Shown here: positions 1-56,628 of the stretch, in pieces
Position numbering within the stretch: position 1 is the first letter of the stretch
How the letters are laid out: every line of letters starts with the position of its first letter
Origin: Anaerovibrio sp. JC8
GTDB lineage: Bacteria > Bacillota > Negativicutes > Selenomonadales > Selenomonadaceae
NCBI RefSeq assembly: GCF_002100115.1
Contig: NZ_ANBM01000013.1
Coordinates: forward strand, 1 to 56,628
Length of the DNA: 56,628 nt
Reading direction: 5' to 3'
Position numbers and translations under genes: made by a program
The notes under the pieces: model-generated
The model's input: the letters and a program-made list of their open reading frames with translations, nothing else
What the model was told of the DNA's origin: nothing
The model's database searches: none

Positions 1-28
1 TTGGCAAATAAGGTCTTTTTTTTTTATA

Positions 29-922
29 TCATTTTTGGTTGTCGACGGCATTTTCCAGCAGGGCCTTTTGGGCGGTAATATGTTTTTTTATGCTTTCGTA
101 GTCACCCTTTTCCAACAGGGCGTATATCAGGCGGTAGCTGTGCCGCATATCGTGGCGCAGTACGGAAAGTGCCTTTTCGTTCTCCTGCATTATCTGTGTA
201 TGCTCCTTCAGGTTTTGACGCTGCCTTGTAAGTCGTTCCCTGTTTTCCATCAGCTTTTTATGCTGCTGTTCTTCATTGGAGTTGTAATGAACGATGGAGT
301 ATATAACGAAGAAGAACAGAGGAATGGCCAGCCGGCTTAATCGGTCGCTTAATTCCGGCAGGAAGGTAACATTGGAGATGGAAATGATACAGCCCACATA
401 GACGGAAAGAGGCAAAACGGCTATATACCAGCGGAGCTTGGTGTCGGAAACCAGCTGGTCGTCAGGCAAGAGGCTGGTGAAGAGCCGGTTTCCCCAAGGA
501 TATATCAGCAAAAAGAGGAATATCCATATAACAAGCTCCTGGGGCAGCAATATGGCTGTCATGGTAGAATGCATCACAGTAAGGATAATTCCGGAGGTGG
601 AATGGAGCATAAAGGCGTAGAGAGCCTGAATACCCAATACAAAGAGGTGCTGCGGCAAGCGATGGGGTATATGAATTATGGAAATAATCAGATATGGTGT
701 CATGCCAAAGAAAAAGAGAAGCTTGTATGTAACCATGGTTATTCCCAATGAATACGTGACAGCAAAATTAATCGACAGGCCGAAAATACTCCATATAAGT
801 AAATTACGCCACATGGCAACAGAATCTTTTGGGTCAATAACCTGGCTGAAGGGCAAATACCGCAGGTAGGCTCCAGCCAGCTGTATTATGGTGACTAAAA
901 GGGCGTAGGAGAAAGCTAGCAT
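29..922 (-). CDS. AgrC-like sensor protein with His box but no ATPase domain
   Basis: This 297-residue protein has about six hydrophobic segments over residues 1-210, then a charged coiled coil (about 215-250), then a GHKL-type phosphoacceptor helix containing LRHDMRHSYRL. The expected HATPase domain is absent because the frame ends right after the second dimerisation helix. Its ATG lies inside the last codons of the upstream kinase gene (7-nt overlap), so the two are probably translationally coupled. Known AgrC/ComD-type kinases carry the same N-terminal membrane sensor and a C-terminal ATPase of about 130 residues. Here that domain is missing, either truly or because of a frameshift near an A10 run just past the stop. 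Only 28 bases remain to the window edge, so the two cannot be told apart. A partner LytTR response regulator, if any, would lie outside the window. Confidence 0.7.
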   Translation of the reverse strand: MLAFSYALLVTIIQLAGAYLRYLPFSQVIDPKDSVAMWRNLLIWSIFGLSINFAVTYSLGITMVTYKLLFFFGMTPYLIISIIHIPHRLPQHLFVLGIQALYAFMLHSTSGIILTVMHSTMTAILLPQELVIWIFLFLLIYPWGNRLFTSLLPDDQLVSDTKLRWYIAVLPLSVYVGCIISISNVTFLPELSDRLSRLAIPLFFFVIYSIVHYNSNEEQQHKKLMENRERLTRQRQNLKEHTQIMQENEKALSVLRHDMRHSYRLIYALLEKGDYESIKKHITAQKALLENAVDNQK

Positions 923-2256
923 GACTTATTATCCCTCCAGTACAAGAATAGATTAACCTGATTATTTTTCTGGGTAAAGGTGGCATAGCCATGGTATTTT
1001 TCCAAAAACAATTTCAGCGAAACCATGCCAATGCCGTGGCCCTGTCTGGTGGCACGGGGCAGTCCTTCCTCATCCAGATCAATAGGCGTGGAGCAAGGAT
1101 TGGTTATGGATATTACACATTGCTGGCCATTATGCTGTATTTTCAAAGTTATTTCCAAATCCTCATGGCCTTTATCCTGCTCCTTAATGCAGGCCTGAAG
1201 GGCATTTTCCAGCAGATTTGACAGCAATATGCTCAAGTCATTTTCATCAGTAGTGAAATTGGATGGCAGATTTACCTTGGGAGAAAAATTTATTCCCAGC
1301 TTTTGGGTACGGGAATTATAAATGGAAATAGCCGTGTTGATAATCGGTGAGTCGGAATAGGAAAGAATGGCGGCAGAGGGCAACTTTTGCTCCTGCTTTT
1401 GAAGAAATGCCTTTATCTCGTCACCCTTTTGGGCCTCAATCAGGTCCAGCAGACGGTCATAGCTGGCAAGGAAAGTTTGGCGGAACTTCTTGATCATGGT
1501 CCTGTTTTTTTGCAGCATAAGGCGGTGCTCCACCAAGGAAACCATCTCGTTGGACAGCTGCTGATTATCCATAAGAAGCAGCTTTTTGTCCTTGTACTGC
1601 CTTGCTGCAATTTGTACATAGTGATAGCAGCACAGGAAAACCAGAGGAAGATAAAAGCGGGACAGCCTTTGCTCCCACGAGGATAACAGGGTATTGTCAA
1701 TGGTCAAGACTATGTGAGCAATAAAAATGGACAGGGGCAGGCTGGCAATATAGAGGCCAATGTTTTTATCCCGAAAGAACTCATCAAGAGGCAGCAGACG
1801 GGAGAAAAAGTGCCGTTCTATTGGAAGCAGCAGAATAAACAGCAGTATATTCATCAAGGTAAAAATAAGTGTGGTCAGTATATAATGCATTTCATTGAAA
1901 AAAGTAACCAGAATAAAGCTGCTGAGAGTATACAGGAAAAAGCTCCAGATGCCCGACATTCCCAGTACAAAGACATGAAGGGAAATATGGCGGGGGATGG
2001 CCAGCAGAAATATGAGGAAGTAGGGAATCCACCCTAGAATAAGCAGGGTTTTATAGGTAATGGTGCTAAGGACCAAATCGTTTAAAATATCATAATATAT
2101 AAAGCAGCTGAGGGCTGCAAAGCCTGCTACGGAGCACCATAGACGCTGAATATCCTCGCTGTTCATTTCCTTTTTGAAGGCCAAAAAACGGAGATATGCA
2201 TGGGCACTCTGGAGCACTGCGATGGAAATACATATTGGAATAATAAGGTTATTCAT
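916..2256 (-). CDS. AgrC-type GHKL sensor kinase lacking the canonical His
   Basis: This 446-residue protein has a six-segment membrane sensor (about residues 1-210), a coiled coil, a dimerisation region (about 250-290) and a GHKL HATPase_c_5 domain (about 320-440). The N-box LLENALQAC and G-box GHGIGM are intact, so ATP binding is likely. In the His-box region the sequence is FRQTFLASYDRLL; aligned by eye with the downstream sister protein (LRHDMRHSYRLI), the phosphoacceptor His-Asp is Gln-Thr. It heads a two-gene minus-strand operon with an ACGAGG-like ribosome site. Family knowledge suggests peptide or small-molecule sensing at the inner membrane. The loss of His suggests it phosphorylates its partner or another protein. 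Confidence 0.75.
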   Translation of the reverse strand: MNNLIIPICISIAVLQSAHAYLRFLAFKKEMNSEDIQRLWCSVAGFAALSCFIYYDILNDLVLSTITYKTLLILGWIPYFLIFLLAIPRHISLHVFVLGMSGIWSFFLYTLSSFILVTFFNEMHYILTTLIFTLMNILLFILLLPIERHFFSRLLPLDEFFRDKNIGLYIASLPLSIFIAHIVLTIDNTLLSSWEQRLSRFYLPLVFLCCYHYVQIAARQYKDKKLLLMDNQQLSNEMVSLVEHRLMLQKNRTMIKKFRQTFLASYDRLLDLIEAQKGDEIKAFLQKQEQKLPSAAILSYSDSPIINTAISIYNSRTQKLGINFSPKVNLPSNFTTDENDLSILLSNLLENALQACIKEQDKGHEDLEITLKIQHNGQQCVISITNPCSTPIDLDEEGLPRATRQGHGIGMVSLKLFLEKYHGYATFTQKNNQVNLFLYWRDNKSC

Positions 2257-2299
2257 CGGGAACCTCGTTTAAAAATAATTAGCCGAAATATACGGATAC

Positions 2300-2317
2300 T
2301 ATAACAAAAAAGTTATA
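2300..2317. repeat. Inverted repeat in kinase/lipoprotein intergenic region
   Basis: A perfect 6-bp inverted repeat, TATAAC and GTTATA, is separated by six adenines. It lies between the divergent kinase operon and lipoprotein gene, just upstream of the kinase start. It could be a small operator or part of the AT-rich promoter for the minus-strand operon; nothing in the sequence decides this. Confidence 0.35.
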
Positions 2318-2337
2318 TTAGAAAAGTCAAAAGGTCT

Positions 2338-2380
2338 AAAAATCGACCACTTTTTGCAAAAATCGACCACTTTTTGCAAA
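2338..2380 (+). promoter_or_regulatory. Perfect 20-bp tandem direct repeat, candidate operator
   Basis: The unit starting AATCGACCAC (2341-2360) is repeated exactly at 2361-2380, and the three preceding adenines extend the match to 43 bp with period 20. It ends 4 bp before a plausible -35 box. Two direct repeats about two helical turns apart next to -35 are what LytTR (AgrA/ComE) response regulators recognise (9-bp repeats, period about 21). Its position beside AgrC-like kinases fits. The binding protein is inferred. Confidence 0.5.
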
Positions 2381-2384
2381 GTCG

Positions 2385-2413
2385 TTGAAATTGACTGAAT
2401 TTTTTTATAGAAT
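2385..2413 (+). promoter_or_regulatory. Putative sigma-70 promoter of the lipoprotein gene
   Basis: TTGAAA (2385-2390), a 17-bp spacer and TAGAAT (2408-2413) make a reasonable vegetative promoter about 90 bp upstream of the lipoprotein start. It lies immediately downstream of the 20-bp direct repeats, which suggests activator-dependent transcription. Confidence 0.5.
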
Positions 2414-2504
2414 GGAGTTGTCCAATGAGGGGGAAAATATTCTTCCCCTTAGTAGACAATACCATGATGGCAGATAATATTCAAGTTCAGGGAGGAAAAA
2501 CAAA

Positions 2505-3158
2505 ATGATGAAAAAATTGCTGTTAGGGTTGGTGGCCTTGATTGCCATTTTCGCTATCGCAGGATGTGGCACCGAGAAACCAAAAGACAGCGCAGACAAG
2601 GCTGTTTTAGGTTATTCCGAGATAATGGCCTACGGTGTATCAGATAGCATGGCAGCTACTGGTATGACCAAGAAGCAGGAGGAAGAAATTCAGGAGGCGG
2701 TAATTGGCGATTTGTTGAAGTCCTTTGCCCAGTTCCCACTGAATGATGCAAATGTTGAAAATGTAACTGCTTCATATATCACCAAGATGAAGGCAGCTAT
2801 GCAGATCCAGACCAAGGTTAAGAAGGATGATGCTGAGCATCCTGTAGTTGAGGTCACTGCCAATGTTATTGATCAGGCAGGTGCTGATAAGCTGGCTAGC
2901 ACTAGTGAGGATATTATTGCTCTTGGTGTTGTATTGGGTGCCCTGCAGGCTAATGGCTATACTGTAGAGCAGTTCAAGCAGGATCCTGATTTCCAGAAGG
3001 CTACTATTGAGTGCATTGATAACTACATCAACGCTATTCCACTTAAGATGGGCCAGACCTATGAGTGCAAGTGTGAAATCGTTAAGGGTGACGATGGAAA
3101 GACTTATTGGGCACCAGTTGATGTTGATGGCCTGAAGAAGTTTGTAAACGGTTTGTAA
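2505..3158 (+). CDS. Secreted lipoprotein of unknown function
   Basis: This 217-residue protein begins with a lipoprotein signal peptide ending in AIAGC, so Cys21 should be lipidated. The mature part is hydrophilic and mostly helical with one short beta-rich stretch (about residues 100-125). It resembles in style the small DUF5105-like lipoproteins of Firmicutes, but I cannot confirm that family. A GGGAGGA ribosome site precedes ATG-ATG. It is followed 67 nt later by a tiny secreted protein with no terminator between them, so they probably form one transcript. The direct repeats upstream make it a likely target of a quorum-type regulator. Confidence 0.8.
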   Translation: MMKKLLLGLVALIAIFAIAGCGTEKPKDSADKAVLGYSEIMAYGVSDSMAATGMTKKQEEEIQEAVIGDLLKSFAQFPLNDANVENVTASYITKMKAAMQIQTKVKKDDAEHPVVEVTANVIDQAGADKLASTSEDIIALGVVLGALQANGYTVEQFKQDPDFQKATIECIDNYINAIPLKMGQTYECKCEIVKGDDGKTYWAPVDVDGLKKFVNGL

Positions 3159-3225
3159 TTCTGTGAGACACTATCATGGTATGTAAGTGAGGAAAATTTT
3201 TTGATAATTGAGAGGAGATAATGAT

Positions 3226-3426
3226 ATGAAAAAGTTTGGTATGATTTTGGCAGCTATGGTTTTTGCTTTGGGAACTCAGATGGTAAGTGCAGCTTCCTTG
3301 GACTGCAGTGCAACTACTTCCAATTACACTTTGATGGATGAAGAGGTTACCCTTATTGTTGATGAGCCTGTAGAGTCCGGCGATATTCTCGTTGATGAGG
3401 ATGGCGGCGTTTGGGAAGTACAGTAA
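3226..3426 (+). CDS. Small secreted acidic protein
   Basis: The start is ATG at 3226, preceded by AGAGGAGA at good spacing; an upstream in-frame codon at 3208 lacks such a site. The product is 66 residues, with a signal peptide of about 22 residues ending in VSA, and an acidic mature part of about 44 residues with a single Cys. No family is recognised. It shares a transcript with the upstream lipoprotein and is closed by a strong terminator. A role as an exported signal or periplasmic modulator would be speculation. Confidence 0.65.
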   Translation: MKKFGMILAAMVFALGTQMVSAASLDCSATTSNYTLMDEEVTLIVDEPVESGDILVDEDGGVWEVQ

Positions 3427-3501
3427 AAATTTACCCTTCTTGTTGAGTTGAATGGTCCATCAGGAATGGTGAGTCATACAGCTCGGAGGTTATAAAATAA
3501 A

Positions 3502-3526
3502 GGCGCGAATTTTTGTCGCGCCTTTT
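3502..3526 (+). terminator. Rho-independent terminator
   Basis: A 7-bp GC stem (GGCGCGA / TCGCGCC) with a 7-nt loop is followed by TTTTGTCTT. It ends the lipoprotein and small-protein transcript, 20 nt before the ion channel start. Confidence 0.85.
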
Positions 3527-3546
3527 GTCTTGAGGAGTATACCAGA

Positions 3547-4359
3547 ATGGAAATGCTACAGAAAGCACTTGATTGGAAGCATACCCAGAAAATCATTACC
3601 TTTGTTATTATTTTAAATGCAGTTGTATTGGGTATATTGACAGACAGGTCATTGACAGCGGAACAGGTTTATCTTCTGGAGGCCGTGGATAAGGCTTGTT
3701 TGGTAATATTTGTAATAGAGCTGGTGGCCAAGCTGTTGGTCTATCGGCGGAATTTCTGGTCAGATGCCTGGAATATTTTTGATTTTGTTGTTGTGGCCAG
3801 CTCCATAATCTTTATTTCTTCCAATGTATCTATTATACGAGCATTTCGTATTTTTAGATTGTTGAAGGCCTTGGCAGAATTTCCAGAGCTTCAGATATTG
3901 GTTTCCGCCATGTTAAAGGCCATACCTAGTATGTCCTGGGCATTGGTACTTTTGTTTATTATATTTTATATTTTTGCAGTTTTCGGCAGCGCACTGTATG
4001 GTGACACCTTCCCTGAGTTGTTTGGTGGTGTTGGCGGATCCATGTTCACCTTGTTCCAGGTCATGACCTTTGAATCCTGGGCAACCGCAGTGGCCAGACC
4101 GATAATGGAAATACATCCTTTTGCATGGGTTTACTTCCTGATATTCATTCTCCTTACTTCCATTACTTTGCTGAATGTAATGGTAGGTATCGTGGTAGAG
4201 GCTGTGGGTACTATTTCTGAGGCCGCCAAGAAAAAGCAGGCTGCCAAGGAGGCTGAAGAGGCAAAGGCCGCAGGATATGAAGCCGATGAGGTGGAAGAAG
4301 AAATTCGTAAGCATTTTGAACAAATTGAAGAATTGCTGAGGGAAAGACGTTCATCGTAA
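3547..4359 (+). CDS. BacNav-type voltage-gated sodium channel
   Basis: This 270-residue six-transmembrane channel subunit would act as an inner-membrane tetramer. S1 (about residues 17-33), S2 (about 47-66) and S3 (about 72-90) carry the acidic and Asn residues of the voltage sensor. S4 carries charges every third residue at R98, R101, R104 and K107. S5 and the pore follow; the selectivity filter is TFESW (174-178), versus TLESW in NaChBac, so E176 is the ring glutamate of Na+-selective channels. S6 spans about 193-217. The tail (about 225-268) is a charged coiled coil, as in BacNav tetramerisation domains. It is a single gene flanked by terminators. Na+ selectivity is inferred from family. 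Confidence 0.88.
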   Translation: MEMLQKALDWKHTQKIITFVIILNAVVLGILTDRSLTAEQVYLLEAVDKACLVIFVIELVAKLLVYRRNFWSDAWNIFDFVVVASSIIFISSNVSIIRAFRIFRLLKALAEFPELQILVSAMLKAIPSMSWALVLLFIIFYIFAVFGSALYGDTFPELFGGVGGSMFTLFQVMTFESWATAVARPIMEIHPFAWVYFLIFILLTSITLLNVMVGIVVEAVGTISEAAKKKQAAKEAEEAKAAGYEADEVEEEIRKHFEQIEELLRERRSS

Positions 4360-4370
4360 TGAAATTAAAG

Positions 4371-4401
4371 CACCTGCCAGTATTTTCTGGCGGGTGTTTT
4401 T
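4371..4401 (+). terminator. Rho-independent terminator of the channel gene
   Basis: Ten-bp arms CACCTGCCAG and CTGGCGGGTG (one G-T pair) with a 6-nt loop are followed by TTTTT, 11 nt after the channel stop codon. Confidence 0.9.
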
Positions 4402-4420
4402 CGGCTATAACGAGCTTTAA

Positions 4421-4564
4421 GATGTCCCCCACCTCTTTAGGTGGGGGAAACAAACTACAACAGCTGGCGAGCATATCTCCCAGCTCGTTGCGACACGAAC
4501 GAAGTGAGTTAGTCCTTTAGGGAAACGCTAATTGGAAGATTTTTCTTCTAAAGAAGAAAAATTT
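4421..4564. mobile_element. Possible IS200/IS605-type end remnant (hairpin-rich, non-coding)
   Basis: A strong hairpin (CCCCCACCT 4426-4434, loop CTTT, AGGTGGGGG 4439-4447) followed by GAAAC resembles the subterminal palindromes at right ends of IS200/IS605 elements and the 3' RNA region of tnpB. It is followed by mixed-structure DNA and by a second near-perfect hairpin (4538-4563, arms starting GATTTTTCTTC) with no U-tract. No transposase or tnpB reading frame is present. It could be a miniature element, a solo end, or an unrelated structured RNA. Confidence 0.4.
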
Positions 4565-4619
4565 GAACAATGGCGTTATAATATTATCTGAATAATTTTT
4601 CATTTTATGGGGGGATATT

Positions 4620-5177
4620 ATGCTACGGGTAAGTGGAATTCTTTCAGTGATTATATTGGCAGTTATAATTTTTGCCGGTGTGGGCACGTACAACAAAATT
4701 CAGCAGGCAAGAATCAATGTGGATGCCCAGTATGGGCAGGTGGAAAATCAAATACAGCGACGGGCTGATTTGATACCGAATCTGGTAGCTACGGTAAAGG
4801 GCTATATGAAGTATGAGGAAAAGGTTCTGACTGAGGTTACGGCAGCCAGGGCCCAGGTAATGGAAGCAAAGTCCGCAGAGGAAATGGCAACGGCGGATAC
4901 TGCTCTTACAGGTGCATTGGGACGCCTGATTGCCGTGGCAGAAAATTATCCAGAGCTGAAGGCTGATGCCCATTTTACTGAGCTGATGCGTGAAATTTCC
5001 GGCTCTGAAAATCGCATTGCCGTGGCACGGAAGGACTACAATGAGGCCATAAGGGAATATAACGTCATTATCAGCACATTCCCGGGAAATATGTTTGCGG
5101 GTATGATGGGATATGGCAAAATTAATCAGTTTGCGGCTGATGAATCGGCCCACAGCGTTCCGCAGGTGGCCTTCTGA
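4620..5177 (+). CDS. lemA: LemA family protein
   Basis: This 185-residue protein has one N-terminal transmembrane helix (about residues 4-22) and then the helical LemA domain with the family signature around YNKIQQARINVDAQYGQVENQ and RRADLIPNLVATVKGY. Length and architecture match LemA proteins. A GGGGGGA site precedes the ATG. Its TGA overlaps by one base the ATG of the TPM-domain gene, a pairing seen in many bacteria. The biochemical role of LemA is not established. Confidence 0.92.
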   Translation: MLRVSGILSVIILAVIIFAGVGTYNKIQQARINVDAQYGQVENQIQRRADLIPNLVATVKGYMKYEEKVLTEVTAARAQVMEAKSAEEMATADTALTGALGRLIAVAENYPELKADAHFTELMREISGSENRIAVARKDYNEAIREYNVIISTFPGNMFAGMMGYGKINQFAADESAHSVPQVAF

Positions 5178-6100
5178 TGTGGGGGAAACGGGTACTCTGG
5201 CCCTTGGTGCTGGCTTTGATTTTACTGGTGACTCAGGGAATCACCTTCGCAGCCAACATTCCTGCACCGCCAAAGCAGGAAATATATGTGGCTGATTTTG
5301 CCGGCATGATAATGTCAGAGGAAAAGAAGCAAATATTAACACTGGGTCAGGATTTGGACAAGCGCTTTGGAGCCCAGCTGGTGGTGGTAACCGTTGTTTC
5401 CCTTGATGGTGCCTCCATTGAGGAATATGCCAATGAGCTCTTTCGCAAGTGGGGAATCGGTGACAGGAAAAAGAGTAACGGTGTGCTGCTGCTGGTTTCC
5501 AAGTCTGACAGAAAATTCCGCATAGAGGTGGGCTACGGCCTGGAAGGGGCCCTGACTGACGGCTATACCGGGGAGGTACTGGATAATATGGTACCTTATT
5601 TCAAAAAGGGCGATTATTCCGAAGGCATAGCTGAAGGTTATTATATGCTGGCGGGAAAAACCTATGAGGAATATGGGGCAGCTCCACCGGAGGGCTTTGT
5701 TTTTGAGGGGGCGGATAACGCCGGTGGCAGCCAGGCAGATGGAACTCCAGCCAGTGCAGAAAAAGCCGGCACAGAAGCTGCCGCAGAGGCAGAGGACGAC
5801 TTTGAATGGTGGGAGGATATTCTCTATGGGGGCATTTTCCTCATTATTATATTGGTCATTGTCTTTGTTGGTTACCCGTTGTTGGACATTACCGTTACTT
5901 TACTGTTGAATCTGGTATTTTCACTGCTGTTGACAGTGTTATACCTTATAACTCTTGGCCATTTTGGCAGCTTTGGCTTTTCCAGCATATTCGGCCGTGG
6001 AGGCGGAGGCTTCTTCGGCGGTGGCGGTTCCGGAGGTGGCGGAGGCGGTGGCTACGGTGGCGGCTCCTCCGGTGGCGGTGGCTCCTCCGGCGGATGGTAA
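5177..6100 (+). CDS. TPM-domain (YgcG-like) membrane protein with Gly-rich tail
   Basis: This 307-residue protein has a signal peptide (cleavage near ITFA, about residue 26), an extracytoplasmic TPM/DUF477 domain (about residues 36-165), an acidic Ala-rich linker, two transmembrane helices (about 215-265) and a C-terminal Gly/Ser run rich in GGGG that ends in GGW. This is the usual plan of the TPM_phosphatase family, which works with LemA-type partners. The start overlaps the lemA stop by 1 nt (TGATG), so the two are coupled. The GC-rich Gly codons form a local compositional spike near 6000-6090. Confidence 0.9.
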   Translation: MWGKRVLWPLVLALILLVTQGITFAANIPAPPKQEIYVADFAGMIMSEEKKQILTLGQDLDKRFGAQLVVVTVVSLDGASIEEYANELFRKWGIGDRKKSNGVLLLVSKSDRKFRIEVGYGLEGALTDGYTGEVLDNMVPYFKKGDYSEGIAEGYYMLAGKTYEEYGAAPPEGFVFEGADNAGGSQADGTPASAEKAGTEAAAEAEDDFEWWEDILYGGIFLIIILVIVFVGYPLLDITVTLLLNLVFSLLLTVLYLITLGHFGSFGFSSIFGRGGGGFFGGGGSGGGGGGGYGGGSSGGGGSSGGW

Positions 6101-6111
6101 TGTAATAATTT

Positions 6112-6161
6112 CCTCTAAACCTGTCTAAGCAATATTGCTTAAGCAGGTTTAGGGGATTTTT
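6112..6161 (+). terminator. Rho-independent terminator after the LemA/TPM operon
   Basis: The outer arms CCTCTAAACCTG and CAGGTTTAGGGG enclose an inner palindrome around GCAATATTGC, and ATTTTTA follows. The long stem ends 12 nt after the TPM stop codon. Confidence 0.85.
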
Positions 6162-6193
6162 AAGTTAATATATGTTATTATGTTTGACTTTAT

Positions 6194-6221
6194 TTGACAA
6201 CTATAACTAAGATGCTATACT
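6194..6221 (+). promoter_or_regulatory. Promoter of the btuDC pair
   Basis: TTGACA (6194-6199), a 16-bp spacer and TATACT (6216-6221) lie 78 bp upstream of the ATPase gene. The leader is too short to hold a cobalamin riboswitch, so btuDC appear to have their own expression control. Confidence 0.7.
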
Positions 6222-6298
6222 TGTAATGGTTAGATGTAAATTACATAGGAATTTTTAAAGTTTAATATAGAGCATTATTATCAATGGCGGAGTAATTT

Positions 6299-7153
6299 AT
6301 GGAAAAAATATTAAGTGCAAGCAACATAACAACTGGTTATGACAAAAATATTGTAATAACTGATGCTTCATTTGATGTTGGTAGTGGTGAGTTTGTTGGT
6401 ATTATTGGCAAAAATGGGGCCGGTAAGAGTACCCTGCTGAAGTCCCTGCGGGGCTTTTTGCCGTTGGAAAAGGGCAGTATCAGCCTGTTTGATAAGGATA
6501 TAAGGAGCTATTCACAACGGGAGCTGGCAGTGCAGATTGCCTATCTTCAGCAGCAGGTGGAAATGACCTTTGACTACACCGCCCGGGATATGGTTATGGC
6601 AGGGCGTTATCCTTATATGAAGTGGTGGGAGCAGAGCAGTGACCGTGACCAGGAAATAATTGATGCCTGCATGAAATATACGGGGGTTATGGAGCTGGCA
6701 GATACGCCAATCAAGGCTATGTCCGGTGGTCAGCGGCAGAGGGTATATCTGGCCAAGGTGTTGGCCCAGCAGACCCATGTGCTGTTCCTGGATGAGCCGG
6801 CCTCCGGTTTGGATTTGTTTTATCAGGAGGAAATATTCCGCTTTTGTCAGGAAATGTGCAGATATGGCAAGACTGTAATTATGGTGGTTCATGAACTTAA
6901 TCTGGCGGCCAGATACTGTTCACGCCTTATGCTGTTAAAAGAGGGAACCATAATTGCTGACGGCAAGCCTGCTGAGGTATTGACCGACAGCCTGCTTACC
7001 CAGGCCTACGGTGTCGATATTCGTTCCCTGGTAAATAAGGAAACCGGCCATGTGGATATATTTACGGTTCCTGCTCCGGATGATGGGCATAAAAAGGAGC
7101 TGATTGAGACCATAATTGGTGACATTCATCATGGAAAGGACGGTAAAAATTGA
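6299..7153 (+). CDS. btuD: Corrinoid/siderophore ABC transporter ATP-binding protein (BtuD-like)
   Basis: This 284-residue ABC ATPase of the FecE/BtuD/FhuC class has Walker A GKNGAGKST (37-45), Q-loop near residue 85, signature MSGGQRQR (141-148) and Walker B VLFLDEP (161-167). It energises import through the BtuC-like permease encoded next. The two genes overlap by 4 nt (TTGA), which suggests coupling. The substrate is inferred to be cobalamin because the binding protein and TonB receptor downstream sit behind a cobalamin riboswitch. By sequence alone it could serve ferric siderophore or heme. Confidence 0.85.
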   Translation: MEKILSASNITTGYDKNIVITDASFDVGSGEFVGIIGKNGAGKSTLLKSLRGFLPLEKGSISLFDKDIRSYSQRELAVQIAYLQQQVEMTFDYTARDMVMAGRYPYMKWWEQSSDRDQEIIDACMKYTGVMELADTPIKAMSGGQRQRVYLAKVLAQQTHVLFLDEPASGLDLFYQEEIFRFCQEMCRYGKTVIMVVHELNLAARYCSRLMLLKEGTIIADGKPAEVLTDSLLTQAYGVDIRSLVNKETGHVDIFTVPAPDDGHKKELIETIIGDIHHGKDGKN

Positions 7154-8178
7154 GGAAATATCATTATAGACTGCTTTCCATAGTTTTGTTTGTAGCTTTG
7201 TTTTTGGTTATCTGTATGTCCTTATCAGCGGGGCAGTACAACTTGGATTTTATACAGGTGGTGGCCTGGTGCCTGCATAAGGTGGGCATACCTTTTTTGA
7301 CGGATATTAATGTAACTGAGCAGCAGGAAGCTGTTCTGATGTTCATACGCTCCCCCCGTACCGCTGTGGGGTTGATGGTGGGGGCAGGGCTGGCTGCCTC
7401 AGGAGCTGTTTTACAGGGCTTATTCAGCAATCCTCTTGCAGATCCCGGTATTATCGGTGTATCCAGCGGTGCTACCTTTGGCGCAGTTGTGGCTATAATT
7501 ATCGGTATCAACAGTACCAGCCTGATTGGTCTGCCAATATCTGCCTTTATTGGTGCCGTGGTTGCAGTGTCCCTTACTATCGGTTTGGCTACCAGACATG
7601 GAAGAATTCCGGTTCTTACCTTGCTGCTGGCAGGTGTGGTGGTAGGCATGCTTTTCAGTGCTTTGACCGCCGCTATGCTTACTATAATGGATGACCACAA
7701 GGTGCAGCAGTATCTTTTTTGGACCATCGGCAGCCTGGATTATCGCCGTTGGGAGCATGTTCTGATGGGTGTGGTACCTATAAGCCTGGGCATCATAATT
7801 ATGCTTATGATGGCACGACATCTTAACATATTGGCTTTGGGTGAGGCAGAGGCCAAGGCCGTGGGCATGAATGTAACCAGATATCGGCTTCTGCTACTGG
7901 CAGTAGCCACCATGACCACCGCCAGCGGGGTATGCATTACTGGCAGCATTGGCTTTGTGGGACTGATTATTCCTCATATGATGCGGATGCTGGTGGGGCC
8001 TAACCACCGTCATCTGTTGCCGGCCAGTATGGTTGGCGGTGCAGTATTCCTGGTTTTCTGTGACTCAGTAGGCCGAATGCTGCTGACCAACAGTGAGATC
8101 AATGTGGGCATTATGACAGCTATATTGGGCACACCTTATTTTCTCTATTTGTTGAGGAAGAATATGGATATAAGATAA
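7150..8178 (+). CDS. btuC: Corrinoid/siderophore ABC transporter permease (BtuC-like)
   Basis: This 342-residue FecCD/BtuC-family permease has about ten transmembrane helices. Family patches include PRTAVGLMVGAGLAASGAVL near residues 70-90 and GFVGLIIPHMMR near 260-275. Translation starts at TTG (7150), which overlaps the upstream TGA, with AAAGGA at good spacing. It forms the membrane channel for the ATPase encoded just before. A 12-bp AT-rich inverted repeat (8200-8229) follows the gene and may be a weak terminator or mRNA 3' end. Confidence 0.87.
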   Translation: MRKYHYRLLSIVLFVALFLVICMSLSAGQYNLDFIQVVAWCLHKVGIPFLTDINVTEQQEAVLMFIRSPRTAVGLMVGAGLAASGAVLQGLFSNPLADPGIIGVSSGATFGAVVAIIIGINSTSLIGLPISAFIGAVVAVSLTIGLATRHGRIPVLTLLLAGVVVGMLFSALTAAMLTIMDDHKVQQYLFWTIGSLDYRRWEHVLMGVVPISLGIIIMLMMARHLNILALGEAEAKAVGMNVTRYRLLLLAVATMTTASGVCITGSIGFVGLIIPHMMRMLVGPNHRHLLPASMVGGAVFLVFCDSVGRMLLTNSEINVGIMTAILGTPYFLYLLRKNMDIR

Positions 8179-8199
8179 TTTAATATTATCTACAGTTAT

Positions 8200-8229
8200 A
8201 ATAGCTAATTATTATTATAATTAGCTATT
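8200..8229. repeat. AT-rich perfect inverted repeat after btuC
   Basis: Arms AATAGCTAATTA and TAATTAGCTATT are separated by 6 nt. No U-run follows, so it is a weak terminator candidate or a binding site. It separates btuDC from the riboswitch-controlled btuF-btuB unit. Confidence 0.5.
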
Positions 8230-8262
8230 ATTGTTAATATATATTATTTTTAGTAATTTTAT

Positions 8263-8290
8263 TTGACTTATATAACGATAATGTATAGTA
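8263..8290 (+). promoter_or_regulatory. Putative promoter of the riboswitch transcript
   Basis: TTGACT (8263-8268) is followed 15-17 bp later by the overlapping -10 candidates TATAGT (8284) and TAGTAT (8286). It lies about 45 bp upstream of the riboswitch aptamer. Confidence 0.5.
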
Positions 8291-8333
8291 TATAGATGTT
8301 GGTTTAATTTTGTGAAAATTTAATAATTTAAGA

Positions 8334-8490
8334 ACAGGTGTCGCAAGACTTAATAGAGAAGCTGGTAGAGTCCAGCACGGTCCCGCCACTGTAAGAGGAG
8401 CGAAGCTATAGCAAGTGCCACTGGGTTACGATTAATGTGATCTGGGAAGGTGTAGCCTAGCGATGAATCGAGTCAGGAGAACTGCCTGTT
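8334..8490 (+). ncRNA. Cobalamin riboswitch
   Basis: The aptamer carries the hallmark segments in order: ACAGGTG, the CCCGCCACTGTAA core (8382-8394), GAGCGAA, GTGCCACTG, CTGGGAAGG, then the B12-box-like GAGTCAGGAGAACTGCC (8470-8486). The B12 box has AACTGCC where ACCTGCC is usual. It sits 200 bp upstream of a lipoprotein binding-protein gene and a TonB receptor. Family knowledge predicts repression of these genes when corrinoid binds. Confidence 0.93.
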
Positions 8491-8505
8491 TATAAATCAC
8501 CGTTT

Positions 8506-8541
8506 TGACCTGCGAGCGACAGGAAGGGGATTTTAAGGTCA
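8506..8541 (+). promoter_or_regulatory. Candidate expression-platform helix
   Basis: TGACCT (8506-8511) can pair with AGGTCA (8536-8541), between the aptamer and the terminator. This could be the switching helix that competes with termination. It is read by eye, without folding. Confidence 0.35.
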
Positions 8542-8558
8542 GCTTCTGCCTTAGTCTT

Positions 8559-8593
8559 GCTTTTCTGCCATTATGGTATGAAAAGCTTTTTTG
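8559..8593 (+). terminator. Riboswitch-linked attenuator terminator
   Basis: Arms GCTTTTC and GAAAAGC flank an inner CCAT/ATGG-type helix and are followed by TTTTTT. It sits 70 nt after the aptamer and about 100 nt before btuF, so B12 control is probably by transcription attenuation. Confidence 0.8.
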
Positions 8594-8691
8594 TTTTTGT
8601 GTGCATTTTTAAAGCGGTTTAGAATTTGTTTCTGACCGTTTTTTTATTGCTATTTTTGTCGTGCAGTGCAGATAAACAGGAGAGATATTAG

Positions 8692-9684
8692 ATGAAAGTA
8701 CTGTTTAACTTTAAATTTAAGATTATATTGCTGATTGTATTGTTGGCAATGGTTATGTTTGGTTGCGGCAGGGATAATACTTCTGGTAGCGGAGAATATG
8801 AGGTTACTGACTGTCATGGAACTGTGGTTCACTTTAATGAAAAGCCGTCCCGCATTGTTACCATGACCATTGGAACAGACAATATTGTTCTGGGGCTTGT
8901 GAAGCCGGACCGCATGATTGCCTGTAATACCAACCTTGATGATCCCAACAGCTCCAACGTGGTGGAGCTAGCCAAGCAGATTCCCAATAAAGTGAGACAC
9001 CCTAAGCTGGAGGAAATAGTAGCCCTTCAGCCAGATTTGGTAATAGCTGCGGACTGGGGCAACTTGGATTATGTCCAGTCCCTGCGGGATATGGGAATAA
9101 ATGTGGTGGTAGTCAAAGGGGCCAAGAATTTAGATGAAGTAAAGGAAAATATCCGTCTTATAGCGGCCGCTTTAGGTGAAGCTGAAAAAGGTGATAAGCT
9201 GATTGCCATGATGGAAGACCGCCTTAATGCCCTTAAAGCCAGGATAGACCAGCTGGTGCCGGCTGACCAGAGAAAAAGAGTGGCCTTAATTTCAGTGGTG
9301 CAGAATTATGGTGGCAAGGACTGCATTTATGATGATGAATGTAAGTGGGCCGGTGTAATTAATGGTCTATCAGAAGCTGGTCTTAATCGGGGAATAAAGC
9401 TCACCAAGGAAATGCTGTTAAAAATAGACCCGGATATTATTTTGCTTCCGAGCTATTCCGCCCACGGCTCCTTTGATATTCAGGCCTATAAGGACCAGTA
9501 CATCAAGGACCCGTCTTTGCAGCAGATGAAGGCCATAAAGGAAGGCGGTATCCGGGAGCCACGGGATGCCTATATTTATTCATCTTCACAGGATTTTTGC
9601 TTCGGGGCTCAGGAAATAGCCTATGCCGCCTATGGGGATGCCTTTAAATTGGATGATCAGCAGCATTTGTCTGTTGCAGAATAG
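8692..9684 (+). CDS. btuF: Corrinoid-binding lipoprotein (BtuF-like)
   Basis: This 330-residue class III periplasmic binding protein has a lipoprotein signal ending MFGC (Cys25), so it is likely tethered to a membrane. The two lobes contain family patches: VHFNEKPSRIVTM near residues 45-58, ALQPDLVIAADWG near 105-118 and DPDIILLPSY near 245-255. ACAGGAGAGAT precedes the ATG. It is the first gene after the cobalamin riboswitch and should hand ligand to the BtuCD-like importer encoded upstream. Corrinoid specificity rests on the riboswitch. Confidence 0.87.
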   Translation: MKVLFNFKFKIILLIVLLAMVMFGCGRDNTSGSGEYEVTDCHGTVVHFNEKPSRIVTMTIGTDNIVLGLVKPDRMIACNTNLDDPNSSNVVELAKQIPNKVRHPKLEEIVALQPDLVIAADWGNLDYVQSLRDMGINVVVVKGAKNLDEVKENIRLIAAALGEAEKGDKLIAMMEDRLNALKARIDQLVPADQRKRVALISVVQNYGGKDCIYDDECKWAGVINGLSEAGLNRGIKLTKEMLLKIDPDIILLPSYSAHGSFDIQAYKDQYIKDPSLQQMKAIKEGGIREPRDAYIYSSSQDFCFGAQEIAYAAYGDAFKLDDQQHLSVAE

Positions 9685-9777
9685 ATATTGAATTATTTTA
9701 TAGGGAAAAGATAATGGGCATATTTTCAAAGTAAATGCTTTGTTAATATAAAAAACTTTTTGGAGGAGATAGGAAAA

Positions 9778-11823
9778 ATGAAAAAAAGTAAGTATTTGAG
9801 CATGGCCATTGCCTTGGCAGTAATGACCGCCAGCTCAAGCGTATTTGCAGCCGAGGTTGCAGACTTTGGCGATGAGGATGTTGTGGTAACTGCAACCCGT
9901 ACTGAGAAAAAGGACGTGGATGTTCCTGCTTCTACTGAGGTAATTACTGCTCAGCAAATTGAAGAAATGGGCGCTAAAAGTGCCGCGGATGCACTTTCTA
10001 AGGTAAATGGTTTAACTTTCAAATCCTTTGGTCAGCTAAATGCTGCTATGGGTACTATGATTAATGAGATTACTATTCGTGGAATTGACAATGGTACTAT
10101 GATCATGATGAATGGTGTGCCAATTTCCATGCGTACCAAGTATGATATTTCTGCAATTCCAGCAAGTATAATTGAGAGAATTGAAATAATTAAGGGTGCA
10201 GGAACTACTTTGTATGGTTCTCAGGCTATGGCCGGTGTTGTTAATATTATTACCAAAAATCCTGAAGGTCCGTTTGGTGGGGATGCAACAATTGGTTTTG
10301 GCAGCCAGGGACAGCAGTTATACTATGTTAATGCTACTGCCGATAATTTTTCAGTATTTTTTAATAAGCAAAAATGGAACGGTAGCCATGATGCAACAGT
10401 TTCTGACTTTGATTACAATGGACCAGCAAAAACTGATAAGAACAAATTCAAAGGTGAAACCCATACTTGGGTGCGCGATATTGAAAAAACCAGCGCAGGA
10501 TTTAATTTTAAGTTTAATGACAGATTTAACGTGATGTACGATTATAACCAGTCTGTAGGAACTTATGACAGATACATTACCTCTTTGGCTGCAACCAATA
10601 AGTATAGTGCAACCTTACATGCTGATGTTGGAGATTTCTTTAATTCAAGAAAGTATACTGTTACTCAGCATAATGCACAAGCACTCTATTCCGATAATCT
10701 CTGGAAACTGAAATTCTTCTATAATACGGGTACATTTGAATCTATTGGACCTAGTGCATTCTTCCTTGGTACTTCTTCCAATGGATCTGGTAGTTACAAT
10801 ACTAAAAACGGTTGGTATAGTAATGATAATCAGAATTGGTACAATACCAAAGAGAGAAACACAACCATAGGTACAGATATTCAGAGAACATGGCAGCTTG
10901 AAAAGGGTTCAAATGTAATTGTAGGTGCTAATGCACAGCGTGAAAGTTATGAATCTTGTGTTACGGCCTATGATCCATCTAATGAACGTTATGCCAGAAA
11001 TGTTTGGGCTGCATTTGCTCAGTTGGATTACAATTTTGATGATAAGAATAATATTATTATTGGTGCCCGTGAAACATGGACTAGTGGTACAGCGCTGAAT
11101 TATAGTAATTTCTCCGGTTCTGTGGCATATACTTATAAGTTAGGCAATGAAAATAATATTTATGCAGCCGTTAACCAGTCCTTTATTTTACCGACCTTTG
11201 CCCAGATGTACGGTGCAAGTGACATGGCCGTGCCTAATCCTGGATTAAAGCCTCAGAAAGGGGTAAATTATGAAATAGGGTGGAAGCAAAAGCATGGTGC
11301 CCATACTTGGAAGGCGGCATTATTTAAAACTGATATTGAGGATAACATTTCTGCAACCTGGTCTGATAAAAAGAGATCTTACTCATATAAAAATGAAGAT
11401 TTCAGAAATGAGGGGCTTGAACTTTCTTGTTCCATAGAGCCAGAAAACAGTAAGTTCTCTTTTGATTATGGTTTAACTTGGCAGAACCCAGTTGTAAAAT
11501 CTACTAAAAAGGATTATTGGGACAGAAAATATGGTAAAATCCAGCTTACTGGTGCCATTAGGTATAAGGTAGGCAAATTTACTGGTGTGCTGGATGCTTC
11601 CTTCTTAGGTAATAGAGTTAATACTCCATCTTCTGAGCACTCCTTTGAAACTAAGCCATATCTTTTGACTGGCTTAAATCTCATGTATAGTCCTACAGAT
11701 AAGTGTGATGTCAGCCTGAAAATTGACAATCTTCTTAACCGCAAGGATATTCTTTCACACTCATCTTCTATTTACTACAGCGCACCAATCAGCTTCCTGC
11801 TTTCCGTCACTCAGAAGTTTTAA
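9778..11823 (+). CDS. btuB: TonB-dependent outer-membrane receptor (BtuB-like)
   Basis: The start is ATG at 9778, 8 nt after GGAGGAGA, giving 681 residues. A signal peptide (cut after VFA, about residue 24) is followed by a TonB-box-like DEDVVVTATR (about 32-41), the plug domain (about 48-165) and a long beta-barrel ending in QKF, the C-terminal aromatic expected of outer-membrane proteins. It is cotranscribed with btuF behind the riboswitch, so it probably imports cobalamin or another corrinoid across the outer membrane using TonB/ExbBD, which are not in the window. Its presence shows that the cell is diderm. Confidence 0.9.
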   Translation: MKKSKYLSMAIALAVMTASSSVFAAEVADFGDEDVVVTATRTEKKDVDVPASTEVITAQQIEEMGAKSAADALSKVNGLTFKSFGQLNAAMGTMINEITIRGIDNGTMIMMNGVPISMRTKYDISAIPASIIERIEIIKGAGTTLYGSQAMAGVVNIITKNPEGPFGGDATIGFGSQGQQLYYVNATADNFSVFFNKQKWNGSHDATVSDFDYNGPAKTDKNKFKGETHTWVRDIEKTSAGFNFKFNDRFNVMYDYNQSVGTYDRYITSLAATNKYSATLHADVGDFFNSRKYTVTQHNAQALYSDNLWKLKFFYNTGTFESIGPSAFFLGTSSNGSGSYNTKNGWYSNDNQNWYNTKERNTTIGTDIQRTWQLEKGSNVIVGANAQRESYESCVTAYDPSNERYARNVWAAFAQLDYNFDDKNNIIIGARETWTSGTALNYSNFSGSVAYTYKLGNENNIYAAVNQSFILPTFAQMYGASDMAVPNPGLKPQKGVNYEIGWKQKHGAHTWKAALFKTDIEDNISATWSDKKRSYSYKNEDFRNEGLELSCSIEPENSKFSFDYGLTWQNPVVKSTKKDYWDRKYGKIQLTGAIRYKVGKFTGVLDASFLGNRVNTPSSEHSFETKPYLLTGLNLMYSPTDKCDVSLKIDNLLNRKDILSHSSSIYYSAPISFLLSVTQKF

Positions 11824-11843
11824 TTGAATAATTAAAACATACG

Positions 11844-11879
11844 GGAACCTTTGACATTAAATGTCAGAGGTTCCTTTTT
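11844..11879 (+). terminator. Rho-independent terminator after btuB
   Basis: A 14-bp stem (GGAACCTTTGACAT with ATGTCAGAGGTTCC, one mismatch) with a TAA loop is followed by TTTTT, 20 nt after the stop codon. Confidence 0.92.
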
Positions 11880-11900
11880 ATATATAAACCACCCCAAAAA

Positions 11901-11941
11901 ACGGGATTGCTTTCTGCGAAAAGGGCAGAAAACAATCCCGT
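11901..11941 (-). terminator. Terminator of the small minus-strand gene
   Basis: A long stem (ACGGGATTG...TTCTGC with GCAGAA..CAATCCCGT) reads into TTTTTT on the minus strand and CGTTTTT on the plus strand. It lies about 70 bp past the stop of the 65-residue minus-strand gene and may act in both directions. Confidence 0.8.
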
Positions 11942-12012
11942 CGTTTTTAGAACACTATTTATATGTGGGGGGTAGAATTATATGTATGCTTGGCGTATAA
12001 TTTGCTTATATA

Positions 12013-12210
12013 TCAGAGACAAATAGCCAGAGCAGTTGCTACTACCAATGCAGCAAAGGTGCCAATGCGAAGCTCATGAATCTTCAGACGATAGCTTACT
12101 TCATCTTCCTTTGCAGAATGGAGATTCTCACCTTCCAGGAAACTGTAATGATGGGTGTTCACGTTCATCAATAAGCGCTCTATAGCGGAAAGTCTAACTG
12201 CTGCCTTCAT
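12013..12210 (-). CDS. Small C-tail-anchored membrane protein
   Basis: This 65-residue protein has an ideal ribosome site, AAGGAGG, 8 nt before its ATG and a dedicated terminator downstream, so it is very likely expressed. The first 48 residues are soluble and rich in His, Glu and Leu. The last 17 (from IGTFAALVV) form a hydrophobic helix, so it should be tail-anchored in the inner membrane. It is divergent from the AraC regulator gene and may share its control region. No family is recognised. Confidence 0.7.
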   Translation of the reverse strand: MKAAVRLSAIERLLMNVNTHHYSFLEGENLHSAKEDEVSYRLKIHELRIGTFAALVVATALAICL

Positions 12211-12292
12211 AGCCGGTTCCTCCTTTTGGACATTTTGAATATATCTTTATTGTGAGTATAGTATATATTGCAGCTAGTGGGTTTTCTGCCCC

Positions 12293-12322
12293 ATATCCGA
12301 CTAAAAATGTTCTATATCCGAC
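12293..12322 (+). promoter_or_regulatory. Direct repeat, candidate AraC-type operator
   Basis: ATATCCGAC occurs at 12293-12301 and 12314-12322, exactly 21 bp apart, and similar A-rich sequence follows each copy. AraC-family proteins commonly bind direct repeats spaced about two helical turns. The site lies 18 bp upstream of the AraC-family gene and between it and the divergent small gene, so autoregulation and control of the small gene are both plausible. Confidence 0.45.
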
Positions 12323-12339
12323 AGAAATGAGCTGTTTTT

Positions 12340-13230
12340 ATGATTAAAAAGATGACAACAATCCGCCTGGCGGCTGACAAGGAAAAAGAGCAGATGCATG
12401 ATAATCCCTTATTTCCCTGCAGTATTTACTGTATTGAATGGAAAAAGGGTGCTATTCAGTCCCTGCCATGGCATTGGCATAGGGAATTGGAGTTTATGTT
12501 TGTGGCTTCCGGCCGTGCTGTGGTAGAATATGCAGGAAAGAGGGCCGTTGTGCCTGAGGGTGAGGGCTTTTTCTGTAATTCACGGGTTCTTCACCGTTAT
12601 AGGCTGGAGGGAGAAAGCTGCCAGCTGTATTGCATAGTTTTCGATGATAAGCTCATCAGCGGCGGTGTGGCGAATGTATTTTACAAGAAATATGTACAGC
12701 CCATTATTTCCGATGAGCTGTTTTCCGGAAAGTATCTGCACATGGACATAAAACGTGAGCGGGATGTTATTTCCAGGATTAAAAAAGCCTGTCTGGCAGT
12801 TCAAAGGGAGCAGTTTGGCTATGAGCTGGACCTGCGGTATCATGTGGGCAAGGCACTGGCCATATTGAGTGACCATCCAACAGCTTCCATGATCCGTTAT
12901 ACTACGCCCCAAATGGAGCGTACAAAGATAATGGTGGACTATATTCACGGTCATTATGGGGAGCCAATTACTGTTGAGGAGCTGGCCCTGCAGGCAGGAA
13001 TAAGCGAACGGGAGGCCCAGCGCTGTTTCCAGTCCATTTTTAATATGTCACCCAGCCAGTATGTTCAGAACTATCGTCTGCAGGTGGCAGAGGAAATGCT
13101 GCTGGAATCCAATGAGTCAATTCTTTCCATCGGTATGGCCTGCGGGTATTATAATCCTAGTCATTTCAGTAAGGCCTTTCGCATGTACAAGGGGTGCAGC
13201 CCCCATAAATTTAGACAGCAAAACAATTAA
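12340..13230 (+). CDS. AraC family transcriptional regulator with cupin sensor domain
   Basis: This 296-residue protein has an N-terminal cupin-like domain (about residues 30-110, including WHWHRELEFMFV and a later His) and a C-terminal double helix-turn-helix (about 195-292) with QAGISEREAQRCFQ and the terminal signature YNPSHFSKAFRMYKGCSPHKFR. It probably binds a small ligand and DNA direct repeats. The start at 12340 has only a weak ribosome site; ATG 12352 is an alternative. It lies 14 nt upstream of the CinA-like gene with no terminator, but the two are not obviously linked in function. Confidence 0.88.
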   Translation: MIKKMTTIRLAADKEKEQMHDNPLFPCSIYCIEWKKGAIQSLPWHWHRELEFMFVASGRAVVEYAGKRAVVPEGEGFFCNSRVLHRYRLEGESCQLYCIVFDDKLISGGVANVFYKKYVQPIISDELFSGKYLHMDIKRERDVISRIKKACLAVQREQFGYELDLRYHVGKALAILSDHPTASMIRYTTPQMERTKIMVDYIHGHYGEPITVEELALQAGISEREAQRCFQSIFNMSPSQYVQNYRLQVAEEMLLESNESILSIGMACGYYNPSHFSKAFRMYKGCSPHKFRQQNN

Positions 13231-13244
13231 AGGGAGATGTTAGT

Positions 13245-14042
13245 GTGGTTGTTGAGATCATCAGTGTAGGCACTGAGCTTCTTTTGGGAAATATAGTAAA
13301 TACAAATGCCCAGTTTATATCCAAGGAGCTGGCAAAGCTGGGAATGGAGTGTTACTACCAGACGGTGGTGGGTGACAATCCTGACCGTATAAAAGGTGCC
13401 CTTGATGTTGCCTTTTCCCGTGGTGATATGGTTATTCTCACCGGTGGCCTGGGACCAACCAAGGATGATCTGACCAAGGAAATGCTTATGGATTATTTCC
13501 ATAAGGAAGTGGTGCTGGACGAAAAAGCCTGGGAAATGATGAAGGAACGCATGACCCGCAGCGGCTTTACTGAATTCAGTGACAGCCAGAAGAAGCAGGC
13601 TTATGTTCCCAAGGATTCCATTATAATGTACAACCACAATGGTACTGCTCCCGGCTGTATCATGGAGAATAATGGCAAATATTGTATGCTGTTTCCGGGC
13701 CCTCCAAAGGAAATGCAGCCGATGTTTAAGGCGTATGGTGTACCATATCTGCAGAAATTCAGCGACAGGGTCTTTGTGTCCATGAATATTAAAATGATGA
13801 GCCGGCAGGAGGTTTCTGTTACCATCGTAGGTGAGGGCCCGTGTGCGGAGCGTCTGGGGGACCTTTGTGACAATGAAAATCCTACAGTGGCAACCTATGC
13901 CAAGGAGGATGGCTGTCTAATTAGAATTACTGCAGCGGCCCACAACAGAGAAGAGGGCCTTAAGTTAATTGCTCCTATGGTGGAGAAGTGCAAGGCTGCT
14001 CTGGGTGAAGAATATATTAAGGATATTTCCGAGGACAAGTAG
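13245..14042 (+). CDS. cinA: CinA-like protein, N-terminal MoaB-type domain only
   Basis: The 265-residue product matches the N-terminal part of CinA: an opening VEIISVGTELLLGNIVNTNA, then GGLGPTKDDLTKE (about residues 66-78), then LFPGPPKEM (about 148-156). Full CinA proteins are about 410 residues and end with a PncC nicotinamide-nucleotide amidase domain, which is absent; the frame ends cleanly in non-coding DNA and a promoter. GTG start with AGGGAGA upstream. The retained domain is related to molybdopterin-binding MoaB and may have ADP-ribose pyrophosphatase activity as described for CinA. Confidence 0.88.
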   Translation: MVVEIISVGTELLLGNIVNTNAQFISKELAKLGMECYYQTVVGDNPDRIKGALDVAFSRGDMVILTGGLGPTKDDLTKEMLMDYFHKEVVLDEKAWEMMKERMTRSGFTEFSDSQKKQAYVPKDSIIMYNHNGTAPGCIMENNGKYCMLFPGPPKEMQPMFKAYGVPYLQKFSDRVFVSMNIKMMSRQEVSVTIVGEGPCAERLGDLCDNENPTVATYAKEDGCLIRITAAAHNREEGLKLIAPMVEKCKAALGEEYIKDISEDK

Positions 14043-14046
14043 CAAT

Positions 14047-14071
14047 AGTTTTGGAAAACTTTCCTTTTTTT
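14047..14071 (+). terminator. Weak terminator after the cinA-like gene
   Basis: AGTTTT and AAAACT pair around GG and are followed by TTCCTTTTTTT. The stem is AU-rich, so strength is uncertain. Confidence 0.4.
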
Positions 14072-14082
14072 CATATTTTTTG

Positions 14083-14111
14083 TTGACATGAATATATGAA
14101 ATGACTATAAT
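14083..14111 (+). promoter_or_regulatory. Consensus promoter of the tRNA-Lys pair
   Basis: TTGACA (14083-14088), 17 bp and TATAAT (14106-14111) match the vegetative consensus exactly, as is common for stable RNA genes. It lies 24 bp upstream of the first tRNA. Confidence 0.85.
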
Positions 14112-14134
14112 ATCAATTGTTGCGTAAAGCAAAT

Positions 14135-14210
14135 GACTCACTAGCTCAACTGGTAGAGCATCTGACTCTTAATCAGCAGGTTCGGGGTTCGAGTCCCCGG
14201 TGGGTCACCA
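14135..14210 (+). tRNA. tRNA-Lys (anticodon CUU), copy 1
   Basis: A 76-nt cloverleaf: acceptor GACTCAC pairs with GTGGGTC, D-arm AGCTC..GAGC, anticodon stem TCTGA with loop CTCTTAA (anticodon CTT), T-arm CGGGG/CCCCG around TTCGAGT, discriminator A, and CCA encoded. The sequence is identical to the second copy 113 bp downstream. It decodes AAG. Confidence 0.97.
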
Positions 14211-14221
14211 TTGATAACTAT

Positions 14222-14245
14222 ACAGGTTGTTTTCAGCCTGTTTTT
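14222..14245 (+). terminator. Terminator-like hairpin after tRNA copy 1
   Basis: Arms ACAGGTTG and CAGCCTGT (one G-T) with loop TTTT are followed by TTTTA, between the two tRNA genes. Confidence 0.7.
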
Positions 14246-14247
14246 AT

Positions 14248-14323
14248 GACTCACTAGCTCAACTGGTAGAGCATCTGACTCTTAATCAGCAGGTTCGGGG
14301 TTCGAGTCCCCGGTGGGTCACCA
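14248..14323 (+). tRNA. tRNA-Lys (anticodon CUU), copy 2
   Basis: Identical over all 76 nt, including CCA, to the first copy. The 3' flank starting CCATTG and the ACTATACAGGTT that follows are also shared with copy 1, which points to a recent tandem duplication. No separate consensus promoter is seen, so it probably relies on read-through from the upstream promoter. Confidence 0.97.
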
Positions 14324-14334
14324 TTGTGAACTAT

Positions 14335-14364
14335 ACAGGTTGGAATATTTCCAACCTGTTTTTT
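14335..14364 (+). terminator. Terminator after tRNA copy 2
   Basis: An 11-bp perfect stem (ACAGGTTGGAA / TTCCAACCTGT) with loop TAT is followed by TTTTT. It is stronger than the hairpin after copy 1 and ends 23 nt before surE. Confidence 0.9.
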
Positions 14365-14387
14365 GTATATTGAGAAAGGTGTTTATT

Positions 14388-15161
14388 ATGAAGATTTTGA
14401 TTACCAATGATGATGGTGTTCAGTCCAAGGGCATTGAGGCTCTGGTGAAGCATTTATATAAGGAGCATGATGTGGTGGTTGCGGCTCCGGCCAGCCAGCA
14501 AAGTGCCAAGGCCCATGCCATTACTGTGGGACAGCGTATTTATATTGATGAATATGAGACCCTGAAGGAGGCCTATGGCATTGAGGCCTATGGTATTGGC
14601 GGCACTCCTGCTGACAGCGTGAAGCTGTATCTGGAGGGTATTTTGCAGAATGATGAGGAGAAGTTTCCTGATCTGGTTATTTCCGGCATTAATGATGGCT
14701 CCAATCTGGGTACGGATTTGATTTACTCCGGAACTGTAGGGGCAGCCAAGGAGGGCTTTATCCATAATATCCGTTCCATTGCCGTATCTCTCAGCTATAA
14801 TCCAGTTATGACCTTTGGTGAGGCCGCCAGTGAGCTGGTGAGAAAGCTGCCTGAGCTTTTGAGTGTGGAAAGGGAGGAAAAGGAGTACCTTCTCAATATT
14901 AATTTCCCGGTGAAGCTGGCCAAGGATTATCAGTGGCTGTGGGCATATCAGGGTATAAGAAATTACGAAAATGCCTATATTCCAAGAAAAGATGATGATG
15001 GACGCACCTACTACATTGTGGAGGGCAATATAATTGATGAGGGGAACAGTCCGATTTCTGATGTGGTTCTCTGTAATCAGGGCAATATAACTGTAACCCC
15101 GATCCGTCTTAAGGTTGCTGACCATAAATTCCTTTCCGATGTGGCGGGCAAGGCTTTATAA
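14388..15161 (+). CDS. surE: 5'/3'-nucleotidase SurE
   Basis: The start at 14388 gives the family-typical N-terminus MKILITNDDGV, with AGAAAGGTG upstream; the longer frame from 14313 would run into the tRNA. The 257-residue protein has the metal-binding NDDG (residues 7-10), AAPASQQSAKAHAIT (about 34-48), GTPADSVKL (about 74-82) and SGINDGSNLGTDLIYSGTV (about 101-119). It is a cytosolic metal-dependent phosphatase that dephosphorylates nucleoside monophosphates. It follows the tRNA terminator, and its own promoter is not obvious. Confidence 0.95.
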   Translation: MKILITNDDGVQSKGIEALVKHLYKEHDVVVAAPASQQSAKAHAITVGQRIYIDEYETLKEAYGIEAYGIGGTPADSVKLYLEGILQNDEEKFPDLVISGINDGSNLGTDLIYSGTVGAAKEGFIHNIRSIAVSLSYNPVMTFGEAASELVRKLPELLSVEREEKEYLLNINFPVKLAKDYQWLWAYQGIRNYENAYIPRKDDDGRTYYIVEGNIIDEGNSPISDVVLCNQGNITVTPIRLKVADHKFLSDVAGKAL

Positions 15162-15226
15162 TTCAGTTTTAGCATGATATAATAAATTGTTAGCGAAATT
15201 TGTAAATATATATTAGGAGGCCTATT

Positions 15227-16468
15227 ATGGAATCTAAAATTAAGGACATTAAATTAGCACCTTCTGGTCATGATAAAATCAACTGGGTAAAGAACTTTAT
15301 GCCTGTTATGAAGGCTGTAAACGATGAATATTCTGTTTCCAAGCCATTTGCCGGCAAGCGTATGGTTATGACCATGCATCTTGAGGCAAAGACTGCATAT
15401 CTGGCCCTGGTATTGAAGAATGCCGGTGCAGAGGTTATTGCCACTGCTTCCAATCCGTTGTCCACCCAGGACGATGTTTGCGCTGCATTGGTAGAGGAAG
15501 GCGTAACTGTATTGGCTCACCATGGCTGCTCCATGGAAGAGTATGACAAGTACATCGACATGGCTCTGGATTCTGAGCCTGATATTATCATGGACGATGG
15601 CGGCGATTTGATTTATCGTCTCCACAATGACCGTCGTGAGCTGCTGCCAAAGATTATCGGCGGTTCCGAGGAAACTACCACAGGCGTTATCCGTGACAAG
15701 GCTCTGGAGGCCGCCGGCAAGCTGGAGTTCCCTATGATGGCTGCCAATGATGCATACTGCAAGTATCTTTTCGATAACCGCTATGGTACTGGCCAGTCCA
15801 CCTGGGAAGGCATCATGCGTGCCACCAATCTGGTAATTTCCGGCAAGACCGTAGTTATAGCCGGCTATGGCTGGTGCGGCAAGGGCGGTGCAATGCGTGC
15901 CAAGGGCCTGGGTGCCAATGTAATCATTACTGAGGTTGACCCTATCAAGGCTATTGAGGCCGTATTTGATGGCTTCCGTGTAATGCCTATGGATGAGGCT
16001 GCCAAAATCGGTGATATTTTCCTGACCCTGACCGGTGACAAGGATGTTATCAGAGAGCGTCACTTTGCTTCCATGAAGAATGGCGCCGTAATGTGCAATT
16101 CCGGTCACTTTGATGTAGAGATCAACATTCCTGAGCTGGAGGCCATGACTGAGTCCCGCACTCAGGTGAAGGAAGGCATTGAGGAATTTAAGTTTGCTGA
16201 TGGCAAGAAGCTGTATCTTCTTGGTGAGGGCCGTCTGGTTAACTTAGCTTGTGGTGATGGTCACCCAGCTGAGATTATGGACCTTTCCTGGGGCGTTCAG
16301 TTCTTCTCCGCTCTGTACATTCTGGAAAACCATGATAAGCTTGAGAACAAGGTATACGTTCTGCCTGAGGAAATCGACCAAAAGATTGCCAAGATTAAGC
16401 TGGCAGCCATGGGCATCGAGATTGATGAGCTGACTCCTGAGCAGTACGCTTATCTGCATCAGTGCTAA
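15227..16468 (+). CDS. ahcY: Adenosylhomocysteinase family, short form
   Basis: This 413-residue NAD-dependent hydrolase splits S-adenosylhomocysteine (or S-inosylhomocysteine) to homocysteine. It shows the substrate region ETTTGVIRD (about residues 146-154) and [19 protein letters not shown] (about 179-197) with the catalytic Lys and Asp-Asn. The NAD fold follows at [19 protein letters not shown] (about 209-227). The Cys that follows in eukaryotic and proteobacterial enzymes is Thr here, and the C-terminus ends YAYLHQC without the usual DHYRY tail. Both traits are typical of the short archaeal/Thermotoga-type enzymes. AGGAGG precedes the ATG. Confidence 0.93.
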
Positions 16469-16491
16469 TTGTAATATAGTTTGAAGACAAT

Positions 16492-16526
16492 AACAGGCTT
16501 CTAAGGCGTTTTAGGAGCCTGTTTGT
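16492..16526 (+). terminator. Terminator after ahcY
   Basis: ACAGGCTTCTAA pairs with TTAGGAGCCTGT (one mismatch) around GGCGTT, followed by TTGTCAT. The U-run is poor. Confidence 0.6.
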
Positions 16527-16548
16527 CATATTTAAAGGAGAAGTTTTC

Positions 16549-17226
16549 ATGAAGCTGTTAATTTTAGCAATGTGCTTTTTGCTGACGCTGACCAAAGGGT
16601 CAAATATTGCTCATGCGGCAATTACAACGGCCTCCAATCCTATTTGGCAGGAAAAACTAAATGAATATAGTGCCAACAATCGGGTCAAGCAGGTAATTTT
16701 TGTCCAGTATCAGGGGGGCAGCGATGCTCTGGTACGGCTCTACGAAAAGGATTCTGCCCGCAGCTGGCAGCTGACCCTGGAATGTGATGGTTACGTGGGA
16801 AAGGCTGGCCTGGGAAAGACTGTGGAGGGGGATATGAAAACCCCTGTTGGTGATTTTGGTATTTTTACCGCCGGCGGTATTGAGCCAAATCCAGGTACCA
16901 AGGCCAGTTATTTGCTGTTTGATGAGCATGTTTTTTGTGCAGATGGACAGTTTTATAACAAATTAATCGATGATAGAAAAATCCCTCATGAGCTTTTAAA
17001 GACCTTGAATTTGGATCCTATGAATGATGGAGCTCCTCAGTTCAATTATGGTCTGTTTATTGATTATAATAAGGAATGTATTCGTGGACGTGGTTCCTAT
17101 ATTTTCCTGCACTGCACCGGGGATGCTGATTATACCCATGGTTGTGTGGCGGTAAGTGAAGCGGATATGGTCAATATTATGCGCCGGGTGGATAATAACG
17201 TGCGTATTTGCATTTATCCTATGTAG
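16549..17226 (+). CDS. Secreted L,D-transpeptidase-family protein (YkuD-like)
   Basis: This 225-residue protein has a signal peptide (about residues 1-23, ending AHA) and a YkuD-like catalytic domain. The putative active site is THGC with nucleophile Cys199 and an upstream His188 in FLHCTGDADYTHGCVAVS; KTPVGDFGIF (about 97-106) is also typical. The His-to-Cys spacing is shorter than in classical ErfK/YbiS enzymes and matches the COG3786-like branch. It would cross-link or trim peptidoglycan stem peptides in the periplasm. The next gene follows after 13 nt, so it opens a probable operon with the serine hydrolase and the Dpp transporter. Confidence 0.8.
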   Translation: MKLLILAMCFLLTLTKGSNIAHAAITTASNPIWQEKLNEYSANNRVKQVIFVQYQGGSDALVRLYEKDSARSWQLTLECDGYVGKAGLGKTVEGDMKTPVGDFGIFTAGGIEPNPGTKASYLLFDEHVFCADGQFYNKLIDDRKIPHELLKTLNLDPMNDGAPQFNYGLFIDYNKECIRGRGSYIFLHCTGDADYTHGCVAVSEADMVNIMRRVDNNVRICIYPM

Positions 17227-17239
17227 TGAGGCGTAATTA

Positions 17240-18520
17240 ATGGTTGAATATGAAGCATTAAAAGAAGAATTAAGCAATATGGTGGGGAATCATCATACTC
17301 AGGTGCCGGGATTGGGCGCAGTATTAATTAAAGACGGCAAGCCTGTTTTTTCTTACTGCGGCGGTTATGCGGCTTTTGGTGCACAACCAAAGCTTTTCAA
17401 GGCTGATTCCTTGTTTCGTATTGCTTCAGTGTCCAAGCAGTTTACTGTTTATGCCATTATGCAGCTGTTGGAAGCTGAAAAACTAGACATTAATGACGAT
17501 GTAAGTGATTATCTTGGCTTTAAATTACGGCATCCGGATTTTCCGGACCGTAAAATCACTATAAAAATGCTGGCCAATCATACCTCCGGGTTGCGGGACG
17601 GGATAGTTTACTGTATTCCGCCGGATTATTCCGTAAGGGCCTTTTTTGTTCCTGAGGGGAAATTTTATGAGGATGGAGCCCATTTTTCTCCGGCCAATGA
17701 ACCGGTGGGAGAATATTTTTGTTATTGCAATTTAAATTATGGTCTTTTGGGGACTATTATTGAAGCAGTAACGGGAGAACGCTTTGACAATTATATGCAG
17801 GAGCATATTTTAAGTGCTCTGGATATGGATGGAGGCTATTTGCCGGGTAATTTATCTGCAGGTGCATTTGCCAGCTTAAGTACCCTTTATCAGAAAAAGG
17901 ACATTGAGGGAAATTGGCGGGATGATATGCCATGGCGGCCTGTTATGGATAATTTTGGCGATGTGCAGCCAGACTGGGATACTGTCACCATGCAAAATCC
18001 TTATGCCATTCATGACGATCCTATGGTGTATTCCCTGGAGAATTATAAGCCTGGCACCAATGCAACCTTTTTTGCCCCTCAGGGGGGGCTCCGTATTTCT
18101 CTTGAGGGGATGTACAACGCTTTGATTATGCTGATGAATAAGGGGAGCTTTAGGGGCCAGACCTTTTTGACGGAATACTCTATTAATGAAATGACCAAGG
18201 CCCAGTGGAGCTACGACGGCAGCAATGGCGACACCGGTGACGATACACTGTTGTCCTATGGCTTGGGGCTTTATCAGGTGCGGGGTGATTCGCCGGCCAG
18301 AGTGTGCGAGCATCAGGACATTTTTTTGGTGGGACACACCGGACAGGCCTTTGGCCTTTATTCCGGAATGTTTTATGTACCGGGAACCAAGGATGGCTTT
18401 GTGTATATTATGAATGGTGAGGGCATGGCCGAGGAAGATGAACGCAGCCATGGCGAGTTCAGCAATAATTTTATCTGGGAAGAAAAGGTAATGAACGCTC
18501 TTTGTCGTTATTTGAGCTGA
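17240..18520 (+). CDS. Serine beta-lactamase-fold hydrolase
   Basis: This 426-residue class C beta-lactamase/D-aminopeptidase-like protein has no signal peptide, so it is probably cytosolic. Motifs are SVSK (SxxK, about residues 63-66), YCN (YxN, about 161-163) and HTG (about 374-376, in place of KTG). The N-terminal GLGAVLIKDGKPVFSYCGGY is typical of the family. Members hydrolyse D-amino-acid peptides, esters or beta-lactams. It lies 22 nt upstream of a peptide transporter and near a D-Ala-D-Ala dipeptidase, so a role in processing imported D-amino-acid peptides is the best inference. Confidence 0.85.
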   Translation: MVEYEALKEELSNMVGNHHTQVPGLGAVLIKDGKPVFSYCGGYAAFGAQPKLFKADSLFRIASVSKQFTVYAIMQLLEAEKLDINDDVSDYLGFKLRHPDFPDRKITIKMLANHTSGLRDGIVYCIPPDYSVRAFFVPEGKFYEDGAHFSPANEPVGEYFCYCNLNYGLLGTIIEAVTGERFDNYMQEHILSALDMDGGYLPGNLSAGAFASLSTLYQKKDIEGNWRDDMPWRPVMDNFGDVQPDWDTVTMQNPYAIHDDPMVYSLENYKPGTNATFFAPQGGLRISLEGMYNALIMLMNKGSFRGQTFLTEYSINEMTKAQWSYDGSNGDTGDDTLLSYGLGLYQVRGDSPARVCEHQDIFLVGHTGQAFGLYSGMFYVPGTKDGFVYIMNGEGMAEEDERSHGEFSNNFIWEEKVMNALCRYLS

Positions 18521-18542
18521 CCTTTAGGGGGAGGAAGCTAAC

Positions 18543-19472
18543 GTGCTTAATTATCTTGCTAAAAGACTAATTAATTCCATAATCGTGCTGTGGATAGTCA
18601 TGACAGTGACTTTTTTCCTCATGCATGCTATTCCCGGCGGACCGTTTACGGCAGAAAAATCCCTGCCGCCGGCGGTTCAGGCCAATATTGAGGCCCGCTA
18701 TAAATTAAATGACCCTTTGTCTACCCAGTATATGGATTATGTAACCAACATACTTCATGGCGATTTGGGGCCATCCTTCAAGTATGTGGGCCGTTCTGTA
18801 AATGATATTATCGGTGAAAGCTTTCCTGTGTCCTTTGAGTTGGGCATGGAGGCCATTATAATTGCTTTGCTGGTGGGGATTCCAGCCGGCGTATTGGCGG
18901 CCTATCGACGAAATAATTGGCCGGATAGAACGGTTAATTTGCTCACTACTTTGGGCATAGCTGTGCCGGGCTTTGTGCTGGCTGCCTTGCTGGTGGATGT
19001 TTTTGCCATGAAGCTGGGACTGTTTCCGGCGGCCATGTGGGATAACTGGTCAAGCCGTGTGTTGCCGTCTATTGCTTTGGCGGCCATGCCAATGGCCTTT
19101 ATTACCCGCCTGACCCGCTCCAGTATGCTGGAGGTACTGGGACAGGATTACATTAAAACAGCCAAGGCCAAGGGCTTGACTACAAGCTATATATTGTTTA
19201 AACATGCTTTGCCAAATGCCCTTATTCCTGTAGTAACCTATATTGGTCCTATGGTGGCCAGTATTCTGACCGGCAGCTTTGTTATAGAGACCATTTTTGC
19301 TATTCCGGGCTTGGGCAGCTATTATGTTACCAGCATATATAATAGGGATTATACGGTTATATTGGGCGTTACTGTATTTTACAGTGCCATTATTATTTTT
19401 ATGAATATGCTGGTGGATATAATTTATCCTATGCTGGATCCACGTATTAAATTAGGGGAGAAGGAGGATTAA
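18543..19472 (+). CDS. dppB: Peptide ABC transporter permease (DppB)
   Basis: This 309-residue inner-membrane permease has six transmembrane helices and the DppB/OppB N-terminus (LAKRLINSIIVLWIVMTVTF). The EAA loop is GQDYIKTAKAKGLTTSYILF (about residues 200-220), which contacts the ATPases. GTG start with GGGGGAGG upstream. First gene of dppBCDF. A binding protein gene, usually first in such operons, is absent here. Confidence 0.94.
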   Translation: MLNYLAKRLINSIIVLWIVMTVTFFLMHAIPGGPFTAEKSLPPAVQANIEARYKLNDPLSTQYMDYVTNILHGDLGPSFKYVGRSVNDIIGESFPVSFELGMEAIIIALLVGIPAGVLAAYRRNNWPDRTVNLLTTLGIAVPGFVLAALLVDVFAMKLGLFPAAMWDNWSSRVLPSIALAAMPMAFITRLTRSSMLEVLGQDYIKTAKAKGLTTSYILFKHALPNALIPVVTYIGPMVASILTGSFVIETIFAIPGLGSYYVTSIYNRDYTVILGVTVFYSAIIIFMNMLVDIIYPMLDPRIKLGEKED

Positions 19473-19474
19473 GG

Positions 19475-20392
19475 ATGAACAAGGAATATGATTTTTCTCC
19501 TCTGAGCAAATTCGGGATGGCTGTGGCTGTGGAGTCAGAACAGGCACCTTCCATGGGCTATTGGCAGGATGCCTGGATTCGGCTGAAAAAGGATAAGGCT
19601 GCCATGCTGGGCTTAGGCTTTATTGTGCTTATGATGCTGGCGGCTATTTTTATCCCGATGTTTTCCAGCATTTCCTACGCGGATCAGGATTTTAACCAGA
19701 CTAATTTGGCTCCGTCCTGGGACCATTTATTTGGTACGGATAATCTGGGCCGGGATATGTTTATTCGTGTGCTGTATGGTGCCCGTATTTCCCTGTCCAT
19801 TGGTGTGGTAGCCAGCCTGATTAATCTGCTTATCGGAGTTGTTTATGGCGGTATTTCCGGCTTTGTTGGTGGCCGCACGGACCGTATTATGATGAATATT
19901 GTAGATATACTCTACAGTGTACCGGCCTTGCTGTATGTTATTTTGCTCATGGTGGTATTTAAGCCGGGGCTGACCAATATTTACATTGCTCTTGGAATAA
20001 GCTATTGGTTGCAAATGGCCCGTATTGTGCGGGGTGAGGTGCTGAAAATCAAGGAACAGGAATTTGTTTTGGCGGCCAAAAGCATGGGTGCCAGCTCGGC
20101 CCGTATTCTGTTTAAGCATTTAATTCCAAATTCCATGGGAGTTATTATAGTATCTTTAAGCTTATCCATTCCGGATGCTATATTTACGGAGGCATTTTTG
20201 AGCTTTATCGGTCTTGGTGTATCGGCACCAATGGCCAGCTGGGGTGTGCTGTGTTCCGATGGCATTAGCTCTATCCGGGCTTTTCCATTTCAGCTGTTTT
20301 TCCCGGCAGTGGCTATCAGCTTGACCATGCTGGCCTTTAATTTCTTTAGTGATGGGTTGCGGGATGCTCTGGACCCTAAGATGCGTCATTAA
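19475..20392 (+). CDS. dppC: Peptide ABC transporter permease (DppC)
   Basis: This 305-residue permease has the OppC-type N-terminal cytoplasmic segment, followed by the first helix (about residues 45-65), five more helices and the EAA loop [20 protein letters not shown] (about 192-211). AAGGAGG overlaps the end of dppB, and the ATG starts 2 nt after its stop. It pairs with DppB in the translocation pore. Confidence 0.94.
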
Positions 20393-20409
20393 GAGGGGGG
20401 AGTTTTACG

Positions 20410-21399
20410 ATGATACTTGAAATTAGTGATCTGTCCGTAGGCTTCCACACCTACCGTGGGGCTGTTAATGCGGTACGGGGCGTCAGTCTCAGTGTTGATG
20501 CAGGAGAAATTGTGGGCATTGTTGGCGAGTCCGGTTGCGGAAAAAGTGTGACTGCCCATGCAGTCATGGGATTGTTGCCAAAGGACAATTCCTTTATCAA
20601 GGATGGCAGCATAAGGTTTATGGGCCAGGATATTACCCATCTGTCTGATGAAGAGCGGCGACAGTATCGGGGCAGTGACATGTCCATGATTTTTCAGGAC
20701 CCCATGACTTCCCTTAATCCTGTACTGACTATTGGTCAGCAGATGACTGAGGGGATTATTCATATTAAAGGACTCAGTCAGCAGGAGGCATATGAGGAGG
20801 CCGTTACTCTGCTAAAGCGTGTTGGGATTACCAAAGCGGAAGAGCGGATGAAGGCTTACCCCCATGAATTCAGCGGTGGTATGCGTCAGCGTGTCATGAT
20901 AGCCATGGCACTTATTTGTAAGCCAAAATTGTTGTTTGCAGATGAGCCAACCACAGCCCTGGATGTAACAATACAGGCCCAGATATTGGAATTACTGGAT
21001 GAGCTTCGCCGTGAAATGAAGATGTCCATAGTATTGGTTTCCCATGATTTGGGAGTTATTGCCCGTATCTGTGATAGGGTGAATGTTATGTATGCTGGCC
21101 GTATTGTGGAGTCCGGCCCGGTAGATGAAATTTTCCATAACCCACAGCATCCGTATACCAGAGGACTTCTAAACTCCCTGCCGAGAGTGGATAAGGTGGA
21201 TGATACTGAGCTGCCTGTTATTGAGGGGCATCCTCCTGATTTGCTATATGATATTAAGGGGTGCAGCTTTGCCCCTAGATGTGGCGATGCTATGAAGGTT
21301 TGTGCTGCCTGTCGCCCAAATAATGAAAATATGGGTAAGGAGCATTGTGTGGAATGTTGGCTTCCAGCCCGTGACAGAGAGGAGGGGCACCATGAATAA
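20410..21399 (+). CDS. dppD: Peptide ABC transporter ATPase (DppD)
   Basis: This 329-residue ATPase has Walker A GESGCGKS (about residues 39-46), signature FSGGMRQRV (about 155-163), Walker B LLFADEP (about 175-181) and the C-terminal oligopeptide-transport extension HPYTRGLL...CSFAPRC with four conserved Cys. Those Cys are associated with an iron-sulfur cluster in some Dpp ATPases. It works as a heterodimer with DppF, whose start lies inside the end of this gene. Confidence 0.95.
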
Positions 21400-22357
21400 T
21401 ATAGAAATCCCAAATAACGAGCCCCTGCTTTCTGTTAAAAATTTAAAGAAGCATTTTGTTACCAAGAAGAATTTCTTCGGTCATCCAAAGGAATACGCCT
21501 ATTCATTAAATGGTATATCCTTTGATATTAATAAGGGTGAGACCCTGGGACTGGTGGGCGAGTCCGGTTGTGGCAAAACAACAGCCGGCAGAACTATAAT
21601 GGGTATATACAAGCCTACTGCCGGCGAGGTTTATCTCCATGGTGAGAAGCTGGATTTATCCAAGGGGCCGGAGAAACGTATTCAGATGATTTTTCAGGAT
21701 CCATATGCCTGCCTTAATCCCCGCATGACCGTGGGTGAAATCATCGGTGAGCCACTGGAAATTAATCATGTTTATGATGATAACAAGGCAAAGCTGCAGC
21801 GGGTGTATGAACTTTTGGAGCTGGTGGGCCTTAGCAGGGAGCAGGCTAATCGCTTTCCCCATGAATTTAGTGGCGGGCAAAGACAGCGAATTGGCATTGC
21901 CAGAGCTTTGGCAGTAAATCCGGATATTATAATCTGCGATGAGCCTATTTCAGCCTTGGATGTTTCCATTCAGGCCCAGGTGGTTAATCTTATGAGAAGA
22001 TTACAAAAGGAATTGGGACTGACATATCTTTTCATTGCCCATGATTTGGCCATGGTAAAATACATCAGTGACAGGGTGGCTGTTATGTATATGGGAGCTA
22101 TTATGGAGCTGGCAGCTGCAGAAGAGCTTTATGCGAATCCATTGCATCCATATACTAAGTCACTGTTGGCGGCTATTCCGGTGCCAGATCCGGATGTTCG
22201 TCAGGATATTTCCATCATCAAGGGAGAAATTGGAGCCGGTGATATGACTGGTTGTCCTTTCGCTCCGCGGTGTAATAAGGCCAGTGATAAATGCTTCAAG
22301 GAAATGCCGGCAATCAAAAATGTTGAGGATCATCAAATCGCCTGTCATTTAATTTGA
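21392..22357 (+). CDS. dppF: Peptide ABC transporter ATPase (DppF)
   Basis: The start at ATG 21392 has GGAGGGG just upstream and overlaps the dppD stop by 8 nt; a longer in-frame extension to 21302 has no such site. The 321-residue ATPase shows GESGCGKTT (Walker A), [15 protein letters not shown] (signature), IICDEP (Walker B) and the C-terminal HPYTKSLL...CPFAPRC Cys cluster. It completes the transporter; 55 nt separate it from the VanX-like gene. Confidence 0.95.
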
Positions 22358-22412
22358 TTGTGAAGGAAAAATGATATAAATATAGAATAAGAGTACATCA
22401 GGAGGGATTTTC

Positions 22413-23231
22413 ATGAACAAAAAGCTTTTAGGACTTGTGGGTGGAATGCTGTTGGCTTCCACTGTATTTATGCCGCTTCATTGTCAGGCTGCTGATGTGA
22501 ATGCAGGTCAGGTGGCCACAAATACTGCCAAAAGTGTGGATGTAAATGACCCGACAGGATTTGTGGTGCTTTCTGATGTGGTGCCTGATATTATCCAGGA
22601 GGTACGTTATTTTTCCACCTATAATTTTGTGGGAAACCGCATAAATGGTTATACCCAGCCCAGTGTTTTAATGTCCAGAGAAGCTGCGGAGGCCTTAAAG
22701 GAGGTATCCGACGAGGTAATTAAGCAGGGCTATCGCCTGAAGGTATTTGATGCATATCGTCCGCAGAGGGCCGTAGATAATTTTGTGGCCTGGGCTGAGA
22801 ATTTAGATGATAAGCGCATGAAGGATTATTTTTATCCTGAAGTGAACAAGAACAGACTCTTTAAGGATGGTTATATTGATGCCAAATCCGGCCATAGCCG
22901 TGGGTCTGCTATTGATTTGACCTTGTTTGATATGAAAACGGGCAAGGAAGTGGACATGGGCGGCACCTTTGACCACTTCGGGCTGGAAAGCCATCCAACC
23001 TGGTGCGGTGACCCTGATACGGGCAAATACACCGGAAAATTTGAAGGGAAATCAGTACCGAAAAAGGGAAAGATTACCAAAGAGCAGTTTGATAACCGAA
23101 TGAAGCTGCGTAAAGTAATGATGAAGCATGGCTTTGAGCCTATTGATACCGAGTGGTGGCATTTCTTCCTGAAGAATGAGCCATATCCAAAGACTTATTT
23201 CAACTTCACTATTGATGATATGAAAAAATAA
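22413..23231 (+). CDS. ddpX: D-Ala-D-Ala dipeptidase, VanX/DdpX family (M15D)
   Basis: This 272-residue zinc peptidase has a signal peptide (about residues 1-26, cut near CQA), so it is periplasmic. The active-site set is present: R116 in FDAYRPQRA, H161 and D168 in SGHSRGSAID, E247 and H250 in EWWHF. VanX enzymes cleave D-Ala-D-Ala. In glycopeptide resistance they act in the cytosol, while the secreted form next to a Dpp transporter is like the ddp locus of E. coli, where D-Ala is salvaged from cell wall. It carries its own ATCAGGAGG site. Confidence 0.93.
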   Translation: MNKKLLGLVGGMLLASTVFMPLHCQAADVNAGQVATNTAKSVDVNDPTGFVVLSDVVPDIIQEVRYFSTYNFVGNRINGYTQPSVLMSREAAEALKEVSDEVIKQGYRLKVFDAYRPQRAVDNFVAWAENLDDKRMKDYFYPEVNKNRLFKDGYIDAKSGHSRGSAIDLTLFDMKTGKEVDMGGTFDHFGLESHPTWCGDPDTGKYTGKFEGKSVPKKGKITKEQFDNRMKLRKVMMKHGFEPIDTEWWHFFLKNEPYPKTYFNFTIDDMKK

Positions 23232-23244
23232 TGTGTAAATATTA

Positions 23245-23284
23245 AAAGAGGGGTATGACCACTGGGGTCATATCCCTCTTTTTG
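23245..23284. terminator. Bidirectional terminator between ddpX and the M20 gene
   Basis: A 16-bp near-perfect stem (AAAGAGGGGTATGACC with GGGTCATATCCCTCTT) with loop ACTG is followed by TTT on the plus strand and preceded by TTAAAA, giving a U-run on the minus strand. It serves two converging genes. Confidence 0.92.
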
Positions 23285-23300
23285 GATAGTATATTTTTTG

Positions 23301-24437
23301 TTATTTTTGTAAGCCGCGTTCAAGTATATCAATAACAGTCATGCACATGCCTTTTACTGCTTTTAAGGCCATGTCCTTTCCGTATTGGCTGCCGGCAGCT
23401 GCGGCAAATTCCGGGGTATGGGCTGCAATATCATCACCGATTTTGATTTCCGGCTGAATGGTTGGGACCACATGACTTACATTGCCCACATCAGTGGAGC
23501 CATCAGCATAGTCATCCGGGTAGGTTTTTATATCATTCATACCCAGTGATTGAAAATTGTCCATGGCGTATGCTTGCAGCTGCTTATGATTAAGCATGTT
23601 CTTGAATAATGGCTCGTAGTGGAAAAGCTCTAATTCAGTGCCGTGCCGGTCAGATACCTTTCGGGCCAGCTCCTTGATCTGTGGCAGCATGGTTTCTTCC
23701 AGATATTCCACCCGCAGGGCCCGGATGGTGGCCTTCATCACTGCCTTGTCGGGAATTATATTGGGCGCCGTACCAGCCTCGGTGATTATTCTTCCCAGGA
23801 TATATGGTTCAGTAAAGGTATGTTCCAATGTTTTAAGCTGCTGATAAAAATCCACCAGGGCATCCAAAGCATTGATTCCATGATAATCCGGATCTGCCAC
23901 ATGGGCGGGTTTGCCTTTGAAGGTAAACTGCAGGGGATGGGTGGCATAGGAGGTACCTCCAAAGGAGGTTTCACTGCCAGGATGGCAGATAAGAGCCGTC
24001 TTCAGCCCGTCAAAAACTCCCTGTTCACTCATCATAACCTTGCTGCCAATAGTTTCCTCAGCGGGACAGCCAAAGAGATGAACTGTAATCTTATCTCTCA
24101 ATGCCTTTCCGCAGACTATGGCCGCGGTAGTGCTCATGGCAGAAATAAGATTGTGGCCACAGCCGTGACCGATTTCCGGCAGGGCATCGTATTCTGCCAA
24201 AAAGCCAATATGAATATCACCATTTCCATAGGAAGCCTTAAAGGCAGTGGGGAATTGGTCCTTCAGTGCATCCTCCACCGTGAAGCCTTCGTTTTTTAAA
24301 AGCTCCTGGAGATAAGCAGAGGCCTTTACTTCCTGACAGCCCAATTCAGGATTGGCATGGATATAATCAGCTATATTATTTAAGCTTTCTTTATGGTCAT
24401 CTGCCAGCTGACAGATTTTTTCTTTCAAATCAGACAT
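23301..24437 (-). CDS. M20 family amidohydrolase/aminoacylase
   Basis: This 378-residue M20D peptidase of the AbgB/ACY1L2-like group has metal-site motifs HGCGHNL (about residues 92-98) and PAEETIGSK (about 125-133), plus HPGSETSFGG (about 147-156). It is cytosolic, with no signal peptide. Relatives hydrolyse N-acyl amino acids, p-aminobenzoyl-glutamate or dipeptides. It starts 6 nt after the binding-protein gene, so the two form an operon, which implies that the substrate is a peptide imported with that binding protein. Confidence 0.88.
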   Translation of the reverse strand: MSDLKEKICQLADDHKESLNNIADYIHANPELGCQEVKASAYLQELLKNEGFTVEDALKDQFPTAFKASYGNGDIHIGFLAEYDALPEIGHGCGHNLISAMSTTAAIVCGKALRDKITVHLFGCPAEETIGSKVMMSEQGVFDGLKTALICHPGSETSFGGTSYATHPLQFTFKGKPAHVADPDYHGINALDALVDFYQQLKTLEHTFTEPYILGRIITEAGTAPNIIPDKAVMKATIRALRVEYLEETMLPQIKELARKVSDRHGTELELFHYEPLFKNMLNHKQLQAYAMDNFQSLGMNDIKTYPDDYADGSTDVGNVSHVVPTIQPEIKIGDDIAAHTPEFAAAAGSQYGKDMALKAVKGMCMTVIDILERGLQK

Positions 24438-24443
24438 AACTTT

Positions 24444-26018
24444 TTACTTCTCCTTGTATGCCTTAATGAGGTCAATGGTTCCCATTGGAGAACAGAAATA
24501 GCCTTTAAACTTCGGATTTACCACCAAAACCTGCGTGGTATAGTAAAGCGGAATGATTACATAGTCGTCAAAGAGCATCTTTTCTGCCTCATGCAATATA
24601 GCCCACCGCTTCAATGGGTCCACTTCCTTGTGGGCGGCCGCCACCAAAGCATTGTATTCCGGCTTATGGTACTGGGCGTCATTATCCTTGGTGGTAAACA
24701 CATCCAAAAAGTTCACTGGATCGGCAAAATCAGCTATCCAGTTGGCACAGGCCACCTGGTATTCGCCTTTTTCTCTTGTGTCGTAGAAGACCTTGGTTTC
24801 CTGATTGGTCAAGTCCACGTTTACCCCTAAAGCGTTGCTCCACATGGTCTGTATTGATTCGGCAATGGCTTTATTTTGTTCGTTGGTATTATATAAAATC
24901 GTTACTGCTTCGCCCTTATAACCGGAAGCATCCAATACCTTTCTGGCCTGAATTGGGTCCTCAACCACCAATGAACCGGTTTAAGCGGCAAAATCCTTGC
25001 CATTATAAACAATTCCCGGTGGTACAAAGGTTGTAGCCGCCTGCTTTCCGTTTCGGATTACCTTTTCAATTAAATCCTTACGAGTAACAGCCATGGCAAA
25101 GGCCTTGCGTACTTCAGGATTATCAAATGGCGGCTTGGTGACATTAAATTCATAATAAGCCGTACCAAGCTGTGGTTCAACCTTATATAGCCCCATCGCC
25201 TTTAGACGGTCTTCATCAGCCGGTGGTGGGTCCACGATCATATCCGTCAGCTTGCTTTCCAGCATAGTAAGACGGGTACTTTTGGATTCACTGATAGGCA
25301 GCTTTATACATTCAGAGGCCACTACACCAGGATTCCAGTAATTTTCATTTTTCTCCAAAATGATTTCACTGGAATGAGCCCACTTAACTATCTTAAATGG
25401 TCCGCAGCCTACAATGGAACTATGGTTGCTGGCCCAGGTGTCACTTTGTCCATCCACTATATGCCGTGGTACAGGATAAAAAGCATGAAAGGCTGTAAGA
25501 TCAATGAAATAAGCCGCCGGCTCTGACAGCTCCACCTGTAGGGTATGAGCATCCAGGGCTTTCAGAGCTACCTCCTCTGCCTGGGCATCACCACTGTTAT
25601 AATCCTCAGCACCCTTGATATTAAAGAGCATATAAGCATTGCTGGAGCCTACATCAGGATCCAGCACCCGCAGCCAGGAATACACAAAATCATCGGCCAC
25701 AATTGGGGTACCATCGGACCATTTAATATCCTTACGCAAATGGAAGGTATAGGTAAGACCATCGGCAGATACCTCCCAGCTGTCTGCCAAAGCGGGCTGG
25801 GCCACGCTGTTTTCATCGATACGGGTCAAGCCCTCAAACAGTAGCAGCTCCACATTGCTTTCTGACAAGCCATAGGTCATACCCGGATCCAGCGTTGCAG
25901 GTTCAGTGGACAAAGCCATTGAAATAGTGCTGTCAGGGTTATATTGCTTTTCCTTGCCGCAGCCCGTTAATAGCAAGGTGAGACATATAAGTAGTATAAA
26001 AACGGATTTGAACTTCAT
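24444..26018 (-). pseudogene. Oligopeptide-binding lipoprotein (DppA/OppA) with in-frame stop
   Basis: A single frame of about 524 codons encodes an SBP_bac_5 peptide-binding lipoprotein (signal peptide ending LLTGC, Cys20 from the ATG at 26018; AAAGGGG site upstream). The frame is interrupted by one TAA at 24981-24983. Before it the protein reads PPGIVYNGKDFAA and after it TGSLVVEDPIQARKV, with no shift, so one base change (for example GAA to TAA) explains it. Both halves are well preserved (SDGTPIVADDFVYS in the first, NEQNKAIAESIQTMW in the second). Either this is a very recent pseudogene, or the stop is read through, or it is a sequencing error. Confidence 0.88.
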
Positions 26019-26251
26019 ATTCCACACCCCTTTCAAAGTGTAATTATTTCGAAATACTATTAAATTCTAATATATCTTTCCTTATTAGTCCATGATGGAT
26101 AGATATTTCAGATCTGGATGGGGTTCTTTGGGGCAATTAATAAATTTATTATTGCTATTAATAATAGTTAAGAGCTATTATAATGCTGGGTTTCCAATAA
26201 ATAAAAAATGCTGGATGTATCCAGTTAATAGAATCTAAGGAAGAGTGGAAT

Positions 26252-26878
26252 ATGGATAAGAATTTTTATATTAGCGACATATCGCCGGAGCTGTTTGCCA
26301 AAATGGAAGGAAAATCCTTTTCCAAAGGCTGTCCCTTGCCGGTAACAGAGCTTAAGTATTTACATTTTTTGCATAAGAATCTTGCGGGGGAAACCCTGGA
26401 AGGAGAAATGGTCTGCAACTTTCATATTGCGGAGCGGCTTATGGATATTTTTAAAAAGCTTTATGAGGCGGGGTATCCTATGGAGAAATTCCGTCTTATT
26501 GATGAATACAATGGTGATGATGATTTATCCATGGCGGATAATAACGGTTCCAGCTTTAATTTTCGTGTGATAGCCCATACAAATCGCATTTCCAAACACG
26601 GGCTGGGGTTGGCGGTGGATGTTAATCCATTGTATAATCCTTATATGAAGCCTTTGAATGGCGGGATGTATATTGTGCCGGAAAATGGCAGGCAATATTG
26701 TGACCGGGAGAAGGACTTTCCATATAAGATAGTCAAGGATGACCTTTGCTGCCGCCTGTTTGAGGATAACGGCTTTGAATGGGGCGGTGACTGGGAGGAA
26801 CAGAAGGATTACCAGCATTTTGAAATTCCTGCGTCACAGATAATAAAGTGGTATCCGGATTTTGAGGCGAATATTTGA
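26252..26878 (+). CDS. Cytosolic M15-family peptidase (D-Ala-D-Ala carboxypeptidase-like)
   Basis: This 208-residue M15C-type zinc peptidase has ligand motifs SKHGLGLAVDVNP (His about 113, Asp about 120) and GGDWEEQKDYQHFE near the C-terminus. No signal peptide is present, unlike most wall-lytic M15 enzymes, so it probably acts on internalised peptides. AGGAAGAGTGG precedes the ATG. It is 15 nt upstream of mtaD and may share its transcript. Confidence 0.85.
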   Translation: MDKNFYISDISPELFAKMEGKSFSKGCPLPVTELKYLHFLHKNLAGETLEGEMVCNFHIAERLMDIFKKLYEAGYPMEKFRLIDEYNGDDDLSMADNNGSSFNFRVIAHTNRISKHGLGLAVDVNPLYNPYMKPLNGGMYIVPENGRQYCDREKDFPYKIVKDDLCCRLFEDNGFEWGGDWEEQKDYQHFEIPASQIIKWYPDFEANI

Positions 26879-26892
26879 ATGGGGGATAAAGA

Positions 26893-28176
26893 ATGAGTAA
26901 TTTACTGATTAAGGGCGCTCACGTCCTGATGGAGGATTATACGGTCAAGGTAGCAGATATTGCTGTAAAGGATACGGAGATTTTGGCTATTGGCGATATT
27001 CCGGCTGACTTTAAGGCTGACCGTACTGTAGAGGGTAAGGATCACTTTGCTGCACCAGGCTTTGTCAATGGTCACACCCATGCCTCCATGACCATGCTGA
27101 GAAGCTATGGCGATGATATGGAGCTGATGGACTGGCTCAACAACCGCATCTGGCCAACAGAGGCCAAGATGGTGGAAAAGGATATCCGTGTTGGCGGTGA
27201 GCTGGCTTTGTTGGAAATGATCAAGTCCGGTACCACAGCTTATGCAGATATGTACGGACCGCATATGGAGTCTGTTATTGAAGCCACCATCAAGGCGGGT
27301 ATTCGTGGTATTATTGCCCGCGGTGCCATTGGCCTGTTCCCGGCCGGCCGTCAGATTTTGGAGGACAATGTACAGTTATTTGAAAATTATAATGGTGCCG
27401 GCAATGGCCTTATTACCATTATGATGGGTGTTCATGCACCTTATACCTGTCCACCGGAATTTTGCGAATATGCCAGAGAGCTGGCTGTAAAGCACAATAT
27501 CCCGATTCATATTCACATGAATGAAACCCAGGCGGAAATCAAGCAGATTCAGGAGCAGTATGGCAAGCGTCCGTTCAAGTATATTGAGGACACCGGCCTG
27601 TTTGAGCTGCCAACCGTTGCGGCTCACTGTGTATGGCTGGACGATGAAGATATTGCCATTATGAAGAAGCACAATATTTCCGCTATCCATAACCCGGGCT
27701 CCAACATGAAGCTGGCCAGCGGTGTATCTCCGGTGCCTCGCCTCCTTAAGGAGGGCATAAATGTGGCCCTGGGTACCGATGGCGCTTCCAGCAACAACAA
27801 TCTGGACATGCTGGAGGAGGTTCGTCTGGCAGCAATGCTCCACAAGGTTAACGAGCTGGATCCATTGGCGGTTCCTGCCAAGGAGGCCCTGAAGCTGGGT
27901 ACTGAAAATGGTGCCAAGGCCCTGCTCCTGGATAAGGTGGGCAAGCTGGCTCCTGGCTATAAGGCAGATATCGTTCTCTATGACATGAACCGGGCAGACT
28001 GGTGCCCACGCCATGATTTGGTATCACTGCTGGTATATTCTGCCAGCTCCAGCTCTGTTGACGGGGTTATCTGTGATGGCAAGGTCATCATGGAGAAGGG
28101 CAGTGTGCTGACCATGGATGAGGAAAGAATCCTTCGTGAGGCTCAGGATGTAGCCATGGATCTGGTGAACAGATAA
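26893..28176 (+). CDS. mtaD: 5'-methylthioadenosine/S-adenosylhomocysteine deaminase
   Basis: This 427-residue amidohydrolase has metal ligands H61 and H63 in GHTHASM, further His in HIHMNETQAE and AAHCVWLDDED, and Asp in GTDGASSNNNLDM. This matches the MtaD/TM0936 group that deaminates SAH and MTA to their inosine forms. An ahcY gene of the short type lies 10 kb upstream, which supports a route through S-inosylhomocysteine. A guanine or chlorohydrolase-like activity is possible within the superfamily but less likely. The stop overlaps the RNase H start by 1 nt. Confidence 0.88.
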   Translation: MSNLLIKGAHVLMEDYTVKVADIAVKDTEILAIGDIPADFKADRTVEGKDHFAAPGFVNGHTHASMTMLRSYGDDMELMDWLNNRIWPTEAKMVEKDIRVGGELALLEMIKSGTTAYADMYGPHMESVIEATIKAGIRGIIARGAIGLFPAGRQILEDNVQLFENYNGAGNGLITIMMGVHAPYTCPPEFCEYARELAVKHNIPIHIHMNETQAEIKQIQEQYGKRPFKYIEDTGLFELPTVAAHCVWLDDEDIAIMKKHNISAIHNPGSNMKLASGVSPVPRLLKEGINVALGTDGASSNNNLDMLEEVRLAAMLHKVNELDPLAVPAKEALKLGTENGAKALLLDKVGKLAPGYKADIVLYDMNRADWCPRHDLVSLLVYSASSSSVDGVICDGKVIMEKGSVLTMDEERILREAQDVAMDLVNR

Positions 28177-28757
28177 TGGCCCAGAAGAAATTTTATGCAG
28201 TAAAGCAGGGGCGTCAGCCGGGGATATATACCACCTGGGCTGAGTGCCAGAAGCAGACAGTAGGCTTTAAGGGGGCCAAGTTCAAGGGCTTCGTCACCAG
28301 GGCAGAGGCTGAGGCATACTTGAACGACGAGGAAATTTTGCTGGCTCCGGCGGAAGGTGTAGTAGCCTATGTGGATGGCTCCTATTTTAACGGGGAATAC
28401 AGCTGGGGGATGGCCATATATGAAAACAACCAGCTGATATTTAAGGCCAATGGCAAGGGGACCTCCGAGGAGGCGGCCAAGCTCCACAATGTGGCCGGCG
28501 AAGTGGCAGGAGCCATGGAGGCAGTGCTGTGGGCTGAGGCCCAGGGTATAGACCACATTACTATCTGTCATGATTATGTGGGAATTTCCGAGTGGGCTCT
28601 TGGTCACTGGAAAACCAATACGCCTCTTACCACCCAATATGCGGCCTTTATGAAGGAACGGCGCAAGCTGGTTACCTTTGTAAAGGTAGCAGGCCATACC
28701 GGCGTAGAGGGCAACGAGCTGGCTGACAGGCTGGCCAAGGCGGCTTTGGAAATTTAA
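28176..28757 (+). CDS. rnhA: Ribonuclease HI with N-terminal hybrid-binding domain
   Basis: This 193-residue protein has a viroplasmin-like RNA/DNA hybrid-binding domain (residues 3-48: KFYAVKQG...YTTWAECQ..V.GFKGAKFKGF) followed by the RNase HI fold. The catalytic acids are in AYVDGSY, AGAMEAV, ICHDYVGI and GNELADRLA, with the helper His in VAGHTGVEGN. It removes RNA from hybrids. The start codon overlaps the mtaD stop (TAATG). Confidence 0.94.
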   Translation: MAQKKFYAVKQGRQPGIYTTWAECQKQTVGFKGAKFKGFVTRAEAEAYLNDEEILLAPAEGVVAYVDGSYFNGEYSWGMAIYENNQLIFKANGKGTSEEAAKLHNVAGEVAGAMEAVLWAEAQGIDHITICHDYVGISEWALGHWKTNTPLTTQYAAFMKERRKLVTFVKVAGHTGVEGNELADRLAKAALEI

Positions 28758-28790
28758 AATAATATTGTTTTATCATTGAATTTCGAAAAA

Positions 28791-28819
28791 GGTCCAGCTG
28801 AAGAGCTGGGCCTTTTTTT
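28791..28819 (+). terminator. Rho-independent terminator after rnhA
   Basis: GGTCCAGCT and AGCTGGGCC pair (one G-T) around GAAG and are followed by seven T. Confidence 0.93.
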
Positions 28820-28951
28820 GTTTTTTTTCAAAATATTGCAGGATTTATTTTTTTTACTGTAGAAATATAAAAAATGGATTTTTCTATTTTATTTTAGGTA
28901 GGAGTAATAAGCTTTTTATTCTGCCTGGTCAAACATGGGGGGATGTTATAT

Positions 28952-30298
28952 ATGAAATCCAGAAGGAAAAAGGCAGGAGCTGTAGCTTTGGGGCTTTTGA
29001 TGCTTGCAGTTTGTGGTACTTCTTCGGCAGAGCGTGTGGATATGACTCTTGATGAAGGAATACAGATGGCCCTTGAACGGAACTATACCATTGAAGAAAG
29101 TGTTGCTGATTTGGACAGTGCTTATTGGGGCTTAAGAGAGGCCCGGCGCAATGGTGGACCTAAGGTAAGCTGGAACAGTACAGCCAATCGTGTAGGAGGC
29201 AAAGCCTATGGGATGTGGCAGCATGATGGTCTGTATGGCAACCTGTTTTCCATGTCCATGCCTATTTATTCCGGTGGAAAAATAGAGCATAATATCGAAG
29301 CTGCTGAAATGGGGCTTTCCGGAGCGGAGCTGGACCTTGAACGGACCAAGCAAAATATTCGCAATACTGTATCAAGTGACTACTACAATATTTTAAAATG
29401 CCGCAGCCAGGTGGGGGTTTATCAGGAATCCGTCAACAATCTGCAGGCTCATTTGGATGATGTAAATGCCAAATTAAGGGCAGGAGTAGTGGCACAAAAG
29501 GATGTTCTCAGCTCTGAGGTTTCCCTGGCTGAGGAAAAACAGCAGCTGGTAAATGCCATTAATGATTTGAATGTTGCAGTGGCAACCTTTAATAATGATG
29601 TGGGCCTGCCAACGGAAGCAGAAACCCATGCCAAGGAAGAGCTTTCATACGAGCCATACGATATAACCCTGCCTGAGTGCGATGAATATGCCCGGCTTCA
29701 TCGGCCGGACCTTTTCCAAAAGCAATTCAATCTCAGACAGAAAAAAGCAGAGATGGAGGCTGCAAAATCCGGAATGCGGCCGAAGCTGGATGCATCAGTG
29801 AATAGAAATATTGGTGGCAGCTCTCCTTTCAAAACTGACAGCGATACCTCAGACAGCTGGAGTGCCGGAGTTACCCTAAACTGGGATATTTGGGATAGTG
29901 GAATAACGGCGGCTCAAGTGAATAAGAAGAAAGCTGCAGTACATCGTGCTGAAGCAGAATTGAAGGACAAGCAAAATATCGTAAAGCTGGATGTGCGTAC
30001 TGCATATCTCAATATGCGGGCCGCAGAGGAAAATATAGGAACCATGAAGGAAGCCCTGGCCAAAGCCCAGGAGGATTATCGTATAGAAGTTGTTCGTTAT
30101 AATGCCGGTGTAGGAACCAACCTTGAAGTTATGGATGCACAGGATAAGCTGGTATCCGCCAAGGCCGACTTTATCAATGCACTGTTTAACTACAATACCA
30201 GCAAAGCAAGTTTAGATTATGCGATGGGGGTTCCGGTTGATCTGGATGTGTCACCTTATCGTCAGAGTATCGAAAACAGCGAGAAGAAGGGGGAATAA
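28952..30298 (+). CDS. TolC-family outer-membrane efflux protein
   Basis: The start at ATG 28952 follows GGGGGG at 9 nt; an ATG at 28943 sits too close to it. The 448-residue protein has a signal peptide (ending SSA, about residue 27) and two TolC/OEP repeats rich in coiled-coil heptads. It opens with VDMTLDEGIQMALERNYTIE, typical of the family. It forms the outer-membrane channel of the pump encoded with the next two genes; only 3 nt separate it from the adaptor gene. Confidence 0.92.
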   Translation: MKSRRKKAGAVALGLLMLAVCGTSSAERVDMTLDEGIQMALERNYTIEESVADLDSAYWGLREARRNGGPKVSWNSTANRVGGKAYGMWQHDGLYGNLFSMSMPIYSGGKIEHNIEAAEMGLSGAELDLERTKQNIRNTVSSDYYNILKCRSQVGVYQESVNNLQAHLDDVNAKLRAGVVAQKDVLSSEVSLAEEKQQLVNAINDLNVAVATFNNDVGLPTEAETHAKEELSYEPYDITLPECDEYARLHRPDLFQKQFNLRQKKAEMEAAKSGMRPKLDASVNRNIGGSSPFKTDSDTSDSWSAGVTLNWDIWDSGITAAQVNKKKAAVHRAEAELKDKQNIVKLDVRTAYLNMRAAEENIGTMKEALAKAQEDYRIEVVRYNAGVGTNLEVMDAQDKLVSAKADFINALFNYNTSKASLDYAMGVPVDLDVSPYRQSIENSEKKGE

Positions 30299-30301
30299 CC
30301 G

Positions 30302-31501
30302 GTGACAGGTTTTTATGGGAAAAAAGCGGGAGCTATTATAGGCACCCTTGTATTAGCAACGAGTATTTTATTTGCCGGCTGTGGGGGAAATGAACAGGCA
30401 GCTTCCCAAAAGGTTCCGGTTAAGGCCATGAAGGTACTCCAGCAGGATGCACCAGTATCTTATAGCTATCCTGGTCAGTTAAAGGGTACTGATGATGTGG
30501 AGGTTCATTCCAGAGTTTCCGGCAGTGTTATGGAGAAATATTTTAAGGGTGGCGATACGGTTCAGGCTGGTGCGCCTTTGTACAGAATTGATTCCAGACA
30601 ATATGAATCTTCAGTAATAGAGGCAGAGGCCAATCTTCATAAGTCAGAGGCAGACCTTAGAAATGCCAAGGACGAGTTGTCCAGAGATGAGATGCTGTTT
30701 TCTGAAAAGGCTATTTCCGAGCAGGAACTCTTTAATCAGCGGGAGGATGTAGCTGCCAATCAGGCTATTGTAGAATCCCAGAGAGCTGCTGTACAAAAAG
30801 CCAAGGAAAATCTCGATGATACTATCGTCTATGCTCCAATGAGCGGCAGACTTTCCGTTGATGATGTGGCTGTGGGCACCTACGCTACAGCAGGCAGCAC
30901 CAAGCTGGTTTCCATTGGTTCCCTGGACCCTATTTATGCTCAGTTCAATGTCAGTGAGACAGAGTATCTGAATATTTTGGCCAAGGCAATGGAAGAAGGT
31001 ATATTGGGCAAGGAGGATGAGAGTGCGGAAACTCCTCCAGTTAAAATTGTTCTCTCCAATGGCTTTGAATATCCACTTGTTGGCAAAATCACTGCTGCTG
31101 ACAGATCCTTTAATGATAATTCCGGTTCCCTTACCATAAAGGCACTGTTTTCCAATCCTTATGGTGCGTTGCTGCCGGGAATGTTTGCCCGTGTAAAGTT
31201 TTTGGATGTTACTGTGAAGGATGCTGTTCTTGTACCTCAGCGTGCTGTGCAGCAGCTTTTGGATGAATCCTTCGTGCTGGTGGTAGGCGACGACGGCAAA
31301 TCCGTATCCAAGAATGTTGTTTTGGGTGAGAAAGTAGGTAGCTATTATATCGTTAAAAAGGGTCTGACAAAGGATGATACTGTTATCGTGGAAGGCTTGA
31401 CCAATCTCCAGTCCGGCAAGGATTTGGATGTTACTATGGTAACAGCTGATGATATGGGTTTCTCCATGAAAGAATCTACTGAAGTTGTAAACAAGTCATA
31501 A
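30302..31501 (+). CDS. RND efflux periplasmic adaptor (AcrA/MexA-like) lipoprotein
   Basis: This 399-residue membrane-fusion protein has a lipoprotein signal (LFAGC, Cys27), lipoyl and hairpin domains (about residues 60-190, with VSGSVMEKYFKGGDTVQAGA and the paired VYAPMSGRLSVDD), a beta-barrel and a membrane-proximal domain. GTG start with AAGGGGGA upstream. It links the RND pump to the TolC-like channel. Confidence 0.93.
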   Translation: MTGFYGKKAGAIIGTLVLATSILFAGCGGNEQAASQKVPVKAMKVLQQDAPVSYSYPGQLKGTDDVEVHSRVSGSVMEKYFKGGDTVQAGAPLYRIDSRQYESSVIEAEANLHKSEADLRNAKDELSRDEMLFSEKAISEQELFNQREDVAANQAIVESQRAAVQKAKENLDDTIVYAPMSGRLSVDDVAVGTYATAGSTKLVSIGSLDPIYAQFNVSETEYLNILAKAMEEGILGKEDESAETPPVKIVLSNGFEYPLVGKITAADRSFNDNSGSLTIKALFSNPYGALLPGMFARVKFLDVTVKDAVLVPQRAVQQLLDESFVLVVGDDGKSVSKNVVLGEKVGSYYIVKKGLTKDDTVIVEGLTNLQSGKDLDVTMVTADDMGFSMKESTEVVNKS

Positions 31502-31514
31502 GGAGGCGGGAGTT

Positions 31515-34500
31515 ATGGCTCGATTTTTTATACATCGTCCAATTTTCGCCATTGTTATTGCCCTTATAATCGTTATCATGGGTACATTGGCGGGCTTAAG
31601 TCTGCCTGTTGCCCAATATCCTCAGATTAGCCAGCCAACCATCAATGTAAGTACCACTTATATTGGTGCCAATGCCAGTGTCATAAACCAGACAGTGGCC
31701 CAGGTTATTGAGGAGCAGGTTAATGGTACCCAGGGAATGGATTATATGAATTCCACTTCCGATGATAGCGGTAAATACAGCTTGGACGTAATGTTCAATT
31801 TGGGAACTGACGGCGATATGGATTCCGTATTGGTACAGAATAATGTATCCATTGCCAATGCGGATCTGCCATCTGATGTACAGGACATGGGTGTTACCAC
31901 TAAAAAATCATCCAGTGATATGTCCTACATGTTTTCCATGATTTCTCCCAATAGTACCTTTAGCCGTACTTTTTTGATGAATTATGCCAATATCTACATT
32001 GTAGATAGTCTCAAGCGTATCCCTGGTGTAGGTGAGGTTTCCACCTTTGGTTCTACCTATTCCATGCGTATTTGGCTTAATCCTGATAAGCTGTCTGAAT
32101 TGGGCTTAACCATAACAAATGTTAGAGCTGCAATTCAGGAGCAGAATGTGCAGGCTCCTGCGGGAACCATTGGTCAGCTTCCAGCCCCAGCCAATCAGGA
32201 AAAGCAGTATACGGGCAACCTGGAAGGACGTCTTGTAACCCCGGAGCAGTTTGGGAACATAATTATAAAAACAAATTCTGACGGCTCATGTGTATATCTA
32301 AAGGATGTGGCACGGGTAGAGACTGGAGCCCAGTATACTTCTGTAATATGCGATACTGACGGTGCCCCTGCAGCTGGTTTTGGTATTAAACTTACTGATG
32401 ATGCCAACGCCATGGAAACCATAGGCTCCGTTAAAAAAGTGTTGGAGGAGGCTTCCAAGGATTTTCCGGATGATATGACTTATGTTACTATCGTCGATAA
32501 CACGGAATTTATTTCCGAGTCCATCGGTGAGGTTGTTGAGACCTTTAAAGAGGCTCTGGCACTGGTTATTATCATCGTGTTTATTTTCCTACAGAGCTGG
32601 CGGGCAACCCTTATTCCAGTTTTGGCTATACCGGTATCCCTTGTCGGAACCTTTGCCAGCTTTATAATTTTAGGCTTTTCTATTAACACCCTGACCCTCT
32701 TTGCTATGGTACTGGCCATAGGTCTGGTTGTAGATGATGCCATAGTAGTAGTAGAAAATGTTGAATCCCACATGCAGCGGGATGGTCTCGGACCTGTGGA
32801 AGCCACAGAAAAGGCCATGGATGAGGTGCAGGGGCCTGTAGTGGCAATTGCCTTTGTACTGTCTGCAGTATTTATTCCAGTTGCCTTCATTTCGGGTACA
32901 ACGGGTGTGCTTTATCGTCAGTTTGCCTTGACCATTGTAGTGTCCATGGCATTGTCGGCTTTTATTGCACTGACCTTGACACCTGCGCTGTGTGCCACAA
33001 TAATGAAGCCACATAATCCAGATGAACACAAGAAAAATTTCCTGGATAAATATTTTGACCGCTTCAATGACTGGTTTGAACGCACCCAAAATCGCTATAC
33101 TGGTGGTGTTGCATGGGTTATTGATCATGCCAAGGTAGGCTTGGCTTCATTGCTGATAATTTCCGTATTGGCGGGATTTTTCTTCAAGGTATTGCCATCC
33201 ACCTTCGTTCCGGACGAAGATCAGGGTTATTACATCGTTTCCTTAACCATGCCAGAGGGTACATCATTAAATCGTACTTTTGATGCCGTGGATGAATTTA
33301 GCAAGGAAGTTGCTGAAATTCCAGGTGTGGAACATATTATGAAGGTTTCCGGTTATGATGTACTTTCATCTGGTACCAAGTCCAATGCTGGTACATTGTT
33401 TGTTTGTCTTAATAAGTGGGGAGAACGTACCTCTGATGATCTTTCTATTGGTTCTATTATCAGAAAGACCAATATTACGGGCAGAAAGCATCCAGAAGCC
33501 AAAATTATGGGTTTTCTTCCTCCTTCTCTCCCTGGTTTGGGTATGGTTGGTGGCTGGAGTATGCAGCTGCAGGATATTACGGGCCACACAGATCAGGAAT
33601 TGGATGCTATCTTAAAGGAACTTTTGGCAGCGGCTAACCAAAGGCCGGAATTGGCCCAAGTATATAGTACCTTTTCTATTGATTCTCCTATTTGCAAATA
33701 TGATGTGGACAGAGAAAAGGTTAAGCAGATGGGTGTAAATCTTTCAGATGTGTTTACTGCTTTGCAGGTGAACTATGGTGGTACCCAGGTGAACGATTTT
33801 GTTCAGTTTGGTCGAACCTACAAGGTAATGATGCAGTCTGATGCCCAGTATCGTAGTGAATCTGAGGCCCTGAAGTTCTGCTTTGTTAATAATAAAGACG
33901 GGGCCATGGTACCTTTGGACAGTCTTCTGACGCCGAAGCTTTCCACATCCACTTCAGTAATCACTCGCTTTAATGGTGCCCGCAGTATTGGTATTCAGGG
34001 AGCTGTAGCAGATGGCTACAGCTCCGGACAGGCCATTGCTGCCATGGAGGAATTGGTAAAGGAAAAGGCACCGGCTGGTTTTATGGTTGAATGGTCCGGC
34101 CAGAGCCGTGAGGAGAAAAAATCCTCTGGTTCCACTGGTCAGATTATGCTGTTGTCTGTTGTGTTCGTATTCCTTTGTCTGGCTGCTCTTTATGAAAGCT
34201 GGAGTGTACCATTTGCTGTTCTTCTTTCTGTACCTACCGGACTATTTGGAGCCTTCTTTGTACAGTATGGTCTGCTGAATATTGAAGCCCTTTTTGGACA
34301 TTTGAACGGAGGACTTCAGAACAGTGTATACATGCAGATTGGTGTAATTATGCTTATGGGTCTGGCGGCAAAGAACGCCATACTTATAGTTGAGTTCGCC
34401 AAGGCCCGTGTAGATGCGGGAATGGAGCCTGTAAAGGCTACCATTGAGGCAGCGGGACTTCGACTGCGACCAATACTCATGACATCCCTGGCATTTATCA

Positions 34501-34697
34501 TCGGCTGTCTGCCACTGGCTTTGGCCAGCGGTGCCGGCGCTGCTGCCAGAAACAGTATGGGTACGGCAGTAGTTGGCGGTATGCTTTTCGCCACCTGTCT
34601 GGGAATATTCCTTATTCCTGTACTCTATTGCTGTGTAGTATGGCTGTCTGACAGATTGAAGAAGAAAAAGGATACTATCACAGATAAAACAGAATAA
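31515..34697 (+). CDS. RND multidrug efflux pump, HAE1 family (AcrB/MexB-like)
   Basis: This 1060-residue inner-membrane transporter has the N-terminus MARFFIHRPIFAIVIALIII-like helix, twelve predicted transmembrane helices and two large periplasmic domains. The proton-relay Asp pair lies in GLVVDDAIVVVEN and the Lys region in GLAAKNAILIVEFAK. Tripartite assembly with the two upstream proteins is expected. AAGGAGG precedes the ATG. No regulator gene is adjacent, so control is not evident. Substrates (drugs, bile salts, fatty acids) cannot be told from sequence. Confidence 0.95.
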   Translation: MARFFIHRPIFAIVIALIIVIMGTLAGLSLPVAQYPQISQPTINVSTTYIGANASVINQTVAQVIEEQVNGTQGMDYMNSTSDDSGKYSLDVMFNLGTDGDMDSVLVQNNVSIANADLPSDVQDMGVTTKKSSSDMSYMFSMISPNSTFSRTFLMNYANIYIVDSLKRIPGVGEVSTFGSTYSMRIWLNPDKLSELGLTITNVRAAIQEQNVQAPAGTIGQLPAPANQEKQYTGNLEGRLVTPEQFGNIIIKTNSDGSCVYLKDVARVETGAQYTSVICDTDGAPAAGFGIKLTDDANAMETIGSVKKVLEEASKDFPDDMTYVTIVDNTEFISESIGEVVETFKEALALVIIIVFIFLQSWRATLIPVLAIPVSLVGTFASFIILGFSINTLTLFAMVLAIGLVVDDAIVVVENVESHMQRDGLGPVEATEKAMDEVQGPVVAIAFVLSAVFIPVAFISGTTGVLYRQFALTIVVSMALSAFIALTLTPALCATIMKPHNPDEHKKNFLDKYFDRFNDWFERTQNRYTGGVAWVIDHAKVGLASLLIISVLAGFFFKVLPSTFVPDEDQGYYIVSLTMPEGTSLNRTFDAVDEFSKEVAEIPGVEHIMKVSGYDVLSSGTKSNAGTLFVCLNKWGERTSDDLSIGSIIRKTNITGRKHPEAKIMGFLPPSLPGLGMVGGWSMQLQDITGHTDQELDAILKELLAAANQRPELAQVYSTFSIDSPICKYDVDREKVKQMGVNLSDVFTALQVNYGGTQVNDFVQFGRTYKVMMQSDAQYRSESEALKFCFVNNKDGAMVPLDSLLTPKLSTSTSVITRFNGARSIGIQGAVADGYSSGQAIAAMEELVKEKAPAGFMVEWSGQSREEKKSSGSTGQIMLLSVVFVFLCLAALYESWSVPFAVLLSVPTGLFGAFFVQYGLLNIEALFGHLNGGLQNSVYMQIGVIMLMGLAAKNAILIVEFAKARVDAGMEPVKATIEAAGLRLRPILMTSLAFIIGCLPLALASGAGAAARNSMGTAVVGGMLFATCLGIFLIPVLYCCVVWLSDRLKKKKDTITDKTE

Positions 34698-34702
34698 TAA
34701 AA

Positions 34703-34743
34703 TTGTCCCAGCCATAGTAATTTGGCTGGGACAACTTTTTTGT
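34703..34743. terminator. Terminator after the RND operon
   Basis: A perfect 12-bp stem (TTGTCCCAGCCA / TGGCTGGGACAA) with an 8-nt loop is followed by CTTTTTTG. The minus strand has only TTTTATTATT, so it may also stop the converging phosphoesterase gene. Confidence 0.92.
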
Positions 34744-34759
34744 GTACTTTAGTTGGATT

Positions 34760-35713
34760 TTAGAATGTATAGGTTCTTTCCAAATCAGTAAGCCACTTTT
34801 CAGCATTGTGGTCGAAGGTACGGATGGTAATATGGTCCTTGTAGATGTAGAGGGAATTGGTGTAGGTATTCCTGGAATCTATTGTTGGGTTGTGGATGTT
34901 CACCAGATTTTTATGCACCCGGTTGACGCTGTCATCCGCGAAGCTGTCATTGGTAGGTGGTGTGTGGGTATGGCCCGATATCCAAAGGCTTCCCGGCGGA
35001 ACCTCAGCCAGAATTTCTGACAAGGCCTGGGCTGGCTGGGCCGTTCTGTTCACGGTGTTGATTTCGTCGTTATAAGGGCGCAGGGTTCCGTAAAGGGGTG
35101 CATGACAGAAGAAAAGCATCGGTCCGTTTTTATGTTCGGCAATTTCTTTTTTCAGCCAATCAAGCTGCTCCTGTGACAGCTCCACATCGCTTCCAAAGGC
35201 ATCAGGAGCAATATACAGCAGACGGCAGTTTTCTACAGTACGGGCATAATAAAGAGCGGGAAGCTTGTAACGCTTGGTAAAGGCCTCCAGCTTGGCCTTC
35301 TTTTCCTCCAGGGAAAGCTTTTTCTTTTTACCACTTTTCTTAGGCTCGTCTCTATACATGTAGTCGTGATTGCCTGCAACAGCATAGTAGGGGAAGTTTA
35401 AGGAGCCCACATATCCGTCCACTACACGATATTCTGTTTCATTACCATAGCGGGCCGCCAAATCACCCAATAGGGCCGCCTCATCCACATCGCCCCATGC
35501 ATTTACATTATTTATAAGGTTTTGCTTTTTCTGCCAAATCTCATCCTGCACCGCCTGGTCAGGGAACTCTTTGGAACGCACTGGCAGATGAAGGTCACTG
35601 ATGAGCAGAATATGGTAATAGTCCCGCCCATTTTCCTTTTTGGTTGGCATACATCCAACTGTAGCCAGGCCTATCAAGGCCACTATTGATTTTAAAAATT
35701 CTCTGCGTTTCAT
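34760..35713 (-). CDS. Metallophosphoesterase with twin-arginine-like lipoprotein leader
   Basis: This 317-residue calcineurin-like phosphoesterase has motifs ISDLHLP (D40, H42), LLGDLAAR, AVAGNHDYMY, FCHAPLY and SGHTHTPP, covering both metal sites. The N-terminus MKRREFLKSIVALIGLATVGC holds an RRxFLK twin-arginine motif and a lipobox-like end at Cys21, so it is probably exported folded and anchored. A Lys-rich insert (about residues 124-150) is unusual. The substrate is unknown; family members act on phosphomono- and diesters, including cyclic nucleotides and lipids. Confidence 0.88.
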   Translation of the reverse strand: MKRREFLKSIVALIGLATVGCMPTKKENGRDYYHILLISDLHLPVRSKEFPDQAVQDEIWQKKQNLINNVNAWGDVDEAALLGDLAARYGNETEYRVVDGYVGSLNFPYYAVAGNHDYMYRDEPKKSGKKKKLSLEEKKAKLEAFTKRYKLPALYYARTVENCRLLYIAPDAFGSDVELSQEQLDWLKKEIAEHKNGPMLFFCHAPLYGTLRPYNDEINTVNRTAQPAQALSEILAEVPPGSLWISGHTHTPPTNDSFADDSVNRVHKNLVNIHNPTIDSRNTYTNSLYIYKDHITIRTFDHNAEKWLTDLERTYTF

Positions 35714-35860
35714 TGAATAAACCTCGCTTTCATTCGCCTATGCGAAGTATATTAGACATAAGGATATACAAATCCTGCAATTATGAATTTGCGTATACTT
35801 TTTACTGTAAGACACAGGGCCTGATGGCAACCAAGCCTTTTAATATTTGCCTTTTTTTGC

Positions 35861-35866
35861 TATAAT
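35861..35866 (+). promoter_or_regulatory. -10 element upstream of ftsK
   Basis: TATAAT (preceded by TTGC, an extended-type context) lies 35 nt before the chosen ftsK start. No good -35 is seen at 17 bp. Confidence 0.5.
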
Positions 35867-35901
35867 GTAAACTAGTGTTTCAAATTAATGAGGTGAAAAT
35901 T

Positions 35902-38900
35902 TTGCAGAAAAAAGTAACTAAACGCTCCTCCAAGGAGAAGGAGAAAAAGGATACTAAAAATAAAGCTAAAAATAAGAAAACAACTACGAAGCAGAACCCT
36001 GAAACAGAGGCTGTAGAAGCGGAGCCTTCCACCAGAAAATCAGAGATTTTGGGTGTTGTATTTGTGGCCTTTGGCCTGATTGCCCTGTGCGGCCTGGCTG
36101 GATTAAATGTGGGCTATATTGGCCACTATGTAGCCAGCTTTTTGAAGTATTTCTTTGGTATTGGTTCGGCTGTAACCGCCCTGCTGTTTGTGGTAATGGG
36201 TGGCTATAATATCATGAAGCATAAGCGGGTGGGCTTTAACAAGACCTCCATTGGTGTTGCACTGCTTCTTATTTCCCTTTTGGGGTTATACCATCACATG
36301 GTTATTCCGGTGGGCTCTGAGATACTTCCAACCAGTCTGGCCGAAGGTGGCGGACTGCTTGGTGGTGTTTTGGCCTTTATTTTACATAAGCCACTGGGCA
36401 ATGCGGGTACGGTTATTGTGTTTATTGCGGCCATCATTGGTTCTGTTTTGTTGGCAACCCCATGGTCTCTGGCCCAGGGTATTCTTACCACCAAGGCAGT
36501 ATCTGAAAAGGGCGCTGATGTGGCCATGGATATGGCGGAAGTGGTTTATGACAATGCCAAAACCGTGGGCAGCAGGGTGACCAATAAGGTTCAGGAGCAC
36601 GTAGGGGAGCAGGTGCAGAAATTCAAAAATCGCAATTCCTTCTACGATCAGACAAGAGATGATTCCTTTATGGATGGTCCGGATATGGAGGGGAACAGCT
36701 ATGGTCAGTCTCAGGCGACTTCCTTTGCTTCTGTGGACGAAATCGAGCCGATTATTCAGCTGAATAAGGGGGATAATGCTCCTACCTGGCAGGCCCCATC
36801 TCCAAAGAATAATCAGCAGCCTTTTGATGGGCCTGATTTCAATGATAAGGGCAATAACGCACCTGTCTATAACGAGCCAGTAAATGTTGAGATAAACAGC
36901 AATGGTACAGGTCTCTATGAGTCCACCTTTGACGGGCCTGATATGAAGGGCAGTGGGGCAGCAGCCTCAAGTACAGCTGCAACGACTATTACATCTGCCA
37001 ATGGCGAGAAATACATCAGTGAGTTTGCTTATCAGGCGGCGGGCAAGCTGGACAGAAATCTGAAGAAGCTGGATACCTCCGGCTATGTGAATATCAAGAC
37101 CAATAAAATCGGTCCAAAGACCTTTGATAATTGGCGGCTTAAGGGCAATCTGGAAGCAGATTTTGACGATGACGGGGAAGAGGAAATTCTGCCAGTAGCT
37201 GATGCCCCTGAATCTGAGGAAGATCTTGATTTCCTCATGGAGCAGAGGGAAAATGTTAAGGCCTCCACCGAGGAGCCGGAAAAGACCGATACTGTTCTGG
37301 AAGCAGCGGAAGAAAACGTGGATGAGGACGAGCCTATGGTAGTCGCTTCCATTGATGAGCTGCTCTATGAAGAGAATGAGTCCGTTGATGAGGATGATGC
37401 TACAGCTGAAACCTTCAGCTTTAAGGATAATGACAGCAGTGAAGACTCTGACACTGTGGAAGCTGCGGAAGAGGCTGAGGCTTCTGATGACAGTGTAGAC
37501 AGTGACTTTAAGATTGATTTCAGCTCTGACCATAAGGGTGAGTCCTCCTTTACCCAAAGTCTGCCGGAGGACGAGGATGACATTGTGGCTGCAGCTATTG
37601 ATAGTGCCGTTAATACAGAAGCTGCAAAGGCTGCCGGAGCAGCTGCAGCAGCGGCAGAGGTTGACAAGCTGGCCCAGGCAGCAGCATTAAGTGCCCAGGC
37701 CCAGGAGGAAAAGGAAGAGTTGCCACCTTATGAGGTTCCTGATGTAAAGGATGTGCTGAAGGAGGTTGTCAAGGAAAAGGACGACAAGCTGGAGTCTGAA
37801 ATCCAGTCCAAGGCCAAGGTCCTTGCCCAGACACTGAAGGATTTTAAGGTTAATGCAACTATTTTAGGGGCCACCCACGGCCCGGCAGTAACCCGCTACG
37901 AGGTTAAGCTGGCTCCCGGTGTCAAGGTCAACAAGCTAACCGGCCTGGCTGATGATATTGCTCTCAGCATGGCGGCAACCTCAGTCCGTATTGAACAGAT
38001 TCCAAACCGTTCCACCATTGGTATTGAGGTTCCAAACCGCAAGCTGGAAAGTGTGCCACTGCGGGAGGTACTGGAAAATCCTGCCTTTGAGGAAGCAAAA
38101 TCACGACTTACCGTAGGCTTCGGCAAGGATATCAGTGGCAAGGCTATTTTCGGTAATCTGGCTGATATGCCTCACTTGCTGGTGGCCGGTGCCACCGGTT
38201 CCGGTAAATCCGTATGTATCAATACAATTGTTACCAGTATTCTCTTTAAGGCAAAGCCGGATGAGGTTAAGTTCATTATGATTGACCCGAAGATGGTGGA
38301 GCTGTCAGTTTACAATGATATTCCACATTTGATGGTTCCGGTGGTAACCGATGCCCGAAAGGCTGCCTCGGTGCTTAATTGGGCTGTCCAGGAAATGGAA
38401 AAACGCTATGGACTCATTGCCCAGGCCGGTGTCAAGAACATTGAAACCTATAACAAGTATTACGCTGAGGAAAAGGACAAGCAGATGTCCTCAGTGGTGA
38501 TTATTATTGACGAGCTGGCAGATCTGATGATGGTTGCACCTCACGATGTGGAGGATGCCATCTGCCGTCTGGCCCAGAAGGCCCGTGCTGCCGGTATTTA
38601 TCTGGTATTGGCTACTCAGCGTCCATCTGTAAATGTTATTACTGGTGTAATCAAGGCCAATATTCCGTCCCGTATCTCCTTCGCCGTAACCTCCCAGATA
38701 GACTCCAGAACTATTTTGGATTCTGCGGGGGCCGAGAAGCTGCTGGGCAAGGGCGATATGCTCTTTAAGCCACAGACGGAGCCAAAGGCTACCCGTGTTC
38801 AGGGGGCCTTTGTCAGTGATGCTGATGTGGAGCTGCTGGTGGAGCGCATTAAGCAGCAGGGACATAAGCTTGAGATTAATCAGGAAATTATTGACTTTAC

Positions 38901-39201
38901 CAACAAGGCCGAGCAGGATGCTGAGGCCGGTGATGATGATTCCAAGGTTAAAAGCAGCGTAGATGAGCTGCTTCGTCAGGCTGTGGAGCTGGTTATGCAG
39001 ACCGGCAATGCCTCTGCATCCAGCTTCCAGCGCCGTTATCATATAGGCTTTACCCGTGCGGGACGACTCCTTGATACCATGGAGCAGTTAAAGATTGTGG
39101 GCCCACCACAGGGCAGCAAGCCGCGGGAAATCCTTGTAACAGAGGATCAGGCCTTTGAAATTATGGATAAGTTAGAAGAGCATTTAAAGGAAGAGAAGTA
39201 A
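35902..39201 (+). CDS. ftsK: FtsK/SpoIIIE DNA translocase
   Basis: I place the start at TTG 35902 because GAGGTG lies 6 nt upstream; the open frame extends to GTG 35875. The protein of about 1100 residues has a Lys-rich N-terminus, four transmembrane helices (about residues 45-200), a long low-complexity acidic and Ala-rich linker (about 230-610), then the motor with Walker A GATGSGKSVCINT and Walker B IIIIDELADLMM, and a C-terminal winged-helix gamma domain. It pumps chromosomal DNA through the division septum. The linker holds three copies of a DGPD motif and is longer than in SpoIIIE (about 790 residues in total). Confidence 0.95.
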   Translation: MQKKVTKRSSKEKEKKDTKNKAKNKKTTTKQNPETEAVEAEPSTRKSEILGVVFVAFGLIALCGLAGLNVGYIGHYVASFLKYFFGIGSAVTALLFVVMGGYNIMKHKRVGFNKTSIGVALLLISLLGLYHHMVIPVGSEILPTSLAEGGGLLGGVLAFILHKPLGNAGTVIVFIAAIIGSVLLATPWSLAQGILTTKAVSEKGADVAMDMAEVVYDNAKTVGSRVTNKVQEHVGEQVQKFKNRNSFYDQTRDDSFMDGPDMEGNSYGQSQATSFASVDEIEPIIQLNKGDNAPTWQAPSPKNNQQPFDGPDFNDKGNNAPVYNEPVNVEINSNGTGLYESTFDGPDMKGSGAAASSTAATTITSANGEKYISEFAYQAAGKLDRNLKKLDTSGYVNIKTNKIGPKTFDNWRLKGNLEADFDDDGEEEILPVADAPESEEDLDFLMEQRENVKASTEEPEKTDTVLEAAEENVDEDEPMVVASIDELLYEENESVDEDDATAETFSFKDNDSSEDSDTVEAAEEAEASDDSVDSDFKIDFSSDHKGESSFTQSLPEDEDDIVAAAIDSAVNTEAAKAAGAAAAAAEVDKLAQAAALSAQAQEEKEELPPYEVPDVKDVLKEVVKEKDDKLESEIQSKAKVLAQTLKDFKVNATILGATHGPAVTRYEVKLAPGVKVNKLTGLADDIALSMAATSVRIEQIPNRSTIGIEVPNRKLESVPLREVLENPAFEEAKSRLTVGFGKDISGKAIFGNLADMPHLLVAGATGSGKSVCINTIVTSILFKAKPDEVKFIMIDPKMVELSVYNDIPHLMVPVVTDARKAASVLNWAVQEMEKRYGLIAQAGVKNIETYNKYYAEEKDKQMSSVVIIIDELADLMMVAPHDVEDAICRLAQKARAAGIYLVLATQRPSVNVITGVIKANIPSRISFAVTSQIDSRTILDSAGAEKLLGKGDMLFKPQTEPKATRVQGAFVSDADVELLVERIKQQGHKLEINQEIIDFTNKAEQDAEAGDDDSKVKSSVDELLRQAVELVMQTGNASASSFQRRYHIGFTRAGRLLDTMEQLKIVGPPQGSKPREILVTEDQAFEIMDKLEEHLKEEK

Positions 39202-39202
39202 T

Positions 39203-40567
39203 TTGGCTTTAGGAAGTATAAATATGCTGGAGGGCAGCATTTGGGATAAGATACTGAAATTTGCTATTCCTCTCGCCTGCACCAGTATTATGCAGCAGCT
39301 GTTCAATGCCACTGATGTTGCTGTTGTTGGCCAGTTCGTTGGTAAGGACGCCCTGGCCGCCGTTGGTGCCAATGCCATTGTCATTAATCTGATGCTGAAT
39401 CTGGTTATTGGTCTGTCCATTGGTGCCAATGTTGTATGTGCCATGCGTATCGGCTCCAAGGATTATCTGCGGATAAAAAAGACCGTGCATACATCCATTG
39501 TGCTGGCTGTTGGCAGTGGCATTATTCTGGCTGTTTTCGGGGTGATTTTTGCCCCTGATATATTGAAAATGGTGGATACGCCGGAGCATATTATGGACAG
39601 TGCGGTATTGTATCTGCGTATACTCATGGGTGGCGTGCCGATTATGCTGGTGTATAATTTCGGCGCGTCATTGTTGCGCAGTAAGGGTGATACCAAGCGG
39701 CCACTGTATGCCATGCTTTGTGCCGGCACCATCAATGTGCTGCTGAACCTGTTTTTTGTTACCCAGCTGGGGATGGCAGTAGAGGGTGTAGCCATTGCTA
39801 CTGTAATGGCCAGCTGTGCCAGTGCCAGCCTGATGGTTTATTGGCTTCACAATGAAAAGGGGCCTATGCAGCTGCGTTTCGACAAGCTGTGGGTGGATAA
39901 ATCCGTACTGATTCACATCTGCAAGGTGGGTCTGCCTACAGGCTTTCAGGGTATGGTATTCTCCTTTTCCAACGTAGTAATTCAGGTTGCCTTGAATAAT
40001 TTGGGGGCAGAGGTGGTGGCGGCCACGGCTGTCGCCCTTAATTTTGAATTTGCGGGCTTCTTTATATTGCAGGCCTTTTCCCAGGCGGCAACCACCTTTG
40101 TGGGACAGAATTACGGGGCCAAGAATATTGCCCGTTGCCGTAGGGTTATCAAGGTAACCCTTGGTATAAGCACCCTGGTAACCGGTTCTATTAGTATTGC
40201 CTTTGCCATTTTTGCCTACCCATTGGCGGAAATCTTTACGGTGGACCCGGAGGTGCTGGAATATGCCGCTATCCGTATTCGATATATCCTTACCTTCGAG
40301 GTAATCAACATATTTATAGAAACCCTCAGCGGTGCCATGCGTGGCGTGGGCTATTCTCTGGTTCCGGCCATTGCCTGTATGCTGGGTGTTTGTGTATTTA
40401 GAGTATTTTATGTTTATACCATCTTTGCGGAGTATCCAACCTTTGAGGTGCTGATGGCGGTTTATCCGATCAGCTGGAGCGTTACCGTGTTTGTAATAGT
40501 CGGGTTGTATATCTATGTATTTAACCGGGTGGAGAAAAAAATACTATGGAAGAAAAGAATGGCTTAA
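39203..40567 (+). CDS. MATE family efflux transporter
   Basis: This 454-residue protein has twelve transmembrane helices and NorM/DinF-like repeats, e.g. LLFNATDVAVVGQFVGKDALAAVGAN-type sequence near residues 28-55 and the matching TFVGQNYGAKNIARCRRV near 295-312. It exports cationic compounds using Na+ or H+. The start is uncertain: TTG 39203 (after AAAGGAAGAGA, 1 nt after the ftsK stop) or ATG 39224 (after AGGAAG). The gene overlaps cobO by 22 nt. Confidence 0.92.
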   Translation: MALGSINMLEGSIWDKILKFAIPLACTSIMQQLFNATDVAVVGQFVGKDALAAVGANAIVINLMLNLVIGLSIGANVVCAMRIGSKDYLRIKKTVHTSIVLAVGSGIILAVFGVIFAPDILKMVDTPEHIMDSAVLYLRILMGGVPIMLVYNFGASLLRSKGDTKRPLYAMLCAGTINVLLNLFFVTQLGMAVEGVAIATVMASCASASLMVYWLHNEKGPMQLRFDKLWVDKSVLIHICKVGLPTGFQGMVFSFSNVVIQVALNNLGAEVVAATAVALNFEFAGFFILQAFSQAATTFVGQNYGAKNIARCRRVIKVTLGISTLVTGSISIAFAIFAYPLAEIFTVDPEVLEYAAIRIRYILTFEVINIFIETLSGAMRGVGYSLVPAIACMLGVCVFRVFYVYTIFAEYPTFEVLMAVYPISWSVTVFVIVGLYIYVFNRVEKKILWKKRMA

Positions 40568-41082
40568 TCATTGTCCATACTGGAAATGGCAAGGGGAAGA
40601 CAACTGCTGCCCTTGGGCTGGCAATCCGGGCCTGGGGTGATGGCCTGCGGGTACTAATACTGCAATTCATTAAGGGGCAGTGGAAGTATGGTGAAATAAC
40701 TGCACTTAATAAGTTAAATGAAATAGACGGACGGATGGAGCTTCGCAGGCTGGGCAAGGGCTTTCAGCGTGGTGCAGAGGATAAGACGGAGCATATTGAG
40801 GCCTGTCATGAGGCTTTAAAGGAGGCCGCAGCAGCCATGGAGTCCAATAATTACGATTTAATTATCTTGGATGAAATAAATTATGCCGTTAAATTCGGTC
40901 TTATTACTGTTGACGAGGTTAAGGAGCTGCTGGCCCACCGTCCCAAGGATTTGCATGTGGTAATGACCGGCCGGGAGGCAGCCCGGGAAGTTATTGACAT
41001 GGCGGATCTGGTGACGGAAATGACCCTAATAAAGCATCCATATCAGCAGGGGATAAAGGCTCAAAAAGGAATTGAATTTTAA
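40546..41082 (+). CDS. cobO: Corrinoid adenosyltransferase CobO/BtuR
   Basis: This 178-residue ATP:cob(I)alamin/cob(I)yrinate adenosyltransferase has P-loop GNGKGKTT (13-20) preceded by VHT, then LQFIKGQWKYGE (about 43-54) and LDEINYAVKFG (about 107-117), all typical of CobA/BtuR. It makes adenosylcobalamin from imported or made corrinoids, which fits the uptake genes at 6-12 kb. The start lies inside the end of the MATE gene, which suggests coupling. Confidence 0.95.
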   Translation: MEEKNGLIIVHTGNGKGKTTAALGLAIRAWGDGLRVLILQFIKGQWKYGEITALNKLNEIDGRMELRRLGKGFQRGAEDKTEHIEACHEALKEAAAAMESNNYDLIILDEINYAVKFGLITVDEVKELLAHRPKDLHVVMTGREAAREVIDMADLVTEMTLIKHPYQQGIKAQKGIEF

Positions 41083-41090
41083 TACTGTCT

Positions 41091-41123
41091 AAATCGAATG
41101 TTTGTTGTATATTTATTCGATTT
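41091..41123. repeat. Inverted repeat upstream of ilvD
   Basis: AAATCGAA (41091-41098) and TTCGATTT (41116-41123) form a perfect 8-bp inverted repeat with 17 nt between. It could be the cobO transcript end or an operator for ilvD; no U-run follows. Confidence 0.45.
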
Positions 41124-41193
41124 GCGGTAAAATTAAATGCGTGTAACTGTGTAAATATCCGATTAAGGAAATATATTTAGGTAGGTGTATATT

Positions 41194-42852
41194 ATGAGAT
41201 CAGATGTTGTAAAAAAAGGCGCAACCCGTTGTGCCCACAGATCACTGTTTAATGCCATGGGTTTTGGCCCAGAGGATTTGAAGAAGCCATTGATTGGTAT
41301 CTGCAATTCCTTCAATGAGGTAATTCCGGGTCACATTCACCTGCGGGAAATCGCTGAGGCTGCCAAGCTGGGCGTTGCCGCTGCCGGCGGTACTCCAATG
41401 GAGTTTCCGGCTATTGGTGTATGTGATGGTATTGCCATGGGTCACACCGGCATGAAATATTCACTTGCCAGCCGTGAGCTGATAGCTGACTCCATTGAGG
41501 CAGTGGCTACAGCCACCGGTTTTGACGGTCTGGTGCTGATTCCTAACTGTGACAAGATTGTTCCAGGCATGATTATGGCCGCCGCCCGTCTTAATATTCC
41601 TTGTATCGTGGTAAGCGGTGGCGCTATGCTGCCGGGCCGTTATAAGGGGCAGGACATCAGCGTAAGCCAGTCCTTTGAGGCGGCCGGTGAGTTTGCTGCC
41701 GGCAAAATCAGTGAAGAGGATATGACTGATATTGAAGCAGCAGCCTGTCCTGGCTGTGGTTCCTGTGCGGGCCTGTTTACTGCCAATACCATGAACTGCC
41801 TCACTGAGGCACTGGGCATGGGCCTTCCTGGCAATGGTACAATTCCAGCTGCATATACCGGTGCCCGTAAGCTTTTGGCAAAGAGGGCCGGTGAGCGTAT
41901 TCTGGAGCTGGTAAAGCAGGATATTAAGCCACGGGATATTTTGACCCAGAAGGCCTTTGAGAATGCCATTACCGTTGATATGGGTATTGGCGGTTCCTCC
42001 AATACAGTTCTGCATCTTACTGCCATTGCCCATGAAGCAGGCATTGAGCTGCCAGCCCAGAAGTTTGATGAAATCAGCCACAACACTCCATATATTGCCT
42101 GCCTGAGTCCGGCCGGCCATCACCATATTGTGGACTTGAATGAGGCTGGCGGTATTTCCGCTGTTATGAAGGAGTTGGCCAAGAAGGGCATTATCCATAC
42201 TGATGCATTGACTGTTTGCGGCACAGTGGAAGAACGCATTGCCAAGGCCAAGATCCTTCGTCCTGATGTTATCAAGACTGTTGAGGAGCCATATCGTCCG
42301 GAGGGTGGTCTGGCTATTCTTTCCGGCAATCTCTGTCCGGAAAATGCAGTTGTCAAGGCTTCTGCAGTGGCTGAGGACATGCTGGTATATTCCGGCAAGG
42401 CCAAGTGCTACAGCTCTGAGGAGGATGCTGTAAATGCCATTATGGATGGTGACATCCACGATGGTGATGTAGTGGTTATCCGCTACGAGGGCCCTAAGGG
42501 TGGTCCTGGTATGCAGGAAATGCTGAATCCTACCGCAGCTATTGTGGGCCGTGGCCTGAAGGTTGGTCTTATTACCGATGGCCGCTTCTCAGGAGCCAGC
42601 CGTGGTGCCTGCATCGGTCACGTATCCCCGGAGGCCATGGCCGGTGGTCCGATTGCCTTTATTGAGGACGGGGATATTATTGATATTGATATTCCAAACC
42701 GTAAGCTGGAGCTGCGTGTAGATGAGGAAACCCTTGCCAAGCGTAAGGCTGCATGGGTTAAGCCGGAGCCAAAGATTAAGCATGGCTATCTGGCCCGCTA
42801 CGCCAAGCTGACAACCTCTGCTTCAAAGGGTGCAGTGGTAACAGCTGATTAA
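41194..42852 (+). CDS. ilvD: Dihydroxy-acid dehydratase
   Basis: The ATG at 41194 has AGGTAGG at 9 nt and gives the family N-terminus [12 protein letters not shown]; an in-frame GTG at 41185 lies too close to that site. The 552-residue enzyme dehydrates 2,3-dihydroxy acids in valine, leucine and isoleucine synthesis. Cluster-binding Cys are in [10 protein letters not shown] and [11 protein letters not shown], with GRFSGASRG near the C-terminus. No other ilv gene is adjacent. Confidence 0.97.
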
Positions 42853-42868
42853 ATTTTGAGGTTTTGTA

Positions 42869-43351
42869 ATGCATATTGTTCTTATTGAGCCGGAAATTCC
42901 CGGCAACACCGGAAATATCGCACGGTTATGTGCGGCAACCGGTATTGAGCTTCATTTGGTAAAGCCCTTGGGCTTTTCCATTGATGACAAGCACTTAAAA
43001 AGGGCTGGCCTTGATTATTGGCATTTGGTCAAGGTTCATGTCCATGAAAATTTCCAGGAGGTTCTGGATAAATATCCGGACAATAATTTCCATTATTGTT
43101 CCACCAAGGCACCAAGGGCTCATTCGGAGGCTCAGTTCGGGCTGGATGACATGCTGGTCTTTGGCAAGGAAACTGCTGGTATCCCGGAGCCTATTTTAAA
43201 GGCCAACTGGGAAAAGTGTATTCGTATTCCAATGATAGATGGTGCCCGTTCCCTGAATCTGTCCAATGCAGTGGCCATTGTAGCCTATGAGGCCATGCGT
43301 CAGCTAGATTATGTAAATCTTCAGCAAATTGGACCAGGCCCACGGAGCTGA
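42869..43351 (+). CDS. trmL: tRNA (cytidine/uridine-34-2'-O)-methyltransferase TrmL
   Basis: This 160-residue SPOUT methyltransferase has LIEPEIPGNTGNIARLCAAT (residues 5-24), the SAM-knot motif VFGKETAGIPEPIL (about 91-104) and SLNLSNAVAIVAYEAMRQ (about 129-146). It methylates the wobble ribose of certain tRNA-Leu. Its length matches YibK/TrmL. Confidence 0.95.
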   Translation: MHIVLIEPEIPGNTGNIARLCAATGIELHLVKPLGFSIDDKHLKRAGLDYWHLVKVHVHENFQEVLDKYPDNNFHYCSTKAPRAHSEAQFGLDDMLVFGKETAGIPEPILKANWEKCIRIPMIDGARSLNLSNAVAIVAYEAMRQLDYVNLQQIGPGPRS

Positions 43352-43384
43352 CACAATTCATATATTTTAGGAGGATTATATTAA

Positions 43385-44311
43385 ATGAGTATTTATGTTG
43401 TAGGACACAAAAATCCGGACACCGATTCCATCTGCGCTGCTATCAGCTATGCAGCATTCAAGCAGGCTATGGGCGAGGATGCAACTGCTATCCGTTGTGG
43501 TGAGATTAATAAGGAAACCCAGTACGCTTTGGATTATTTTGATGTGGCAGCACCTATTCTGGCTACCAAGGTTGAGGCTGGCCAGAAGGTTATCCAGGTT
43601 GACCACAACGAGGTAGGCCAGGCTATCGATGGCCTTGCTGATGCAGAGCTTATTGAAATTGTTGACCATCACCGTTTTGGTGGCCTGAACACTGCCGGCC
43701 CTATTTTCGTTCACACTGAGCCGGTTGGCTGTACTTCCACCATTATTGCCAATATGTTCTGGAACAACAACATCACTATTCCTAAGGATATTGCAGGCCT
43801 GCTGTTGTCTGCCATTATGTCCGATACCGTTCTTTACAAGTCTCCAACCTGCACTGACAAGGATCATGATGCAGCTGAGAAGCTGGCTGAGCTGGCTGAG
43901 GTTGATCTTCATGAATATGCTATGGCTATGCTCAAGGCTGGTGCCGGTGTTGGTGACAAGACTCCTGAAGAGATTGCCAAGACTGATTCCAAGCCATTCA
44001 GCTTCGGCAACTACAAGGCTCTTGTAAGCCAGATTTCCGTAATGGATACTGCTGAAGTTTTGGATATGAAGGCTGACATTACCGCAGCTATGAAGGATAT
44101 CTGCGACAAGGAAGGCTATAACCTGATTATGCTCATGGTTACCGATATTATCGAGGAGTCTACTGACCTGGTATTCTACGGTGAGCCAAAGAAGCTCATT
44201 GCTGATGCCTTCAAGCAGGATGCTTCCGGTGACTGCATCCATCTGCCAGGTGTAATGTCCCGCAAAAAGCAGATTGTACCTCCACTTACTGAGGCCGCTG
44301 CAAAGTTCTAA
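43385..44311 (+). CDS. ppaC: Manganese-dependent inorganic pyrophosphatase
   Basis: This 308-residue DHH-family class II pyrophosphatase has VGHKNPDTDSICAA (metal ligands H8, D12, D14), QVDHNEVGQA, IVDHHRFGG and, in the C-terminal DHHA2 domain, VMSRKKQIVPPL with the phosphate-binding Arg and Lys. It hydrolyses pyrophosphate in the cytosol. AGGAGG precedes the ATG. The codon bias looks strong (GCT, CTG, AAG), consistent with high expression. Confidence 0.97.
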   Translation: MSIYVVGHKNPDTDSICAAISYAAFKQAMGEDATAIRCGEINKETQYALDYFDVAAPILATKVEAGQKVIQVDHNEVGQAIDGLADAELIEIVDHHRFGGLNTAGPIFVHTEPVGCTSTIIANMFWNNNITIPKDIAGLLLSAIMSDTVLYKSPTCTDKDHDAAEKLAELAEVDLHEYAMAMLKAGAGVGDKTPEEIAKTDSKPFSFGNYKALVSQISVMDTAEVLDMKADITAAMKDICDKEGYNLIMLMVTDIIEESTDLVFYGEPKKLIADAFKQDASGDCIHLPGVMSRKKQIVPPLTEAAAKF

Positions 44312-44320
44312 GTGATTTTT

Positions 44321-44376
44321 ACCCCTTCAGCACGTTTATATTGCCCTTTTGGGGCGCTGGAGGGGTTATTTCTTTT
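44321..44376 (+). terminator. Terminator after ppaC
   Basis: ACCCCTTCAGC pairs with GCTGGAGGGGT (one G-T) around a 24-nt loop that holds GCCC/GGGC, followed by TATTTCTTTT. Confidence 0.75.
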
Positions 44377-44399
44377 AAGGAATAATTAGGAGGATAACC

Positions 44400-46766
44400 T
44401 TGGATATATTCAGTGGATTAAATCCGGCCCAACGTGACGCCGTGGAGTGCCTTGAGGGGCCGCTTCTGATAATGGCGGGAGCCGGTTCCGGAAAAACCAG
44501 AGTTTTGACCCATCGCATAGCAAATCTCCTGGCTCATGGTGTATCGCCATACAGCATTTTGGCCATTACCTTTACCAACAAGGCGGCTGCAGAGATGCGG
44601 GACCGTGTGGACAGAATGATTGGTGAGGGCTCAAGGGATATTTGGCTCAGCACCTTCCATAGCTTCTGTGCCCGTATTTTACGCCGGGAAATTGAGGCAT
44701 CGGGAATATATCAGAAAAACTTTGTTATTTATGATACCAGTGATACCCAGTCCGTAATTAAAAAGTGTCTGAAGGAAATGAATCTGGATGATAAGCAATA
44801 TACTCCCGGCGGGGTGCTGGGGGCGATTTCCAGTGCCAAAAACCAGATGATGGGGCCCCAGGCTTTTGCCCAGCATGTGCGGGCCAATGGCACCTTCTAC
44901 GATCAGAAGGTTTCTGAGATTTATACTCTGTATCAGAAAAAGCTGCGGGACAACAATGCCCTGGATTTTGATGATCTTCTGCTGGTGGCGGTGTCCATTT
45001 TGGAGGAAAATGAGGAAGTACGCACCCGCTATCAGCGTCGGTTCCGTTATATCATGGTGGACGAGTATCAGGATACCAATGGAGCCCAGTATCAGCTGAC
45101 CAGGCTGCTGGCCGGGGGCCATCACAACTTATGCGTAGTAGGTGACGCAGACCAGTCCATTTATGGCTGGCGTGGGGCTGATATGCGGAATATCCTGAAC
45201 TTTGAAAGCGACTATCCTGAGGCCAGAACCATTATGCTGGAGCAGAATTACCGCTCCACCAAGAAGATTCTGGCAGCGGCCAATGCGGTTATTGAGCACA
45301 ATGCCAACCGCAAGAAAAAGGTGCTGTGGACGGATAATACCGAGGGAGACCCTATCACCACCTATCTGGCTTCCGACGAACGGGATGAGGCCCGCTTTAT
45401 TTTGGATAACATCGTCAAGCAAAAGACCATCTTTAATACTCCGTATGGTGATATGGCGGTACTGTACCGTACCAATGCCCAGTCCCGTATTTTGGAGGAG
45501 GCTTTTATGCGTCAGGGCATGCCCTATACCATCGTGGGAGGGCTAAAATTCTATGAACGCATGGAAGTAAAGGATATTATTGCCTATTTGCGGGTGCTGT
45601 CCAATCCATTTGATTCGGTCAGCCTTTCCCGTATTATCAATGTGCCCCGCCGTGGTATTGGTGATACGTCAGTCAATAAGCTGTCATCTTATGCCAATGA
45701 ACGGGAAATAAGTCTGTTTGAGGTCATTGGCAGCCCGGATATTCTTAACGAAATCCCGGGGCTTACGGCCCGGACCAAGAATCCCTTGGGTGCCTTTTCA
45801 ACGCTGCTGTTAAATCTTATGAATCAGCAGGATTCTATGTCTGTATCGGAGCTGATGGAGGCCATTATAGACCAAACTGGTTATATTGAGGCCTTAAAGG
45901 CAGATAAAAAGAAAGGGGAGGACAATACCTCCCGCATAGAGAATTTACGGGAATTTGTGGGTGTGGCCAAGGATTTTGAAAAAACGGAAAGAGAACCTAG
46001 TCTGCAAAACTTTTTGGAGCATATTTCGCTGATTACGGATTTGGACAAGACCATTGAGGCCACTGACCGGGTTACCTTGATGACCCTGCACGCCGCCAAG
46101 GGACTGGAGTTCCCGGTGGTATTTATCGCTGGCATGGAGGAGGGCATGTTCCCTCATTCCCGTACCTTGGAAAGTCAGGAGGAGCTGGAGGAAGAACGCC
46201 GCACCTGCTATGTGGGCATTACCCGGGCAGAGCGAAAGCTGTTTTTGACCTATGCAATTATGCGTACTATCTATGGTCAGACCAGAGCCTACGACCCATC
46301 CCGTTTCCTGGAGGAAATACCGGCCCAATATAAAGAGGAGCTGTCTGCCAGACGGACCTTCGGGGTTGGCAGCTATACGGGCAGTTATGGTGGCAGTTAT
46401 AGCAGTGAACGGGGGCCAGGCAGTACTTATATGCCGCGCTTCTCCCAGGGCAGCAGTCAAAGTGGCCGTCAGGGACAGGCTATGTCAGCCATGGACGCGA
46501 TTAAAACTGTGCGGGGAACCACTGGTCCAGCCCGCATTGTAACCAATTCCACCGCTTCAGCCGCTACAAATAGATCCAGTGGGGTTATTATGCCGGATAC
46601 CAGCATCAGCTGGAAGGCCGGTGACAAGGCAGTACACAGCATGTTTGGTACAGGCACCGTAGTGGCGGTTACCGGCAGCGGTGATGACACCCAGCTAAAA
46701 ATCGCATTTCCAAATAAAGGGGTAAAGAGCCTTGCGCTGAAATACGCTCCACTAAAGAAGGGTTGA
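44400..46766 (+). CDS. pcrA: ATP-dependent DNA helicase PcrA/UvrD
   Basis: This 788-residue superfamily 1A helicase has Q-motif LNPAQRDAV, Walker A AGAGSGKTRVL (about residues 27-37), ITFTNKAAAEM (Ia), VDEYQDTN (II), GDADQSIYGWRGA (III), EQNYRST (IV), TLHAAKGLEFPVVF (V) and VGITRAERKLFLTY (VI). The C-terminus has a Gly/Ser-rich linker and a terminal Tudor-like segment as in PcrA, which in other bacteria contacts RNA polymerase. TTG start with TAGGAGG upstream. It is followed by ligA 3 nt later, the common pcrA-ligA pair. Confidence 0.97.
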   Translation: MDIFSGLNPAQRDAVECLEGPLLIMAGAGSGKTRVLTHRIANLLAHGVSPYSILAITFTNKAAAEMRDRVDRMIGEGSRDIWLSTFHSFCARILRREIEASGIYQKNFVIYDTSDTQSVIKKCLKEMNLDDKQYTPGGVLGAISSAKNQMMGPQAFAQHVRANGTFYDQKVSEIYTLYQKKLRDNNALDFDDLLLVAVSILEENEEVRTRYQRRFRYIMVDEYQDTNGAQYQLTRLLAGGHHNLCVVGDADQSIYGWRGADMRNILNFESDYPEARTIMLEQNYRSTKKILAAANAVIEHNANRKKKVLWTDNTEGDPITTYLASDERDEARFILDNIVKQKTIFNTPYGDMAVLYRTNAQSRILEEAFMRQGMPYTIVGGLKFYERMEVKDIIAYLRVLSNPFDSVSLSRIINVPRRGIGDTSVNKLSSYANEREISLFEVIGSPDILNEIPGLTARTKNPLGAFSTLLLNLMNQQDSMSVSELMEAIIDQTGYIEALKADKKKGEDNTSRIENLREFVGVAKDFEKTEREPSLQNFLEHISLITDLDKTIEATDRVTLMTLHAAKGLEFPVVFIAGMEEGMFPHSRTLESQEELEEERRTCYVGITRAERKLFLTYAIMRTIYGQTRAYDPSRFLEEIPAQYKEELSARRTFGVGSYTGSYGGSYSSERGPGSTYMPRFSQGSSQSGRQGQAMSAMDAIKTVRGTTGPARIVTNSTASAATNRSSGVIMPDTSISWKAGDKAVHSMFGTGTVVAVTGSGDDTQLKIAFPNKGVKSLALKYAPLKKG

Positions 46767-48776
<2,010 letters not shown>

Positions 48777-48780
48777 TTTA

Positions 48781-49704
48781 ATGAAGAAAAATCAAAACAG
48801 TCTAAAAAAATATATAGTGGCTGACAAATATGGTGATATGTCTGCAGAGGACTATTTAAAGTCTGTGATGAAGGTGTCCAGCCGCAACCGTCAGCGCCTT
48901 TTTCGCTCCAAGAATGTCTTTGTAAACGGCCGTCCGGTTCATTCCAAGCAACGGATCAAGGGTGGTGACATGGTGGCTATTCGCCAGTTTGCCGATGATA
49001 CCTATGGGGTAAAGCCACAGATTGGACCGGTGGATGTGCTGTATGAGGATGATGCAGTTATAGTGCTGAACAAGCCAGCGGGTATGCTGGTACATCCGGC
49101 GGGTCAGACAGACAGCTTTACCCTGGCCAATTTTTTGGCGGGATATTTTCAGGAGAAGGGGCAGACAATTACTATCCGCCCCCTGCATCGTCTTGACCGT
49201 GATACCACAGGCTGTGTGCTGTTTGCCAAAAAGCCGGAGTATCAGACCAGGCTGGAGGCCCAGCTAAAGGCCAATACCATGCATCGGTTTTATCAGGCTA
49301 TTGTTATGGGGACCGGAATTATGGAGGTATATCCTGATGGCTGTATTCGGGAAAATATTGGCAAGGTGCCAGGCATGGCCAACAGGCGGCGGGTGGATAC
49401 CAAGGGACAGCCGGCGGTGACTCATTTTAAGCTGGTGGAGGAAATGGGTCCCAATACGTTGCTGGAGTTATGGCTGGAAACAGGACGCACCCATCAGATA
49501 AGGGTTCACATGGATTATGTGGGACACCCTGTACTGGGGGACAAGATGTATGGCACTCCATCAAGATTAATTACCCGTCAGGCCCTTCACGCCAGCGGCA
49601 TACAGTTCCAGCATCCTGTTACCGGGCAAATGGTGGAGGTTAATGCACCTATGCCGGCGGATATGCAGGAGTGCATGGAAAAATTAAAATCATATTGGAA
49701 ATAA
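48781..49704 (+). CDS. RluA-family pseudouridine synthase
   Basis: This 307-residue protein has an S4-like RNA-binding N-terminus (about residues 15-75: SSRNRQRLFRSKNVFVNG) and the catalytic domain with RPLHRLDRDTTGCVLFAK (catalytic Asp within HRLDRDTTG) and RTHQIRVHMDYVGHPVLGD. It isomerises uridines in rRNA or tRNA; the RluD branch targets 23S rRNA, but the exact target cannot be told. The gene starts 4 nt after ligA. Confidence 0.94.
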   Translation: MKKNQNSLKKYIVADKYGDMSAEDYLKSVMKVSSRNRQRLFRSKNVFVNGRPVHSKQRIKGGDMVAIRQFADDTYGVKPQIGPVDVLYEDDAVIVLNKPAGMLVHPAGQTDSFTLANFLAGYFQEKGQTITIRPLHRLDRDTTGCVLFAKKPEYQTRLEAQLKANTMHRFYQAIVMGTGIMEVYPDGCIRENIGKVPGMANRRRVDTKGQPAVTHFKLVEEMGPNTLLELWLETGRTHQIRVHMDYVGHPVLGDKMYGTPSRLITRQALHASGIQFQHPVTGQMVEVNAPMPADMQECMEKLKSYWK

Positions 49705-49708
49705 GAAA

Positions 49709-49734
49709 AAAGACTGTTTTGGCAGTCTTTTTTT
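49709..49734 (+). terminator. Terminator after the pcrA-ligA operon
   Basis: AAAGACTG and CAGTCTTT pair around TTTTGG and continue into TTTT, with an A-run before the stem. Confidence 0.9.
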
Positions 49735-49932
49735 GTCGATAAAAATATAAATGGCGGTCGTTTATTAAAAATATAATTTTCTTAGGGTAAAAAAAAGGAT
49801 TTTTATTATTTGTGTAGAAAACTTAACTTGAATTAGAATAAGTTGTAAAGCAAAGGAATTTTAAGCAAATTGCAATCTGACTTTTTCTTAGGCATGTTGA
49901 GGAGGAGAATAGATTAAAGGGAGTGGTAATTT

Positions 49933-51618
49933 ATGAACATGCAAAAAAAGGCAATTTTATTTTTCAGTATCTGTCTGATAGTTGTCTGTGTGGCTATGGG
50001 CTTTATCGGTTACAGGAATGCTGTATCTGGCTTCAGTAATGCCTTGACCGATCAGGTTCAAGGTGATGCCTGCTATTTGGAAGAGGTTTTGGCCAACAGA
50101 TATCCAGGGGACTGGCATATCAAGAATGACCAGCTCTACAAGGGCGATACACTTATCAATGGCAAGACTACTACCATCGATATGCTGGGTGAAAAGACCG
50201 GAGATGCCATTACCATATTCCAGGGAGATACCCGTATTACCACCACGCTGAAAAAGGATGATGGCAACCGTGCTGTAGGCACCAAGTCTACTCCTGAGGT
50301 AGCTGATAAGGTTCTTAACAAGGGTGAGCAGGTTAATATGCAGACCCAGGTATTGGGCAAGCCTTATTTTGTTTGCTATAAGCCAATCAAGGATGCCAGC
50401 GGCTCCGTTATTGGTATGCTGTTCGTAGGTGTTCCGGCTACAGAGCTGGAGGCTATGGCCGGCATATTTATCTCTTATCAGGCTGTGGCTACCGTTATCC
50501 TTATCATAATAATGGGTATTGTAGTGACCCTTGCTGTACGTCGTACCTTGAGACCACTCAAGCAGGTTCAGAGTGCACTGGAGCATGTAGCAAACGGTGA
50601 CCTCAGTATTCCTGATCTGGAGATTGATGGTTCTGATGAGATTGCGCTTTTGGCCCATGATACAAATGGCATGAAGAATGCCATCAGGACCCTGATGTCC
50701 AACATTGCCCAATCGGCTGAGCAGGTGGCTGCAGCCAGTGAGGAGCTGACTGCCACTGCCAACCAGACCGGTGACAGTATCCGTGCAGTTGCAAACAGTG
50801 CTGTTAAGATGGCAGAAAATAATCAGAGTCAGGTTATGGAGCTGGAAAACACTCATACCAAGGTCAGCGATATGAACAACGATATGGGCGAACTGACCCA
50901 CTGCTCCAATGAGATGAAGACTGCAGCCAATAACAGTCTTAAGGGTGTTTCCAATGGTCAGGTAACCGTTCGTAAAGCTATTGATACCATGCACAATATG
51001 TCCCAGCAGATAGATGCTTCCTCCGTTATTGTGGAAGCCCTGGGTGAGCGTTCTGCCAGCATTGTGCAGGTTATTGAAACCATTTCCAATATTGCCAGCC
51101 AGACCAATCTGCTGGCTCTCAACGCTGCTATCGAGGCTGCCCGTGCCGGTGAGGCCGGTCGTGGCTTTGCCGTAGTAGCCGAGGAGGTTAGAAAGCTGGC
51201 TGAACAGTCTGAGATTGCCGCTCAGAGTATCTCTGAAATGATTACCACCATTCAGGCTGATACCATCAAGGCAGTTCAGGCCATGAAGGAAAACAACGAG
51301 GGTGTTCAGGAGGGTACAAAGATTGTATCCGAGGCCGGCGAAGCCTTTGATCAGATTTCTGATTTGATTAACGATATGAACAATCAGATTGATGTTTCCC
51401 TGAAGGCTATTGAAAAGACTGGTGTTGTCTGCAACGATATTCAGGGTATAATGGAAAATGTGGTTCAGCTGGGTAACCGTTCCGCTGATGAAGCACAGGG
51501 TGTAAGTGCTTCCACCGAGGAGCAGGCAGCCATGATGGATGAAATTGCCAGAGCAAGTACATCCCTGGCTGAGCTTTCCCAGTCCCTGCAGAATTACGTT
51601 ACCAAGTTTAAACTTTAA
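49933..51618 (+). CDS. Methyl-accepting chemotaxis protein with single Cache domain
   Basis: This 561-residue chemoreceptor has a transmembrane helix (about residues 6-26), a periplasmic single-Cache domain (about 35-175, ending [10 protein letters not shown]), a second helix (about 182-205), HAMP (about 206-258) and a long cytoplasmic signalling coiled coil. The hairpin tip sequence is [19 protein letters not shown] (about 392-410), which contacts CheA/CheW. The Cache domain likely binds a small organic acid or similar ligand. No che genes are adjacent. AGGGAGTGG precedes the ATG. Confidence 0.95.
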
Positions 51619-51634
51619 GATTTTAAGTATATTG

Positions 51635-51663
51635 ATGCGCCTGGGCTTTTGCCCAGGCGTATT
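51635..51663 (+). terminator. Hairpin after the chemoreceptor gene
   Basis: A GC-rich stem (CGCCTGGGC / GCCCAGGCG) with loop TTTT extends into TA pairs. It is followed by ATAATG, so the U-run is weak, but its place 17 nt after the stop supports a terminator role. Confidence 0.6.
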
Positions 51664-51719
51664 ATAATGTGGTAGAATACTTAATGTTGAGGTAACTAAA
51701 TTAAGCGGGGGATTTGATA

Positions 51720-52334
51720 ATGTCAGATATGGTTCATAATCTTAATGTAAAGGTATATATTGCGGATAGCTCCAAGCTCAGTGATGCGGCTTTGTTTCAG
51801 CGTTTATATGATACCGCCACCAATTACCGCAGAGAGAAGGTAGACAAGGCGGAAGAGAAGCGGGAAAAGCAGGCTGTATTGGCAGCCGGTGCCCTGTTAA
51901 GCAGAGCTTTAACAGAGGCTGGCTATAAAGAATCTGAATTGGATTTGCAGTTTAATAATAACGGCAAGCCTTTTTTTGCAAAGCATCCGGAGCTGGATTT
52001 TAGTCTGGCTTATTCCGGGGACAGGGCGATGTGTGCCCTGGCTGTGGCAGATGGTCCACTGGGGGCTGAAATAGGCTGTGACGTGGAGGAAAACACCAAG
52101 GAGCTGGCTGAGTATCTTGATGAATATAATATGACTGCCGATATGTGGACAAGACTGGAAAGCTATGCCAAAGCTACCCAATCTGATATGGAGAGTCTAT
52201 TTTATGGCAGTGCTTCTGTTATTCCTGGTTTTATTTTTTCTCATCCGGAGCTGGATGACAACTATAAATATAATGTATGTTGCCGTACTAAAGTACCTTC
52301 TGAAAATATGATAATTATCGATTTTACAAAATAA
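51720..52334 (+). CDS. Divergent Sfp-like 4'-phosphopantetheinyl transferase
   Basis: The start is ATG 51720, 8 nt after GGGGGA. The 204-residue protein keeps the scaffold of Sfp-type enzymes: YRREKVDKAEEKREKQAVL, NNNGKPFFAKHPELDFSLAY, SGDRAMCALA and the metal motif IGCDVEE. Two hallmark positions differ: the SHS His is Tyr (AYSG), and the WxxKE motif reads WTRLE, with Leu for Lys. The C-terminal 40 residues are unlike the family. It may have altered activity or be a non-catalytic relative. No synthase or carrier gene is adjacent; a TetR gene follows after 142 bp of AT-rich DNA. Confidence 0.65.
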   Translation: MSDMVHNLNVKVYIADSSKLSDAALFQRLYDTATNYRREKVDKAEEKREKQAVLAAGALLSRALTEAGYKESELDLQFNNNGKPFFAKHPELDFSLAYSGDRAMCALAVADGPLGAEIGCDVEENTKELAEYLDEYNMTADMWTRLESYAKATQSDMESLFYGSASVIPGFIFSHPELDDNYKYNVCCRTKVPSENMIIIDFTK

Positions 52335-52476
52335 TTTAAAATTAATAGTTAAACCCTTTACCTTTAATAAATATTTTTTGTTATTTTCCTTGTGTTATTT
52401 AATTTACTAAAGTATAATTTAATAGTAATAATTTGTTAAATTTTGTTTGTTTTTTGTGATTAATTTATGAAAGGGT

Positions 52477-53091
52477 TTGATTATCATAAGACGCACGGAT
52501 ACAAAACAAAGAATATTAAATGAATCTTTAAAGCTATTTTCGGAATTCGGCTATGAAGCAGTTGGTGTGGAAATGATTGCTGCGGCAGTCAAGGTAACGC
52601 CGCCTTCTTTATATAAACATTTTTCCGGCAAGAAGGAAATTGTTGAGGCTATCAGCGATATGGTTGAGGAGCTCTACGAGGAGCATAGCCTTTCTGTCGC
52701 TGAATTGGATGATATAGATATTGAACAAATGGACGAGGATGCCTTTGTCAATTATCTGATGCCTTTTGTGGAGAATGTGCTTCACGACAAGACTTTAAAG
52801 AGTATCAAGAAGCTGCTTACCATTGAACAGTTCCGCAACGAGCGTATGCGCCTCATGTATCTTGAAAAATGCTATGAGATACCGGAGCAGCACACCCGTC
52901 ATCTGGTGGAACGTCTTGTTAAACTGAGAAATCCAAAAAGAGACGTGGATATTGATTACATGACGAATGTTTTAACACACCCTGCTACCAATGTTATCAA
53001 CAAGTGTTACTGTGATCCTACCTATGAAAAAAAGGGCTTGAATTTTTTGCGTGAGCATCTGCATCAATTTTGGATTTTTTATTTTGACTAA
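52477..53091 (+). CDS. TetR family transcriptional regulator
   Basis: This protein of about 204 residues has an N-terminal helix-turn-helix (TKQRILNESLKLFSEFGYEA then VGVEMIAAAVKVTPPSLYKHF) and a ligand domain of unknown specificity. The start is unclear. In frame, TTG 52477 lies only 1 nt after GAAAGGG, the next codons are ATT, ATC and ATA, and a TGA closes the frame upstream. TTG or a rare ATT/ATC start is possible. The target genes could be the Sfp-like gene before it or the membrane protein after it. Confidence 0.85.
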   Translation: MIIIRRTDTKQRILNESLKLFSEFGYEAVGVEMIAAAVKVTPPSLYKHFSGKKEIVEAISDMVEELYEEHSLSVAELDDIDIEQMDEDAFVNYLMPFVENVLHDKTLKSIKKLLTIEQFRNERMRLMYLEKCYEIPEQHTRHLVERLVKLRNPKRDVDIDYMTNVLTHPATNVINKCYCDPTYEKKGLNFLREHLHQFWIFYFD

Positions 53092-53104
53092 CTTAATAAT
53101 TATT

Positions 53105-53141
53105 AAAGGCTGGTACAATGGTCACGTTGTACCGGTCTTTT
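53105..53141 (+). terminator. Terminator after the tetR gene
   Basis: CTGGTACAA and TTGTACCGG pair (one G-T) around 8 nt, extended by AAAG/CTTT, then TTTTTG. Confidence 0.85.
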
Positions 53142-53226
53142 TGTTTGAAAAGAAGGAAAAAGTCCGGTAATTGCCTAATATTATAATTTAAGAATAATCC
53201 AAACAACTTTATGTGAGGTGACTTAA

Positions 53227-54498
53227 ATGGAGGATAGTGCAAAACAATCCGGAACCTTTACTCTCAAGCATTATTTATTTTTGCTGGTATGGTGGCTTTC
53301 CCTGGGCTTTACCCTGGATACCAATTCAGCCCTTTTGGGCCTGGTACTCAGCTTTGTGTTCTTTGCCCTGACAGCCATGAATGTATTGAAAAAATCCATT
53401 CTTATCATGCTGGCGGTATTTATACTGACAGCCATTTTTCCGCCACTGGGACTGGCCGTGGCCTTTTTGGCCCTGATATTTTTCCTGCTGCGAATAACCT
53501 TTGTCATTGATAATTGGCGGGCCATTGCAGTGGGCCTGTACGCCTACGGCATATATCTTTTGGTGGTAATATTTAACTCCTTCTTTTATGAAACAGTTGT
53601 AGTGCAGGCCACCCTCAGAGTCGTGGAATTCTTCAATGCCGGTGGGGAAACCGCAGTAGAAACCTTTGGCCAGCAGGGTGTGGACGCCGTAAATGCCACC
53701 ACAGGCTTCGTCAAGGAGGCCCTTCATGTTGGCTCCTATGTATTGCCGCTGTTTTTGGCCTTCTTCTTCCATAGGCTTCTTGGGTGGCTCTATGACCACG
53801 GCTATACTACGGACAAGGCCTTTTATGTTATTGGCCTGACACCATTGGTAATTATGGCCATGCTGCTGCCATTCCTGAAAATCGATTTGGCGGGAGATAC
53901 CCTGTTTGCCGGTTCTTTGGCAGACGGGACAGACGGCGTTGCCGGAATTGACGGGGTAAATAACACCATTAATGTTCCTACAGTAGAGCTGCCAAGTCAG
54001 GTAACTACAGTATTTGACGCAGCCAATTTGGATGTATCCGGATGGTTTGTGGAAAATGCTGCCGGCTTATCCCCGGCCATCGAGTCATCAATAGCTACGG
54101 TGGCGGTACGGGGCGTATATGCCGGTGCTGAGCGGTTTGATGGCCAGACAGGCTTCCAGACCTTGTTTAAGGGTGGAGTGCAGACCATTACCAAAGAGGA
54201 AGAGGAGCATACGGTTATTACCAACGAAATGGGAGAAAATATCTCTGAAATCTACTACGATGCTGACAGCGATACTGAACGGATTCTGCTGGAAAACGGT
54301 ACGGAGCTGATTTTTAATAATATGACCGGCACCATAGTGGACAGCAACGGCAAGCTCATGGCCCGTATACGGGAAAATGCCAATGGTGACAAGATATTGG
54401 TCACCACTGATGATAAAATCATTCGCACCTATCAGATGGACGGCATCATAAAGGATGGCAGGGGTGAAGTGATAGGTGAAGCCAAAATTGCTGTATAA
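53227..54498 (+). CDS. Multi-pass membrane protein of unknown function
   Basis: The 423-residue product has about six or seven transmembrane helices in residues 14-220 and a cut into two parts by a hydrophilic stretch at about 125-165. After residue 220 the protein is soluble: a Thr/Val/Asp-rich segment, then a tail (about 320-423) of repeating short strands with turns such as ENGTELIF, DSNGKLMARI, ANGDKILVTT and DGRGEVIGEA, which suggests a small beta structure. No family is recognised. A GTGAGGTG site precedes the ATG. It is a single gene closed by a bidirectional terminator. Confidence 0.8.
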   Translation: MEDSAKQSGTFTLKHYLFLLVWWLSLGFTLDTNSALLGLVLSFVFFALTAMNVLKKSILIMLAVFILTAIFPPLGLAVAFLALIFFLLRITFVIDNWRAIAVGLYAYGIYLLVVIFNSFFYETVVVQATLRVVEFFNAGGETAVETFGQQGVDAVNATTGFVKEALHVGSYVLPLFLAFFFHRLLGWLYDHGYTTDKAFYVIGLTPLVIMAMLLPFLKIDLAGDTLFAGSLADGTDGVAGIDGVNNTINVPTVELPSQVTTVFDAANLDVSGWFVENAAGLSPAIESSIATVAVRGVYAGAERFDGQTGFQTLFKGGVQTITKEEEEHTVITNEMGENISEIYYDADSDTERILLENGTELIFNNMTGTIVDSNGKLMARIRENANGDKILVTTDDKIIRTYQMDGIIKDGRGEVIGEAKIAV

Positions 54499-54527
54499 GG
54501 GATAACAAATTCATAATGCCAATAAAA

Positions 54528-54561
54528 ATGGGAGCCGCCATGCGACTCCCATAGTTTTTTT
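54528..54561. terminator. Bidirectional terminator
   Basis: ATGGGAG and CTCCCAT pair, with an inner GC-rich loop region, followed by AGTTTTTTTAG on the plus strand; on the minus strand the stem leads into TTTTTATTGG. It separates two converging genes. Confidence 0.85.
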
Positions 54562-54566
54562 AGTGC

Positions 54567-55505
54567 TTATTTTTTCTTGATGTCATAGCAGAATACTTCG
54601 GAAATTTCCTTGTCGTAGCCTGGATAGAAGCCCTTTACCATACCGAGTACGATACGGGAACCACGGTTGTAGTGAACCAGCATCTGCTTCTTGGCCTTGT
54701 TGAAGGTAATGCCCTCAATTTCGCCCTGGAAGATAACGTCATCCAAGGTTCTCTCAAGAACAACGGTGGCATTGGACACACCTGGCTGAATGTCTACACG
54801 ATAAACATGATCCGGCTCAACCTCGTCAGCAGTACCATCATCAGCAGTAAGGTAGAAGGAACCATTATAGTATGCCATACCCTGTACCCACTGTGGAGGA
54901 CACTGGAGATGAACCTTGCGGAGATATTTGCCGGTCTTTAAATCATATTCATAGAGATAGCGTCCGGATTCCTCACCTACCCAGGAGCACATCCACACGG
55001 TCTGGGTATCTGGATTTACAGCTATGCCGGAGCATTCCTCCTGCCCGGATGCAGGCTCAAAGGAGAAGGTTCTCTTCAGCTTCAGGGTATCAGCATCATG
55101 AATGGCAATCTGAATGTCCTTGCCAACACCATCCATAAAGTTCTCTGCGCCCACATAGATTTCATTGTTGTAAACATCAATATCACCAATATGATTTGAT
55201 GGAATGCTGTAGCCCTCAAATGGATTCTTGTTAATCTCAATCAGATTCCAGTTTTTGTCATATTTTGCAAGAGTCTTGGAACCGGAAACCCAGAAGAAAT
55301 CACCCTCGGAAGCAACACCCTGACGGCCTTCAACCTGATGTACAGACTCCAACGTGTAGGTAGCCTTTGGCAGCATCTGCTTGGCATTGGTCTCAGGACG
55401 GCCCTCCAAAGGTGACAGTCCGGACATGCCGGTGGCTGCCATGGCTGTTGCTGACACACTCAATGCCAGTCCTAACACTGCTGCGGTTAATGCTTTCTTT
55501 TTCAT
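54567..55505 (-). CDS. Secreted protein, probable beta-propeller, unknown function
   Basis: This 312-residue protein has a signal peptide cut after AMA (about residue 23). The mature part shows repeated strand blocks of about 45 residues (GDFFWVSGSKTLAKYDKNWN, NNEIYVGAENF, QTVWMCSWVGEESGRYLYEY, NGSFYLTADDGT, EGITFNKAKKQMLVHY) like a six-bladed propeller of the YncE/SMP-30 style. It has four Cys. A GGAGGGG site precedes the ATG. Binding or lactonase-type activity cannot be decided from sequence. Confidence 0.8.
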   Translation of the reverse strand: MKKKALTAAVLGLALSVSATAMAATGMSGLSPLEGRPETNAKQMLPKATYTLESVHQVEGRQGVASEGDFFWVSGSKTLAKYDKNWNLIEINKNPFEGYSIPSNHIGDIDVYNNEIYVGAENFMDGVGKDIQIAIHDADTLKLKRTFSFEPASGQEECSGIAVNPDTQTVWMCSWVGEESGRYLYEYDLKTGKYLRKVHLQCPPQWVQGMAYYNGSFYLTADDGTADEVEPDHVYRVDIQPGVSNATVVLERTLDDVIFQGEIEGITFNKAKKQMLVHYNRGSRIVLGMVKGFYPGYDKEISEVFCYDIKKK

Positions 55506-55567
55506 TGTAAAACCCCTCCAAACTAATAAAAAAGTAAATATTGTGATGCTCCATATATCTTCCCCTG

Positions 55568-55595
55568 TATATAAAACATCACCTCACGGTGTAAA
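55568..55595 (-). promoter_or_regulatory. Putative promoter of the secreted protein gene
   Basis: On the minus strand TTTACA (55595-55590), 16 bp and TATATA (55573-55568) lie about 63 bp upstream of the ATG. Confidence 0.45.
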
Positions 55596-55806
55596 GTATT
55601 CAATATAGCCTTCCAAATTCCTTCTGGAGAGTAAAAAATAGGACAATATGTATATGTTTTTAAAAAATAATATTTATGGAGTAATAAAATAGGATTATTT
55701 TACCATTCATCTTAAGGTGAAATATTAAAATTAGATTAATACTTGATAAACTAGTACTAATTCCTCATAAAAAATCATGGAATTTTGTTCTGTAATTGTC
55801 AAACTA

Positions 55807-55835
55807 TTGAAAAAAATCTCAAAATATGGCATATT
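55807..55835 (+). promoter_or_regulatory. Putative promoter of the PilZ gene
   Basis: TTGAAA (55807-55812), 17 bp and CATATT (55830-55835) lie 48 bp upstream of the PilZ-domain gene. Confidence 0.45.
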
Positions 55836-55883
55836 GTTGTTGGGGAAAACTATATGCAGAGATAGAAGGGGTGCGTTGAATAT

Positions 55884-56570
55884 ATGAAAAATACATCACA
55901 GGAGATTTTTGTCAGATCGGATAGTATCCTGAAGCTGGGACAGAAAATGAACATTTCATTGCCGGATGACGATAGGACTTTCGTCACTAAAATTGAAGAC
56001 ATTTTTGATTGCAGTCTGGTTTTGTCAGTACCCTATGATGAGGACAGATGCCCGCTGATTATTTCTCCGGGAACAAACCTGACCTGTAATTTCTTTGATG
56101 GGAACAGTTATTATAAGTTTGTGGTAAATCTGGAGCGTCGGGCAAATGAGGTTATACCTGTATGGCATACTGATAAGCCGTTAAAGGTGCAGAAAATTCA
56201 GCACAGGGAATTTGTACGTATGAAGATTGAACAGCCACTGGTTGTCCACCTTGTGGATGAGGAGGATACCAAGGAATCCATGCTGTTCACGACCACCGTG
56301 GATTTAAGTGGTGGCGGAATATGCTTCCTTCTTGACAAGCCGCTTGAGGTGGGCAAACAGATTTCTGTTGAATTGGATGATATCCCGGGGATAGGATTAT
56401 TCAGATCCACAGCATCAGTTGTCAGATATGCAGAATTTGAGGACAATGGAAACATCGGGTATCATATTGGTGCCAAGTTTACCCGTCTTAACCCAAAGAT
56501 TCAGGATAAGATTGTTAATTTCATTTTTGATTTGCAGCGGAAGGCTTCCAAGCATACAATCAGACATTGA
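55884..56570 (+). CDS. PilZ-domain c-di-GMP effector, YcgR-like
   Basis: This 228-residue protein has an N-terminal YcgR-type beta-barrel domain (about residues 10-100) and a C-terminal PilZ domain (about 107-222) with the c-di-GMP motifs REFVR (R108, R112) and DLSGGG (D140-G145). YcgR proteins slow the flagellar motor when c-di-GMP is high. No flagellar gene is in view, but a chemoreceptor lies 4 kb upstream. It has a weak ribosome site (GAAGGGGTG) 13 nt before the ATG. Confidence 0.9.
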   Translation: MKNTSQEIFVRSDSILKLGQKMNISLPDDDRTFVTKIEDIFDCSLVLSVPYDEDRCPLIISPGTNLTCNFFDGNSYYKFVVNLERRANEVIPVWHTDKPLKVQKIQHREFVRMKIEQPLVVHLVDEEDTKESMLFTTTVDLSGGGICFLLDKPLEVGKQISVELDDIPGIGLFRSTASVVRYAEFEDNGNIGYHIGAKFTRLNPKIQDKIVNFIFDLQRKASKHTIRH

Positions 56571-56577
56571 TTTGTTT

Positions 56578-56612
56578 AAGCACTGGGCTTTAATTAGTCT
56601 GGTGCTTTTTTA
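56578..56612 (+). terminator. Terminator after the PilZ gene
   Basis: AAGCAC pairs with GTGCTT, with partial pairing inward (GGCT/AGTC), followed by TTTTTA. Confidence 0.75.
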
Positions 56613-56628
56613 TTTGTTTTTGGTAAAA

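Follow-up and report, generated by a model that had tools for sequence, protein, structure and literature searches.

The window, which is the whole 56,628-nucleotide stretch of DNA from the rumen bacterium Anaerovibrio sp. JC8 that was analysed, comprises the entire contig C13 of a genome of 2.68 Mb in 33 contigs. Among named Anaerovibrio (Selenomonadaceae, Negativicutes), its closest relatives are A. lipolyticus DSM 3074, LB2005 and Anaerovibrio sp. RM50. Near the left end of the window, two AgrC-like genes follow each other on the minus strand, A (446 aa) and then B (297 aa), with the following features:

916..2256, minus strand: gene A, the proposed catalytic subunit (446 aa), with a putatively polytopic membrane sensor, a DHp without histidine and an intact GHKL ATPase (ORF list, Pfam, AF2)
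1366..1563, minus strand: DHp-like hairpin of A, about residues 232-297, its length retained and its phosphoacceptor absent (alignments, model helices)
1477..1479, minus strand: codon of Gln260 of A in the column of the phosphoacceptor histidine, with Thr next to it (alignment)
919..1359, minus strand: GHKL ATPase domain of A, about residues 300-446 (Pfam, alignment)
1201..1218, minus strand: N-box NLLENA of A, residues 347-352 (sequence, alignment)
1024..1041, minus strand: G-box GHGIGM of A, residues 406-411 (sequence, alignment)
916..922, minus strand: 7-nt overlap between the end of A and the start of B (ORF coordinates)
29..922, minus strand: gene B, the proposed phosphoacceptor subunit (297 aa), with a putatively polytopic membrane sensor and a DHp and without an ATPase domain (ORF, Pfam, AF2)
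47..238, minus strand: DHp hairpin of B, about residues 229-292 (alignment, AF2 model)
152..154, minus strand: phosphoacceptor His257 of B in R-H-D-M-R-H, invariant in nine aligned rows (alignment)

Domain content of the two proteins

The two proteins lack complementary parts of a histidine kinase. In A, Pfam recognises HATPase_c_5 (E 3.7e-14, 52.9 bits against a cut-off of 22) and, as the only other domain above its cut-off, HATPase_c, while the domains of CheA (Hpt P1, P3 dimerisation, P5) are absent. The column that in B contains His257, within S-V-L-R-H-D-M-R-H, reads K-F-R-Q-T-F in A. It is occupied by Q in the A orthologues of the five closest Anaerovibrio; in G004 (L039) Q is present but the gene is split into two overlapping frames, and the more distant orthologue in G010 carries a histidine in the altered context N-H-N. 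B stops after the DHp hairpin, and a Pfam search finds neither an ATPase match nor anything above its cut-off in the protein, the similarity of its DHp to SPOB_a being weak (15.2 bits, E 0.017, below the cut-off of 28.1). B contains H-D, but the residue at +4 is H, not N or T. Across sensor and DHp (residues 12-296 of A) both proteins are about 29% identical, which points to a common membrane-sensor plan. No NCBIfam family scores above cut-off for A, B, the short subunit B' of a second locus described below, the B protein of L040 or L045, and a plasmid search with A returned distant matches only, in four records.

These results bear out what the sequence-only reading had described by eye, namely N- and G-boxes in A combined with Gln-Thr in place of His-Asp, an RHDMRH motif in B followed by the end of the protein before any ATPase domain, the 7-nt overlap and the shared sensor plan. 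Its alignment proved correct once both proteins were aligned, and a conserved histidine in the 446-residue protein, which would have contradicted it, was not found.

The AF2 model of A (mean pLDDT 82.2, pTM 0.53) has its best match in the PDB in the cytoplasmic kinase part of S. aureus AgrC (6e52, E 6.1e-8, TM 0.52 by target length, rmsd 10.7). For the model of B (mean pLDDT 84.1, pTM 0.67), the fold search against the PDB returned 64 matches at E <= 10 and none at E <= 0.001. Both models contain several long N-terminal helices, the membrane topology of which is only presumed. As modelled, A retains a DHp hairpin despite the absent histidine, which would fit a role in dimerisation.

The contig edge, the response regulator and a promoter repeat

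B is located at the end of the contig beside an A10 run, and the sequence-only reading had considered that a frameshift at this position might account for the missing ATPase domain. This alternative did not survive the comparison with related genomes, in which a search for the same pair had been proposed. Orthologous pairs are found in six other Anaerovibrio genomes (G008, G015, G013, G011, G009 and G004) and pairs of this kind also beyond; in these six, B is contig-internal, has a length of 292-297 residues and is 60-82% identical, and the 7-nt overlap with A is the same in all seven genomes including that of the window. In each of the six, a convergent response regulator of 242-244 residues resides behind B, which in A. 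lipolyticus, where its domains were tested, carries Response_reg and LytTR (Pfam). The corresponding gene of the window genome is found on a different contig (G000:C17:26-751), where it is 79% identical to the A. lipolyticus regulator and located 25 nt from the contig end. On the reverse strand this end reads ...AAAAAAAAGACCTTATTTGTCAG, while positions 1-25 of the window read TTGGCAAATAAGGTCTTTTTTTTTT. Set side by side, the outermost stretches of C17 and C13 read as the complementary halves of a single terminator hairpin. The break in the assembly is accounted for by this hairpin, as is the A10 run, which is its tract:

1..25, no strand: terminator arm with its T-tract, situated between B and the gene of the convergent response regulator; the end of C17 supplies the second arm (end comparison)

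Extension to the left, which had been proposed as a way to detect an ATPase domain continuing in another frame, thus led to the convergent LytTR regulator on C17 instead; left of position 29 there is no ATPase domain and, with the regulator gene occupying that side, no room for one. A frameshift or contig-edge artefact is ruled out by the lengths of the orthologous B proteins and by the C17 junction.

Every domain of A and B at this locus is under purifying selection, as judged from median pairwise dN/dS values (Nei-Gojobori, pairs with dS < 2.5). In A, these amount to 0.074 for the sensor (9 of 15 pairs), 0.113 for the DHp (12 of 15) and 0.137 for the ATPase (15 of 15), and in B to 0.129 for the sensor (15 of 15) and 0.080 for the DHp (13 of 15), and a reading of the genes as decaying pseudogenes was rejected on this basis. 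At the second locus few pairs are unsaturated, and the values are 0.183 for the sensor (2 of 6), 0.181 for the DHp (2 of 6) and 0.119 for the ATPase (3 of 6) of A', and 0.13 for B' (1 of 6).

A tandem repeat upstream of A suggests potential targets of the system:

2344..2370, minus strand: tandem direct repeat GTGGTCG-N13-GTGGTCG with a 20-bp period, between A and a divergent lipoprotein gene (alignment, pattern search)
2505..3158, plus strand: divergent lipoprotein-like gene (217 aa) with the repeat upstream, a probable target (ORF, neighbourhood)
3208..3426, plus strand: small secreted-protein-like ORF found beside most pairs of this type (ORF, neighbourhood)

An alignment shows the repeat, which reads GTGGTCGATTTTTGCAAAAAGTGGTCG, to be preserved in the window, A. 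lipolyticus, RUG13065 and RUG13183; its two copies have changed in concert in RM50, and the version in G010 (L040) has diverged. When the own genome is searched with a gapped pattern, only two other sites are identified, with identical letters, preceding proteins of at least 2054 and of 879 residues with autotransporter-like N-termini, but the reversed control also gives two matches. A fuller pattern with up to two mismatches retrieves 16 sites in 7 of the 16 genus genomes and none in the reversed control. All seven of these genomes contain the first locus, no site is present in the eight genomes in which this locus was not found, and none was detected at this stringency in G010. Ten sites lie outside the first locus; eight were judged to be upstream of autotransporter-like genes, a label assigned by eye on the basis of their length and of an extended-signal-like sequence at the N-terminus. 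Of the other two, one is at a contig end, and the site on G008:C8 is beside a 312-residue exported-like protein and a copy of the gene for the small secreted protein. The small ORF encodes 64-81 residues in L034-L037, 69 in L040 and 151 in L039, and was not seen in L038. Pfam gave no match for the A. lipolyticus orthologues of this ORF and of the lipoprotein-like gene, and nothing at E <= 0.01 for three autotransporter-like proteins, of which the largest was searched with its first 1000 residues only. Since the sequences flanking the sites are also alike, they could be copied promoter cassettes. We regard the repeat as a candidate site of the LytTR regulator, with binding inferred, and its shared occurrence suggests autotransporter-like targets.

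Recurrence, intermediates and reversed roles

The response regulator, a second split locus (G000:C3), the spread in Negativicutes and the reversal of roles all lay beyond the view of the sequence-only reading. In the own genome, HATPase_c_5 has two matches at E <= 0.001, both in A-type proteins and each with a partner next to it that carries only the histidine. On G000:C3, the gene of A' (442 aa, without the histidine) overlaps by 7 nt with the gene after it, which encodes B', a protein of 100 residues consisting of a hydrophobic N-terminal stretch, which by eye appears to resemble one transmembrane helix, and a DHp hairpin with R-I-L-R-H-D-L-R-H-H-Y. The phosphoacceptor subunit of this locus would thus lack the polytopic sensor as well. 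The response regulator of this locus is divergent and upstream of the pair. The 16 genomes of the genus contain 21 HATPase_c_5 matches, 14 of which correspond to A proteins from pairs of either type; among the other seven, those on G008:C25 (L099) and G015:C5 (L098) have R-H-D and five are uncharacterised.

Profiles of B' match 101 of 189 genomes of the family and profiles of B match 89 of 300 genomes of the class, ordinary complete kinases included in both cases. Only part of the places in these 101 and 89 positive genomes was fetched, with short open frames being favoured, and the pair counts given in the following are thus biased frequencies, the less biased counts being the HATPase_c_5 surveys of the own genome and the 16 genus genomes. 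The loci were picked via B-like matches, leaving lone A genes under-sampled outside Anaerovibrio. Seven rows with duplicate sequences were removed, fragments and antisense reads are omitted from the tables (such as L075, whose copy is frame-broken, and L079, L089, L090, L098 and L099), and ORF starts were set mechanically, which made some overlaps overlong (such as in L052, L070, L081 and L084).

This sample contains 49 proteins that carry the histidine but no detectable ATPase domain, including the frame-broken L166 and L168 (460 aa), where the ATPase region is present but was not detected. All but three adjoin a partner on the same strand, either overlapping or within 60 nt, and each of these 46 partners lacks the histidine while retaining the N-box Asn, the exceptions being L073 at a contig end and L157 and L168 with broken partners. 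The complementarity of the missing parts claimed for the single locus is in this way both conserved and recurrent. The 28 complete histidine kinases for which no partner was seen, a few of them near contig ends, contain the histidine by definition of their class; all have the N-box Asn, with one deviating G-box glycine each in L129 and L137. The rows without the histidine number 57, of which 50 adjoin a His-bearing partner and seven have no His-bearing neighbour; the N-box Asn is found in 54 and the three aligned G-box glycines in 48. A LytTR-type response regulator is encoded within 1.5 kb of 38 of the 49 His-bearing proteins, in 37 cases on the opposite strand. No regulator was found within this distance for the remaining 11, and in five of these, including the window, the pair or B reaches to less than 400 nt from a contig end. 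The pairs L042 and L143 have the phosphoacceptor histidine in neither member and it is also missing in L043, a further gene with a decayed ATPase, thus illustrating that not every duplicate ends as a working split.

Seven pairs, labelled here as INTERMEDIATES, have a His-bearing member of full length whose ATPase is damaged. The N-box Asn is missing in L040, L085, L141 and L167, and the G-box is changed in L087, L094 and L097; Pfam detects no ATPase in L040 and L085, while L097 still passes with 25.6 bits against 22. Their partners are at differing stages of histidine loss, with the residue still present in the catalytic partner of three of the seven (N-H-N in L040, R-H-D within R-H-D-L-K in L085 and S-H-E in L087).

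The order of events was approached with a tree of the sensor alone, which includes 101 of 126 rows and 232 columns and from which long branches, near-copies and the B' proteins, which are too short, were left out. Among the 65 members of Selenomonadaceae-type pairs, the position of the gene changes only once, second genes being separated from first genes with a support of 99/97.8, whereas the role as catalytic or His-bearing subunit changes four times. The position label was conceived after seeing the tree and the role label was fixed beforehand; in its scoring, the His-bearing partners in L040, L085 and L087 were counted as catalytic and L042 and L143 received no role. A single origin of the roles is rejected (25 His-bearing against 38 catalytic rows, lnL difference 121, p-AU 1.29e-7), and truncation, as defined by the B label, changes six times, at least five of which are forced by well-supported branches. 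The catalytic member comes first and the His-bearing one second in Anaerovibrio and its kin. The reverse order is found in 9 of the 14 role-assigned pairs of genus g13, the "Quinella group" of this analysis (L062-L068, L072 and L076), and in L087 and L141, with the other five pairs of g13 (L060, L070, L074, L094 and L097) showing the Anaerovibrio order. A separate clade contains both members of L057, L156-L163 and the decaying L166-L168, from families f15 and f4 and from genus g11 of the own family.

As far as can be read from this tree, the products of an old tandem duplication seem to have divided their functions one way in Anaerovibrio and the other way in many genomes of the Quinella group, and the simplest account would be a duplication followed by a heteromer and by reciprocal loss in either direction. 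Opposite assignments of roles from one ancestral duplication would be hard to explain unless the subunits complement each other. We think it likely that a heteromeric receptor arose when an AgrC-like kinase was duplicated once in tandem, and that its halves then degenerated reciprocally and in opposite ways depending on the lineage, with a further separate case elsewhere in Negativicutes and with the 100-residue anchor and DHp as its extreme.

A putative heteromeric kinase and its relation to known systems

In the mechanism that we propose, A and B would each supply half of a single AgrC-like sensor kinase that functions only as a heteromer, whose formation is inferred. Both proteins would act as membrane sensors that contact each other through their DHp helices. 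On arrival of a signal, the ATPase of A would bind ATP and phosphorylate His257 of B in trans, a direction of transfer that is likewise inferred, and phosphorylated B would pass the group to the receiver of the neighbouring LytTR regulator, here putatively that on C17, which may then act at tandem repeats upstream of its targets, with neither the identity of the regulator nor its DNA site going beyond inference. The system could have originated from the tandem duplication of a histidine kinase gene and the formation of a heteromer, in which each copy subsequently dropped the function supplied by the other. Complementary losses, their conservation and recurrence, an adjacent regulator, purifying selection and opposite roles are features of the sequences themselves. 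The pair also fulfils one criterion of a split or bipartite histidine kinase, in that the phosphoacceptor and the ATPase domain reside on two different proteins that are encoded together. The obligate heteromer with one subunit phosphorylating the other, as put forward in the sequence-only reading, gains support from the losses, the selection and the opposite roles, although trans-phosphorylation remains inferred. We are thus strongly inclined to view A and B as an obligate heteromer, in which A phosphorylates B and B the LytTR regulator, and which arose by tandem duplication and reciprocal loss.

A less elaborate explanation would be that B was truncated by accident, as a result of a frameshift, an assembly break or its decay into a pseudogene, and that A is a decaying pseudokinase. 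While the location of B at a contig end beside an A10 run and broken copies in relatives (A in L157, L168 and, as two overlapping frames, in L039; B in L166) would be in line with such an accident, we consider it barely tenable in light of the near-constant length of B in contig-internal orthologues, the regulator that directly follows a terminator formed jointly by both contig ends, the selection on all domains and the recurrence of the truncation. At the first locus, the orthologues together with the junction to C17 refute it. Spo0B is a DHp-type phosphotransferase without ATPase activity, whose relay requires separate receivers, and B, which lacks an ATPase and shows a weak resemblance to SPOB_a, could similarly be an intermediate of a phosphorelay that is loaded by another kinase or receiver instead of A. 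Such a role appears very improbable, since A, without its histidine, would be unable to start a relay, no free receiver gene was seen beside the pairs of the first type, the A-type partner is adjacent in 46 of 49 cases with its N-box Asn kept, and the B proteins of relatives descend from full-length kinases with decaying ATPases; the SPOB_a match also stays below its cut-off. It is finally conceivable that A binds ATP in a regulatory capacity and governs a phosphatase activity of B on the regulator, with the latter being loaded by a different kinase or by a small phosphodonor. The His-bearing subunit of CheA3/CheA4 doubles as phosphatase (PMC3591291). B has kept the H-D pair, but with H instead of N or T at +4, while the N-box, the G-box and the selection on the ATPase of A suit a catalytic role, and the own genome contains no HATPase_c_5 outside the two split pairs, other kinase families being outside this survey. 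We thus attach little weight to a purely regulatory function of A.

A different question concerns only the history of the pairs and is compatible with the heteromeric mechanism. Opposite roles could have resulted from a recombination that swapped the cytoplasmic halves of tandem paralogues rather than from independent losses. Such an exchange would be invisible to a sensor tree and is not excluded by the tree of the ATPase domain, whose backbone is unresolved (146 columns). We nevertheless regard it as unlikely, because a decaying ATPase is found on the copy becoming B in both orders (on the second gene in L040, L085, L094 and L097, on the first in L087 and L141) and because the catalytic domains of the two orders group separately in the ATPase tree instead of being intermingled.

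Histidine kinases are textbook homodimers. If the heteromeric mechanism holds, a family of membrane-receptor kinases would seem to have been turned repeatedly into an obligate two-gene heteromer, with intermediates kept and roles reversed, providing a natural repeated experiment in subfunctionalisation in which sensing and catalysing subunits would be separable by genetics. It would offer a clean route to the question of why kinases split, be it for asymmetric sensing, ultrasensitivity or insulation, and bear on whether the autophosphorylation of AgrC-like kinases proceeds strictly in trans. Annotated by domain, A would pass as a dead kinase and the 100-residue B' as a mere fragment, yet jointly the subunits resemble one complete system under selection.

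Members of the AgrC/ComD family combine HATPase_c_5 and a polytopic N-terminus with a LytTR regulator. A shares the HATPase_c_5 GHKL ATPase, which is absent in B, and the putative cognate regulator is of the LytTR type, but whereas a normal AgrC contains histidine and ATPase on one chain, both are split in our case. An agr-type peptide system was rejected as candidate, since AgrB (PF04647) has no match in the own genome; a control search matched in one of 14 genomes, without exceeding the cut-off. In the open-licence literature we found no fully split AgrC-like pair, recurrence in Negativicutes or reversed roles, which is weak negative evidence. Split kinases as such are already known from CheA3/CheA4 of Rhodobacter sphaeroides, and 1556 of 42417 HisKA proteins in SMART lack a HATPase (PMC3591291). 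As in our pair, catalytic domain and phosphoacceptor of CheA3/CheA4 are on two interdependent proteins with one common regulator, but these show CheA architecture (P1, P3, P4, P5) and belong to a cytoplasmic chemotaxis cluster (PMC3591291), in contrast to an AgrC-like membrane kinase with a LytTR regulator and without CheA domains. A nearer precedent is FasB/FasC of group A Streptococcus, where two adjacent polytopic kinase-like genes share one regulator, FasA, and where a bacterial two-hybrid assay detected heterodimers of the two proteins but not homodimers (PMC12675982). His246 of FasC is required while its kinase domain is dispensable, and the ATPase of FasB is thus thought to phosphorylate FasC; FasC yet retains its kinase domain and FasB the DHp histidines H241 and H284 (PMC12675982). 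In A and B, the ATPase has been deleted from one protein and the histidine is gone from the other, with roles reversed between lineages, and at the second locus most of the sensor of B' is deleted as well. By analogy, FasB/FasC provides the nearest experimental precedent for the trans-phosphorylation that we infer for A and B.

A 27-bp tandem repeat and its putative regulon

Upstream of the kinase and lipoprotein promoters, and of several large genes labelled by eye as autotransporter-like, lies a 27-bp tandem repeat. The genes preceded by it are likely controlled as one regulon by the response regulator of the split kinase; binding of this regulator to the repeat is inferred.

27-bp tandem repeat sites (L-handles denote fetched loci)
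window 2344-2370
L178:5708-5734
L179:5516-5542
further loci: L187, L188, L189, L192, L182, L190

Neighbours of the kinase genes and the response regulator

Two proteins are found repeatedly next to some of the split-kinase loci. One is small and secreted, and its acidic C-terminal sequence is conserved (EPVESGD..VDEDGDVWEVQ); the other is a clostripain-family protease, assigned to Peptidase_C11 by Pfam at L034 and by likeness in its other copies. The two are possibly a peptide signal and its processor. Several split-kinase pairs are adjoined by an Ion_trans channel, with the copies at L036, L039 and L041 recognised by likeness. Behind the response regulator, several genomes encode a protein of about 555-567 aa with ILQLRTSSNKSLTSS, whose L034 copy found no match in a Pfam search.

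Neighbouring genes
Small secreted protein/protease loci: window 3208-3426; L034:1745-4236; L037:3032-5332; L045:3336-5522
Ion_trans channel (PF00520, Pfam), 270 aa: window 3547-4359
ILQLRTSSNKSLTSS protein: L034:8383-10050; L035:3664-5331; L037:9284-10243; L038:4102-5805

His-less kinase copies and a possible remnant

In genome G002, a 34-codon open frame (L088, G002:C100:10880-10981) matches the end of B', the 100-aa phosphoacceptor subunit of the second split pair, and is possibly the remnant of a lost split kinase; a search of this genome for HATPase_c_5 found no match. In two tandem kinase pairs neither member carries the phosphoacceptor His, and it is also missing from a related copy that lies at the end of a contig and whose ATPase has decayed; these copies perhaps rely on a third subunit encoded elsewhere or serve a role other than that of a kinase.

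Kinase copies without the phosphoacceptor His
L042:5909-8577, tandem pair
L143:1694-4284, tandem pair
L043:281-1618, related copy
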